Part shown: positions 1 through 42,690 of the stretch, piece by piece
Position numbering within the stretch: position 1 is the stretch's first letter
Layout of the letters: each line of letters opens with the position of its first letter
Assembly: GCA_000997945.1 (NCBI GenBank)
Contig: LCCP01000016.1
Location: 1-42,690, forward strand
Origin: Parcubacteria group bacterium GW2011_GWC2_42_12
GTDB lineage: Bacteria > Patescibacteriota > Patescibacteriia > Patescibacteriales > GWC2-42-12
DNA: 42,690 nucleotides
Reading direction: 5' to 3'
Notes under the pieces: model-generated
Told to the model about the DNA's origin: nothing
Database searches by the model: none
The model's input: the letters and a program-made list of their open reading frames with translations, nothing else
Translations under genes and position numbers: made by a program

Positions 1-27
1 AGAGATAATCAATAAATTAATCTCAAA

Positions 28-360
28 ATGATTTATCAGCATCAACAATTAGCGTCTGGACGCTGGGCAGAGCTAACATTTTTTGAACAGATGGCCAATA
101 TCGGCAGTGAAGTGGAACGGGCGATGCGCTGGAAAAGGACAGGCAACCAGAAATATTCCCAGTTGGCTTTTGAGCGAGCGCTGGAACTTTTGGATTTGAC
201 TATTTCTGACGGCAAGAATTTTAAGCGGCTTAGAGAAGTTATTAGAGTGAGGGAAATTTTGGCTGATTATTTCGCGTTTAATAATGATTATCACTCAACC
301 GATAAAAGCTGGAAAAATTATTTTTATTCTTTTAATTACGCCAGCCGGTTAGGTCGGTAG
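28..360 (+). CDS. conserved hypothetical protein, 110 aa
   Basis: Intact ORF from the supplied track; no motif recognised with certainty. Confidence 0.6.
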   Translation: MIYQHQQLASGRWAELTFFEQMANIGSEVERAMRWKRTGNQKYSQLAFERALELLDLTISDGKNFKRLREVIRVREILADYFAFNNDYHSTDKSWKNYFYSFNYASRLGR

Positions 361-415
361 GGAATTTCCGGAATTACTAGAAAAATTTAAAATTATTTAG
401 CGATATAATAATTTT

Positions 416-1246
416 ATGAAGGAGGAAACTAAAATAGCGATTTTTAAGGGCAAGAAAATTAGAAAAGTTATTTATCATAATGAATGGTGGTTTTCGGTTG
501 TTGATGTGGTAGAGACCTTGACCGATAGCCCGACTCCAAAAACTTACTGGGCTAAGTTAAAAGATCGAGATAAAGAATTATCTCAACCGTTCCCGTTTTG
601 GGAACAGTTGAAATTATTAGCTTCAGACGGGAAAATGCGCGAAACCGACTGCGCCAACGCCGAAGGCCTTTTGCGCATTATCCAGTCCGTCCCATCTCCC
701 AAGGCCGAGCCGTTCAAGCGCTGGTTAGCCAAGGTCGGCTATGAACGAATACAAGAGATAGAGAACCCGGAGCTGGCAACCAAGAGAACCAGGACGCTGT
801 ATAAACTAAAAGGTTATTCGGAAGATTGGATAGAGAAACGAATGCGCGGCATTGCTATCCGCGAAGAGTTAACCGATGAATGGCAGAAGCGCGGAGTCAG
901 AGAACAAAAAGAATATGAAATCCTGACGGCGGAAATTTCTAAAGCCACTTTCGGCGTAACGCCCAGCCAATATAAGAAACATAAAAATCTTAAAAAAGAG
1001 AATCTGCGCGACCATATGGATGATTTTGAATTGATTTTTACCATGCTAGGTGAGAGATCAACCACTGAAATCCATCGAACGGAAGATTCTCAAGGAGTGC
1101 CGAAATTAAAAGCGGACGCTGACAGGGGCGGGAAGGTAGCCGGGAACGCCAGAAAAGAGCTGGAAAAAGAATTGGGTAGGTCGGTCGTTTCAAAGCGTAA
1201 TTTCAAAAAATTAAGTCAAGGCAAGAAGTCAATTATTAGTAGGTAA
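416..1246 (+). CDS. BRO family N-terminal domain / DinD-like protein
   Basis: N-terminus IAIFKGKKIRKVIYHNEWWFSVVDVVETLTDSPTPKTYW resembles the Bro-N domain; C-terminal half resembles DNA-damage-inducible protein D. Confidence 0.8.
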   Translation: MKEETKIAIFKGKKIRKVIYHNEWWFSVVDVVETLTDSPTPKTYWAKLKDRDKELSQPFPFWEQLKLLASDGKMRETDCANAEGLLRIIQSVPSPKAEPFKRWLAKVGYERIQEIENPELATKRTRTLYKLKGYSEDWIEKRMRGIAIREELTDEWQKRGVREQKEYEILTAEISKATFGVTPSQYKKHKNLKKENLRDHMDDFELIFTMLGERSTTEIHRTEDSQGVPKLKADADRGGKVAGNARKELEKELGRSVVSKRNFKKLSQGKKSIISR

Positions 1247-1354
1247 TTTTTTGCCCAAATTAATAGAATCAGCTATAATTACATCATTAGTAGGCCATCA
1301 TCTATTTTTAATCTTTATGACCTCTAAAATATCAGCCGCGTTTAAGAGAGAGCT

Positions 1355-2023
1355 ACTGATAACGCGGGGAATACCACGGATTCAAATTCGTTAACCTTCA
1401 GCGTCGGTTGCAGCAGCGGCAGTGTAATCTTTTTCCCTAAGCCAATTACTAAGATAGAATTATCTAAACCGGTTGCGCCGGCGGATAATACTAATAATCC
1501 CCCTAACCCCCTTTATCAAGGGGGCAAGAATCAGCCAATCTCCGCGACCGTGGAAATGATTTTGAATGAAGCCCTTCGGCTAGCCAAGGACAAGCCGATA
1601 ATCAGTCAAACTAATTTTATTAATAATGGTACACCGACCACTAAAATTCTGGGTTCAGGCGAAAGAGCAGGAGTGATTAAGAGTTTTGAGTCTGCTTTCG
1701 GCAAACCGCCGCAAACCGAAACCGACTGGAGCGATTGTTTAAAGATCGCCAGCGGCAGATGGCCAGGCCAGAAAAATACTAAGGCCGAAGCTAACGCCGA
1801 GGCGGCGTTTAAGAAAATATATTTAAGAAGCGCGAAGAGAAATAATTCTAACGATAATGCGGCCGTAACTATTATTTCTTACGGTCTAAGGCCGGCTAAG
1901 AGAAACCTCAATAGCGAGAAAGCGGCTATCAAAAGTTTTAGGGCGATTTACGGCTACGCGCCAAAATCTACGAGCGCTTGGGATATTGTTAGGGCGATAG
2001 CGTATTCGGGAGCGAGAAGATAG
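1355..2023 (+). pseudogene. 5'-truncated remnant of a larger, probably exported protein; the 157-aa ORF 1550..2023 is its 3' part
   Basis: The frame is open upstream of the ATG at 1550 and reads DNAGNTTDSNSLTFSVGCSSGSVIFFPKPITKIELSKPVAPADNTNNPPNPLYQGGKNQPISATVEM..., resembling the tail of a surface-protein domain without its N-terminus. Confidence 0.5.
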
Positions 2024-2081
2024 CAAAATTAGGCCAATTATATCCGCTTGACACAATTAAATTCAAATAATCAATGATTAG

Positions 2082-2113
2082 GTTCCTAATTCATTAGGAA
2101 TTAGGAACTTTTT
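2082..2113 (+). terminator. intrinsic terminator
   Basis: GTTCCTAATTC-attag-GAATTAGGAAC followed by a T-run. Confidence 0.7.
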
Positions 2114-2257
2114 ATGATATTATTGATTTATGGATCAAAAGACATCAGAAAAAATTATTGTCATCAGCGAGGTATAAAATAATTTGTTTTTTTCTAAATT
2201 TAAAAATGAAGAAATAAATTAGGCCATGATTAAAGCATAATCTATAGCTATGTGCTT

Positions 2258-4003
2258 ATGAAACTGATTAAGGAGGAAAAAATAAATAGAGAAATCAGCG
2301 GCTTGTTTGTATATGATTTTGTCCTTGTCAAAGATGGATTGTATTTAATAGAAATAATCGCCAGCGCCACAAGCTGGTGGCAGAATGTTAAAAGTTTAAG
2401 GTCTTTTTTTAAAGACAGCGACTTAGCTTTAATCTTGGATAAGATAGAAATTTCTACTTCAACTAGTGAGCTGACTGATGTCAGAGCGGCCTGGAACGGC
2501 AATGAATTGAAAGGTTTGTTAAAAACAGTAGTAATTATCGTTAAATTAAAAAAGGGCAAACATGTTTTGTCTTTTACGCCTGACCAGAAACCCTATTTAA
2601 AAAGTATCATGATTTCGCAGTTGGAAGAAACAGATAAGATAATTTATATTCCGGTAGATAATAATCCGGCGGAAAAAGGAGACGGCCGACCTTGGCTAAG
2701 CTTTGTTTTAATTAATTTATCAATTAAAGACATAGTTATTTTGGCTAAAGCGAGCAAGAAAGACAGAGATGACGACGATATAAAATTAATTATTGACGGC
2801 GAAACGCAAAAAAATGATCCGCCAACTGGCGAAAAAAAATCACATCAAGACTGGTATTGGTGCGGCAAAATTTTGAAAGGCCAGGAAAAAGAGTTTAAGA
2901 AAACCGTGGATTTTAATCATGGCATACACTATATTGATTTATGGGCGGATGAAACTCCGTTTTTGAAAAAAATTGAGATAGCTATAAATGAGGAAAGCGT
3001 AAAAGCGCCTACGGTTGATGATCCGGAATGGACCGGGGATTTTTACGATGACCCCGAACAAATGATTTTAGCCAGAGCAATTTTCGGCGAAGCCAGAAGT
3101 TTGTCGGAAAAAGGAAAAATCGCGGTGGGCTGGAGTATAAAAAATAGAGCGATAGACACAAGGTGGGGAGATAATTACCAAGATGTAATTTTGGAGCCAA
3201 AACAGTATAGCGCTTTTAACAAAAGCGATAAAAATTTGCCTTATGTGTATAATCCCTTTTTTGATAAAACGCAGATCGCGGCTTGGCATGAATGTTATAA
3301 AATTGCCGGTCAGGTTATAGCTGGTGAAGCCCAAGACCCAACCGACGGCGCTAATCATTATTATAGCGATTATATCGTTCCGCCCTATTGGACTAAAGAT
3401 AAAAAGGCTCATTTTAAGATAAAAATCGACAATACTTTATTTTATGACATTACAGGAAATAATCCAGGCGGGTTTATTAAATTATTCTCGTTTATATTGT
3501 TAATCGCGGTAATGGCGGCCGGTTTGTTGATGTTTCAACAGTTAAAAACGGAAGTAAAGGCGCAGGACGCGGCGCAAAATATTCAATACCGGGAATATTT
3601 TATCAATCCCAAAACTGAAGAAATAAATGTATTATATTTGAATGAACAAGGCGGTATTATAGGATCAAAACAATTAACCTCTGATCAATACAAAAAAAGT
3701 CATTTGGAGATTTTTTATGACAACAAAATGTTAGGCTATTTTCAGGATATTAATAAAGACGACGGAACAAAACCCGCAGAAAAGGATGAATATTATAAAA
3801 ATTACGTTAAATTGATGATTAAGCAAGGAGAAAATGAAACGGCTTATGAAGTTTATCGCGGCGATGTGCATACTTCTTCTTGGGAATGGCGAGATAATAA
3901 ACATGTAATTGTTTATTATGGCTGTGGCACCCATTGTCTATATTATTATGTGATTAATATCAATACCAAACAAACAGAAGACGAAGGGCAAATTTATGAA
4001 TAA
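2258..4003 (+). CDS. cell wall hydrolase (SleB/CwlJ-like) protein with a C-terminal transmembrane segment
   Basis: DDPEQMILARAIFGEARSLSEKGKIAVGWSIKNRA...DPTDGANHYYSDYIVPPYW is typical of the Hydrolase_2 (SleB) domain; hydrophobic FIKLFSFILLIAVMAAGLLMF follows; ATG at 2258 inside the ORF called from 2252. Confidence 0.8.
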   Translation: MKLIKEEKINREISGLFVYDFVLVKDGLYLIEIIASATSWWQNVKSLRSFFKDSDLALILDKIEISTSTSELTDVRAAWNGNELKGLLKTVVIIVKLKKGKHVLSFTPDQKPYLKSIMISQLEETDKIIYIPVDNNPAEKGDGRPWLSFVLINLSIKDIVILAKASKKDRDDDDIKLIIDGETQKNDPPTGEKKSHQDWYWCGKILKGQEKEFKKTVDFNHGIHYIDLWADETPFLKKIEIAINEESVKAPTVDDPEWTGDFYDDPEQMILARAIFGEARSLSEKGKIAVGWSIKNRAIDTRWGDNYQDVILEPKQYSAFNKSDKNLPYVYNPFFDKTQIAAWHECYKIAGQVIAGEAQDPTDGANHYYSDYIVPPYWTKDKKAHFKIKIDNTLFYDITGNNPGGFIKLFSFILLIAVMAAGLLMFQQLKTEVKAQDAAQNIQYREYFINPKTEEINVLYLNEQGGIIGSKQLTSDQYKKSHLEIFYDNKMLGYFQDINKDDGTKPAEKDEYYKNYVKLMIKQGENETAYEVYRGDVHTSSWEWRDNKHVIVYYGCGTHCLYYYVININTKQTEDEGQIYE

Positions 4004-4048
4004 AGAGTATTTTAGACGAAGGGCAAATTTATGAATAAAGAGTATTTT
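3980..4048 (+). repeat. 35-nt tandem duplication across the stop codon of the preceding gene
   Basis: gacgaagggcaaatttatgaataaagagtatttt(a) occurs twice head to tail. Confidence 0.9.
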
Positions 4049-4125
4049 GTTCTCTTTGTAAGGGGAATAAAAGCTGAGTAAAAATACAGTAAAATTAAGT
4101 TATTTATAGCTACTGTTATAGCCAC

Positions 4126-4153
4126 TTGACATATATAATCTATCCTGTATAAT
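4126..4153 (+). promoter_or_regulatory. sigma70-like promoter upstream of the rRNA unit
   Basis: TTGACA (4126-4131), 16-nt spacer, TATAAT (4148-4153). Confidence 0.8.
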
Positions 4154-4162
4154 ACCAGTTAG

Positions 4163-4214
4163 TTCACCTCGTGAAATTGCTTCGCACCGCCATCTGGCGG
4201 ATTTCACGGGGTTA
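4163..4214 (+). repeat. TTCACC/GGTAAAT-type hairpin, copy 1
   Basis: TTCACCTCGTGAAAT ... ATTTCACGGGGTTAA with nested CCGCCatctGGCGG. Confidence 0.7.
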
Positions 4215-4296
4215 ATCTTCCATACCATATGACAAATCAACTGTTTACCATTAAACTAACAAGCGGTTAAGCTCGGCCGATTTTAGGCCACTTTTT

Positions 4297-4317
4297 AAAC
4301 CGCTGATGGGCGGTTTT
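4297..4317 (+). terminator. intrinsic terminator or attenuator between promoter and 23S
   Basis: AAACCGC-TGATGG-GCGGTTT plus T-run; AGCGGTT at 4262-4268 can compete for the AACCGCT arm. Confidence 0.65.
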
Positions 4318-4434
4318 TTGTTTACTTTGAAAATCTCGTAACTCGCAATTTGTAACTCGCAACTGGGTTATGGATTATAAGCTATGAAATTAGCGCGGAC
4401 CTTAACAATTAGTCAAATAAAAATAAAGTAAAAG

Positions 4435-4506
4435 TTCACCCTGTCAAATTGTCCCGCTTAGCGGGACGAATTTTGCCGAAGGCAAAATTATTTGACAGGG
4501 TAAATT
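4435..4506 (+). repeat. TTCACC/GGTAAAT-type hairpin, copy 2
   Basis: TTCACCCTGTCAAAT ... ATTTGACAGGGTAAAT with nested GTCCCGCttaGCGGGAC and ATTTTGCCgaaGGCAAAAT. Confidence 0.75.
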
Positions 4507-4570
4507 AGAGAACTGAGCATCTTAAATAAGTAAACAAAAATAATCTCTGATAAGTAAGTTATTAGAGAGC

Positions 4571-4605
4571 GCCCCGGTTAAATATAAAAATTTAACGGGG
4601 TAAAC
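4571..4605 (+). repeat. TTCACC/GGTAAAT-type hairpin, copy 3 (short, partial 5' motif)
   Basis: CCCCGGTTAAAT-ataaaa-ATTTAACGGGGTAAA. Confidence 0.6.
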
Positions 4606-4865
4606 ACTTTTTTAAAACAAAAGTGTGGGAAAATCACATTAAGGGTATATGGTGAATGCCTTGACTCAAGAAGACGATGAAGGACGTAGCAGCCTGCGAT
4701 AAGCCTCGGTTAGGTGGCAAGCAACCTTTGATCCGAGGATTTCCGAATGGGGAAACCTATTCCGATTCATATCGGAATGTCCGCCAGCTGAATACATAGG
4801 TTGGTGAGACGACTACCCGGTGAACTGAAACATCTTAGTAGCCGGAGGAAAAGAAAATAATATAC

Positions 4866-5025
4866 CGTGCAAAGCACGGAAATTCCAATAACCAAATCCC
4901 AAATTCCAAACAATATCTAAATTCAAAATACAAAATTCAAAAAATTTGTTGGGAAATTGTCAATTGAATGTTAGAATTTGTTTGTGATTTGGTGCTTGGG
5001 ATTTGGAATTTCCGCGCTCTGCGCG
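4866..5025 (+). repeat. domain I insertion in 23S, inverted-repeat hairpin
   Basis: Extra sequence between AGAAA and the CCCCGAGTAGTGGCGAGCGAA region; arms ccaaatcccaaattccaaacaa and ttgtttgtgatttggtgcttgggatttggaattt. Confidence 0.7.
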
Positions 5026-5094
5026 GTCATTCCCCGAGTAGTGGCGAGCGAAAGGGGATCAGTCTAAACCTTTTAAACCGCGTTTAAGTTCGTG

Positions 5095-5228
5095 CCTCAC
5101 TAGCGTTCGGCACTCACTCAATTAAAAATTACGAATTATCAATTACGAATTAAAATTCTGAATTTAATCCGTAATTCGTAATTGTTAATTGATAATTGGA
5201 GTGCTGAACGGCAGCGAGGCACGACTTA
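5095..5228 (+). repeat. second domain I insertion in 23S
   Basis: CGTGCCTC...GAGGCACG closing stem around acgaattatcaattacgaatt / aattcgtaattgttaattgataatt repeats. Confidence 0.7.
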
Positions 5229-5484
5229 GGCAGAAGGATCTAGGTCCAGATGTTTTTAAGGCGTTGTAAGATAGTTGTTGTTACTTCCTAGAAGAGTAAG
5301 GTAGAGGTTAAATAAAGTAACTTTCCTAGTTGAAGCGAGCTGGAAAGCTCCGCCAGAGCGGGTGATAGCCCCGTAAGCCAAAGGAGTTATTACTCTACGA
5401 TAACATTCTTAAGTACTGCGGGACTCGTGAAATCCCGTACGAAACCGGGTCGACTATGACCCAAGACTAAATACTTCTTGAGAT

Positions 5485-5521
<37 letters not shown>

Positions 5522-5589
5522 CATCCCGGTAAGGGAGATGAAATAGTATCTGAAACCATATACTTACAAAGAGTCGGAGCGGTGTTGCA

Positions 5590-5845
5590 CATTGAATAGT
5601 ATTTATTTTGTATTGAATAGTGGTTTTGACATAAAGTCAGGTCCGTCAAATAGCAGAGAACGCGAGGATTTATCGCAAGCGATTGCGACTCAGGTCTCTC
5701 GTAGGGCTGCTTAGTCTGGGCAACCGGACAGGACGCATTGACACAAACAGTTGTGTCGAAACCATTAGGGGATGGACAGAATTCGCCATCCCCGCCCACT
5801 ATTCAATACAAAATATTCTTAAATAGTATTTAATGTGCAGCACCG
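5590..5845 (+). other. about 250-nt structured insertion in a domain II hairpin of 23S (H25 region)
   Basis: Conserved GGAGCGGTG...CACCGTGACGGCGTGCC hairpin is split by sequence closed by gtattgaatagt/actattcaatac and containing smaller hairpins (ggggatgg...ccatcccc). Confidence 0.65.
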
Positions 5846-7080
5846 TGACGGCGTGCCTATTGAGGAATGAGTCAACGAGTTTGCTGTATGTGGCTCACAT
5901 AATCTCGTTAAACGAGAGCATGTAAAGTGAAAGCGAGGGTTAATAGCCCGTCTCTTACTTTTTAGAAAGCAGGCCTTAAAAACCTTCTTTCTAAATTTTA
6001 AGAAAGTCGCATATACAAGACCCGAAGCCGGGTGATCTAGCCATGACCAGGTTGAACCCTCGAGAAATCGAGGGGGAGGACCGAACCCACGAGCCGTGCA
6101 AAACTCGGGGAAGAGTTGTGGTTAGCGGTGAAATTCCAATCGAACTCGGCAATAGCTGGTTCTCCTCGAAATAGCTTTTGGGCTAGCCTCGAGCGTTTCT
6201 TTCTGGGGGTAGAGCACTGAATGAGGATAGGTCGCAAGATACTGTTCTTAACCAAACTCCGAATACCAGAAAATTAAGCTCGGGAGTCAGACTATGGGCG
6301 CTAAGGTTCATCAGTCTAAAGGGAAACAGCCCTAATCGCAAGCTAAGGTCCCTAAATATATGCTAAGTGTGAAAGGCGGTGTTGCGACTGTAACAACTAG
6401 GAGGTTGGCTTAGAAGCAGCCATCCTTTAAAGAAAGCGTAACAGCTCACTAGTCAAGTTGCCGCGCGCCGAAAATTTATCGGGGCTAAGCATATTACCGA
6501 AGCTGCGGGTTTTCTGCCTTCGGGCAGAGAGCGGTAGAGGAGCGTTCTAAATCCGCTGAAGTTCACGCCGTGAGGCGGAGTGGAGGATTTAGAAGAGAGA
6601 ATGTTGACATGAGTAGCATAAAGGCAGGCGAAAACCCTGCCCACCAAAAATTCAAGGTTTCCTGGGCAACGCAAATCGACCCAGGGTTAGTCGGTCCTAA
6701 GACGAGGCCGGTGTAATGCCGGCGTAGCCGATGGATGAGCTGGTTAATATTCCAGCACTGCCGTAATCTTCCGATGGGGAGACGCGGTTTCAAAGTTTGA
6801 GCGTTTCTATGGTATGAGCGTTAATGGCGTTGGCAATAGATCCAGGCAAATCCGGATCAATGTTTTCCGATGTCGTTAAAAGACGAAGCCTCTGGTGGAG
6901 TCAATTCAAATGGCCAAACCGCCCAGAAAAACCTCTAGGGTCGCCGCAAGGCGAGTCGGATTATGGCAACCGTACCGCAAACCGACACAGGTGAATAAGT
7001 CGAGTAGACTAAGGTGTACGAGAGAACCTTCGTTAAGGAACTCGGCAAAATAGCGGTCGTAAGTTCGCAATAAGACTTGC

Positions 7081-7312
7081 CCCCACCATTTAGCTCTTTG
7101 AAGCAAAAAATTTGGTTGGGTCAAGCAAAAGTAAATACTGGTCCAGAAGTCTGGACGAAAACATATGGTAGATCGTTTGGGGTTTATGCGCCTACCTCCG
7201 TATAAGGAAATGAAGATACCCCGAAACAACAAAGAACTAGTTGTTTCCTATTTACTCAAGCTTGATCCAACCTTCTTTCCTCTTTGTTTAAAAGAGGGCT
7301 AAATGGTGGGGG
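7081..7312 (+). other. about 230-nt long-hairpin insertion in 23S
   Basis: CCCCCACCATTTAGCTCTTT (from 7081) pairs with AAAAGAGGGCTAAATGGTGGGGG (to about 7312); nested ttggttgggtcaagc/gcttgatccaacc. Confidence 0.65.
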
Positions 7313-7432
7313 CCGCAGCTAAAGAATTCAAGTGACTGTTTAACAAAAACACAGCTCCCTGCTAACTCTAACGAGGATGTATAGGGGGTGATGCCTGGCC
7401 AGTGTCCGAACGTTAAGGGGAGAAGTCATCGC

Positions 7433-7680
7433 GCTTCGCTAAGGCTCAGCGCTAAATTAAAAATTAAAAATTTAAAAATGAATTACCCCACCGCAAGCGG
7501 ATGGGGTTTCCGCTTATCTTATTATGTCAGAAAACCTTAGCGGTTTTCCGACACCTTTCCCTTGCAAGGTGATGGAGCTCGCTTCGCTCGCGATTTAATA
7601 AATCGTCGCGGAGCGACACCAAAATTTTACATTTTGATTTTTACATTTTACATTTAGCGGAGCGTTAGCGGAGCGCGGGC
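7433..7680 (+). repeat. about 240-nt insertion in 23S helix 68 region, built partly of low-complexity repeats
   Basis: CGCGCTTCGCTAA / TTAGCGGAGCGCG closing stem; taaaaattaaaaatttaaaaatg and ttttacattttgatttttacattttacattta inside; conserved GATCCGAAG...GGCGATAACTATAATCGTCC follows. Confidence 0.65.
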
Positions 7681-7744
7681 AGCTTTGATCCGAAGCGCGG
7701 ATGAACGCCGGCGATAACTATAATCGTCCTAAGGTAGCGAAATC

Positions 7745-7783
<39 letters not shown>

Positions 7784-8290
7784 AACTTGAATACTGTCTC
7801 AACGAAGGACTCGGTGAAATTGCAAGATGAGTAAAGATGCTCATTAACCATAGTTGGACGAAAAGACCCCGTGAAGCTTTACTATAGCTTGATATTGAGT
7901 TAGGGGCGCGCTTGTTCAGAATAGGTGGGAGTTCGCCGCAAGGCGGACGCCAGTGAGATACCACCCTTGTGTGCTTTTAATTCTAACCCTTGTCCGTGAA
8001 GCCGGACTGGGGACAGTATCTGGTGGGTAGTTTGTCTGGGGCGGATGCCTCCCAAAAGGTAACGGAGGCGTTTACAAAGGTTGGCTATCCCGGAATGGAA
8101 ACCCGGGAGATAGCGTAAAGGCACAAGCCAGCTTTACTGCGAGACCTACGAGTCAAGCAGTCGCGAAAGCGGAACTTAGTGATCCGACCGTGCGATATAG
8201 GACGGCGGAAGCTCATCGGATAAAAGCTACTCCGGGGATAACAGGCTAGTCTTGCCCAAGCGTCCACAGCGACGGCAAGGTTCGGCACCT

Positions 8291-8629
8291 TAACATATCG
8301 GGGTGCCATCTCGAGTAATCGAGTGAATAAAATTGGCTTATAACGGTGGACTCCATAATTTACTTAGTTTATAATATAATTATGGACAATACCGTGGGAA
8401 GTCTAACTCAAGAGCAAAAATCAATAATCATCGGCTCGATTTTAGGCGATGGTTATTTGCGCATTATTGAGTTATGACCCTCTAGAGACTTGTTTCTTTT
8501 TACATTAAAAAAGAACTTATAGCGTTGCGGTTAATTTTATAGCGCTATAACACGCCAACTCCTGTTGGAATTTTAACAGGATGAAGATATAGTCCGATCC
8601 TGCGAGTAATCGCAGAAAAATACCGACAG
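8291..8629 (+). other. group I intron in 23S at about E. coli position 2500
   Basis: Interrupts GGCACCT|CGATGTCGGCTC. 5' exon GGCACCT (8284-8290) pairs with IGS GGGTGCC (8301-8307), giving a T-G wobble at the splice site; intron ends in G; core-like segment GATATAGTCCGATCC near the 3' end. Confidence 0.85.
8382..8477 (+). pseudogene. LAGLIDADG homing endonuclease remnant, 31 codons
   Basis: MDNTVGSLTQEQKSIIIGSILGDGYLRIIEL*: first LAGLIDADG-type helix followed at once by a stop; rest of gene absent. Confidence 0.75.
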
Positions 8630-8657
8630 CGATGTCGGCTCGTCGCATCCTGGGGGT

Positions 8658-9420
8658 GGAGAAAACGTCATCTTCTCTCCCTATCGGAAACGATAGGGTA
8701 ATAAACGAATCCAAAACGGTGAAGGCCCTTAAATATATTAATTAGGGTTTGCATAATTTGCAGACCCCAGGTATAATAAATTTATGAGGGTTAACCCCGT
8801 GGGAAAGTTATTAACTGAAGTACAAGCGAGTTATCTCGCTGGTTTTATCGATGGAGATGGAGCAATCATGGCCTTACTCGAACGTCATGGCGAAAAACGC
8901 TTTGGTTTTCGGGTTAGAATAGAAATTAAAGTCACGCAGCATCATCGCAATGATGTCTCTTGGCTTTTGGCTTTAACCGGTATCGGTTATATCAGAAAGA
9001 ATGTCCGTTGCCATGAGTGGATAGTTAGGGATCAAATAGCAGCCAAGCGGCTGTTAAAGACTCTGGCTCCATATTCACATACTAAAAATAAGCAGATAAA
9101 AATTGCTTTGGAGATTTTAAATCATCCCAAGCAGACCTTGGTGGATTTAACCGCCATGGCTCGATTGGCAGATACATTGTCCGCGTTTAATGTTCGGTCC
9201 AAAAACCGGCGGAGAAACTATGCGGCAATGATCCAAGTTAATAGCTCCCGTAACGACTGATTCTTGTTAATTTTTGGTTAACAAGATGAGATAGGCGCTT
9301 ATGTTTGTTTAAAGAATTTGCGCGCTTATCACACGGTTCGCACCTAAGAGTTTTGTTTGGCGACAAACAGAACTACGGTGATGGTATAGTCTTACCCCAT
9401 TAGTAATAATGGAAGGTCGA
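8658..9420 (+). other. second group I-like intron in 23S, tip of helix 91 (about E. coli 2528-2536); exact splice sites not resolved
   Basis: Separates CATCCTGGGGGTGGAG from CTCCCAAGGGTTGGGCTGTTCGCCCATTAAAG; 3' part has GATGGTATAGTCTTACC followed by CCATTagtaaTAATGG; carries a LAGLIDADG ORF. Confidence 0.7.
8784..9260 (+). CDS. LAGLIDADG homing endonuclease, intron-encoded
   Basis: 158 aa with YLAGFIDGDGAI motif, inside the second 23S insertion. Confidence 0.9.
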   Translation: MRVNPVGKLLTEVQASYLAGFIDGDGAIMALLERHGEKRFGFRVRIEIKVTQHHRNDVSWLLALTGIGYIRKNVRCHEWIVRDQIAAKRLLKTLAPYSHTKNKQIKIALEILNHPKQTLVDLTAMARLADTLSAFNVRSKNRRRNYAAMIQVNSSRND

Positions 9421-9422
9421 GC

Positions 9423-9475
<53 letters not shown>

Positions 9476-9851
9476 CCGTCGTAAGACAGGTCGGTCTCCT
9501 ATCTACTATGGTCGTGGAAACTTGAGAAGGACACTCTTTAGTACGAGAGGACCGAGAGTGACGAAGCTCTAGTGTACCGACTGTCCCACCAGGGGCATCG
9601 CCGGGTAGCTATCTTCGGTTAGGATAAACGCTGAAAGCATCTAAGCGTGAAGCCGTCTTCAAGATTAAGTTTCATAGGCTCCCAAGAGAATATTGGGTTG
9701 ATAGGCCCTAGGTGTAAGGTCCGCAAGGACTTCAGCCGAGGGGTACTAATAAGCCGTATGATTTTCCCACATTTTTGTTTTGAAAAGCGTAAATTAAAAA
9801 GAAAAGATTGTGAATTTCGTTGAGGGTGATTTATGAAAACGAACACTCAAT

Positions 9852-9998
9852 AAAAAAGCATCATAGTTCTGGTGCTACTTGCGGCGGGGCCACACCTGAT
9901 CCCATCCCGAACTCAGAAGTTAAGCCCGCCAGCGCCGATGGTACTCGGACATTAAGTCCCGGGAGAGTAGGTCAGCGCCGGAACCATGGTGCTTTTTT
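9852..9998 (+). terminator. outer stem enclosing 5S, ending in a T-run
   Basis: AAAAAAGCAtCATaGTTC pairs with GAACcATGgTGCTTTTTT around the 5S gene. Confidence 0.6.
9866..9991 (+). rRNA. rrf: 5S ribosomal RNA
   Basis: GGCCACACCTGATCCCATCCCGAACTCAGAAGTTAAGCCCGCCAGCGCCGATGGTACT...GGGAGAGTAGGTCAGCGCCGGAACC. Confidence 0.93.
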
Positions 9999-10050
9999 AA
10001 TTGGGGAAAATGTGATAAAGTTAATATAGTTGATAAATTTTATTAATTTT

Positions 10051-11010
10051 ATGAAGATCATCATCTTTGAGACCAAATCCTGGGAAAAGAAATTTTTTAA
10101 CAAAGCCCTAAAAGGCCATGATTTGAAATTTATTAAAGAGCCGATTAGTTTGGAAAATTGCCAGCTAGCCGGCGGCGCGGAAGTCATCTCGGTTTTTATC
10201 ACCTCAAAAGTGACGGCCGAGATTTTAAACAAATTACCCAATCTAAAATTAATCGCTACCCGTTCTAAGAATATCACGGTTTGCAATGTGCCGTTTTACG
10301 GCGAGAATACCGTGGCCGAACATGCTTTTGCTTTGATTTTAACCTTATCGCGTAATATTCATAAAGCCTATTTGCGCACCACGCGCGGCGACTATACGAT
10401 TGAAGGGCTTAAAGGTTTTGATTTGCGTGGCAAGACTTTAGGCGTAATCGGAGCTGGTCATATCGGCCTTCATCTCATAAAAATGGGCAGGGGCTTTGAT
10501 ATGAAAGTTTTAGCTTATGACAACAACCGCGATGATTGGCAAGCCGATGTTTTGGGTTTTAAATATGTCGGTCTGGAGGAACTTTTGAGAAATTCTGATA
10601 TTATCAGTCTGCATGTACCAGATAATCAGGCCACTCATCATTTAATTAATAAAAGTAATATCGGCCAGATTAAAAAAGGCGCGATTTTAATTAATACGGC
10701 GCGCGGCGGAGTTATTGAAACCGGCGCCTTAATTGAGGCGCTGGATAAAAAGATATTAGCCGGCGTCGGGCTGGACGTTTTAGAGGGAGAAAATTTAGTG
10801 ATGGAAGAGAAGCAATTGGCGTTTGATAAAAAAACTGCCGAAGAAATGCTGGCTTTGGCCAAGGATCATATATTATTTTCTCGCGAAAATGTAATTTTTA
10901 CTCCGCATATCGCCTTTTACAGCGAGGAAGCAATTAGAAGAATCATGGAAGTAACGGCAGACAATATTAATAACTTCAGCGTTGGGCAGGCAAAAAACAT
11001 TGTTAAATAA
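10051..11010 (+). CDS. D-isomer-specific 2-hydroxyacid dehydrogenase
   Basis: GKTLGVIGAGHIGLHLIKMGRGFDMKVLAYD and GAILINTARGGVIETGAL motifs; ATG at 10051. Confidence 0.88.
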   Translation: MKIIIFETKSWEKKFFNKALKGHDLKFIKEPISLENCQLAGGAEVISVFITSKVTAEILNKLPNLKLIATRSKNITVCNVPFYGENTVAEHAFALILTLSRNIHKAYLRTTRGDYTIEGLKGFDLRGKTLGVIGAGHIGLHLIKMGRGFDMKVLAYDNNRDDWQADVLGFKYVGLEELLRNSDIISLHVPDNQATHHLINKSNIGQIKKGAILINTARGGVIETGALIEALDKKILAGVGLDVLEGENLVMEEKQLAFDKKTAEEMLALAKDHILFSRENVIFTPHIAFYSEEAIRRIMEVTADNINNFSVGQAKNIVK

Positions 11011-11094
11011 AGGCGGTTGCGAGAACTCATTAAAAGTGATAAAATAGAGGCATAAAATTAAGCTAGATTACTAGCTTTTTTGATACTCAATTTT

Positions 11095-12975
11095 ATGTGC
11101 GGGATCGTTGGTTATATTGGAAAAAATCAAGCTTTGCCAATTTTATTAGACGGCCTGAAACGGCTGGAATATCGCGGCTATGACAGCGCCGGCGTGGCGG
11201 TTAAAACCGCCGACGGAGTTTTTTCCGCTAAGGCGATAGGGAAAATCGTGGAGTTGGAGAAAAAAATTGGAGAAATAAAATCCCCCTTTCCCTGCCCGCT
11301 CGTGCCTCGCAGTGGCAGGCGGGCCCCTTTGTTAAAGAGGGCTAACACAGGCATTGCTCATACGCGCTGGGCTACCCATGGCGCGCCCACCGAAGCTAAC
11401 GCGCATCCGCAGACGGATTGCCAGGGTAAAATTTGGCTGGCGCATAACGGCATCATTGAAAATTATCAGGAATTAAAGACGCGCCTCGCGGCTAAGGGAC
11501 ATAAATTTATTTCCGAGACCGATACGGAAGTTATCGCGCACCTCTTAGAAGATTTGTACGACGGCAACTTAACCGCTACCTTAATTAAGGTTCTAAAAAT
11601 TTTAAAAGGCACTTATGGTTTAGCTGTTTTGCATCGCGATGAGCCGAATAAACTACTGGCGGCCAAGCGCGGTTCGCCCTTAGTTATTGGCCTGGCTGAT
11701 GGCGAATTTATTATCGCCTCGGACGCGGCCGCTATTATCCGTCACACCAAACAGGTTATTTATTTGAATGACGGCGAGATCGCCGAGATTAGCGATCGGG
11801 ATTTTAAAATATTTGACGCCGATAATAATCAAGTTGATAAAAATGTTGATCAAATTGAATGGGATCAAGCAGCCGCGGAAAAAGGCGGTTGGCCGCATTT
11901 TATGTTGAAAGAAATTTTTGAACAGCCGGAGTCAATTGCTAATAGTTTAAGAGGTCGTTTTATGGCTGAAGCAGGCAGGGTAAAATTAGGCGGTCTAGAG
12001 GGCGTGGCGGAAAGGATTAGGCAGACTAATAAAATAATTATTGTGGGCTGCGGTACGGCTCGGCTAGCCGGTTTGGTCGGCGAATATATGATGGAAGAAT
12101 ACGCCGGCGTGCCGACGGAGGTTGACTATGCTCATGAATTTCGTTATCGGAAAGCTGTTTTAGACGAGCAAACTGCTTTAATCGCCATTAGCCAGTCCGG
12201 CGAAACCGCGGATACTTTGGCCGCGGTTCAAGAGGCCAAAGAAAAAGGCTGTTTGACTTTAGGCGTGGTGAATGTGGTTGGGTCGTCAATCGCGCGCGAA
12301 ACCGACGCTGGAGTCTATTCCCATAGCGGGCCGGAAATCGCTGTGGCTTCAACCAAGGCCTTTACTTCGCAGATCGCGATTTTAGTTTTATTTACCGTCA
12401 TGTTCGGGCGGCAAAGGCAGATGTCATTGGCCACCGGGCAGAGGATAATTAATGAGTTAATTGCTTTGCCGGATAAAATCAGGCAAGTTTTAGCTTTAAA
12501 TGACGAGATCAAGCGAGTGGCGGAAAAATATTATAAATTTAAAAATTTTGCTTTTTTAGGCAGAAAATATAATCACCCGATTGCTTTTGAAGGCGCCATT
12601 AAATTAAAAGAAATATCTTATGTGCATGCTGAAGGTTTCGCCTCCGGCGAGATGAAGCATGGCCCGATCGCGCTGATCGACGAGAATTTTCCCTCTTTAG
12701 TTATCGCGCCGCTGGATAGCGTTTATGAAAAGAATTATTCCAGCCTGCAAGAGATAAAAGCGCGTGGCGGGAAAGTTATCGCCATCACTACCGCGGGCAA
12801 TGGAAAGATCAAAGCAGCGGCTGACGAGGTAATTTATATTCCTAAAACTTTAGAAATGTTAACGCCGATTTTAGTTACCGTACCATTGCAACTTTTTGCT
12901 TATCAGATGGCAATCTTAAATGGTCGAGATGTTGACAAGCCGAGGAATCTGGCGAAAAGCGTAACCGTGGAATAA
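11095..12975 (+). CDS. glmS: glutamine-fructose-6-phosphate aminotransferase (isomerizing)
   Basis: MCGIVGYIG N-terminal Cys, HTRWATHG, SQSGETADTLAA, DKPRNLAKSVTVE C-terminus. Confidence 0.96.
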   Translation: MCGIVGYIGKNQALPILLDGLKRLEYRGYDSAGVAVKTADGVFSAKAIGKIVELEKKIGEIKSPFPCPLVPRSGRRAPLLKRANTGIAHTRWATHGAPTEANAHPQTDCQGKIWLAHNGIIENYQELKTRLAAKGHKFISETDTEVIAHLLEDLYDGNLTATLIKVLKILKGTYGLAVLHRDEPNKLLAAKRGSPLVIGLADGEFIIASDAAAIIRHTKQVIYLNDGEIAEISDRDFKIFDADNNQVDKNVDQIEWDQAAAEKGGWPHFMLKEIFEQPESIANSLRGRFMAEAGRVKLGGLEGVAERIRQTNKIIIVGCGTARLAGLVGEYMMEEYAGVPTEVDYAHEFRYRKAVLDEQTALIAISQSGETADTLAAVQEAKEKGCLTLGVVNVVGSSIARETDAGVYSHSGPEIAVASTKAFTSQIAILVLFTVMFGRQRQMSLATGQRIINELIALPDKIRQVLALNDEIKRVAEKYYKFKNFAFLGRKYNHPIAFEGAIKLKEISYVHAEGFASGEMKHGPIALIDENFPSLVIAPLDSVYEKNYSSLQEIKARGGKVIAITTAGNGKIKAAADEVIYIPKTLEMLTPILVTVPLQLFAYQMAILNGRDVDKPRNLAKSVTVE

Positions 12976-12980
12976 AATAC

Positions 12981-13310
12981 ATGGAAATTAAACAAAAAAA
13001 AGTTAGTGCTAGCGGGATAAGGTTTTTTATTGAGCAAGATGGTAAGGAAGTAGCTCGGGCTTATCTCTATATTTTAAAAAACGATTTGCATCAAGAGCAG
13101 TTTGGATTTTTGGAAGATGTTTTTGTCAGTGAAAATTTAAGGGGACGAGGTATTGGTACCGAGCTGCTTGAGCGAGTTATAAAAACAACCAAGGAGTATA
13201 AATGTTATAAAATGGTAGCGGCTAGCAGGTACGAGAGGTCAAAAGTCCATGATTTATATGAACGGCTGGGTTTTAAAGATTGGGGCAAGGAGTTTAGAAT
13301 GAATTTTTAA
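12981..13310 (+). CDS. GNAT family N-acetyltransferase
   Basis: LEDVFVSENLRGRGIGTELLERVI acetyl-CoA binding motif. Confidence 0.85.
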   Translation: MEIKQKKVSASGIRFFIEQDGKEVARAYLYILKNDLHQEQFGFLEDVFVSENLRGRGIGTELLERVIKTTKEYKCYKMVAASRYERSKVHDLYERLGFKDWGKEFRMNF

Positions 13311-13321
13311 CCGTATTTATT

Positions 13322-14308
13322 ATGAAGGACAAACAGAAAATTGTTACTATCGGCGGCGGAGCCGGTAGCTTTATGGTTTTATCAGGTTTGAAAAAATATT
13401 CTATTGAACTGTCGGCGATCGTCAGCATGTCTGACGATGGCGGATCCACCGGCGTTTTGCGCGACGAACTGGGAGTCTTGCCGCCCGGAGATGTTCGGCA
13501 ATGTTTAGTCGCTTTGTCAAAATCCAGCCAAACCTTAAGAAAATTATTTAATTATCGCTATAGCCAGGGCGGCCTTAAAGGACACACCTTCGGTAATGTC
13601 TTTTTATCAACTTTGGAAAAAGTGACCGGCGGGTTGGATCAGTCCATCAGAGAAGCCGGACGGATCCTAAGAATTCAAGGCCAAGTTTTCCCGGTAACTT
13701 TGAAAAATGTTAGGTTGGTTGCCCTTTTAAAAAATGGGAAAAAGATTTGTGGCGAAAATAAAATCTATTGTGACACTGCGAATTTAATTAATTTAAAAAA
13801 ATTAGCTTTAGAGCCCAGCGCTTCAATTAATCCGAGTCTAAAACCGATTATCAGCCAGGCTGACAAAATTGTTATAAATCCGGGCGATCTCTATTCCAGC
13901 ACTATTCCTAACTTTTTAGTTAAAGGATTGCCCGAAGCTTTGGCTAAAACCAAGGCCAGGGTGATTTGCGTGGGCAATCTCATGACTAAACCGGGCCATA
14001 CCGATGGTTATACTTTAGTTGACTATATCCGGGTAATTGAGCAATATCTCAGCCGTGGCGTGATTGACCATGTGATTTATAATAAAGAACTGCCCAGCCG
14101 AGAATTATTGAAAAAGTACGCCCGTAATGGCGAAGCCGTGGTAAAGCTAGGGGATTTTAAGAAGAAATTGCCTAAGATAAAATTATTGAGTTATAATTTA
14201 TTAAGCCATAAATTTAAGCGGGCGAAAAAAAATGACGCGCTAGGTAATTTTAGGTCGTTAATCAGGCATGATAGTGATAAATTGGCCGAGGTGATTTATA
14301 ATTTGTAG
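13322..14308 (+). CDS. yvcK: YvcK/CofD-like protein (gluconeogenesis factor family)
   Basis: VTIGGGAGSFMVLSGLK...VSMSDDGGSTGVLRDELGVLPPGDVRQCLVALS. Confidence 0.9.
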   Translation: MKDKQKIVTIGGGAGSFMVLSGLKKYSIELSAIVSMSDDGGSTGVLRDELGVLPPGDVRQCLVALSKSSQTLRKLFNYRYSQGGLKGHTFGNVFLSTLEKVTGGLDQSIREAGRILRIQGQVFPVTLKNVRLVALLKNGKKICGENKIYCDTANLINLKKLALEPSASINPSLKPIISQADKIVINPGDLYSSTIPNFLVKGLPEALAKTKARVICVGNLMTKPGHTDGYTLVDYIRVIEQYLSRGVIDHVIYNKELPSRELLKKYARNGEAVVKLGDFKKKLPKIKLLSYNLLSHKFKRAKKNDALGNFRSLIRHDSDKLAEVIYNL

Positions 14309-14313
14309 TTTTT

Positions 14314-14919
14314 ATGAAAATTATTTTTGATTTAGATTATACTCTGCTAGATACTGTTCGATTTAAGGACGCCTTGGCCGACATTTTCGTTCAAGAGAAT
14401 TTTTACGCTGATTATAAGAAATATTTTAAGGATCAGGGTATAAATTTTGATCCTAGAGAATACTTAAATATACTAAAAGATGAGGGCAAAATCGATAGCT
14501 ACGCAGAAAAAGAGATAAAGTCAGGCCTGAAAGAATTACTTGGTATGATGGATAATTATTTATTTAGAGGAGTGGCTAAAATTTTAAAGAAATTAAAAGA
14601 TGGCGGAGCCGAATTGATATTATTAACTTTCGGTAATAAAGAATGGCATGAAGATAAAATAAGAACCTTGAGTATTGGCCGGTATTTTACACAAATTGTT
14701 TTTGAAGAGGAGGATAAGGCCGGCAGCGAATATTTAAGGTCGTTGAAAAACACCGAAGAAGAAGTTTTAATTGTTAATGACAATGCTAAGGAAACAGAGA
14801 AAATGATTAAGATCATTGGCGAAAAAGCGAAAGTATTTTTGGTAGATGGTCCTTACGTTAAAAACATTAAACATAATTGGCCGATTCATAAGTTGGTAGA
14901 ATTAATAAATTATAAATAA
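14314..14919 (+). CDS. HAD-family hydrolase
   Basis: N-terminal FDLDYTLLDT motif. Confidence 0.8.
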   Translation: MKIIFDLDYTLLDTVRFKDALADIFVQENFYADYKKYFKDQGINFDPREYLNILKDEGKIDSYAEKEIKSGLKELLGMMDNYLFRGVAKILKKLKDGGAELILLTFGNKEWHEDKIRTLSIGRYFTQIVFEEEDKAGSEYLRSLKNTEEEVLIVNDNAKETEKMIKIIGEKAKVFLVDGPYVKNIKHNWPIHKLVELINYK

Positions 14920-14921
14920 TT

Positions 14922-15656
14922 ATGAAGAAGATTGTCATATTAGCCGCGGGCAAAGGCAAGCGCATGAAATGCGAATTGCCTAAGGTTTTAGTTAAATTAA
15001 AAGGGAAGCCGATGATTGAATACTTGATTCAATCTTGTATTGAATCAGGTGTTGATTCTAGTCCGATTATTGTGGTTTCGCCTGATAATAAAGAAATCAT
15101 CAGTCAGGCCCTAGCCAAATATAGTTGCCGATACGCCATCCAGGACAAGCAACTCGGCACCGGCCATGCTTTATCATGCGCTAAGAGTTTAATTGATAAA
15201 GCGGTTGATCATATAATTTGCCTCTATGGCGATCATCCGTTCGTTGGCGCAACGACTATTAAAAAATTGGTCGAGAATCATAATGGCGTAATTACCATGA
15301 TGACAACTAAAGTAAATGATTTTGAAGATTGGCGCCAATGTTTTTATTATTGGGGCAGGATTATCAGAGGTAAGAATGGCCAAGTTAAAGAAAACATTGA
15401 ATTTCGCGATGCTTCGGATGAAGTTAAATTGGTTAAGGAAGTTAATCCGTCCATGTATTGCTTAGCGACTAATTGGTTATGGGGAAATTTAGCAAAATTA
15501 AATAATCATAATGCGCAAGAGGAATATTATTTAACCGATTTGGTAAAATTGGCCTTTGAACAGAAATTAAAGATTAATACTTTTTTTTTAAACCCTAAAG
15601 AGGTCATGGGCGTAAATAGTCCGGAGGAATTAGCTATGGCTGAAACTTTGATATAA
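14922..15656 (+). CDS. nucleotidyltransferase (GlmU N-terminal domain-like)
   Basis: ILAAGKGKRMKCELPKVLVKLKGKPMIEYLI. Confidence 0.88.
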   Translation: MKKIVILAAGKGKRMKCELPKVLVKLKGKPMIEYLIQSCIESGVDSSPIIVVSPDNKEIISQALAKYSCRYAIQDKQLGTGHALSCAKSLIDKAVDHIICLYGDHPFVGATTIKKLVENHNGVITMMTTKVNDFEDWRQCFYYWGRIIRGKNGQVKENIEFRDASDEVKLVKEVNPSMYCLATNWLWGNLAKLNNHNAQEEYYLTDLVKLAFEQKLKINTFFLNPKEVMGVNSPEELAMAETLI

Positions 15657-15661
15657 TTTTT

Positions 15662-16969
15662 ATGCAGCAAATTTTAGATTTGCATATCCATTCAAAATAT
15701 TCCCGTTCCTGCTCGCCGGAACTGACCTTAGAAAATATTGACGCGGCCTGCCGGCTTAAGGGGGTAGATATTATCGCTACCGGAGATTTCACTTTTCCGA
15801 ATTGGTTTTCTGATATTAAAAATAAGTTGGAAGAAACAATCCCCCTTACCCCCCTTTATCAAGGGGGCAGTAAAAGCGGATTATATAAACTGAAAAGCGC
15901 CAAAGATGATAAGGTAAAATTTATTTTATCAACTGAAGTGGCCTTAATCTATAAAGACGGCGGCAAGGCCCGGCGGATTCATATAGTAATCCACGCGTCT
16001 AGTATAAGAGCGGCTGAAGAACTGAATAATTATCTGGATAAAAATTTTAATATCCGCTCTGACGGACGGCCAATTCTAGGATTAAGCGCGCCGGATCTGA
16101 TGGAATTATGCTTAGGCATTGATAAAAAGTTTTTAATTTACCCGGCGCATATTTGGACGCCCTGGTTCGCAGTCTTCGGTTCAAAGTCAGGTTTTGATAA
16201 AATGGAGGAATGTTTTCATGAATATACCAAGGATGTTTATGCTATTGAGACCGGATTGTCTAGCGACCCGGCCATGAATTGGCGTTTGTCCGCTTTGGAC
16301 AGATTTACTATTCTGTCAAATTCGGACGCGCACTCTCTGCCTAACATCGCGCGCGAAGCCAATGTTTTTGAAATGAAGGAGACCACCTATGATGAAATTT
16401 ATAATATCATTAAAAATAAAAAAATTAGCCGGAGCGATAATGAGGCCGGCGTAAAATATACGATTGAATTTTATCCGGAAGAAGGCATGTATCATTATGA
16501 CGGCCATCGAACCTGCCAGGTAAGTTTTACTCCGGAGCAAACTAAAAAACACAAGGGCATCTGCCCAGTCTGCAAGAAGCCGTTGGTTATTGGCGTGATG
16601 AATCGGGTTGATGAGTTAGCGGATCGGGCCCTGGGCGAGCAGGGCGAAAACACGGCGCCTTTTAAAAAATTAGTTGAGCTTGATAAAATCATCGCCGAGG
16701 CCATGGATATTAAATCCAGGCACGCCGGCAAAGTGCAAATAGCTTATAATAACTTAGTTAAACAAGGCGGCAACGAACTTAATATTTTATTAAATATTCG
16801 GCTAAAAGATCTAGCCAGAATGGCCGACGCGGCCGTAGTAGAAGGCATTAAGCGGGTGCGCGAAGGCAAGTTGATTATTAAGCCAGGATTTGACGGCCAA
16901 TACGGCGAAATTAAAATATTTAGCGAACAGGAGAAAAGAAAAAATAAGCAGAAGAGTTTGTTTGAATAG
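15662..16969 (+). CDS. PHP-domain protein, endonuclease Q-like
   Basis: LDLHIHSKYSRSCSPELTLENI...GVDIIATGDFTFPNW; C-terminal CPVCKKPLVIGVMNRVDELADR. Confidence 0.82.
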   Translation: MQQILDLHIHSKYSRSCSPELTLENIDAACRLKGVDIIATGDFTFPNWFSDIKNKLEETIPLTPLYQGGSKSGLYKLKSAKDDKVKFILSTEVALIYKDGGKARRIHIVIHASSIRAAEELNNYLDKNFNIRSDGRPILGLSAPDLMELCLGIDKKFLIYPAHIWTPWFAVFGSKSGFDKMEECFHEYTKDVYAIETGLSSDPAMNWRLSALDRFTILSNSDAHSLPNIAREANVFEMKETTYDEIYNIIKNKKISRSDNEAGVKYTIEFYPEEGMYHYDGHRTCQVSFTPEQTKKHKGICPVCKKPLVIGVMNRVDELADRALGEQGENTAPFKKLVELDKIIAEAMDIKSRHAGKVQIAYNNLVKQGGNELNILLNIRLKDLARMADAAVVEGIKRVREGKLIIKPGFDGQYGEIKIFSEQEKRKNKQKSLFE

Positions 16970-16993
16970 AATTATTGGTTAAATAAAAATAGT

Positions 16994-17040
16994 CCTAACA
17001 ATATGTTCAGGGCTATTTTTATTTATAAAGTCAAAACTTT
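16994..17040. terminator. bidirectional intrinsic terminator
   Basis: AAAAATAGTCCT-aacaatatgttc-AGGGCTATTTTT between convergent genes. Confidence 0.7.
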
Positions 17041-17045
17041 ATAAA

Positions 17046-17144
17046 TTATTTCCTTCTTCGTTTGGCGGTCTTCTTCTTGCGATGAGTAGTCTTTCTTTTC
17101 TTGGCGTGTTTCTTCGCCTTGCGTCTAGCTTTTTTCTTAGCCAT
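17046..17144 (-). CDS. 32-aa very basic protein MAKKKARRKAKKHAKKRKTTHRKKKTAKRRRK (not in the supplied ORF track)
   Basis: Minus-strand ORF with Shine-Dalgarno-like aggaggtgaaataag before the ATG; Lys/Arg/His-rich; followed by the shared terminator. Confidence 0.75.
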   Translation of the reverse strand: MAKKKARRKAKKHAKKRKTTHRKKKTAKRRRK

Positions 17145-17422
17145 CTTATTTCACCTCCCTTCGTCATGGCAAAATTTTTCCGAAGAATTTTTGCCGGTTA
17201 TGTAAAATTTATTTAATCATACTTTAATTATATCACGGGAAAATATAATAGCAAGGGTTTTTGTTAATTTTTAGAGAATAAGGTTGCATTAAATTATTTT
17301 AATGCTGGTAAATTTTTTGTAATATCTTTACTTTGCCTCGGCATAAAAATATAAATCTATAAATGTAATTATATAATTTAGATGATAAAAAATTTTATCA
17401 CTTTATTTTTATATAAAGTTTT

Positions 17423-17451
17423 TTGACATTTTGTTTAATTTGGGCTAAAAT
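17423..17451 (+). promoter_or_regulatory. promoter for ileS
   Basis: TTGACA, 17-nt spacer, TAAAAT. Confidence 0.65.
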
Positions 17452-17471
17452 AATTAAACAAATATCGTTTT

Positions 17472-20399
17472 ATGGTAAAAGAAAAAATGGAAAAGCAAAC
17501 TAATAGCAGCCTTGTTTCTAAAATGGAAGAGGAAATTTTGAATTTTTGGGAGCAGAAGGAAATTTTTAAGAAATCAGTGGAGAAGGAAGCACCCAAAGGC
17601 GACTATGTTTTTTATGATGGGCCGCCGTTTGCTACCGGCACGCCGCATTATGGCCATATCGTGGCCAGCACCATGAAAGACATTGTGCCCAGATATTGGA
17701 CTATGAAGGGTTATCGGGTGGAAAGAACCTGGGGCTGGGATTGCCATGGCTTGCCAATTGAAAATATAGTGGAAAAAGAAATGGGATCTAAGAGTAAGAA
17801 AGATATTGAGAAGATGGGCGTGGCTGAATTTAATGAAAGATGCCGCTCTAAGGTTTTGGTCTATGTCGGAGAGTGGGAAAAAGTAATCAGGCGCTTGGGC
17901 CGCTGGGCAGATATGAATAATGCCTATAAGACCATGGATTTGAACTTCATGGAATCGGTCTGGTGGGTGTTTAAGCAGTTATGGGACAAAGGATTGATCT
18001 ACGAGGGTTATCGTTCCATGCATATCTGCCCCAGATGCGAGACCACTTTGTCGCAGCAGGAGGTAGCCGAAGGGTATAAAGATATTAAAGATTTGTCCGC
18101 GACTGCTAAATTTGAATTAGCGGATGAGCCGGGTACTTTTGTTTTAGCTTGGACCACTACGCCCTGGACATTAATCGGTAATGTGGCGTTAGCGATTGGG
18201 AAAAATGTTGATTATGTAGTTTTAGGAATCAGGAATCAGGAATCAGGAATCAGGGAAAAAATAATTTTGTCCAAAAATAGATTAGAAATTATAAAAGGCG
18301 AGTACGAGATAATAAGAAAATTAAAAGGCAAAGATTTGGTTGGCAAAAAATATAAGCCGCTGTTTGATTATTATTTTGGCAATGAAAAATTAGAAAACAG
18401 GCAGAACGGTTGGAAAATTTACGCGGCTGATTTCGTTACCACCGAAGAGGGGACGGGCGTAGTGCATATCGCGCCGGCGTTCGGCGAGGATGATATGAAC
18501 TTAGGCAAAAAAGAAAAGCTGCCGTTTATTCAGCATGTTAATATGGACGGCACGATTAAGGCGGAGGTTAAGGATCTTGCCGGCCTGAATGTTAAGCCAA
18601 CCGATGATACGCAGAAAACCGACGTGGAGATTATAAAATATTTAGCGCAGCATAATCTATTATTTGCCAAAGAAAAATATGAGCATAGCTATCCGCATTG
18701 CTGGCGCTGCGAGACGCCGCTCATTAATTACGCTACCTCGTCATGGTTTGTTAATGTGACTAAAATTAAGGATAAAGCTTTAAAGTTAGCTAAAAAAATA
18801 AACTGGTCGCCCAAGCATATTAAGGAAGGGCGTTTCGGCAACTGGCTAGAAGGCGCGCGCGACTGGTCAATCTCGCGCCAGAGATTTTGGGCCAGCGTTA
18901 TACCGATTTGGCAATGCGACCAATGCGGCGAAAAAAGGGTTTTTGGTTCAGCGGCCGAGCTGGAAAAGATGAGCGGAGAAAAGATTACCGATTTGCATAA
19001 ACACATAGTAGATAAAATTACTTTTAAATGTGAAAAATGCGATGGAACGATGAAACGGGTGCCGGATGTTTTGGATACTTGGTTTGACTCTGGCTCTATG
19101 CCGTACGCGCAAATGCATTATCCTTTCCAAAATAAGGAAAAATTTGAAAAGAATTTTCCGGCCGAATTTATCGCCGAAGGCGATGACCAGACTCGCGCTT
19201 GGTTTTATTATCTTCATGTTATCGCTACGGCGATTCGCGGCCAAGAGGCGTTTAAAAATGTTATCGTTAACGGAATTGTTTTAGCCGAAGATGGCAAGAA
19301 AATGGCCAAGCGATTGAAAAATTATCCGGATCCGCTGTTGGTGATGAATAAGTATGGCGCGGACGCGCTAAGATATTACCTTTGCGCTTCGCCGGTCATG
19401 AAAGCGGATAATATAAATTTTTCCGAAAAGGATTTGGCCGAGCAAACCAGATTTTTTAATATCTTACTTAATGTTCTTTCTTTTTACAAAATGTTCGCTC
19501 AAGGAGTGGCAGCGGCCGATTTAGAGAAAAAAGATTTGGTTAATGTTTTGGATAAATGGATAACTTCCCGGCTAGAGCAAACCAAGCAGGCGGTTGCCGA
19601 AAAAATGGATAATTACAATCTACATGCCGTGCGCGAGATTCCGATTTTTATTAATGACTTGTCAACTTGGTACCTGCGCCGTTCCCGGGACCGGTTTAAG
19701 GGCGATGATCAGGAAGATAAGACAAGAGCTTTAAAAACTTTGCGACGAACTCTATATCACCTAGCCAGAATCATGGCGCCGTTCATGCCATTTATGGCCG
19801 AGCATATTTATCAGGAATTGGGCGCAAAAACTGCCGAGTCGGTGCATCTGGAAACCTGGCCCGAAATTAGAAAAGAGTGGATCGACGAGAAAGTTTTAGC
19901 AGAGATGGAAACAGTCAGAAAAATCGTGGAGCTGGGGTTAGCCAAGAGAGATGAAGCCGGCATAAAGGTTAGGCAAGCGTTGCAGAAGCTAGAAGTTAGA
20001 AGTAAGAAGTTAGAATTAAATAAAGAATATTTAAATTTAATTAAAGAGGAATTAAATGTTAGGGAGGTTGTGGCGGAAAAAGGCAAAGGTGAATTAAAGG
20101 TGGAACTTGATACAGTATTAACTGATGATTTGAAGTTGGATGGGCTGAAACGGGAAATTGTGCGTCTGGTTAATAATATGCGTAAGAATACCGGTTTAAC
20201 CATAAAGGATAAAATAGTTTTGTCGTGGCGCAGCGATTCCGTATTGGTGAAAAAAGTTTTTAGCCAGATGACTGATGAATTAAAGAAGGATACTTTGAGC
20301 GGAGAGATAGCGGAAGGCCAGGTTGAAGGCAAGGAAGTTAAAGTAAACGGAGAAAATGCTAGATTAGATATCAGTAAAATTAAAAATTATGCGAACTGA
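17472..20399 (+). CDS. ileS: isoleucyl-tRNA synthetase
   Basis: YDGPPFATGTPHYGHIVASTMKDIVPRYWTMKGY; DGKKMAKRLKNYPDP. Confidence 0.96.
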   Translation: MVKEKMEKQTNSSLVSKMEEEILNFWEQKEIFKKSVEKEAPKGDYVFYDGPPFATGTPHYGHIVASTMKDIVPRYWTMKGYRVERTWGWDCHGLPIENIVEKEMGSKSKKDIEKMGVAEFNERCRSKVLVYVGEWEKVIRRLGRWADMNNAYKTMDLNFMESVWWVFKQLWDKGLIYEGYRSMHICPRCETTLSQQEVAEGYKDIKDLSATAKFELADEPGTFVLAWTTTPWTLIGNVALAIGKNVDYVVLGIRNQESGIREKIILSKNRLEIIKGEYEIIRKLKGKDLVGKKYKPLFDYYFGNEKLENRQNGWKIYAADFVTTEEGTGVVHIAPAFGEDDMNLGKKEKLPFIQHVNMDGTIKAEVKDLAGLNVKPTDDTQKTDVEIIKYLAQHNLLFAKEKYEHSYPHCWRCETPLINYATSSWFVNVTKIKDKALKLAKKINWSPKHIKEGRFGNWLEGARDWSISRQRFWASVIPIWQCDQCGEKRVFGSAAELEKMSGEKITDLHKHIVDKITFKCEKCDGTMKRVPDVLDTWFDSGSMPYAQMHYPFQNKEKFEKNFPAEFIAEGDDQTRAWFYYLHVIATAIRGQEAFKNVIVNGIVLAEDGKKMAKRLKNYPDPLLVMNKYGADALRYYLCASPVMKADNINFSEKDLAEQTRFFNILLNVLSFYKMFAQGVAAADLEKKDLVNVLDKWITSRLEQTKQAVAEKMDNYNLHAVREIPIFINDLSTWYLRRSRDRFKGDDQEDKTRALKTLRRTLYHLARIMAPFMPFMAEHIYQELGAKTAESVHLETWPEIRKEWIDEKVLAEMETVRKIVELGLAKRDEAGIKVRQALQKLEVRSKKLELNKEYLNLIKEELNVREVVAEKGKGELKVELDTVLTDDLKLDGLKREIVRLVNNMRKNTGLTIKDKIVLSWRSDSVLVKKVFSQMTDELKKDTLSGEIAEGQVEGKEVKVNGENARLDISKIKNYAN

Positions 20400-21114
20400 A
20401 ATTTTATTGGCGGGAAATCATGAAAAATTGCCGGAGTATTTACATAATTTTTTTGAGCTAGACGAAACCCGGCTAGAAGTTTTGAAAGAAAGAATTAAGA
20501 AATTCGACGGTTTAGTAAGGCTTTTTGTACACCCATATTTTATAACAGCCGACGAAGAAGAGGATGGATTTTCTCAACAGAAACTCAATGCTATTAATAG
20601 GGCAATAAATATTTTAGCCACTAACGATCCGGCGAAGGTTCCGCCACTCATGATAATGGAAGGTCAAGAAAAATTACCAGTACTAGCCGAGAATATACAG
20701 GAATTTAATTCGGAGTTTTTGTCTGGTCACCCAAAATTTAGAGATGTTTATATTATTCCTACAAGGGCGGGCAATAGCCCGGAGCCAGCGCCGGTAAATA
20801 AGATTGATATTAAACCGTCTGCAAATGATGACGGAGACATAAGGGAATACGAATCTGACGCTAATTGGTCAGTATTGACAGCTAAATTAAAACAGCTTGG
20901 TGTGAAAAAAATATTAATTGGTGGTATGCTCATGGAAGCAGTAAAAATGACAGACGATGGCAAACTTAAAGGGGTTGGTTGCGTTGGCGCGACAATCAGA
21001 CATCTTCAAGATGATTTTAAGGTGGAATTATCCAATCTTTCATATTCAAGAGCTGAATGGGATGAGGATGTGCGCGATAACAGGAGAAAATTTCAACAAG
21101 AATTAAAAAGATAA
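20389..21114 (+). CDS. hypothetical protein
   Basis: Intact 241-aa ORF overlapping the ileS 3' end by 11 nt. Confidence 0.65.
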   Translation: MRTEILLAGNHEKLPEYLHNFFELDETRLEVLKERIKKFDGLVRLFVHPYFITADEEEDGFSQQKLNAINRAINILATNDPAKVPPLMIMEGQEKLPVLAENIQEFNSEFLSGHPKFRDVYIIPTRAGNSPEPAPVNKIDIKPSANDDGDIREYESDANWSVLTAKLKQLGVKKILIGGMLMEAVKMTDDGKLKGVGCVGATIRHLQDDFKVELSNLSYSRAEWDEDVRDNRRKFQQELKR

Positions 21115-21166
21115 AAAAATAATTTATAATTAAGAGAACACCCTGCGGTCTCTGCCGCAGGACCTT

Positions 21167-21475
21167 GTGTGCGACCCGCAGGGTTTAACGCCCAGCGGTG
21201 TCGCAATTTACTTTACGAAAATCGAAAAAAAATGCCAGCCGGAGCATTTTAAAAAAATACTCAATGGCGAAAAAAATTTTGAATTACGATTGGCGGATTG
21301 GCAGTGCCAGCCCGGAGATATTTTAATTTTGCGTGAATGGGATCCGGAAACAAAAGATTATACTGGTCGGCAAATTGAAAAAGAGGTTGGCTATATTTTA
21401 AAAACTAAAAACATAACGTTTTTTTCTAAAGCCGACGCGGAAAAGTATGGTTATCAGGTAATTGGGTTTAAATAA
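21167..21475 (+). CDS. DUF3850/ASCH-like protein
   Basis: PEHFKKILNGEKNFELRLADWQCQPGDILILREWDPETKDYTGRQIEKEVGYIL; start codon uncertain. Confidence 0.7.
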   Translation: MCDPQGLTPSGVAIYFTKIEKKCQPEHFKKILNGEKNFELRLADWQCQPGDILILREWDPETKDYTGRQIEKEVGYILKTKNITFFSKADAEKYGYQVIGFK

Positions 21476-21484
21476 TATATTTAT

Positions 21485-22555
21485 ATGGCAAAAGCCCTGG
21501 TTCTATTATCAGGCGGATTGGATTCGATGCTCGCGGCCAGAATTTTAATGGAGCAAGGCATTGAAGTTACCGGCTTGAGTTTCAAAAGTTATTTTTTCGG
21601 CACGGCCAAGGCGAAGAAAGTAGCCGAGCAATTAGGCATGAAGCTAATTGAGATTGATTTTTCCGTTGAGCATCTGGCTATGGTGAAAAACCCCAAGCAC
21701 GGTTATGGCAAGAACATGAATCCCTGCATTGATTGTCATGCCCTGATGCTTAAAAAAGCTAAAGAAATAATGGTTAACCCCCCTTGCCCCCCTTGTCAGG
21801 GGGGTGAGCAATTTAATTTCGTGGCCACCGGCGAAGTTTTAGGCGAGCGGCCTATGTCGCAGAACGCGAAAGCTTTGAAAACCGTGGAAAAAGAGTCGGG
21901 CTTAACCGGTCGGCTGATTCGTCCGTTGTCGGCTAAACTCTTGCCTGAATCCGACTCGGAAAAAGCAGGTCTTGTAAGTCGGGGAAAGTTATTGGATTTG
22001 AGCGGCCGATCAAGAAAGCGGCAATTGGCATTAGTAAAAAAGTATGGTATAAAAGAATTTGCCAGTCCGGGCGGCGGTTGCCTTTTAACCGATCCGGTAT
22101 TTAGCGAAAAATTGATGAAATTATTTGAATATTGGCCTGATGGCGATGGTTTAGATATACAATTGTTAAAATATGGCCGGCTTTTTTGGCTGAAAGATAG
22201 GGAGGAAAAGGATGTTTTGCTGATTGTTGGTCGTGATCAAGAAGATAATGAACAATTAGAAAAACTGGTCAGACCGGGCGATGTCTTAATAAAATTCGCG
22301 CCCTTAGTCGCCGGACCAACGAGTTTAATTAGAAGTAAGAAGTTAGAAGTAAGAATTAAGAATGAAATGCAAGAAATTGAGGCGCCGGAAGAGTTGAAGA
22401 TGAGTGAGTTAAAATTGGGCGAGAGTAAAAGTCAAGAGGAAATTATAAATATCGCTTCATTACTGACAGGTTATTACGCGGCTAAAGCCAGAGGCAAGAA
22501 GGTGAAGCTGGAAATTAATATAATACCAGAACTTACGCGCTTAAAAAATATCTAA
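21485..22555 (+). CDS. ThiI/AANH-like ATP-pyrophosphatase family protein
   Basis: ALVLLSGGLDSMLAARILMEQGIEVTGL PP-loop; NMNPCIDCHALM. Confidence 0.75.
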   Translation: MAKALVLLSGGLDSMLAARILMEQGIEVTGLSFKSYFFGTAKAKKVAEQLGMKLIEIDFSVEHLAMVKNPKHGYGKNMNPCIDCHALMLKKAKEIMVNPPCPPCQGGEQFNFVATGEVLGERPMSQNAKALKTVEKESGLTGRLIRPLSAKLLPESDSEKAGLVSRGKLLDLSGRSRKRQLALVKKYGIKEFASPGGGCLLTDPVFSEKLMKLFEYWPDGDGLDIQLLKYGRLFWLKDREEKDVLLIVGRDQEDNEQLEKLVRPGDVLIKFAPLVAGPTSLIRSKKLEVRIKNEMQEIEAPEELKMSELKLGESKSQEEIINIASLLTGYYAAKARGKKVKLEINIIPELTRLKNI

Positions 22556-22615
22556 TATAAGCCAACTGCTAATAAACTGCGTAAGTACTGATAATAAATA
22601 ATAAACAAAAATAAT

Positions 22616-22739
22616 TGTCATTGCGAGCGACTGAAAGGAGCGAAGCAATCTCAGGCACGATGAATAGCAATAAAATTTTCAATTTATTTAAATTCGTGTT
22701 TGTGAGATTGCTTCGTCGCTTGCGCTCCTCGCAATGACA
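22616..22739. repeat. REP-like palindromic element, copy 1
   Basis: TGTCATTGCGAGCGACTGAAAGGAGCGAAGCAATCTC ... GAGATTGCTTCGTCGCTTGCGCTCCTCGCAATGACA. Confidence 0.85.
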
Positions 22740-22749
22740 TACAAAATTT

Positions 22750-23316
22750 ATGACTACATTTCTCTGGATCGTTTTAGCGGTTATTGCGGTCGTTGTTTTC
22801 GCGATTATCGCCCTGTACAACAGCTTAATTCGTTTAAAATTGCGCGTTGACGAAGCCTGGTCGGATATCGATGTGCAATTGAAAAGGCGCCATGATTTAA
22901 TTCCTAACTTAATAGCAACGGTTAAGGGCTACGCGGCGCACGAGCAAGCTACATTTGATAAAGTGATTCAGGCCAGAAATCAGGCCATGCAGGCGCAAGC
23001 CGGCGGCGATAATAAGGCCTTGGCTCAAGCGGAAAATATGCTTTCCGGAACTTTGAAATCCCTGTTCGCTTTATCAGAAGCTTACCCTGATTTAAAGGCC
23101 AATCAGAATTTTTTGGAATTACAACGCGAATTAACCGATACTGAAGATAAGGTTCAGGCCTCCAGAAGATTTTATAACGGCAATGTTAGGGATTATAATA
23201 CCAAATTGCAAGTTTTCCCGACCAATTTTTTGGCCGGCTTATTAAGTTTTAAATCACGAGAATTTTACGGCGTTGAAGACGCGTCCGAGAGAGAAGTAGT
23301 GAATGTAAAGTTATAG
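22750..23316 (+). CDS. lemA: LemA family protein
   Basis: YNSLIRLKLRVDEAWSDIDVQLKRRHDLIPNLIATVKGYAAHE. Confidence 0.94.
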   Translation: MTTFLWIVLAVIAVVVFAIIALYNSLIRLKLRVDEAWSDIDVQLKRRHDLIPNLIATVKGYAAHEQATFDKVIQARNQAMQAQAGGDNKALAQAENMLSGTLKSLFALSEAYPDLKANQNFLELQRELTDTEDKVQASRRFYNGNVRDYNTKLQVFPTNFLAGLLSFKSREFYGVEDASEREVVNVKL

Positions 23317-23323
23317 AATTTAT

Positions 23324-24235
23324 ATGACTTTATATACTCAAATTGATTCCAACCGGAGAAAAACCTGGTTGTTATTTTCCGTCTTTTTTATCGCCATCAT
23401 TGTAATTGGCTATGTTTTTAGCTACGCCATGGACGATCAGGCGATTCTTTATTTCGCCGTAATTTTTAGTGTTGTTGCCAGCTTCGTAAGTTACTGGTGG
23501 AGCGATAAGATGGTTTTAGCCATGAGCGGCGCGCGGGAAATAGATCATGACAGCAATCGCGAGCTCTATCATATCGTGGAAAATCTCTGCATTACGGCCG
23601 GTCTGCCCACGCCAAAGATATATATTATTAATGATACGGCGCCGAACGCTTTTGCTACCGGCCGCGATCCTAAGCACGCGGTGGTGGCTGTGACCGCCGG
23701 GCTACTCTCAAAATTGGAAAAGTCCGAACTGGAAGGCGTCATCGCCCACGAGCTATCGCATATAGGCAATCGTGATATCTTATTAGCTACTTTGGTGACG
23801 GTTATGGTGGGCATGATAGTATTATTGGCCGATTGGTTTAGAAGATGGTCATTTTTTGGCGGCCACAGAAGAGGCGATAATAAAGGCGGCGGTCAGTTGG
23901 GTTTGATTTTAATGATCGCGGCGATTATTCTATCAATTTTGGCGCCGCTCTTCGCCTATTTAATGCAATTCGCGATTTCCCGCAAGCGCGAGTTTTTAGC
24001 TGATGCCGGCGGCGCGCTTTTAACTCGCTATCCGGACGGTTTAGCCAGGGCGCTTGAAAAAATTTCGGCTGATCGCGAGCCATTAGAAGCGGCTAATCGA
24101 GCTACGGCGCACCTATATATTGTTTCGCCGTTTAAAGAAGATGAAACGCATAAAATCGGTTTTTTTACCCGCCTGTTTATGACGCATCCGCCGGTTGAAG
24201 AAAGGATAAGAGCTTTGAGAGATATGAATTCATAA
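23324..24235 (+). CDS. htpX: M48 family metalloprotease (HtpX-like)
   Basis: VIAHELSHIGNRDILLATL zinc motif plus membrane segments. Confidence 0.93.
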   Translation: MTLYTQIDSNRRKTWLLFSVFFIAIIVIGYVFSYAMDDQAILYFAVIFSVVASFVSYWWSDKMVLAMSGAREIDHDSNRELYHIVENLCITAGLPTPKIYIINDTAPNAFATGRDPKHAVVAVTAGLLSKLEKSELEGVIAHELSHIGNRDILLATLVTVMVGMIVLLADWFRRWSFFGGHRRGDNKGGGQLGLILMIAAIILSILAPLFAYLMQFAISRKREFLADAGGALLTRYPDGLARALEKISADREPLEAANRATAHLYIVSPFKEDETHKIGFFTRLFMTHPPVEERIRALRDMNS

Positions 24236-24261
24236 TAAAAATAATAATTTATAAATTTGAA

Positions 24262-24360
24262 TGTTATTGTGAGCGACCGAGAGGAGCGAAGCAATCTCAG
24301 GTACTCGGATGTTAACCAGAGATTGCTTCGTCGCCCGATTACGGGCTCCTCGCAATGACA
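24262..24360. repeat. REP-like palindromic element, copy 2
   Basis: GAGCGACCGAGAGGAGCGAAGCAATCTC ... GAGATTGCTTCGTCGCCCGATTACGGGCTCCTCGCAATGACA. Confidence 0.85.
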
Positions 24361-24364
24361 GAAT

Positions 24365-25288
24365 ATGAACCATATGACAACAAAACAGATTTACGATTTA
24401 GCCGTAGCTATGGGCATGAAGGCCGATTTACGAGGCGCGGAAAAGGTTAAAAAGTATTTGGCGCGCGCTAAAGAGAAATATGACAAAATGAACCCCACCG
24501 AAAAGACCGAATTCGATTTAGAGAAATTAGCCAATCCCTATAGCGATTCCAGAATTTTAGTTGATTTGAAAAAAGGGCAAATTAAAAAAGCCTTGGTTGG
24601 TATAGATATGGAAGGCGCGGAATTGCTGTTAGCGGAAAAACTGGGCGTTGATTTAGTTATCGCGCATCATCCGGAAGGCAAGGCTTTAGCCGATTTACAT
24701 AGCGTCATGGATTTGCAAGCCCAGGTTTTAGCCGATTACGGCGTGCCGATTAATATTGCCGAGTCGGTAATTAAACCGAGAATCGCCGAAGTGGCCAGGG
24801 GTGTTTCACCGCAGAATCATAACCGTGCGGTAGATATGGCCAGAATTTTAGGTTTGGATTATATGTGCGTGCATACGCCGGCCGATAATCTGGGCGCGAG
24901 TTTTCTAATAAAAAAAATTAAAAAAGATAATCCGGAAACCGTGGGCGAAGCGGTTGAGATGCTTAAAGAAATTCCTGAATTTAAGGCGGCCATAGAATAC
25001 AATGCCGGACCAAAAATTTTTACCGGTTCGCCGGAAAATAGCTGCGGTAAAATTGTGGTCAGCGAATTTACCGGCGGCACCAGCGGCTCTAAGGAAATTT
25101 ACGAGAAAATGGCTCAAGCCGGCATCGGTACGATTATCGGCATGCATATGGCGGAAGAGCATCGCAAAGAAGCGGAAAAATACCACCTTAACTCCTTAGG
25201 CATGAATTTATTTTTGGATGAATTAGAGAAAAAGTGGATGGAGGTTATTACTACTTCAGGATTGATTAGGGTGAAGAGGGGAAAGTAG
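24365..25288 (+). CDS. Nif3-like protein
   Basis: ALVGIDMEGAELLLAEKLGVDLVIAHHPEG; GIGTIIGMHMAEEHRKEAEKYHLN. Confidence 0.65.
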   Translation: MNHMTTKQIYDLAVAMGMKADLRGAEKVKKYLARAKEKYDKMNPTEKTEFDLEKLANPYSDSRILVDLKKGQIKKALVGIDMEGAELLLAEKLGVDLVIAHHPEGKALADLHSVMDLQAQVLADYGVPINIAESVIKPRIAEVARGVSPQNHNRAVDMARILGLDYMCVHTPADNLGASFLIKKIKKDNPETVGEAVEMLKEIPEFKAAIEYNAGPKIFTGSPENSCGKIVVSEFTGGTSGSKEIYEKMAQAGIGTIIGMHMAEEHRKEAEKYHLNSLGMNLFLDELEKKWMEVITTSGLIRVKRGK

Positions 25289-25326
25289 ATTCTAACTTTG
25301 TTCATTATTTGTAGCCGTCTAAATAT

Positions 25327-26022
25327 ATGTTGATAAAAAATAATGTTGTAGTTATCACCGGGGGCAGCCAGGGTTTGGGTAAGTCTTTGGCCTCGCTGTT
25401 TGTAAAAAAAGATTGTCGAGTAATTATTTCCAGCGAAAAAGAGGAAGATTTGAAAAATGTCGCCAAAGAATTATTGATTGATTATTTTTTGGCCGATGTG
25501 ACCGTTTATGATAATTTATCAAATTTGGCTAAATATGTTCTTGAAAAATATGGAGCGATTGATATTTGGATTAATAATGCGGGAATTCAAATTACTCCCA
25601 GCGTGGTTGAAGAGGTTAGTATAAAAAAACTGCGTTATCTTTTTGATGTAAATTTTTTCGGCTATTTTTACGGCTGTCAGATCGCTTTGCGGCAGATGAA
25701 AAAACAGGGCCAGGGTTTGATTATCAATATAAATTCTACTGCCGGGCTTGAAGGTAAACCCCTGCTCTCCGCTTATGTCTCGTCTAAATTTGCGATTAGA
25801 GGATTAACCGAGTCAATTAGAAAAGAAATCACTAATTCCGATATAAAAATATACGCCGTCTATCCGGGCGGAATTCAAACAAATATTTATAAAGAAAAAT
25901 ATCCGGACGATATTAAGGAGTATATGCAAGTTGATGAGGTGGCGGAAAAAGTTATAAAAAATTTGATGTCTGATGAACCGGAGCAGGATTTAATAATTAA
26001 AAGGCCGGTTATTTTTAAATAA
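25327..26022 (+). CDS. short-chain dehydrogenase/reductase
   Basis: VVITGGSQGLGKSLA; NNAG; YVSSKFA. Confidence 0.9.
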   Translation: MLIKNNVVVITGGSQGLGKSLASLFVKKDCRVIISSEKEEDLKNVAKELLIDYFLADVTVYDNLSNLAKYVLEKYGAIDIWINNAGIQITPSVVEEVSIKKLRYLFDVNFFGYFYGCQIALRQMKKQGQGLIININSTAGLEGKPLLSAYVSSKFAIRGLTESIRKEITNSDIKIYAVYPGGIQTNIYKEKYPDDIKEYMQVDEVAEKVIKNLMSDEPEQDLIIKRPVIFK

Positions 26023-26102
26023 AGGTTCTAGTTTCGTTTTATATTTTGATATTGTTGATTTTCGAAATGAACTTTTAAGAATAGAATTAAAACCAGCAAA
26101 AA

Positions 26103-26185
26103 ATCCTGCCGTGAGGCAGGATTCTGCAATTGATGTCAGATAGCTCTACAACTAACTGTATTAATAGCATATATTTAATTTAAAA
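26103..26185 (-). ncRNA. candidate small RNA on the minus strand (low confidence)
   Basis: Minus-strand AATCCTGCC-tca-cGGCAGGATTTTTT terminator with no minus-strand ORF to serve and a weak TTGATT/TATTAA promoter-like match upstream. Confidence 0.25.
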
Positions 26186-26263
26186 TCAATTAAATTACTA
26201 TAATAATATTTTTTTTAGCTAATTTTAGAGGTAAATAAAGTATTAATGCAATGTTTTTGAATT

Positions 26264-26446
26264 GTGATTATGAATGTTATGAAATCTACTGATAAATTTT
26301 TAAATCAAAAAATAAGGTTAAGGGATATCAACGGTTTGGCCTTGCGCAACGCGGAAATTTTGCGTAAGTCAATTGCGGACGCTAAAAATAGCGGAAATTT
26401 TTTTAAAAAGGGATCAGCTCTTATTAAAGACGCTTTAGAAAATTAA
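26264..26446 (+). CDS. small hypothetical protein, 60 aa
   Basis: ORF in supplied track; no recognised motif. Confidence 0.35.
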   Translation: MIMNVMKSTDKFLNQKIRLRDINGLALRNAEILRKSIADAKNSGNFFKKGSALIKDALEN

Positions 26447-26532
26447 AAGATGTTTTATGCTTTTATTGAGACATTCCGCATGTTAATGTTAAAATAATGA
26501 TTTTTTTGCTATAATACAAATATAAAAAGAAA

Positions 26533-26579
26533 ATGAGATTGCCACGCCGCGCTTCCGTACAAGCGCGGTTCGCAATGAC
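26533..26579. repeat. REP-like element, short variant
   Basis: GAGATTGCCACGCCGCGCTTccgtacAAGCGCGGTTCGCAATGACA just upstream of the next ATG. Confidence 0.6.
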
Positions 26580-26591
26580 AATAGAGAATTT

Positions 26592-28295
26592 ATGTCCACT
26601 AACCAATCAATCACGGATTTATTCGGCGACGCGGCCGGGCAATCGGGCGATGAGGAAAGCGCGGCGGCAAAATTCGCGGTTAAGCAAAAACAACTGAAAA
26701 TTAAAGAACTGGAACGGCTGACTAAGCAAAGAGCCGAGGCCAATGGCTGGCCTTATGTTGATTTAGTCGGTTTTCCTTTGAGTCCCGAAGCTTTGGTTTT
26801 GATTGATGAAACTAAAGCCAGGGAGTTAGGTGTTTTATGCTTTTATTATGACGGCCAGAGCATCCGCTTAGCCAGTTTAGAACCGGCCAATTCGGCGGTA
26901 GAGGCGCAAGCGCGCGAGCTTAAGGAGAAATATTTTTCTGACGCGAAGGTTTACTTGGTTACGGCCAATAGTTTTAATTATGGCTTGGATATGTATAAAA
27001 CCATACCTAAGGTTAGGGAAGTTACCAGAGGCATAAAAATTACCGAGGAAGATTTAAATAAATATGGAGAAAAATTTTCCAGTCTGAAAGACTTGCAGGC
27101 GGAAATAAATAAAGCGCCAATTACGGAAGTCGTGACCATGATTACGGCGGCGTCCATAAAATCCAATTCGTCCGATATTCACATCGAAGCCGGGGAAGAA
27201 GCCATTAAGGTTAGATTTAGGATTGACGGAGTTTTGCATGACGCGGCCGCGATAGACAAATCGGCTTGGGGAAAAATAATTTCACGCTTGAAACTTTTAA
27301 CCGGAGTAAAAATAAACGTTATTGATAAGCCGCAAGACGGCCGGTTTTCAATCTACATGAAGAACGATCGGGTTGATATCAGAGCATCATTTCTACCGAC
27401 TAATTTCGGTGAAAGCGTGGTTATGAGATTATTAAGATCAAGCTCGGTTGGCCTGGAATTTAAAGATTTAGGCATGCGCGGCCGAGCTTTTGAACAGTTA
27501 AAGATAGAGGTGGAGCGGCCTAACGGCATGATTATCGCCACCGGACCGACCGGTTCGGGTAAGACCACGACTCTTTACGCGGTCTTAAAAAAACTAAATA
27601 ATCAGGAAACAAAAATTATTACCATTGAAGACCCGATTGAATATCAACTGGCGGGCGTTAATCAGTCGCAAACCAGCGCCAATTATACTTTTGCCAAAGG
27701 GCTGCGCTCTATCGTGCGCCAGGACCCGGATATTATCATGGTCGGCGAAATTCGTGATTTAGAAACAGCCGAGATCGCCATTCAGGCGTCTTTGACCGGC
27801 CATTTGGTTCTTTCCACTACTCATACTAACGACGCGGCCGGAGCTATTCCGAGATTCCTGTCCATGGGAGCTAAACCATATTTATTAGCCCCGGCCTTAA
27901 ACGCCATGATCGGCCAAAGATTGGTTAGGAAAATTTGTGAAAAATGTAAGCAGGAAATTAAATTAGAGAGTGATGTTCTGGAGCGGGTTAAGGCACTACT
28001 CAACGAGCTGGCCGAGCCGGATAAAAAAGGCATTGATTTTAATAATTTAAAATTTTTCGCTGGTTCTGGCTGCGAGGCCTGCCAGGGCTTGGGTTTTAGG
28101 GGTAGAATCGGCGTTTATGAAGTTTTAACCATGAATGAGGAGATGCAAAAATTAATTTTAAGCGGCCAGTCCAGCGAATATGACATGCGCGATAATGCTA
28201 GGAAAAATGGCATGGTTACCATGGCGCAAGACGGATTACTAAAGGCTTTGGACGGAATTACCAGCGTGGAAGAAGTCTTTAGAGTGTCGGAATAG
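26592..28295 (+). CDS. pilB: type IV pilus assembly/type II secretion ATPase (GspE/PilB family)
   Basis: ATGPTGSGKTTTLYAVLKKLN; DPDIIMVGEIRDLETAEIAIQASLTGHLVLSTTHTNDA; CEKC...CEAC. Confidence 0.93.
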   Translation: MSTNQSITDLFGDAAGQSGDEESAAAKFAVKQKQLKIKELERLTKQRAEANGWPYVDLVGFPLSPEALVLIDETKARELGVLCFYYDGQSIRLASLEPANSAVEAQARELKEKYFSDAKVYLVTANSFNYGLDMYKTIPKVREVTRGIKITEEDLNKYGEKFSSLKDLQAEINKAPITEVVTMITAASIKSNSSDIHIEAGEEAIKVRFRIDGVLHDAAAIDKSAWGKIISRLKLLTGVKINVIDKPQDGRFSIYMKNDRVDIRASFLPTNFGESVVMRLLRSSSVGLEFKDLGMRGRAFEQLKIEVERPNGMIIATGPTGSGKTTTLYAVLKKLNNQETKIITIEDPIEYQLAGVNQSQTSANYTFAKGLRSIVRQDPDIIMVGEIRDLETAEIAIQASLTGHLVLSTTHTNDAAGAIPRFLSMGAKPYLLAPALNAMIGQRLVRKICEKCKQEIKLESDVLERVKALLNELAEPDKKGIDFNNLKFFAGSGCEACQGLGFRGRIGVYEVLTMNEEMQKLILSGQSSEYDMRDNARKNGMVTMAQDGLLKALDGITSVEEVFRVSE

Positions 28296-28351
28296 ATATA
28301 GCAATTGAATAATGAATTACGAACTATTTTTATTAAATAACAATAAATTTT

Positions 28352-28555
28352 ATGTCAACACCTGAAAAAGGCATAGAAACGCCGCGAACAAAAGAAGTAG
28401 TACTTCAGGAGTTCGCCGATTTTTGCAAAGCACAATTAGAGCAGGTATCAGCGGAACCTTCAGGAAATTGGATGTCTGAGGAAGATGCTTTAGAGCGGAT
28501 TCGGTTAAGGATGAAACGAGCAAAAGAAGAATTAAGACCAGAAGAAACCATTTAA
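28352..28555 (+). CDS. small hypothetical protein, 67 aa
   Basis: Intact ORF between pilB and the translin-like gene. Confidence 0.45.
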   Translation: MSTPEKGIETPRTKEVVLQEFADFCKAQLEQVSAEPSGNWMSEEDALERIRLRMKRAKEELRPEETI

Positions 28556-28563
28556 AGCCATAT

Positions 28564-29101
28564 ATGATTAACAAAAAATTTATTGAGCAATTGAAAAAAG
28601 AGTTTGACAATCATGCCGGCGAATGCCGGCAGATTATCAGTTTATCTAACGCGGTTTTGCATGACGCTAAAAAGGCGATTTTTTCTTTGCAGCGCGATGA
28701 TCTGGATGAAGCGGGTAAGTTTAGAAAATAAATTTAGTTTAGTTCGTTTGGCGGAAGAGGGTTCATATAAAGCGGCGGTAGAGGAGTATGTTGAAGCCAA
28801 AATGTTTTGGTTAGTGATGACCGGCAAGAAAATTGATAAAATTAAAGAAGTACAGTTAGATTATGAAAGCTACCTTGGCGGCATAAGCGATTTAATCGGC
28901 GAATTAGTCCGTCGGGCCATAAAAATGGCCACTGACGGCAAGTTTAAGGAAGTAAAAAAGATTCATCAGATTGCCGATGATATTATGGCCGAGCTCGTGG
29001 AATTTGATATGAGAAGCTATTTAAGGACTAAGTACGATCAAGCCAAGGGGCATTTACGAAAGATTGAGCAGATAAATTATGAAATAAATTTGCGAAAATA
29101 G
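28564..29101 (+). pseudogene. translin-like protein, frameshifted near 28725-28731
   Basis: MINKKFIEQLKKEFDNHAGECRQIISLSNAVLHDAKKAIFSLQRDDLDEAGKFRK* in one frame; the rest (RLAEEGSYKAAVEEYVEAKMFW...LIGELVRRAI...) continues in the next frame (ORF 28604..29101). Confidence 0.6.
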
Positions 29102-29115
29102 ACCGGTTAAACAAA

Positions 29116-29147
29116 AAACAGCCCCGCATATTGCGGGGTGTTTTTTA
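29116..29147 (+). terminator. intrinsic terminator
   Basis: CCCCGCatattGCGGGG followed by tgTTTTTT. Confidence 0.85.
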
Positions 29148-29311
29148 TGGCGATTGATATAAATTCGGCTCTGTGATAATGTTTAGATAATTTAGGAGGG
29201 CACAACGCTCTTTTTAATTAGGAACAATTTTCGCTGCGGCGAAGAGCCCGGCACAAACAATTCGAACCGGCTGGCTAATGGCGAGCAGGTTCTAAAGCGA
29301 AAGGACATAAG

Positions 29312-29770
29312 ATGCATCTCTACTATTGGGACCCCGGGGAATTAGAAAAAAAGCTGAATGATGAATTTATCGGGGGGCAATTTCAGATGAAGACGATTGA
29401 TTGGGTATTTCGAGGGAAGGTCAAAGAATGTATGGCGTTGGCTAGCAGGAGAATTAAGGTTTCTTTCAGTTGGCTCTGCGAACGCCATTTCTTCTTTGAT
29501 AACAGTTGGACACCTCGACCAAAGTGGTCCCTACTTCCAGCACCGCCCAGTCTACATTACTTGGATGTAGAATATCGTTATTTCTATGTCCAGGATGATG
29601 AAGATCGTGTGAAAGTTAAAGGCAGGTTAGGTGAGATCTGCCACTTTTTCAAGCCAGGAGATCACACTAACTTAGTGAAACTGGGAGACGAATTCGTACC
29701 GTACTGTCAGTTGTATCAGCAGCAACTCCGGCGAGTGGTAATCGCTCTTTTGTCTCCGAAACGGCAGTAA
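29312..29770 (+). CDS. hypothetical protein, 152 aa
   Basis: Intact ORF followed by a terminator. Confidence 0.6.
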   Translation: MHLYYWDPGELEKKLNDEFIGGQFQMKTIDWVFRGKVKECMALASRRIKVSFSWLCERHFFFDNSWTPRPKWSLLPAPPSLHYLDVEYRYFYVQDDEDRVKVKGRLGEICHFFKPGDHTNLVKLGDEFVPYCQLYQQQLRRVVIALLSPKRQ

Positions 29771-29819
29771 TGCCCGCTACCTAGGGTGGCGATTCACCCT
29801 CCGCAACCATTAACGCCAA

Positions 29820-29852
29820 GCGCGCTGCTCAATGTGGCGCGCTTTTTTTATT
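29820..29852 (+). terminator. intrinsic terminator
   Basis: AGCGCGC-tgctcaatgtg-GCGCGCT plus T-run. Confidence 0.85.
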
Positions 29853-29898
29853 ACGCCTTTTTGGTAATTAGCCATTGTTTAAGCTATAATTAAAAGTG

Positions 29899-29946
29899 GG
29901 AATGCCACGCCCGCAATATCTTGCTTGCAAGGTGGGCAGGAATGAC
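29899..29946. repeat. REP-like element, diverged variant
   Basis: GGGAATGCCACGCCCGC...GGTGGGCAGGAATGACA before the next ATG. Confidence 0.45.
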
Positions 29947-29957
29947 AATTTAATTTT

Positions 29958-31094
29958 ATGTCAAAAAACTATCTCTTAGCAATCGCGACATTAATGGGTA
30001 CGGTTATCGGCGTGGGTCTTTTCGCCCTGCCCTTTGTCATAAATCAAGCCGGGATTATGCCGTTATTCATTTACATGATCGGTCTGGCCATAATCCAATA
30101 TTTTTTGCATCTGCTTTTTGCCGAAGCGGTTTTATCAACCAATGATAAGCATCGGCTACCGGGTTTTGTAGAAAAATATATTAATAAAAGAAGCAAGAAA
30201 TTCGCTTTTTTGGTTGAGGTAATCGGCGCGTATGGCTCAATTTTGGCCTATCTTATCGTGGGTGGGCTTTTTTTGCATCAATTAATAAATCCCTATTTAG
30301 GCGGCAGTATTTTTCTTTACTCAACAATTTTATTTGCTTTTGTTTCTTTAATCGCGTTTTTTGACATTAAGATGATTGCCGGCGTAGAATTAATTTTAAC
30401 CGCTTTTTTAGTTGTAGTCATTGGCTTGATCGCTTGGCGCGGTTTTGGGCATATTCAGCTGGCCAATTATCATCTGGTGGATTGGCGAAGCATTTTTTTG
30501 CCTTACGGGCCGATATTTTTTGCCGTGAGCGGCGGCGCGGCCATTCCGGAAGTTTGCCGCCTTTTGTCATTTGAAAAAGATAAAATTAAGAGCGCAATTG
30601 GTTGGGGGACTTTCCTTGCCGCCGGTTTAATGCTGTTTTTTGTCCTGGTAGTTTTAGGCATTGTCGGCGCAGAAATTTCGCCAGATACTTTGGCCAGTTT
30701 AGGTTTGATTTTAAACGATGGGGTTATTACTTTGGCTTTGATTTTTGGTTTGTTGGCCATTATTACTTCGTATATAGTAATCGCGCAAGCCACGGAAGAG
30801 ATTTTTGAGTGGGATTTTAAATTAAATAATAAATTAGCCTGGTTTTTAGCCGGTTTTGTGCCTTATTTTTTGTATTTAATTGGTTGGACTGATTTAATTA
30901 GAGTTATCAGTTTTAGCGGCGCGGTTGCCGGTGGTTTGTCCGGCTTGATTTTAATTTGGCTGATATTAAAAATTAAGGTTAAACCGGAAAAGGTTTCGGT
31001 TATCAATAATAAATTAACCAAGCCCTTGGCCTATTTTTTATCGCTGTTATTTATTTTGGGCATGATTTACGAAATTTGGGCGACGATTAATTAG
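29958..31094 (+). CDS. amino acid permease (APC superfamily)
   Basis: LATLMGTVIGVGLFALPFVINQAG and multiple hydrophobic segments. Confidence 0.85.
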   Translation: MSKNYLLAIATLMGTVIGVGLFALPFVINQAGIMPLFIYMIGLAIIQYFLHLLFAEAVLSTNDKHRLPGFVEKYINKRSKKFAFLVEVIGAYGSILAYLIVGGLFLHQLINPYLGGSIFLYSTILFAFVSLIAFFDIKMIAGVELILTAFLVVVIGLIAWRGFGHIQLANYHLVDWRSIFLPYGPIFFAVSGGAAIPEVCRLLSFEKDKIKSAIGWGTFLAAGLMLFFVLVVLGIVGAEISPDTLASLGLILNDGVITLALIFGLLAIITSYIVIAQATEEIFEWDFKLNNKLAWFLAGFVPYFLYLIGWTDLIRVISFSGAVAGGLSGLILIWLILKIKVKPEKVSVINNKLTKPLAYFLSLLFILGMIYEIWATIN

Positions 31095-31100
31095 ATCTCG

Positions 31101-31204
31101 CAGTCGCTTAAGGGTAGCGATTTTCTCGCTGCGGAACTCGGCTCGGAGTACCGGCCTCAAACAGTCCTCGCTTCAAAAATCACTGCCCTTAAGCGGCTGC
31201 TCGT
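31101..31204. repeat. long imperfect inverted repeat
   Basis: CAGTCGCTTAAGGGTAGCGATTTT ... AAAAATCACTGCCCTTAAGCGGCTG. Confidence 0.7.
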
Positions 31205-31228
31205 ATAAGATATTTTGTAGTATAATAT

Positions 31229-31717
31229 ATGAAATTTTTAATTATTTCCGATATCCATGACAACTTAGTCAATCTGGAAAAATGTTTGAATTGGGGTAGG
31301 GGACAAGCAATTGATAATGCTATTTGTCCGGGCGATGTGGTTAACAGCCAGACTTTGGCCTATCTGGCAAAAAATTTTAAAACAATTTATTTGGTGCGCG
31401 GCAACTTAGAAATATACGAAGCGAACGAAGTCAAGCGATATAATAATATCAAATATCTGGGTCGGTTCGGCGTTACGGAGATAGACGGTAAAAGTGTCGG
31501 CTTATGCCATGAGCCCTGGTATATTAAAAACGTTTTAGCAATTAAGCCGTGTCAGATAGTTTTTTATGGCCATACTCATGATCCTTGGATTGAAGAAAAA
31601 GACGGCTTGATTACAGCTAACCCGGGAACTCTGGGCGGGGTGTTTACCAAAGCGTCGTTTGCGGTTTGGGACAGCGCGAGCGGGGAGCTGGAATTGAAGA
31701 TATTGGAATTGATATAA
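31229..31717 (+). CDS. metallophosphoesterase (YfcE-like)
   Basis: MKFLIISDIHDNL; VRGNLE; VFYGHTHDP; ANPGT. Confidence 0.92.
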   Translation: MKFLIISDIHDNLVNLEKCLNWGRGQAIDNAICPGDVVNSQTLAYLAKNFKTIYLVRGNLEIYEANEVKRYNNIKYLGRFGVTEIDGKSVGLCHEPWYIKNVLAIKPCQIVFYGHTHDPWIEEKDGLITANPGTLGGVFTKASFAVWDSASGELELKILELI

Positions 31718-31733
31718 ATTATAAATTTTTGTT

Positions 31734-31911
31734 TGTCATTGCGAGCGACTGGAGGGAGCGAAGCAATCTCTGGCAAGCAAGAATAACAATAAAAAGAAAA
31801 GAACATAGATTAACAAAATAAATCTTGCTTAAATAATTTATTTTTAGATTGGCAAAGCGTTTTCTAACCAGGGGTTGCCGCGTCGTCGCTGTCGCTCCTC
31901 CTCGCAATGAC
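31734..31911. repeat. REP-like palindromic element, copy 3
   Basis: TGTCATTGCGAGCGACTGGAGGGAGCGAAGCAATCTC ... GCTGTCGCTCCTCCTCGCAATGAC. Confidence 0.8.
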
Positions 31912-31928
31912 GATAGTAAATTATAAAC

Positions 31929-33482
31929 ATGAATAAAATAATTATTTTGTTTGTGGTTCTAATGTTTTTAACCGCCTGTTCAAGTGAACAGGCAAATAAT
32001 GATATGCCAAAAAAAATTAGACAACCGGCCGTGGCCGGGCAGTTCTATCCGAGCAAGCCCGGGGCGATTTCGGAAAAGATTGAGAAATTCTTAAATCAGG
32101 CGCCGGAGCAGAGTGTTATCGGCCAAATTAAAGCTATCATTGTGCCGCACGCGGGCTACGATTATAGTGGAACGGTAGCTACCTATGCTTTTAAACAGCT
32201 TCAAGGCCGGAAAATTAATACGGTCGTAATTGTCAGTAATTCGCATAAAGCTTATTTTGACGGCGTAGCCATTGATGATAATAATTTTTGGCAAACGGCG
32301 CTGGGTCAGGTGGCGGTTGATAAAGTACTGGCTGATAAGCTGGTCAAAGCTGACCAGGCAATAAAATATAACGGAGAGGTGCATCAAGTCGATCATAATC
32401 TTGAAGTGCAATTGCCATTTTTACAAACCGTGCTCGAGCCGGGCTTTAAAATCGTGCCGATTGAATTTGGCAACAAAGATGACGGCAGTTATAAAAAGTT
32501 AGCTAAGGCCTTAAAAGATAATTTAGGTGAAGACGATTTGGTAGTGATTTCTACGGACATGTCGCATTACCCTAAATTTGAAGATGCTAATAAAATTGAT
32601 CAAGGAACTTTAGAAAAAATAAAGAGCGGGGATGTAGTAGAGCTGGAAAAATATGCAACAGAGGTGGAAAACGCTGGCTATGCTAATGAGCAAACCGTTT
32701 TATGCGGCATTGACGCGGTGAAAACCGTGATGGAATTATCTAAACTGGCCGGTTGGGACCAGATTGAAATTTTGAAATACGCCAACAGTGGAGATGTGTT
32801 AATTGGTGATAAAAGTCAGGTGGTAGGGTATGGAGCGGTCGCTTTTTTAAGTAAGAAGTTAGAAGTTAGAAGTAAGAAGGAAAATGCAAATACAAATACA
32901 AATGAAAATGCCACTTTGACCGCGGCAACGGCAACTGGCGAGTTAAATAATGAAGAGCAAAAAATATTATTGAAAATTGCCAAAGAAACGGTGGAAAGTT
33001 TTGTAAAGACTGGTCGTGTGCCGGAATTTAGTGTTAGCGATGAAAGATTAAATCAAAAACATGGCGCTTTCGTGACTTTAAATAAAAATAGCCAACTACG
33101 CGGCTGTATCGGCCAGATTGTGCCGTCGAGCGATCCGCTTTGGCAGGTAGTTAGGGAAATGGCCGTAGCGGCTTGTAGCGAAGACGGGCGTTTTGAGCCG
33201 GTAAGCAAAGACGAATTGAATAAATTGGAATATGAAATTAGCGTTTTATCAAAGCCGGAGACGATTAGTGATTGGCGTAAGATTGAGTTAGGCAAGCATG
33301 GCGTGATTTTAGGGCAGGGGAGAAATCGTGGCGTGTTTCTGCCCCAAGTCGCTACCGAAACCGGTTGGACGCTAGAAGAATTCTTAAGCCAGCTCTGCTG
33401 GCAGAAAGCCGGCCTGCCGCCGGATTGTTATAAAGATAAAGATACGGAAATGGAAGTTTTTACAGCGCAAGTATTTAAGTAA
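31929..33482 (+). CDS. Memo-AMMECR1 fusion (AmmeMemoRadiSam proteins B and A) with a lipoprotein-type signal
   Basis: Signal MNKIIILFVVLMFLTAC; Memo part RQPAVAGQFYPSKPGAI...IIVPHAGYDYSGTVA; AMMECR1 part GAFVTLNKNSQLRGCIGQIVPS...LGKHGVILGQGRNRGVFLPQVATETGW. Confidence 0.9.
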   Translation: MNKIIILFVVLMFLTACSSEQANNDMPKKIRQPAVAGQFYPSKPGAISEKIEKFLNQAPEQSVIGQIKAIIVPHAGYDYSGTVATYAFKQLQGRKINTVVIVSNSHKAYFDGVAIDDNNFWQTALGQVAVDKVLADKLVKADQAIKYNGEVHQVDHNLEVQLPFLQTVLEPGFKIVPIEFGNKDDGSYKKLAKALKDNLGEDDLVVISTDMSHYPKFEDANKIDQGTLEKIKSGDVVELEKYATEVENAGYANEQTVLCGIDAVKTVMELSKLAGWDQIEILKYANSGDVLIGDKSQVVGYGAVAFLSKKLEVRSKKENANTNTNENATLTAATATGELNNEEQKILLKIAKETVESFVKTGRVPEFSVSDERLNQKHGAFVTLNKNSQLRGCIGQIVPSSDPLWQVVREMAVAACSEDGRFEPVSKDELNKLEYEISVLSKPETISDWRKIELGKHGVILGQGRNRGVFLPQVATETGWTLEEFLSQLCWQKAGLPPDCYKDKDTEMEVFTAQVFK

Positions 33483-33502
33483 GATATTTTTACATATATA
33501 AA

Positions 33503-33533
33503 AACGAGACCTTGTAGCCTCGTTTTTATGTAT
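33503..33533. terminator. bidirectional terminator between convergent genes
   Basis: AAAAACGAG-accttgtagc-CTCGTTTTT. Confidence 0.8.
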
Positions 33534-33538
33534 GTAAT

Positions 33539-34786
33539 TTATTTTAGATTTTTTATAATATCCTTTTCTTTTATAACCTTACTTTTACTTTCACTTCTCC
33601 TCTTTAATTCCACCCCGCCGGCTTTTAAAGATTTTTCACTGACCACTAGCCGATAGGGCAGGCCGATTAGATCTGCGTCAGCGAATTTTTCACCGGCGCT
33701 TATATTTCTATCGTCATACAGGACTTCAATGTTATTTTTAATTAAATTATCATAGATTTTTTCCGCCCGTTCATTTTGTCCTAAAGATAAGAGATGGATT
33801 TTGAACGGGGTAATAGCTTCGGGCCAAACAATACCCTTATCGTCGTGTATTTTTTCCACGATCACGCCCATCAGCCGGGAGATGCCAATGCCATAGCAAC
33901 CCATGATCGGAAATTTTTTAGTCCCGTCTCGAGCCGTAAAGCCCAGATCAAAATCTTTACCGTATTTTTGGCCTAAGTCAAAAACATTACCCACCTCGGA
34001 CGCTTTGGCGCGATTTAATTTACCCTGTTTGCACTTAGGGCAAGTTTCATTTTCTTTTGCCCGCCCCGAGCTTGTCGAGGGGGCGATTTCCCGATTAACA
34101 CAGAAGACGCATTTATCGCAATATAGAATATCATCTTCGCCCGCGTCGGTCAGCACCATGAATTCATAAGAAATTTTCTGGCTGAAGCTTCCGCCCGAGG
34201 CCTCGGTTACTTTAGCGACCAGGCCCAGCCGTTTAAAGATTTTTAAATAAGCCGTCTTGGCAATTTCGTAAAATTTATCAAAGTCCGCTTGGTCAGCGTG
34301 AAAACTATACATATCCTTCATGAAAAATTCTTTGCCTCTTAAGAGCCCGGATTTGGCTCTTAATTCGTCGCGGAATTTCCAATGGATCTGGTAAACCGCT
34401 AGCGGTAGATTTTTTTCGTTGCGCGCTCGGCGCATGACTAACGGAGTAACCACTTCTTCTTCGCTTTGTCCCAGGGCGTATTCTTTTTCCGTCCGGCTTT
34501 TAATCTTAAAAAGCACATCAATATTATTCCAACCCTGGGTTTTTTCCCAGTTTTCTTTAGGATGCAACATGGGCATTAAGATTTCCTGCCCGCCGATTCG
34601 ATTCATTTCTTCGCGCACCACCTGTTCAATTTTGCGCAGAGTCAGGAGCCCCAGGGGCAGGTAATTATAGACTCCAGCCATAAGTTTTTCTATAAAACCA
34701 GCCCTGGTTAGAAGTTGGGCATTCTTTGTTTCCTCGTCTTTCGGAGCAAAGCGTTCAGTTTTAGTGAAAAGTTGAGATTGTTTCAT
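33539..34786 (-). CDS. proS: prolyl-tRNA synthetase (short form)
   Basis: MKQSQLFTKTERFAPKDEETKNAQLLTRAGFIEKLMAGVYNYLPLG; GCYGIGISRLMGVIVE. Confidence 0.95.
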   Translation of the reverse strand: MKQSQLFTKTERFAPKDEETKNAQLLTRAGFIEKLMAGVYNYLPLGLLTLRKIEQVVREEMNRIGGQEILMPMLHPKENWEKTQGWNNIDVLFKIKSRTEKEYALGQSEEEVVTPLVMRRARNEKNLPLAVYQIHWKFRDELRAKSGLLRGKEFFMKDMYSFHADQADFDKFYEIAKTAYLKIFKRLGLVAKVTEASGGSFSQKISYEFMVLTDAGEDDILYCDKCVFCVNREIAPSTSSGRAKENETCPKCKQGKLNRAKASEVGNVFDLGQKYGKDFDLGFTARDGTKKFPIMGCYGIGISRLMGVIVEKIHDDKGIVWPEAITPFKIHLLSLGQNERAEKIYDNLIKNNIEVLYDDRNISAGEKFADADLIGLPYRLVVSEKSLKAGGVELKRRSESKSKVIKEKDIIKNLK

Positions 34787-34933
34787 ATAAGTTAATTTTA
34801 AAGGAAGATTGCCTAAGTGTCAAAAGCAGAGGCGTTTTAATTTAGCCGTTTTTTGACTTGTAAAAGATAATTTGCTAATCTGTATAGACAAGAACTTATT
34901 TAATACTATTTTAAAAATTAATAAAAATAATTT

Positions 34934-35905
34934 ATGATTTGCCCAAAAATTTTTACCAAGGGCGGAAAAGTGATAATTCTAAGTTTGTTATTAGCTTTGC
35001 TGGTCAGCGGTTGTACCATTCCCTTGGCTAAAAATGGCATCAGCGCTAAGAAAATTCTCGGTTCGGAAGAGGCCAAGGTCGTGGCGGAAAAATTTATCAA
35101 TGATAATCTATTGCCGCCTGGCACCACGGCTACGGTTAAAAATGTTACTGATGAAGGCGATGTTTTTAATATCAGTCTGGATGTTGGCGGCCAGGACTAT
35201 ACTTCCTACATGTCTAAGGATGGATCTAAATTTTTTCAGAGCGGCCTTGATATGGCGAAGTTTGCCGAGGAGAAGGCGGCTCAAGCCACTGCTCCAGCAG
35301 CCAGCGGTGAAGCCGCTCCGGCCGCTAATGCGCCTAAAACCGACAAACCGAAAGTTGAATTATTCGTTATGACCCATTGCCCTTACGGTTTACAGGCGGA
35401 AAAAGGTTTGCTTCCGGCCATCGAGGCGCTAGGCGATAAGGTTGACGCTAAAATCAGATTCGTCCATTATTTTATGCACGGCGACAAAGAAGAGCAAGAA
35501 ACCTATAATCAGGTTTGTATCAGAGAAGAGCAGGCCGCTAAATACAATAATTATTTAAGCTGTTTCGTTATTGAAGGCGACAGCGGTAAATGCGTCGTTC
35601 AAGCCAAAGTTGACGCGAAAAAATTAATCAGTTGCGTGGCGGCCAAAGCTAAAGGTTATTATAAAGCAGATTCCGACCTTAGCAATGGCTATGGCGTTGG
35701 CGGCAGCCCGACTTTAGTGATTAACGGGGTTCAATCCAGCGCCGGCAGAGATGCGGCCAGCTACTTAGCCGGCATTTGCGCGGCTTTCAATAACGTGCCG
35801 GCCGAATGCGCTAAGCAGTTGTCAAGCGCCGCTCCAGCGGCCGGCTTTGGCGCCGGCTCTGCCGATAATAGCGCCGCGGCCGCTAATTGCGCGCCGACGC
35901 AATAA
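34934..35905 (+). CDS. lipoprotein with a thioredoxin-like (DsbA/GILT-like) domain
   Basis: LLALLVSGC lipobox; VELFVMTHCPYGLQAEKGLLPAIEALGDK; GVGGSPTLVING. Confidence 0.8.
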   Translation: MICPKIFTKGGKVIILSLLLALLVSGCTIPLAKNGISAKKILGSEEAKVVAEKFINDNLLPPGTTATVKNVTDEGDVFNISLDVGGQDYTSYMSKDGSKFFQSGLDMAKFAEEKAAQATAPAASGEAAPAANAPKTDKPKVELFVMTHCPYGLQAEKGLLPAIEALGDKVDAKIRFVHYFMHGDKEEQETYNQVCIREEQAAKYNNYLSCFVIEGDSGKCVVQAKVDAKKLISCVAAKAKGYYKADSDLSNGYGVGGSPTLVINGVQSSAGRDAASYLAGICAAFNNVPAECAKQLSSAAPAAGFGAGSADNSAAAANCAPTQ

Positions 35906-36004
35906 AGAGTTTTAGATAAAAGAGCAATTACGAAAAGACGATCCCGCTTGGGGTTGTCTTTTAAATTTGCTTAAAACTGGCAAACAAGATAAAATAATAT
36001 TAGT

Positions 36005-36466
36005 ATGTACGAATCAAATTATTTTAATAAAATTGCCATATTATTTATTGCCACTTTCGCCAATATTTTTGTGATTTGGTATTTTATGATTAGAGAGGAA
36101 AGCTCGAATTGGATTAGTTCGCAAGTTGTGCATCAGATTTCACCTTACATCATTGATGAAGACAGCGATGGCTTAGTTATTGATAATGTGATTTTGGATT
36201 ATGAATTTAGACTGCCCCCGGGATTTAAAACGATCGGCGCCAGGAATTTTAGTTTTTTTATGGAAGAGGACGGGCAGAAGAAATGTGAAATAAGGCATTA
36301 TTATATAAATGCCAGTCGGGCTAAGAAATTATCATCTGATGACGGGAAGACGGTTATTTTGTTAAATAGCGCGAAATTAGTCTTTGAGTTGGTAGGTACG
36401 AAAGAAGAAAAAAATTTTTGCGCAAAATATTTAGAGCAAATTGAAGCTAGTTTAATAACAGATTAA
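36005..36466 (+). CDS. hypothetical protein with one N-terminal transmembrane helix
   Basis: IAILFIATFANIFVIWYFMI hydrophobic segment. Confidence 0.6.
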   Translation: MYESNYFNKIAILFIATFANIFVIWYFMIREESSNWISSQVVHQISPYIIDEDSDGLVIDNVILDYEFRLPPGFKTIGARNFSFFMEEDGQKKCEIRHYYINASRAKKLSSDDGKTVILLNSAKLVFELVGTKEEKNFCAKYLEQIEASLITD

Positions 36467-36481
36467 GGAAAATGGCGGCTC

Positions 36482-36509
36482 TTGCTTTTTTTAATCTTTA
36501 GTGTATAAT
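36482..36509 (+). promoter_or_regulatory. promoter for the S1-like gene
   Basis: TTGCTT, 16-nt spacer, TATAAT. Confidence 0.65.
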
Positions 36510-36519
36510 GACAAAACAA

Positions 36520-36578
36520 TTCACCCCGTTAAATGCGCTTTGTGCCCTAATTTTGCTTGGGATTTAACGAGGGTAAAT
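36520..36578 (+). repeat. TTCACC/GGTAAAT-type hairpin, copy 4
   Basis: TTCACCCCGTTAAAT ... ATTTAACGAGGGTAAAT about 10 nt after the -10 box. Confidence 0.7.
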
Positions 36579-36619
36579 AAACACCTATAATTTAACCTTT
36601 AGCATAAGGTGGCTAGAGG

Positions 36620-36654
36620 ACTTCTCTCTTGAGAGAGGTTAGAAGATTTTTTTT
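36620..36654 (+). terminator. terminator-like hairpin plus T8 directly upstream of the S1 start codon (candidate attenuator)
   Basis: CTTCTctctcttgagagaggttAGAAG then ATTTTTTTTATTT, ATG at 36659. Confidence 0.6.
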
Positions 36655-36658
36655 ATTT

Positions 36659-38056
36659 ATGACAGACGAAATAACTAATGATTCGCTGGCTGACCAGGCC
36701 AGCCGAGATAATTTTCAAAAACTTTTGGACAAAGAGAATTTAAAGATTCCCTTAGTCGGGGATATTGTCAAAGGCACGGTTTTAGCCGCGTCTAAGGCGG
36801 AAGTTAAATTGGATATTGACGGCATAACCACCGGCGTGGTTCGCGGCCGCGAGCTTTATTTTGAAGCCGATGAATACGCTCATTTAAAGCCGGGCGATGA
36901 AGTTGATGCCACTATTATTGAAGAAGAAAACGAAAACGGCGAGTTGGAGTTATCATTTAGGAGCGCGGGCCAGCAAAAGGCCTGGAGCACCTTAGTCGAC
37001 GCTTTTGCCAACAGAAAAATTTTGAAAGTTAAAGTTAATGATGTTAACAAGGGGGGATTGCTCGTGAGTTTCGCTCAGATTCAGGGGTTTTTACCGGTTT
37101 CGCAGCTGGCGCCGGAAAATTATCCCAGGGTTAATGGCGGCGATAAAGGCAAGATTTTAGATAAGCTAAGATCTTTTATCGGCGCTGATTTTGAAATAAA
37201 AGTTATGACCTTGGATGAAAAGGATGAAAAATTAGTGGTTAGCGAAAAAGAGGCCTGGCAAGAAAAGCAGAAAGACATCATCTCTAAATATAAAGTCGGC
37301 AGCGTGGTTGAAGGTTCTATTACCGCTTTAACGGATTTTGGCGTCTTTTTAAGCTTCGGCGAAAACTTAGAAGGCCTAATTCATATCAGCGAGCTAGCTT
37401 GGCAAAGGATTGAAGACCCTGCGGACTTATTTAAAGTCGGCGACAGGGTAAGAGCGGAAATTATTTCCATTGAGGGCTCAAAAATATTTTTATCGGCCAA
37501 AAAGCTCTTAACCGATCCTTGGCATGACGTGGAAAGTAAATATAAAGTCGGGCAGGCGGTTACCGGCACGATTCTTAAAATTAACCCTTTTGGCTTGTTC
37601 GTGGAATTGGATAAAGACATCCATGGCCTATCGCATATCAGCCAGCTTGGCCTGACGCCTGGCCAAAAGATTAACGAGGTTTATAAAATCGGCGGGAAGA
37701 AGGAATTTACCGTGGTCTCTATTGAGCCCAAGGATCATCGTTTAGGTTTGGCAGTTTCGGCTGAAACTAAAAAAGCGGAAACCGCCTCGGTCGGTCCGGT
37801 GGCCTTAGATCCGGTCGATTCTGTCCAGCCTAAGTTCGAAGTCAAGGCGGAGTCAAAAGAAAAAGCAGGCAAGGTAAAAAAAGTCGTGGTGGAAAAAATT
37901 GAAGGGGTCGGCAAAGCTAAGATTAAAAAAGTAAAAAAAGAAAAAATCTCTGAGCCAGCCCCTGTGGTTAGCTCCCCTCGGCCCGAGCTCGGGATAAAGG
38001 CAGGTCTGGCAAAAAAAGAAAAACCGGAGAAAAAGAAGAAAGAAACTAGTAAATAA
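36659..38056 (+). CDS. rpsA: S1 domain-containing protein (30S ribosomal protein S1-like)
   Basis: Repeated S1 domains: GDIVKGTVLAASKAEVKLDIDG, GSVVEGSITALTDFGVFLSFGENLEGLIHISELAW, GQAVTGTILKINPFGLFVELDKDIHGLSHISQL; Lys-rich tail. Confidence 0.92.
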   Translation: MTDEITNDSLADQASRDNFQKLLDKENLKIPLVGDIVKGTVLAASKAEVKLDIDGITTGVVRGRELYFEADEYAHLKPGDEVDATIIEEENENGELELSFRSAGQQKAWSTLVDAFANRKILKVKVNDVNKGGLLVSFAQIQGFLPVSQLAPENYPRVNGGDKGKILDKLRSFIGADFEIKVMTLDEKDEKLVVSEKEAWQEKQKDIISKYKVGSVVEGSITALTDFGVFLSFGENLEGLIHISELAWQRIEDPADLFKVGDRVRAEIISIEGSKIFLSAKKLLTDPWHDVESKYKVGQAVTGTILKINPFGLFVELDKDIHGLSHISQLGLTPGQKINEVYKIGGKKEFTVVSIEPKDHRLGLAVSAETKKAETASVGPVALDPVDSVQPKFEVKAESKEKAGKVKKVVVEKIEGVGKAKIKKVKKEKISEPAPVVSSPRPELGIKAGLAKKEKPEKKKKETSK

Positions 38057-38076
38057 TAGAATGTAGTGAAAAATAG

Positions 38077-38117
38077 ATGTTAAGAACGCCCGAATTTAGT
38101 TTGGGCGTTCTTAACAT
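38077..38117. repeat. perfect 15-bp inverted repeat downstream of S1
   Basis: ATGTTAAGAACGCCC-gaatttagttt-GGGCGTTCTTAACAT; no clear T-run. Confidence 0.8.
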
Positions 38118-38170
38118 TTACGCAGTTGATCAGCAGTTGTTTAAAATTAGCTAAAATATTAAATTTTAGC

Positions 38171-38198
38171 TTGACAGGAGCGGTAAAAAGAGTATAAT
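38171..38198 (+). promoter_or_regulatory. promoter of the DGR target gene
   Basis: Consensus TTGACA, 16-nt spacer, consensus TATAAT. Confidence 0.85.
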
Positions 38199-38341
38199 GG
38201 AAAATCAACCACTTTTGAGATTAGAAGATATTAGGTTAATTAGACCTACCGTCTTCTACCCTCAATTCCGAGGTTAGAAACCCTGATGAGTAGTTAGGGT
38301 TTGAGTTAATAGAAAAACAAAAAGACAACAGGAAAAGAGTT

Positions 38342-38941
38342 ATGAGTAATAGCACATTAAAACAAAAGTTTGATTACACATTGGATGAACAAGCGGCTTT
38401 GCTTAGCCAGTTTGGCCACGTCATGGAGGCTGTTAACGAACGGCAACGGCCGGCAGCCAGGGTGTCGCTTGCTTTGCAGGCGGCGATCAGCGACGACGAC
38501 ATCGTCGTCGTGCCCAAAGTCACTACAACGCCTACCGGGAAAGTTTTTCATGTTACCGGCAACGCCCAGTCGGCCAAAGAGGCGATTGACGCCTTGAATT
38601 GCCCGGTGAAGTGGGGCTTGGCTGAAACACCGGAGAAGATCCCGCTGATCATTCAACCGGTTGATTGCAGAGCGCGGTTCATTCCGCTGGGGCGGGTCAG
38701 AACGACGGAGGAGATTTACAACTTCCCGAAGATTTTGCCTCCAACCGAGTTCTTTGCTCTCGGGGCAAAATTCCCTAAAGAGCAATGCGAAGCTCCGATC
38801 CTGGATGTGTGGCTGGACGCCGTTGGCCGGTTTTGGTACGCGATTCTTACTGTTAACGGCGTCCAGCGTGATGTCGACGTCCGCCAGGCTCACCCTGTTG
38901 GCCAGTGGCGCGGGCACTACCGCGTTCCTGTCCGCGAGTAA
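38342..38941 (+). CDS. DGR target (variable) protein, 199 aa
   Basis: C-terminal 38 codons form a variable repeat paired with the TR 329 nt downstream of the VR; no obvious signal peptide. Confidence 0.9.
   Translation: MSNSTLKQKFDYTLDEQAALLSQFGHVMEAVNERQRPAARVSLALQAAISDDDIVVVPKVTTTPTGKVFHVTGNAQSAKEAIDALNCPVKWGLAETPEKIPLIIQPVDCRARFIPLGRVRTTEEIYNFPKILPPTEFFALGAKFPKEQCEAPILDVWLDAVGRFWYAILTVNGVQRDVDVRQAHPVGQWRGHYRVPVRE
38825..38938 (+). repeat. DGR variable repeat (VR)
   Basis: 114-nt ungapped alignment to 39267-39380 with 17 mismatches, all at TR adenines (A to G, C or T); ends directly before the TAA. Confidence 0.96.
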
Positions 38942-38948
38942 GCGCTTG

Positions 38949-38994
38949 GAGCCTTGGATCCTTAGACCTTTGCCGGTTTTTTGATCCTTGGCTC
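38949..38994. promoter_or_regulatory. imperfect hairpin just downstream of VR (candidate retrohoming cruciform or terminator)
   Basis: GAGCC-tt-GGATC ... GATCC-tt-GGCTC, 7 nt after the stop codon. Confidence 0.4.
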
Positions 38995-39063
38995 TCTTTT
39001 ATTTATGGCAGACTTTGAACAGGTTTATAGCGTATTGTTTTTTTAGAAAATTTCAGATAGAAT

Positions 39064-39258
39064 AACCTTGGATAGTAAACGAAACAGTCCAAGGTTAAGG
39101 CTTTGGGCGGTTGAACTCTAAATCGCTAAACTAGAAGTTATATTTAGCGGTTTTCAAAAATAAAGAAACTCGGTTCAGCCAACTGGCGGGCTTAAGGCCC
39201 CGAATAAGATACAGCCCCGAGAGTATTCAAAGGGCAGTGGCATAGATGGTTGGCTGAA
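39064..39258 (+). ncRNA. structured leader of the template-repeat RNA
   Basis: Three stems in order: AACCTTGGA/TCCAAGGTT (39064-39096), AATCGCTAAA/TTTAGCGGTT (39121-39152), TTCAGCCAAC/GTTGGCTGAA (39174-39258, ending 8 nt before TR). Confidence 0.6.
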
Positions 39259-39266
39259 TAGTTGTG

Positions 39267-39380
39267 AGCCAGTTTTGGTACGCGATTCTTAATGTTAACG
39301 GCGACCAGCGTAATGTCAACGTCAACCAGAATCACCCTGATGACAAGTGGAACGAGAACTACCGCGTTCCTGTCCGCGAG
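39267..39380 (+). repeat. DGR template repeat (TR)
   Basis: Noncoding partner of VR; translated in the VR frame reads SQFWYAILNVNGDQRNVNVNQNHPDDKWNENYRVPVRE, rich in AAY/GAY codons. Confidence 0.96.
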
Positions 39381-39390
39381 AGTCTTTATT

Positions 39391-39417
39391 CTCCTCCTCT
39401 AATAGGAGGAGTTTTTT
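39391..39417 (+). terminator. intrinsic terminator of the TR transcript
   Basis: CTCCTCCT-ctaat-AGGAGGAG-TTTTTT, 10 nt after TR; overlaps the avd stop codon on the other strand. Confidence 0.85.
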
Positions 39418-39734
39418 GTAAGCTGTTTTTGCCAGCCGCCTAGCATTTTACCGACTTCAACTAATGGAGCAGAAATAGGGGCAAATTTTTTATTGTCAAT
39501 CGCCTTTAATTCCCAGGCCAGCCGCATAAAAAATTTGAGAACATCCAACTTTAAGCAGGCTTTTTGAATGATTGGCAACTTCATCTCCCTTGAAGCGAAG
39601 CCGGCCGTTAGTATAAGCTCCGCTAATTCAATAAATGAAAGATTGATTTTTTCTCCCAAAGAGTAACGGGTAAGTTTGGGGAAATGCGGCAGAATATTAA
39701 GCCACAATTTGTAAGCGTCCGTTATTTTTTGCAA
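39399..39734 (-). CDS. avd: Avd-like four-helix-bundle DGR accessory protein
   Basis: 111 aa, predominantly helical; LGEKINLSFIELAELILTAGFA...LDVLKFFMRLAWELKAIDNKKFAPISAPLVEVGKMLGGWQK resembles bAvd-type proteins; sits between TR and RT. Confidence 0.85.
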   Translation of the reverse strand: MQKITDAYKLWLNILPHFPKLTRYSLGEKINLSFIELAELILTAGFASREMKLPIIQKACLKLDVLKFFMRLAWELKAIDNKKFAPISAPLVEVGKMLGGWQKQLTKNSSY

Positions 39735-39803
39735 AACCGATAAATCGGCCCTGCTAAAATTCCGTTGGGGGGGGTAAGCATAAAAGCAAGATTAAAAATT
39801 AAA

Positions 39804-40850
39804 ATGAGAAAGGAAAAAGTAAAATTTAAGGAAAGTTATGACAGTATTATTTCTTTAGATAATCTGCTTGAGGCCTGGCGGGAATTTATCAAGGGCAAGC
39901 GCAACCGGAAAGATGTGCAAGAATTTTCTTTGTATCTAATGGATAATATTATTTCGCTCCATGATGATCTTCTTAATTATAGCTATCGGCACGGCGGTTA
40001 TCAAGCTTTCCGGGTTTCCGACCCTAAGACGAGGAATATCCATAAAGCAGGTGTTCGCGATCGGTTATTGCACCGCGCGATTTATAGAGTTTTGTATCCA
40101 TTCTTTGATAAGACTTTTATTGCCGATTCATATGCCTGTCGGCTTGAAAAGGGCACGCATAAATCGGTTAACAGGTTTTGCGAGTTTGCTTATCGGGCGA
40201 GCCGGAATGATACCAGAACTTGCTGGATACTTAAAGGCGATATTAGAAAATTTTTTGCTACTGTGGATCACAATATTTTAATAAATATTTTACAGGAGCA
40301 TATACTCGACAAGGAAATTATAAAACTTTTAACGGAGGTAATAGAAAGTTTTTCGTCCGGTCAGGTTGGCGTGGGCTTGCCGTTAGGGAATTTGACATCA
40401 CAGCTTTTTGCAAATATCTATTTGGATAAATTTGATCAATTTGTTAAGCACAGGATAAAAGCTAAATATTATATAAGATACGCGGACGATTTCGTGATTT
40501 TCTCGCAAGATAAAGAATGGTTAGAAGAGCAAATCGTCAGGATTAAAGAATTTTTGCGTTGTCAGCTAAAACTTGAATTGCATCCGGATAAGATTTTTAT
40601 TAAAACGGTGGCTTCGGGCGTTGATTTTCTCGGTTGGGTAAACTTACCGGATTATAAGGTTATCCGAACCGCGACTAGAAGGCGTTTAATAAAAAGAATT
40701 ATGGCAAACCCCAAGAGAGAGACTATCGCCTCATATTTTGGCTTATTAAGTCATGGTAATACTTATAAAATTAAAAGAAGTATTTTGGGAACATATAGAG
40801 GCAAGAACTTTAATGTATGGAGTTGCAAAATAAAGCATAATATTATATAA
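39804..40850 (+). CDS. DGR-type reverse transcriptase
   Basis: YIRYADDFVIF catalytic motif; GLPLGNLTSQLFANIYLDKFDQF with the (I/V/L)GxxxSQ-type motif 4 of DGR RTs; FLGW; ATG at 39804. Confidence 0.95.
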   Translation: MRKEKVKFKESYDSIISLDNLLEAWREFIKGKRNRKDVQEFSLYLMDNIISLHDDLLNYSYRHGGYQAFRVSDPKTRNIHKAGVRDRLLHRAIYRVLYPFFDKTFIADSYACRLEKGTHKSVNRFCEFAYRASRNDTRTCWILKGDIRKFFATVDHNILINILQEHILDKEIIKLLTEVIESFSSGQVGVGLPLGNLTSQLFANIYLDKFDQFVKHRIKAKYYIRYADDFVIFSQDKEWLEEQIVRIKEFLRCQLKLELHPDKIFIKTVASGVDFLGWVNLPDYKVIRTATRRRLIKRIMANPKRETIASYFGLLSHGNTYKIKRSILGTYRGKNFNVWSCKIKHNII

Positions 40851-40887
40851 TTTTAACATAATTAAGCAATAAATATTATACATTCCA

Positions 40888-42690
40888 ATGAAAAATTTAA
40901 TTAAAAATTTTTTTATATTTTTTACGACTTTTTTGTTAATCGCCGCGGTTTTCAGCATTTTAAGCGGCAATGGTCAGAAAGCCGAAACCGTGGGTATTGA
41001 TACTTTAGTGGCTCAAATAAATAATCAGGAAGTGGAGAAAATAGTCATTACTGGCAGTGAGATGAAGATAACTTTAAAGCCAGGCCTGCCTACCTTGCCT
41101 ACCGGCAGGCAGGCCGGACAGGCAGGCAAAGTGGAAGTGGTAAAGAAAGAAGCCGGCGAGTCGTTTTCGCAAATTATTAAAAATTTTAATCTTGATCCGG
41201 CCAAGGTCGCCGGCATAAAAGTTGAAGTTAAGGAAAACGAAGGCCTGGACTATTGGCTGGGCGCGATTTTGCCGTTTTTAATTCCTTTTTTGCTGATTAG
41301 CGTGTTTATTTATTTCATGCTGCGTTCGGTTCAGGGCGCGAATTCCAAGGCCATGATGTTCGGCCAATCCCAGGCCAAAGAAGTGGGCCGGGAATATAAA
41401 GATAAGATTACTTTTAAAGAAGTGGCCGGCGTTAAGGAGGCCAAGGAAGAATTAAAAGAAGTGGTGGAGTTTTTAAGAAATCCGCGGAAATTTTCCGAAA
41501 TCGGCGCGCGCACGCCGCGCGGCGTTTTGCTCTTAGGCAGTCCGGGTACGGGCAAGACGCTCTTGGCTAGAGCCGTGGCCGGCGAGGCCAATGTGCCGTT
41601 TTTTTCTATCTCCGGTTCGGAATTTGTGGAGATGTTCGTCGGCGTGGGCGCGTCTCGCGTCAGGGATTTATTCCGTAAAGCCAAAAAAAGCGCGCCCTGC
41701 ATAATTTTTATTGATGAAATTGACGCGGTGGGCAGGAAGCGCGGCTCCGGCCTGGGCGGTTCTCATGATGAACGGGAACAGACTTTAAACCAGATTTTAG
41801 TGGAAATGGACGGTTTTGATCCTAATACTAATGTTATCGTCATCGCGGCCACTAATCGGCCGGATGTTTTGGATTTCGCGCTGCTTCGGCCCGGCCGTTT
41901 TGACCGCCGGGTAATTTTGGACGAGCCGGATTTGGCCGATCGCGAGGCGATTTTAAAAGTTCACGTTAAAAAGAAACCCCTGGGCAAAGAAGTAAGCTTA
42001 AAAAGAGTGGCGGAAAGGACGCCGGGTTTTACCGGAGCGGATTTAGCTAATCTCTTAAATGAAGCCGCGATCTTAGCCGCCATGAAGAACAAAAAAATTA
42101 TTGACATGGACGATATCTTCGCTTCCATAGAAAAAGTTATGATGGGTCCGGAAAGAAAATCAAGGATTTTATCCAACAAAGAAAAGAAAATTACGGCTTA
42201 TCATGAAGCCGGCCACGCCCTAGTCGCTCATTTTCTCTCTTCAATTGACCCGGTGCAGAAAATTTCCATTATTGCCCGCGGCCAGGCCGGCGGCTATACC
42301 TTGAAATTACCCTTAGAAGATAAGCATATGTATTCCAAGACTGAATATGTTGAGGAAATCGCCGTGCTCTTAGCCGGCTTCGTTACCGAGCAGGAAATTT
42401 TCGGCGAAGTTACCACCGGCGCCACTTCCGATCTGCGCCGCGCCACCGGTTTAGCCAGGAAATTAATTACTGATTATGGCATGAGTGATTCGCTCGGACC
42501 GCGCACTTACGGCGATAAAGAAGAGATGATCTTTTTGGGCCGGGAGATCCATGAGCAGAGAGATTATAGCGAAAAGGTGGCCGAGCAGATTGATAAAGAG
42601 ATTTCCGGCTTTATTGATCTGGCCGTGTTGCGGGCTAAGGGTATTGTTAAAACCAAGCGCGAACTTTTAGAAAAAATCGTGGTTGAACTT
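40888..42690 (+). CDS. ftsH: ATP-dependent zinc metalloprotease FtsH, truncated by window end
   Basis: [75 protein letters not shown]; open to the window edge. Confidence 0.96.

Follow-up and report, generated by a model that had tools for sequence, protein, structure and literature searches.

Diversity-generating retroelements (DGRs) are among the strongest natural mutators, and how good variants of a cellular DGR target escape being scrambled is, as far as we know, an open question. The locus described here raises it in a concrete form, namely whether the mutator itself could be switched. The locus lies in the window (the whole stretch of DNA that was analysed; 42,690 nt), on contig LCCP01000016.1 of Parcubacteria group bacterium GW2011_GWC2_42_12 (GCA_000997945.1), the source genome of which comprises 1.03 Mb in 48 contigs. 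A preliminary description of this DNA had read the locus as a complete DGR, on the grounds that VR and TR differ only at TR adenines and that an RT and an Avd-like protein lie alongside. The features on which that reading rests are the following.

38825-38938, + strand: VR.
39267-39380, + strand: TR, intergenic, starting about 5 nt past the match to the RNA element R1 (see below).
39399-39781, - strand: avd, with its body at 39399-39734 and an upstream ATG at 39781-39779.
39765-40850, + strand: DGR RT, likely start at ATG 39804, with YADD and PLGNLTSQ motifs and a match to RVT_1 (5e-25).

Upon recounting the 114-nt gapless match between VR and TR, we obtained the same 17 mismatches, of which 17/17 lie opposite TR adenines, and the terminal 23 nt are identical; the identical pair was also returned by a repeat finder. 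Since the TR holds 31 adenines in total (substitutions into VR: 9 A>G, 6 A>C, 2 A>T), the probability that 17 mismatches fall on A alone by chance is 3.6e-12. In the frame of the target, the TR adenines all occupy codon positions 1 and 2, and AAC codons are abundant in the TR, like in other DGRs. The A-only signature, present in the window and in dozens of related loci, supports the DGR identity, and the locus is a real diversity-generating retroelement. The RT with its DGR-type motifs stands beside VR and TR as described. On comparison with DGR RTs, which the preliminary description had named as a check, it proved related to phage DGR RTs including that of BPP-1, and its best solved relatives were the 8ub7-8ube set (nine entries named 'Reverse transcriptase'; 8ub7, E 4e-43), with a group II intron RT far behind (E 1e-18). 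This set is, we presume, the BPP-1 bRT-Avd-RNA complex. The Avd call held, with the body at 39399-39734, and needs one correction as to strand: the gene lies on the minus strand, antisense to both TR and RT. That DGRs occur in CPR bacteria was, as had been stated, already known (DGR clade 2; Roux et al. 2021, PMC8144416). Three unusual points were not part of that account, namely that avd is antisense, that a conserved scaffold RNA precedes the TR on its 5' side and that a simple-sequence repeat (SSR) lies at the start of avd.

The gene that is rewritten lies upstream of these elements and has the following parts.

38171-38198, + strand: promoter-like site ahead of the target gene, of sigma-70 type (TTGACA-16-TATAAT; 12/12 in a consensus scan); its first base is also where the region of the preliminary description begins.
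38201-38341, + strand: structured leader of the target mRNA, folding better than shuffles (z -4.9).
38342-38941, + strand: open reading frame of the DGR target, 199 aa, with the VR at its C-terminus.

The last 38 residues of the target are encoded by the VR. Searches of Pfam and NCBIfam with the 199-aa protein gave no match, and recognisable domains are absent from CPR DGR targets (PMC8144416). One distant relative was met, L198, the target of a Doudnabacteria DGR, and two scans of viral contigs, with the RT and the target as queries, found no relatives. Because homologues are lacking, the AlphaFold model (mean pLDDT 42) was not usable, and a C-type lectin fold remains unresolved. For the leader, neither the source genome nor some 140 related loci supplied a homologue, and we dropped it as a candidate DGR-wide element. 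In a related locus (L023, 3007-3135), substitution at a TR adenine has put an in-frame TAG into the VR, so that the DGR's own mutagenesis truncates the target there.

The antisense arrangement of avd is not peculiar to the window. The Avd protein matched Pfam bAvd (3.5e-15; 56.9 bits, above the cut-off of 40) and, under its cut-off of 80, NCBIfam NF033474 (70.7 bits). We observed the layout of target with VR, TR, antisense avd and RT recurrently, both in the window's order and in loci fetched through the RT alone (80 GTDB records, their labels naming CPR groups or plain 'bacterium'; the one with a Planctomycetota label comes from a genome placed in the window's order). Avd was antisense to the RT in 70/71 non-duplicate loci of our second set, and other DGR layouts occur within the same family (L028, L029).

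Between the avd ATG and the avd body lies the element that bears most directly on the question of a switch.

39767-39774, - strand: C8 homopolymer (G8 on the + strand), the proposed phase-variation switch.

This tract is the sole SSR of its kind within the 42.7-kb window, and its position is conserved in relatives; across the source genome, tracts of at least G8 number nine. In the first set of related loci, 61 carried both genes, and in 48 of these we found an SSR in the short avd/RT junction (on the RT strand G7-15, otherwise GA, TG or CT repeats), such that 48 of the 58 SSRs in 368 kb fell within 2.5% of the DNA (186-fold; P 7e-67). In the second set, with 74 further loci, 66/75 SSRs were at the avd/RT junction (346-fold; P 9e-101). 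All in all, an SSR, usually C7-15 on the avd strand, separated the avd ATG from the body in 111 loci. The repeat type varied (C, CT, GA, CA and, in L144, CAAT) with place and frame logic constant, and this suggests that what is conserved is hypermutability. Tract length also differed between related loci, for example G7 vs G15 at 89.5% DNA identity; within-population data are lacking.

We then consider the reading frames. From SSR to body, the avd frame was open in 111/111 loci, when compared to 173/222 in the other two frames (P 4e-10). With the start codon assigned by a simple rule (nearest open ATG), ATG and body shared a frame in 14 loci of the first set and did not in 32; in the second set, 13 loci were in frame and 50 were not. 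The overall in-frame share of 27/109 (25%) is close to, if slightly below, the one third expected of random registers (P 0.03). Where the SSR was absent, a direct in-frame ATG was present in 11/12 loci of the first set but in only 2/5 of the second. MAG assemblies can miscount homopolymers, and length errors of one are possible. With a hypermutable SSR inside the 5' coding region of avd and a frame open on both sides of it, the locus has one of the hallmarks of a contingency locus, and the layout predicts a phase-variable Avd, for which there are neither read-level variation nor expression data. As assembled, the avd strand of the window reads ATG CTT A-C8-AACGG and is out of frame; the frame from ATG to body would be restored by C9 or C6, giving MLTP(P)QRNFSRADLSVLQKITDAYKLW..., and not by C7 or C10. 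If the assembly is right, the source cell lineage would thus carry its DGR in the OFF state, because C8 leaves the ATG out of frame with the avd body. Elsewhere in the source genome, a G9 follows at a short distance an ATG in a non-DGR gene (L165; contig C4, 17006-17014), possibly a second phase-variable gene.

It may be objected that this is an ordinary CPR DGR, that the SSR and the antisense orientation of avd have no significance, and that translation of Avd begins at a TTG or GTG inside the gene, so that nothing is switched. In-frame starts of this kind do exist in part of the loci: after the SSR, TTG is found in 55/111 and GTG in 15/111 (ATG in 2/111), any of which could start a shorter Avd, and in the window the TTG at 39734 yields a 111-aa ORF with the bAvd match. 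Yet 49/111 loci lack ATG, GTG and TTG alike after the SSR, and the alignment to the NCBIfam Avd model begins at 39743, upstream of the window's TTG. An incidental repeat is also hard to reconcile with a 186- to 346-fold concentration at one spot in two sets and with repeat types that differ at a constant place, and we consider this explanation unlikely.

A second objection concerns the other gene. Situated in the short gap between the divergent avd and RT, the tract precedes the RT start as well, and changes in its length might alter promoter spacing, in which case the RT would be switched instead of or besides Avd. This we judge improbable, given that the Avd frame is open from tract to body in every one of the 111 loci and that 11 of the 12 first-set loci without an SSR have a direct in-frame ATG. 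Moreover, four DGRs of other lineages in the same family, including the third DGR of the source genome, carry (GA)n inside the RT, out of frame in 3/4 (in frame in that third DGR), which points to frame switching.

The TR on which the proposed SSR-gated Avd would act seems itself to be part of a structured RNA. The elements in the window are as follows.

39057-39165, + strand: 5' domain of the TR-RNA, with a TTAAGG-loop hairpin at 39087-39108; its sequence resembles those of L136 and L067.
39166-39262, + strand: R1 element, a three-way junction (P1, P2, P3) directly 5' of the TR; 95.6 bits to model R1, of whose training set the window is a member.
39391-39416, + strand: intrinsic-terminator-like hairpin (8-bp stem and T-run) between the convergent TR-RNA and avd.

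The R1 alignment comprises the last ~98 nt before the TR of 23 loci (P1 10 bp, P2 5, P3 4). We observed two-sided changes at 19/19 pairs, with up to six pair types at one position of P1, and 91.8% of paired cells could pair, vs 37-43% when partners were slid by 1-3 columns; these values were reached by 0/500 shuffles. A pseudoknot within R1 (GAATA/TATTC) was convincing by eye and was dropped since covariation was absent. The upstream domain has 26 predicted pairs, 23 of them with compensatory changes (27 loci), and two hairpins with a common YAMGG-type loop, of which the window retains the first, the second being degenerate. A terminator-like hairpin followed the TR in 48/56 loci (median 12 nt past the TR end), vs 12.8% of random places.

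The R1 covariance model found matches in 75 of 381 Patescibacteria genomes across the phylum, mostly at DGRs. At 40 R1 places taken from outside the training set, a DGR RT was present in the same stretch in 34 and Avd in 35. A TR/VR pair was found in 56/69 R1 loci, and in 54 of these 56 the TR started within 9 nt of the R1 end (median 1 nt). Conversely, loci fetched through the RT alone had R1 in 73/80 cases. Six phage DGR regions, that of BPP-1 among them, lacked R1, as did L028, L029, L020 and L021. In the RT tree, from which a wide reference set of group II introns and retrons was left out, the R1 loci formed a single branch (100/100) with three R1-less rows, and the phage RTs and L028/L029 fell outside it. 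We infer that the TR is part of a discrete non-coding RNA of ~350-400 nt, made up of 5' domain, R1, TR and terminator, for which there are no transcript data. Judging from its position and conservation, the likeliest role of the scaffold is to recruit RT-Avd, to stop the RT at the TR edge, or both; the exactness of its junction with the TR suggests that it marks the RT stop too. That R1 might be a cis-regulator (an attenuator or another system's RNA) merely preceding the TR cannot be countered with binding or expression data on its role, and four R1 loci have no RT and avd nearby (three of the four look like relics), but we think it unlikely in view of the fixed TR junction (54/56 at ≤9 nt), the strand shared with the TR, the terminator after the TR, the co-occurrence of R1 with RT and the lack of any ORF for R1 to regulate.

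No Rfam family matched the RNA of the window. The RNA of the second DGR of the source genome gave weak matches to RT-7 (RF03028; 28.1 bits) and RT-16 (RF03019; 23.8 bits), on account of which we gave up the notion that the RNA is wholly unknown; all matches of these RNAs fall below the gathering scores (116.8 for RT-7, 50 for RT-16), and in 20 related loci neither family reached its gathering score. In G183, an RT-7 match of 60.6 bits sits directly 5' of a TR-like stretch with a DGR-like RT downstream; a VR was not found in 6.7 kb, and the TR assignment is an inference from sequence. Because of this placement, RT-7 is probably the same kind of RNA as the DGR scaffold, and as far as sequence can tell both RT-7 and RT-16 look like distant relatives of it. 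R1 would then be a new relative, and in Patescibacteria a much more widespread one. RT-7 and RT-16, which were reportedly published by Weinberg et al. in 2017, are catalogued as sRNA genes, and we know of no DGR role assigned to either. An unrelated Rfam RNA, LOOT (74.3 bits), was met at L120 (4972-5085) and has no relation to the DGR.

The source genome contains at least two DGRs besides that of the window. The second lies at the start of contig C1 (L022, 1-1285, minus strand), with R1, TR and VR present, and the contig terminates within avd. The third is split between the end of C31 (L020, 4000-5943) and the start of C14 (L021, 1-694); TR and R1 were not found in these two pieces, and a VR-like target end abuts a terminator and antisense avd. 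This gap reflects either an assembly error spanning the VR/TR repeat or a true deletion. Among relatives, L145 (3141-3254, minus strand) has R1, an intact-looking TR and a terminator with no avd or RT within ~3 kb, and is possibly a stand-alone TR-RNA acting in trans. L128, L134 and L151 have R1 with an eroded or absent TR and no RT, and are probable DGR relics. In L076, a single TR has a matching VR upstream of itself and a second one downstream of the RT, and in L129 the VR lies on the far side of the RT, on the opposite strand.

Taken together, we are confident, short of certainty, that the locus is best explained as a Patescibacteria-type DGR with a 5' scaffolded TR-RNA and an SSR-gated Avd. 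The A-only VR/TR pair, the RT and Avd of DGR type, the covarying RNA with its conserved placement, and the place and frame logic of the SSR rest on direct observation; the operation of the locus is inferred, from transcription through RNA-protein binding and switching to retrohoming. The TR-RNA would be transcribed from its own promoter; the RT with Avd would bind the 5' scaffold and copy the TR into cDNA with errors at adenines; and the cDNA, its far end set by an RT stop at the scaffold/TR edge, would replace the 3'-terminal VR of the target gene. Slipped-strand mispairing in the SSR between the avd ATG and body would gate Avd, so that full-length Avd, and with it rewriting of the target, would arise only at the right tract length. 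To our knowledge, the essentiality of Avd is known from BPP-1-type systems only. Since Avd is described as essential for retrohoming or cDNA synthesis (PMC10053308, PMC6642488), a frame switch in avd would switch the whole mutator. An ON cell would diversify its target, and an OFF cell would keep a good variant. We find it reasonably likely that the SSR at avd (in other lineages, in the RT) switches hypermutation stochastically, being ON in a minority of cells, and that the 5' scaffold replaces the 3' spacer of BPP-1.

DGRs in CPR bacteria, RT-associated RNAs and phase variation through SSRs are each already known. In the open literature searched, we found no report of phase variation switching a DGR, nor of a scaffold RNA conserved on the 5' side of DGR TRs; an earlier mention of either in Paul 2017 or Weinberg 2017 is not excluded. 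If the proposal is true, a reversible mutation that switches a mutator would be a simple answer to the preservation of good variants, and the question of the switch could be tested directly in metagenome reads. The R1 covariance model serves as a finder of TRs, including cut-off or stand-alone ones, and the 5' scaffold points to a possible role for some, at least, of Rfam's RT-k RNAs and offers a compact TR-RNA cassette that can be tested apart from the BPP-1 spacer.

How does this DGR compare with known systems? With BPP-1 (mtd-avd-TR-brt), the window shares the RT family, Avd, the A-specific TR/VR differences and a 3'-terminal VR in the target gene. In BPP-1, however, all genes are on one strand, whereas the window's avd is antisense, and the structured RNA lies 3' of the TR, whereas in the window it lies 5'. 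The BPP-1 spacer recruits bRT-Avd and primes cDNA (PMC12875486). We did not meet a 3' spacer of this type in the window, where room for it is lacking: the TR is directly followed, at ~12 nt, by a terminator and then by the antisense avd. A structured 3' spacer is a feature of BPP-1 and not defining for all DGRs. The SSR at avd or RT was likewise absent from six phage DGR loci. DGR clade 2 resembles the window's DGR in host group, in an RT clade that follows the host and in targets without domains (Roux et al. 2021); the main text of that paper (PMC8144416) does not mention Avd, RNA secondary structure, phase variation or homopolymers. Retrons (msr-msd), like the window's DGR, place a structured RNA 5' of the RNA template of the RT; unlike in retrons, there is no evidence of branched 2'-5' priming in the window, and its RT, Avd and TR/VR are of DGR type. 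Finally, the contingency loci of Neisseria, Bordetella and Campylobacter resemble avd in having a G/C homopolymer or a di- or tetranucleotide tract between the start codon and the gene body. What is switched in those loci is a surface antigen; here the switched gene belongs to a mutagenic retroelement, so that the ability to mutate would itself be switched.
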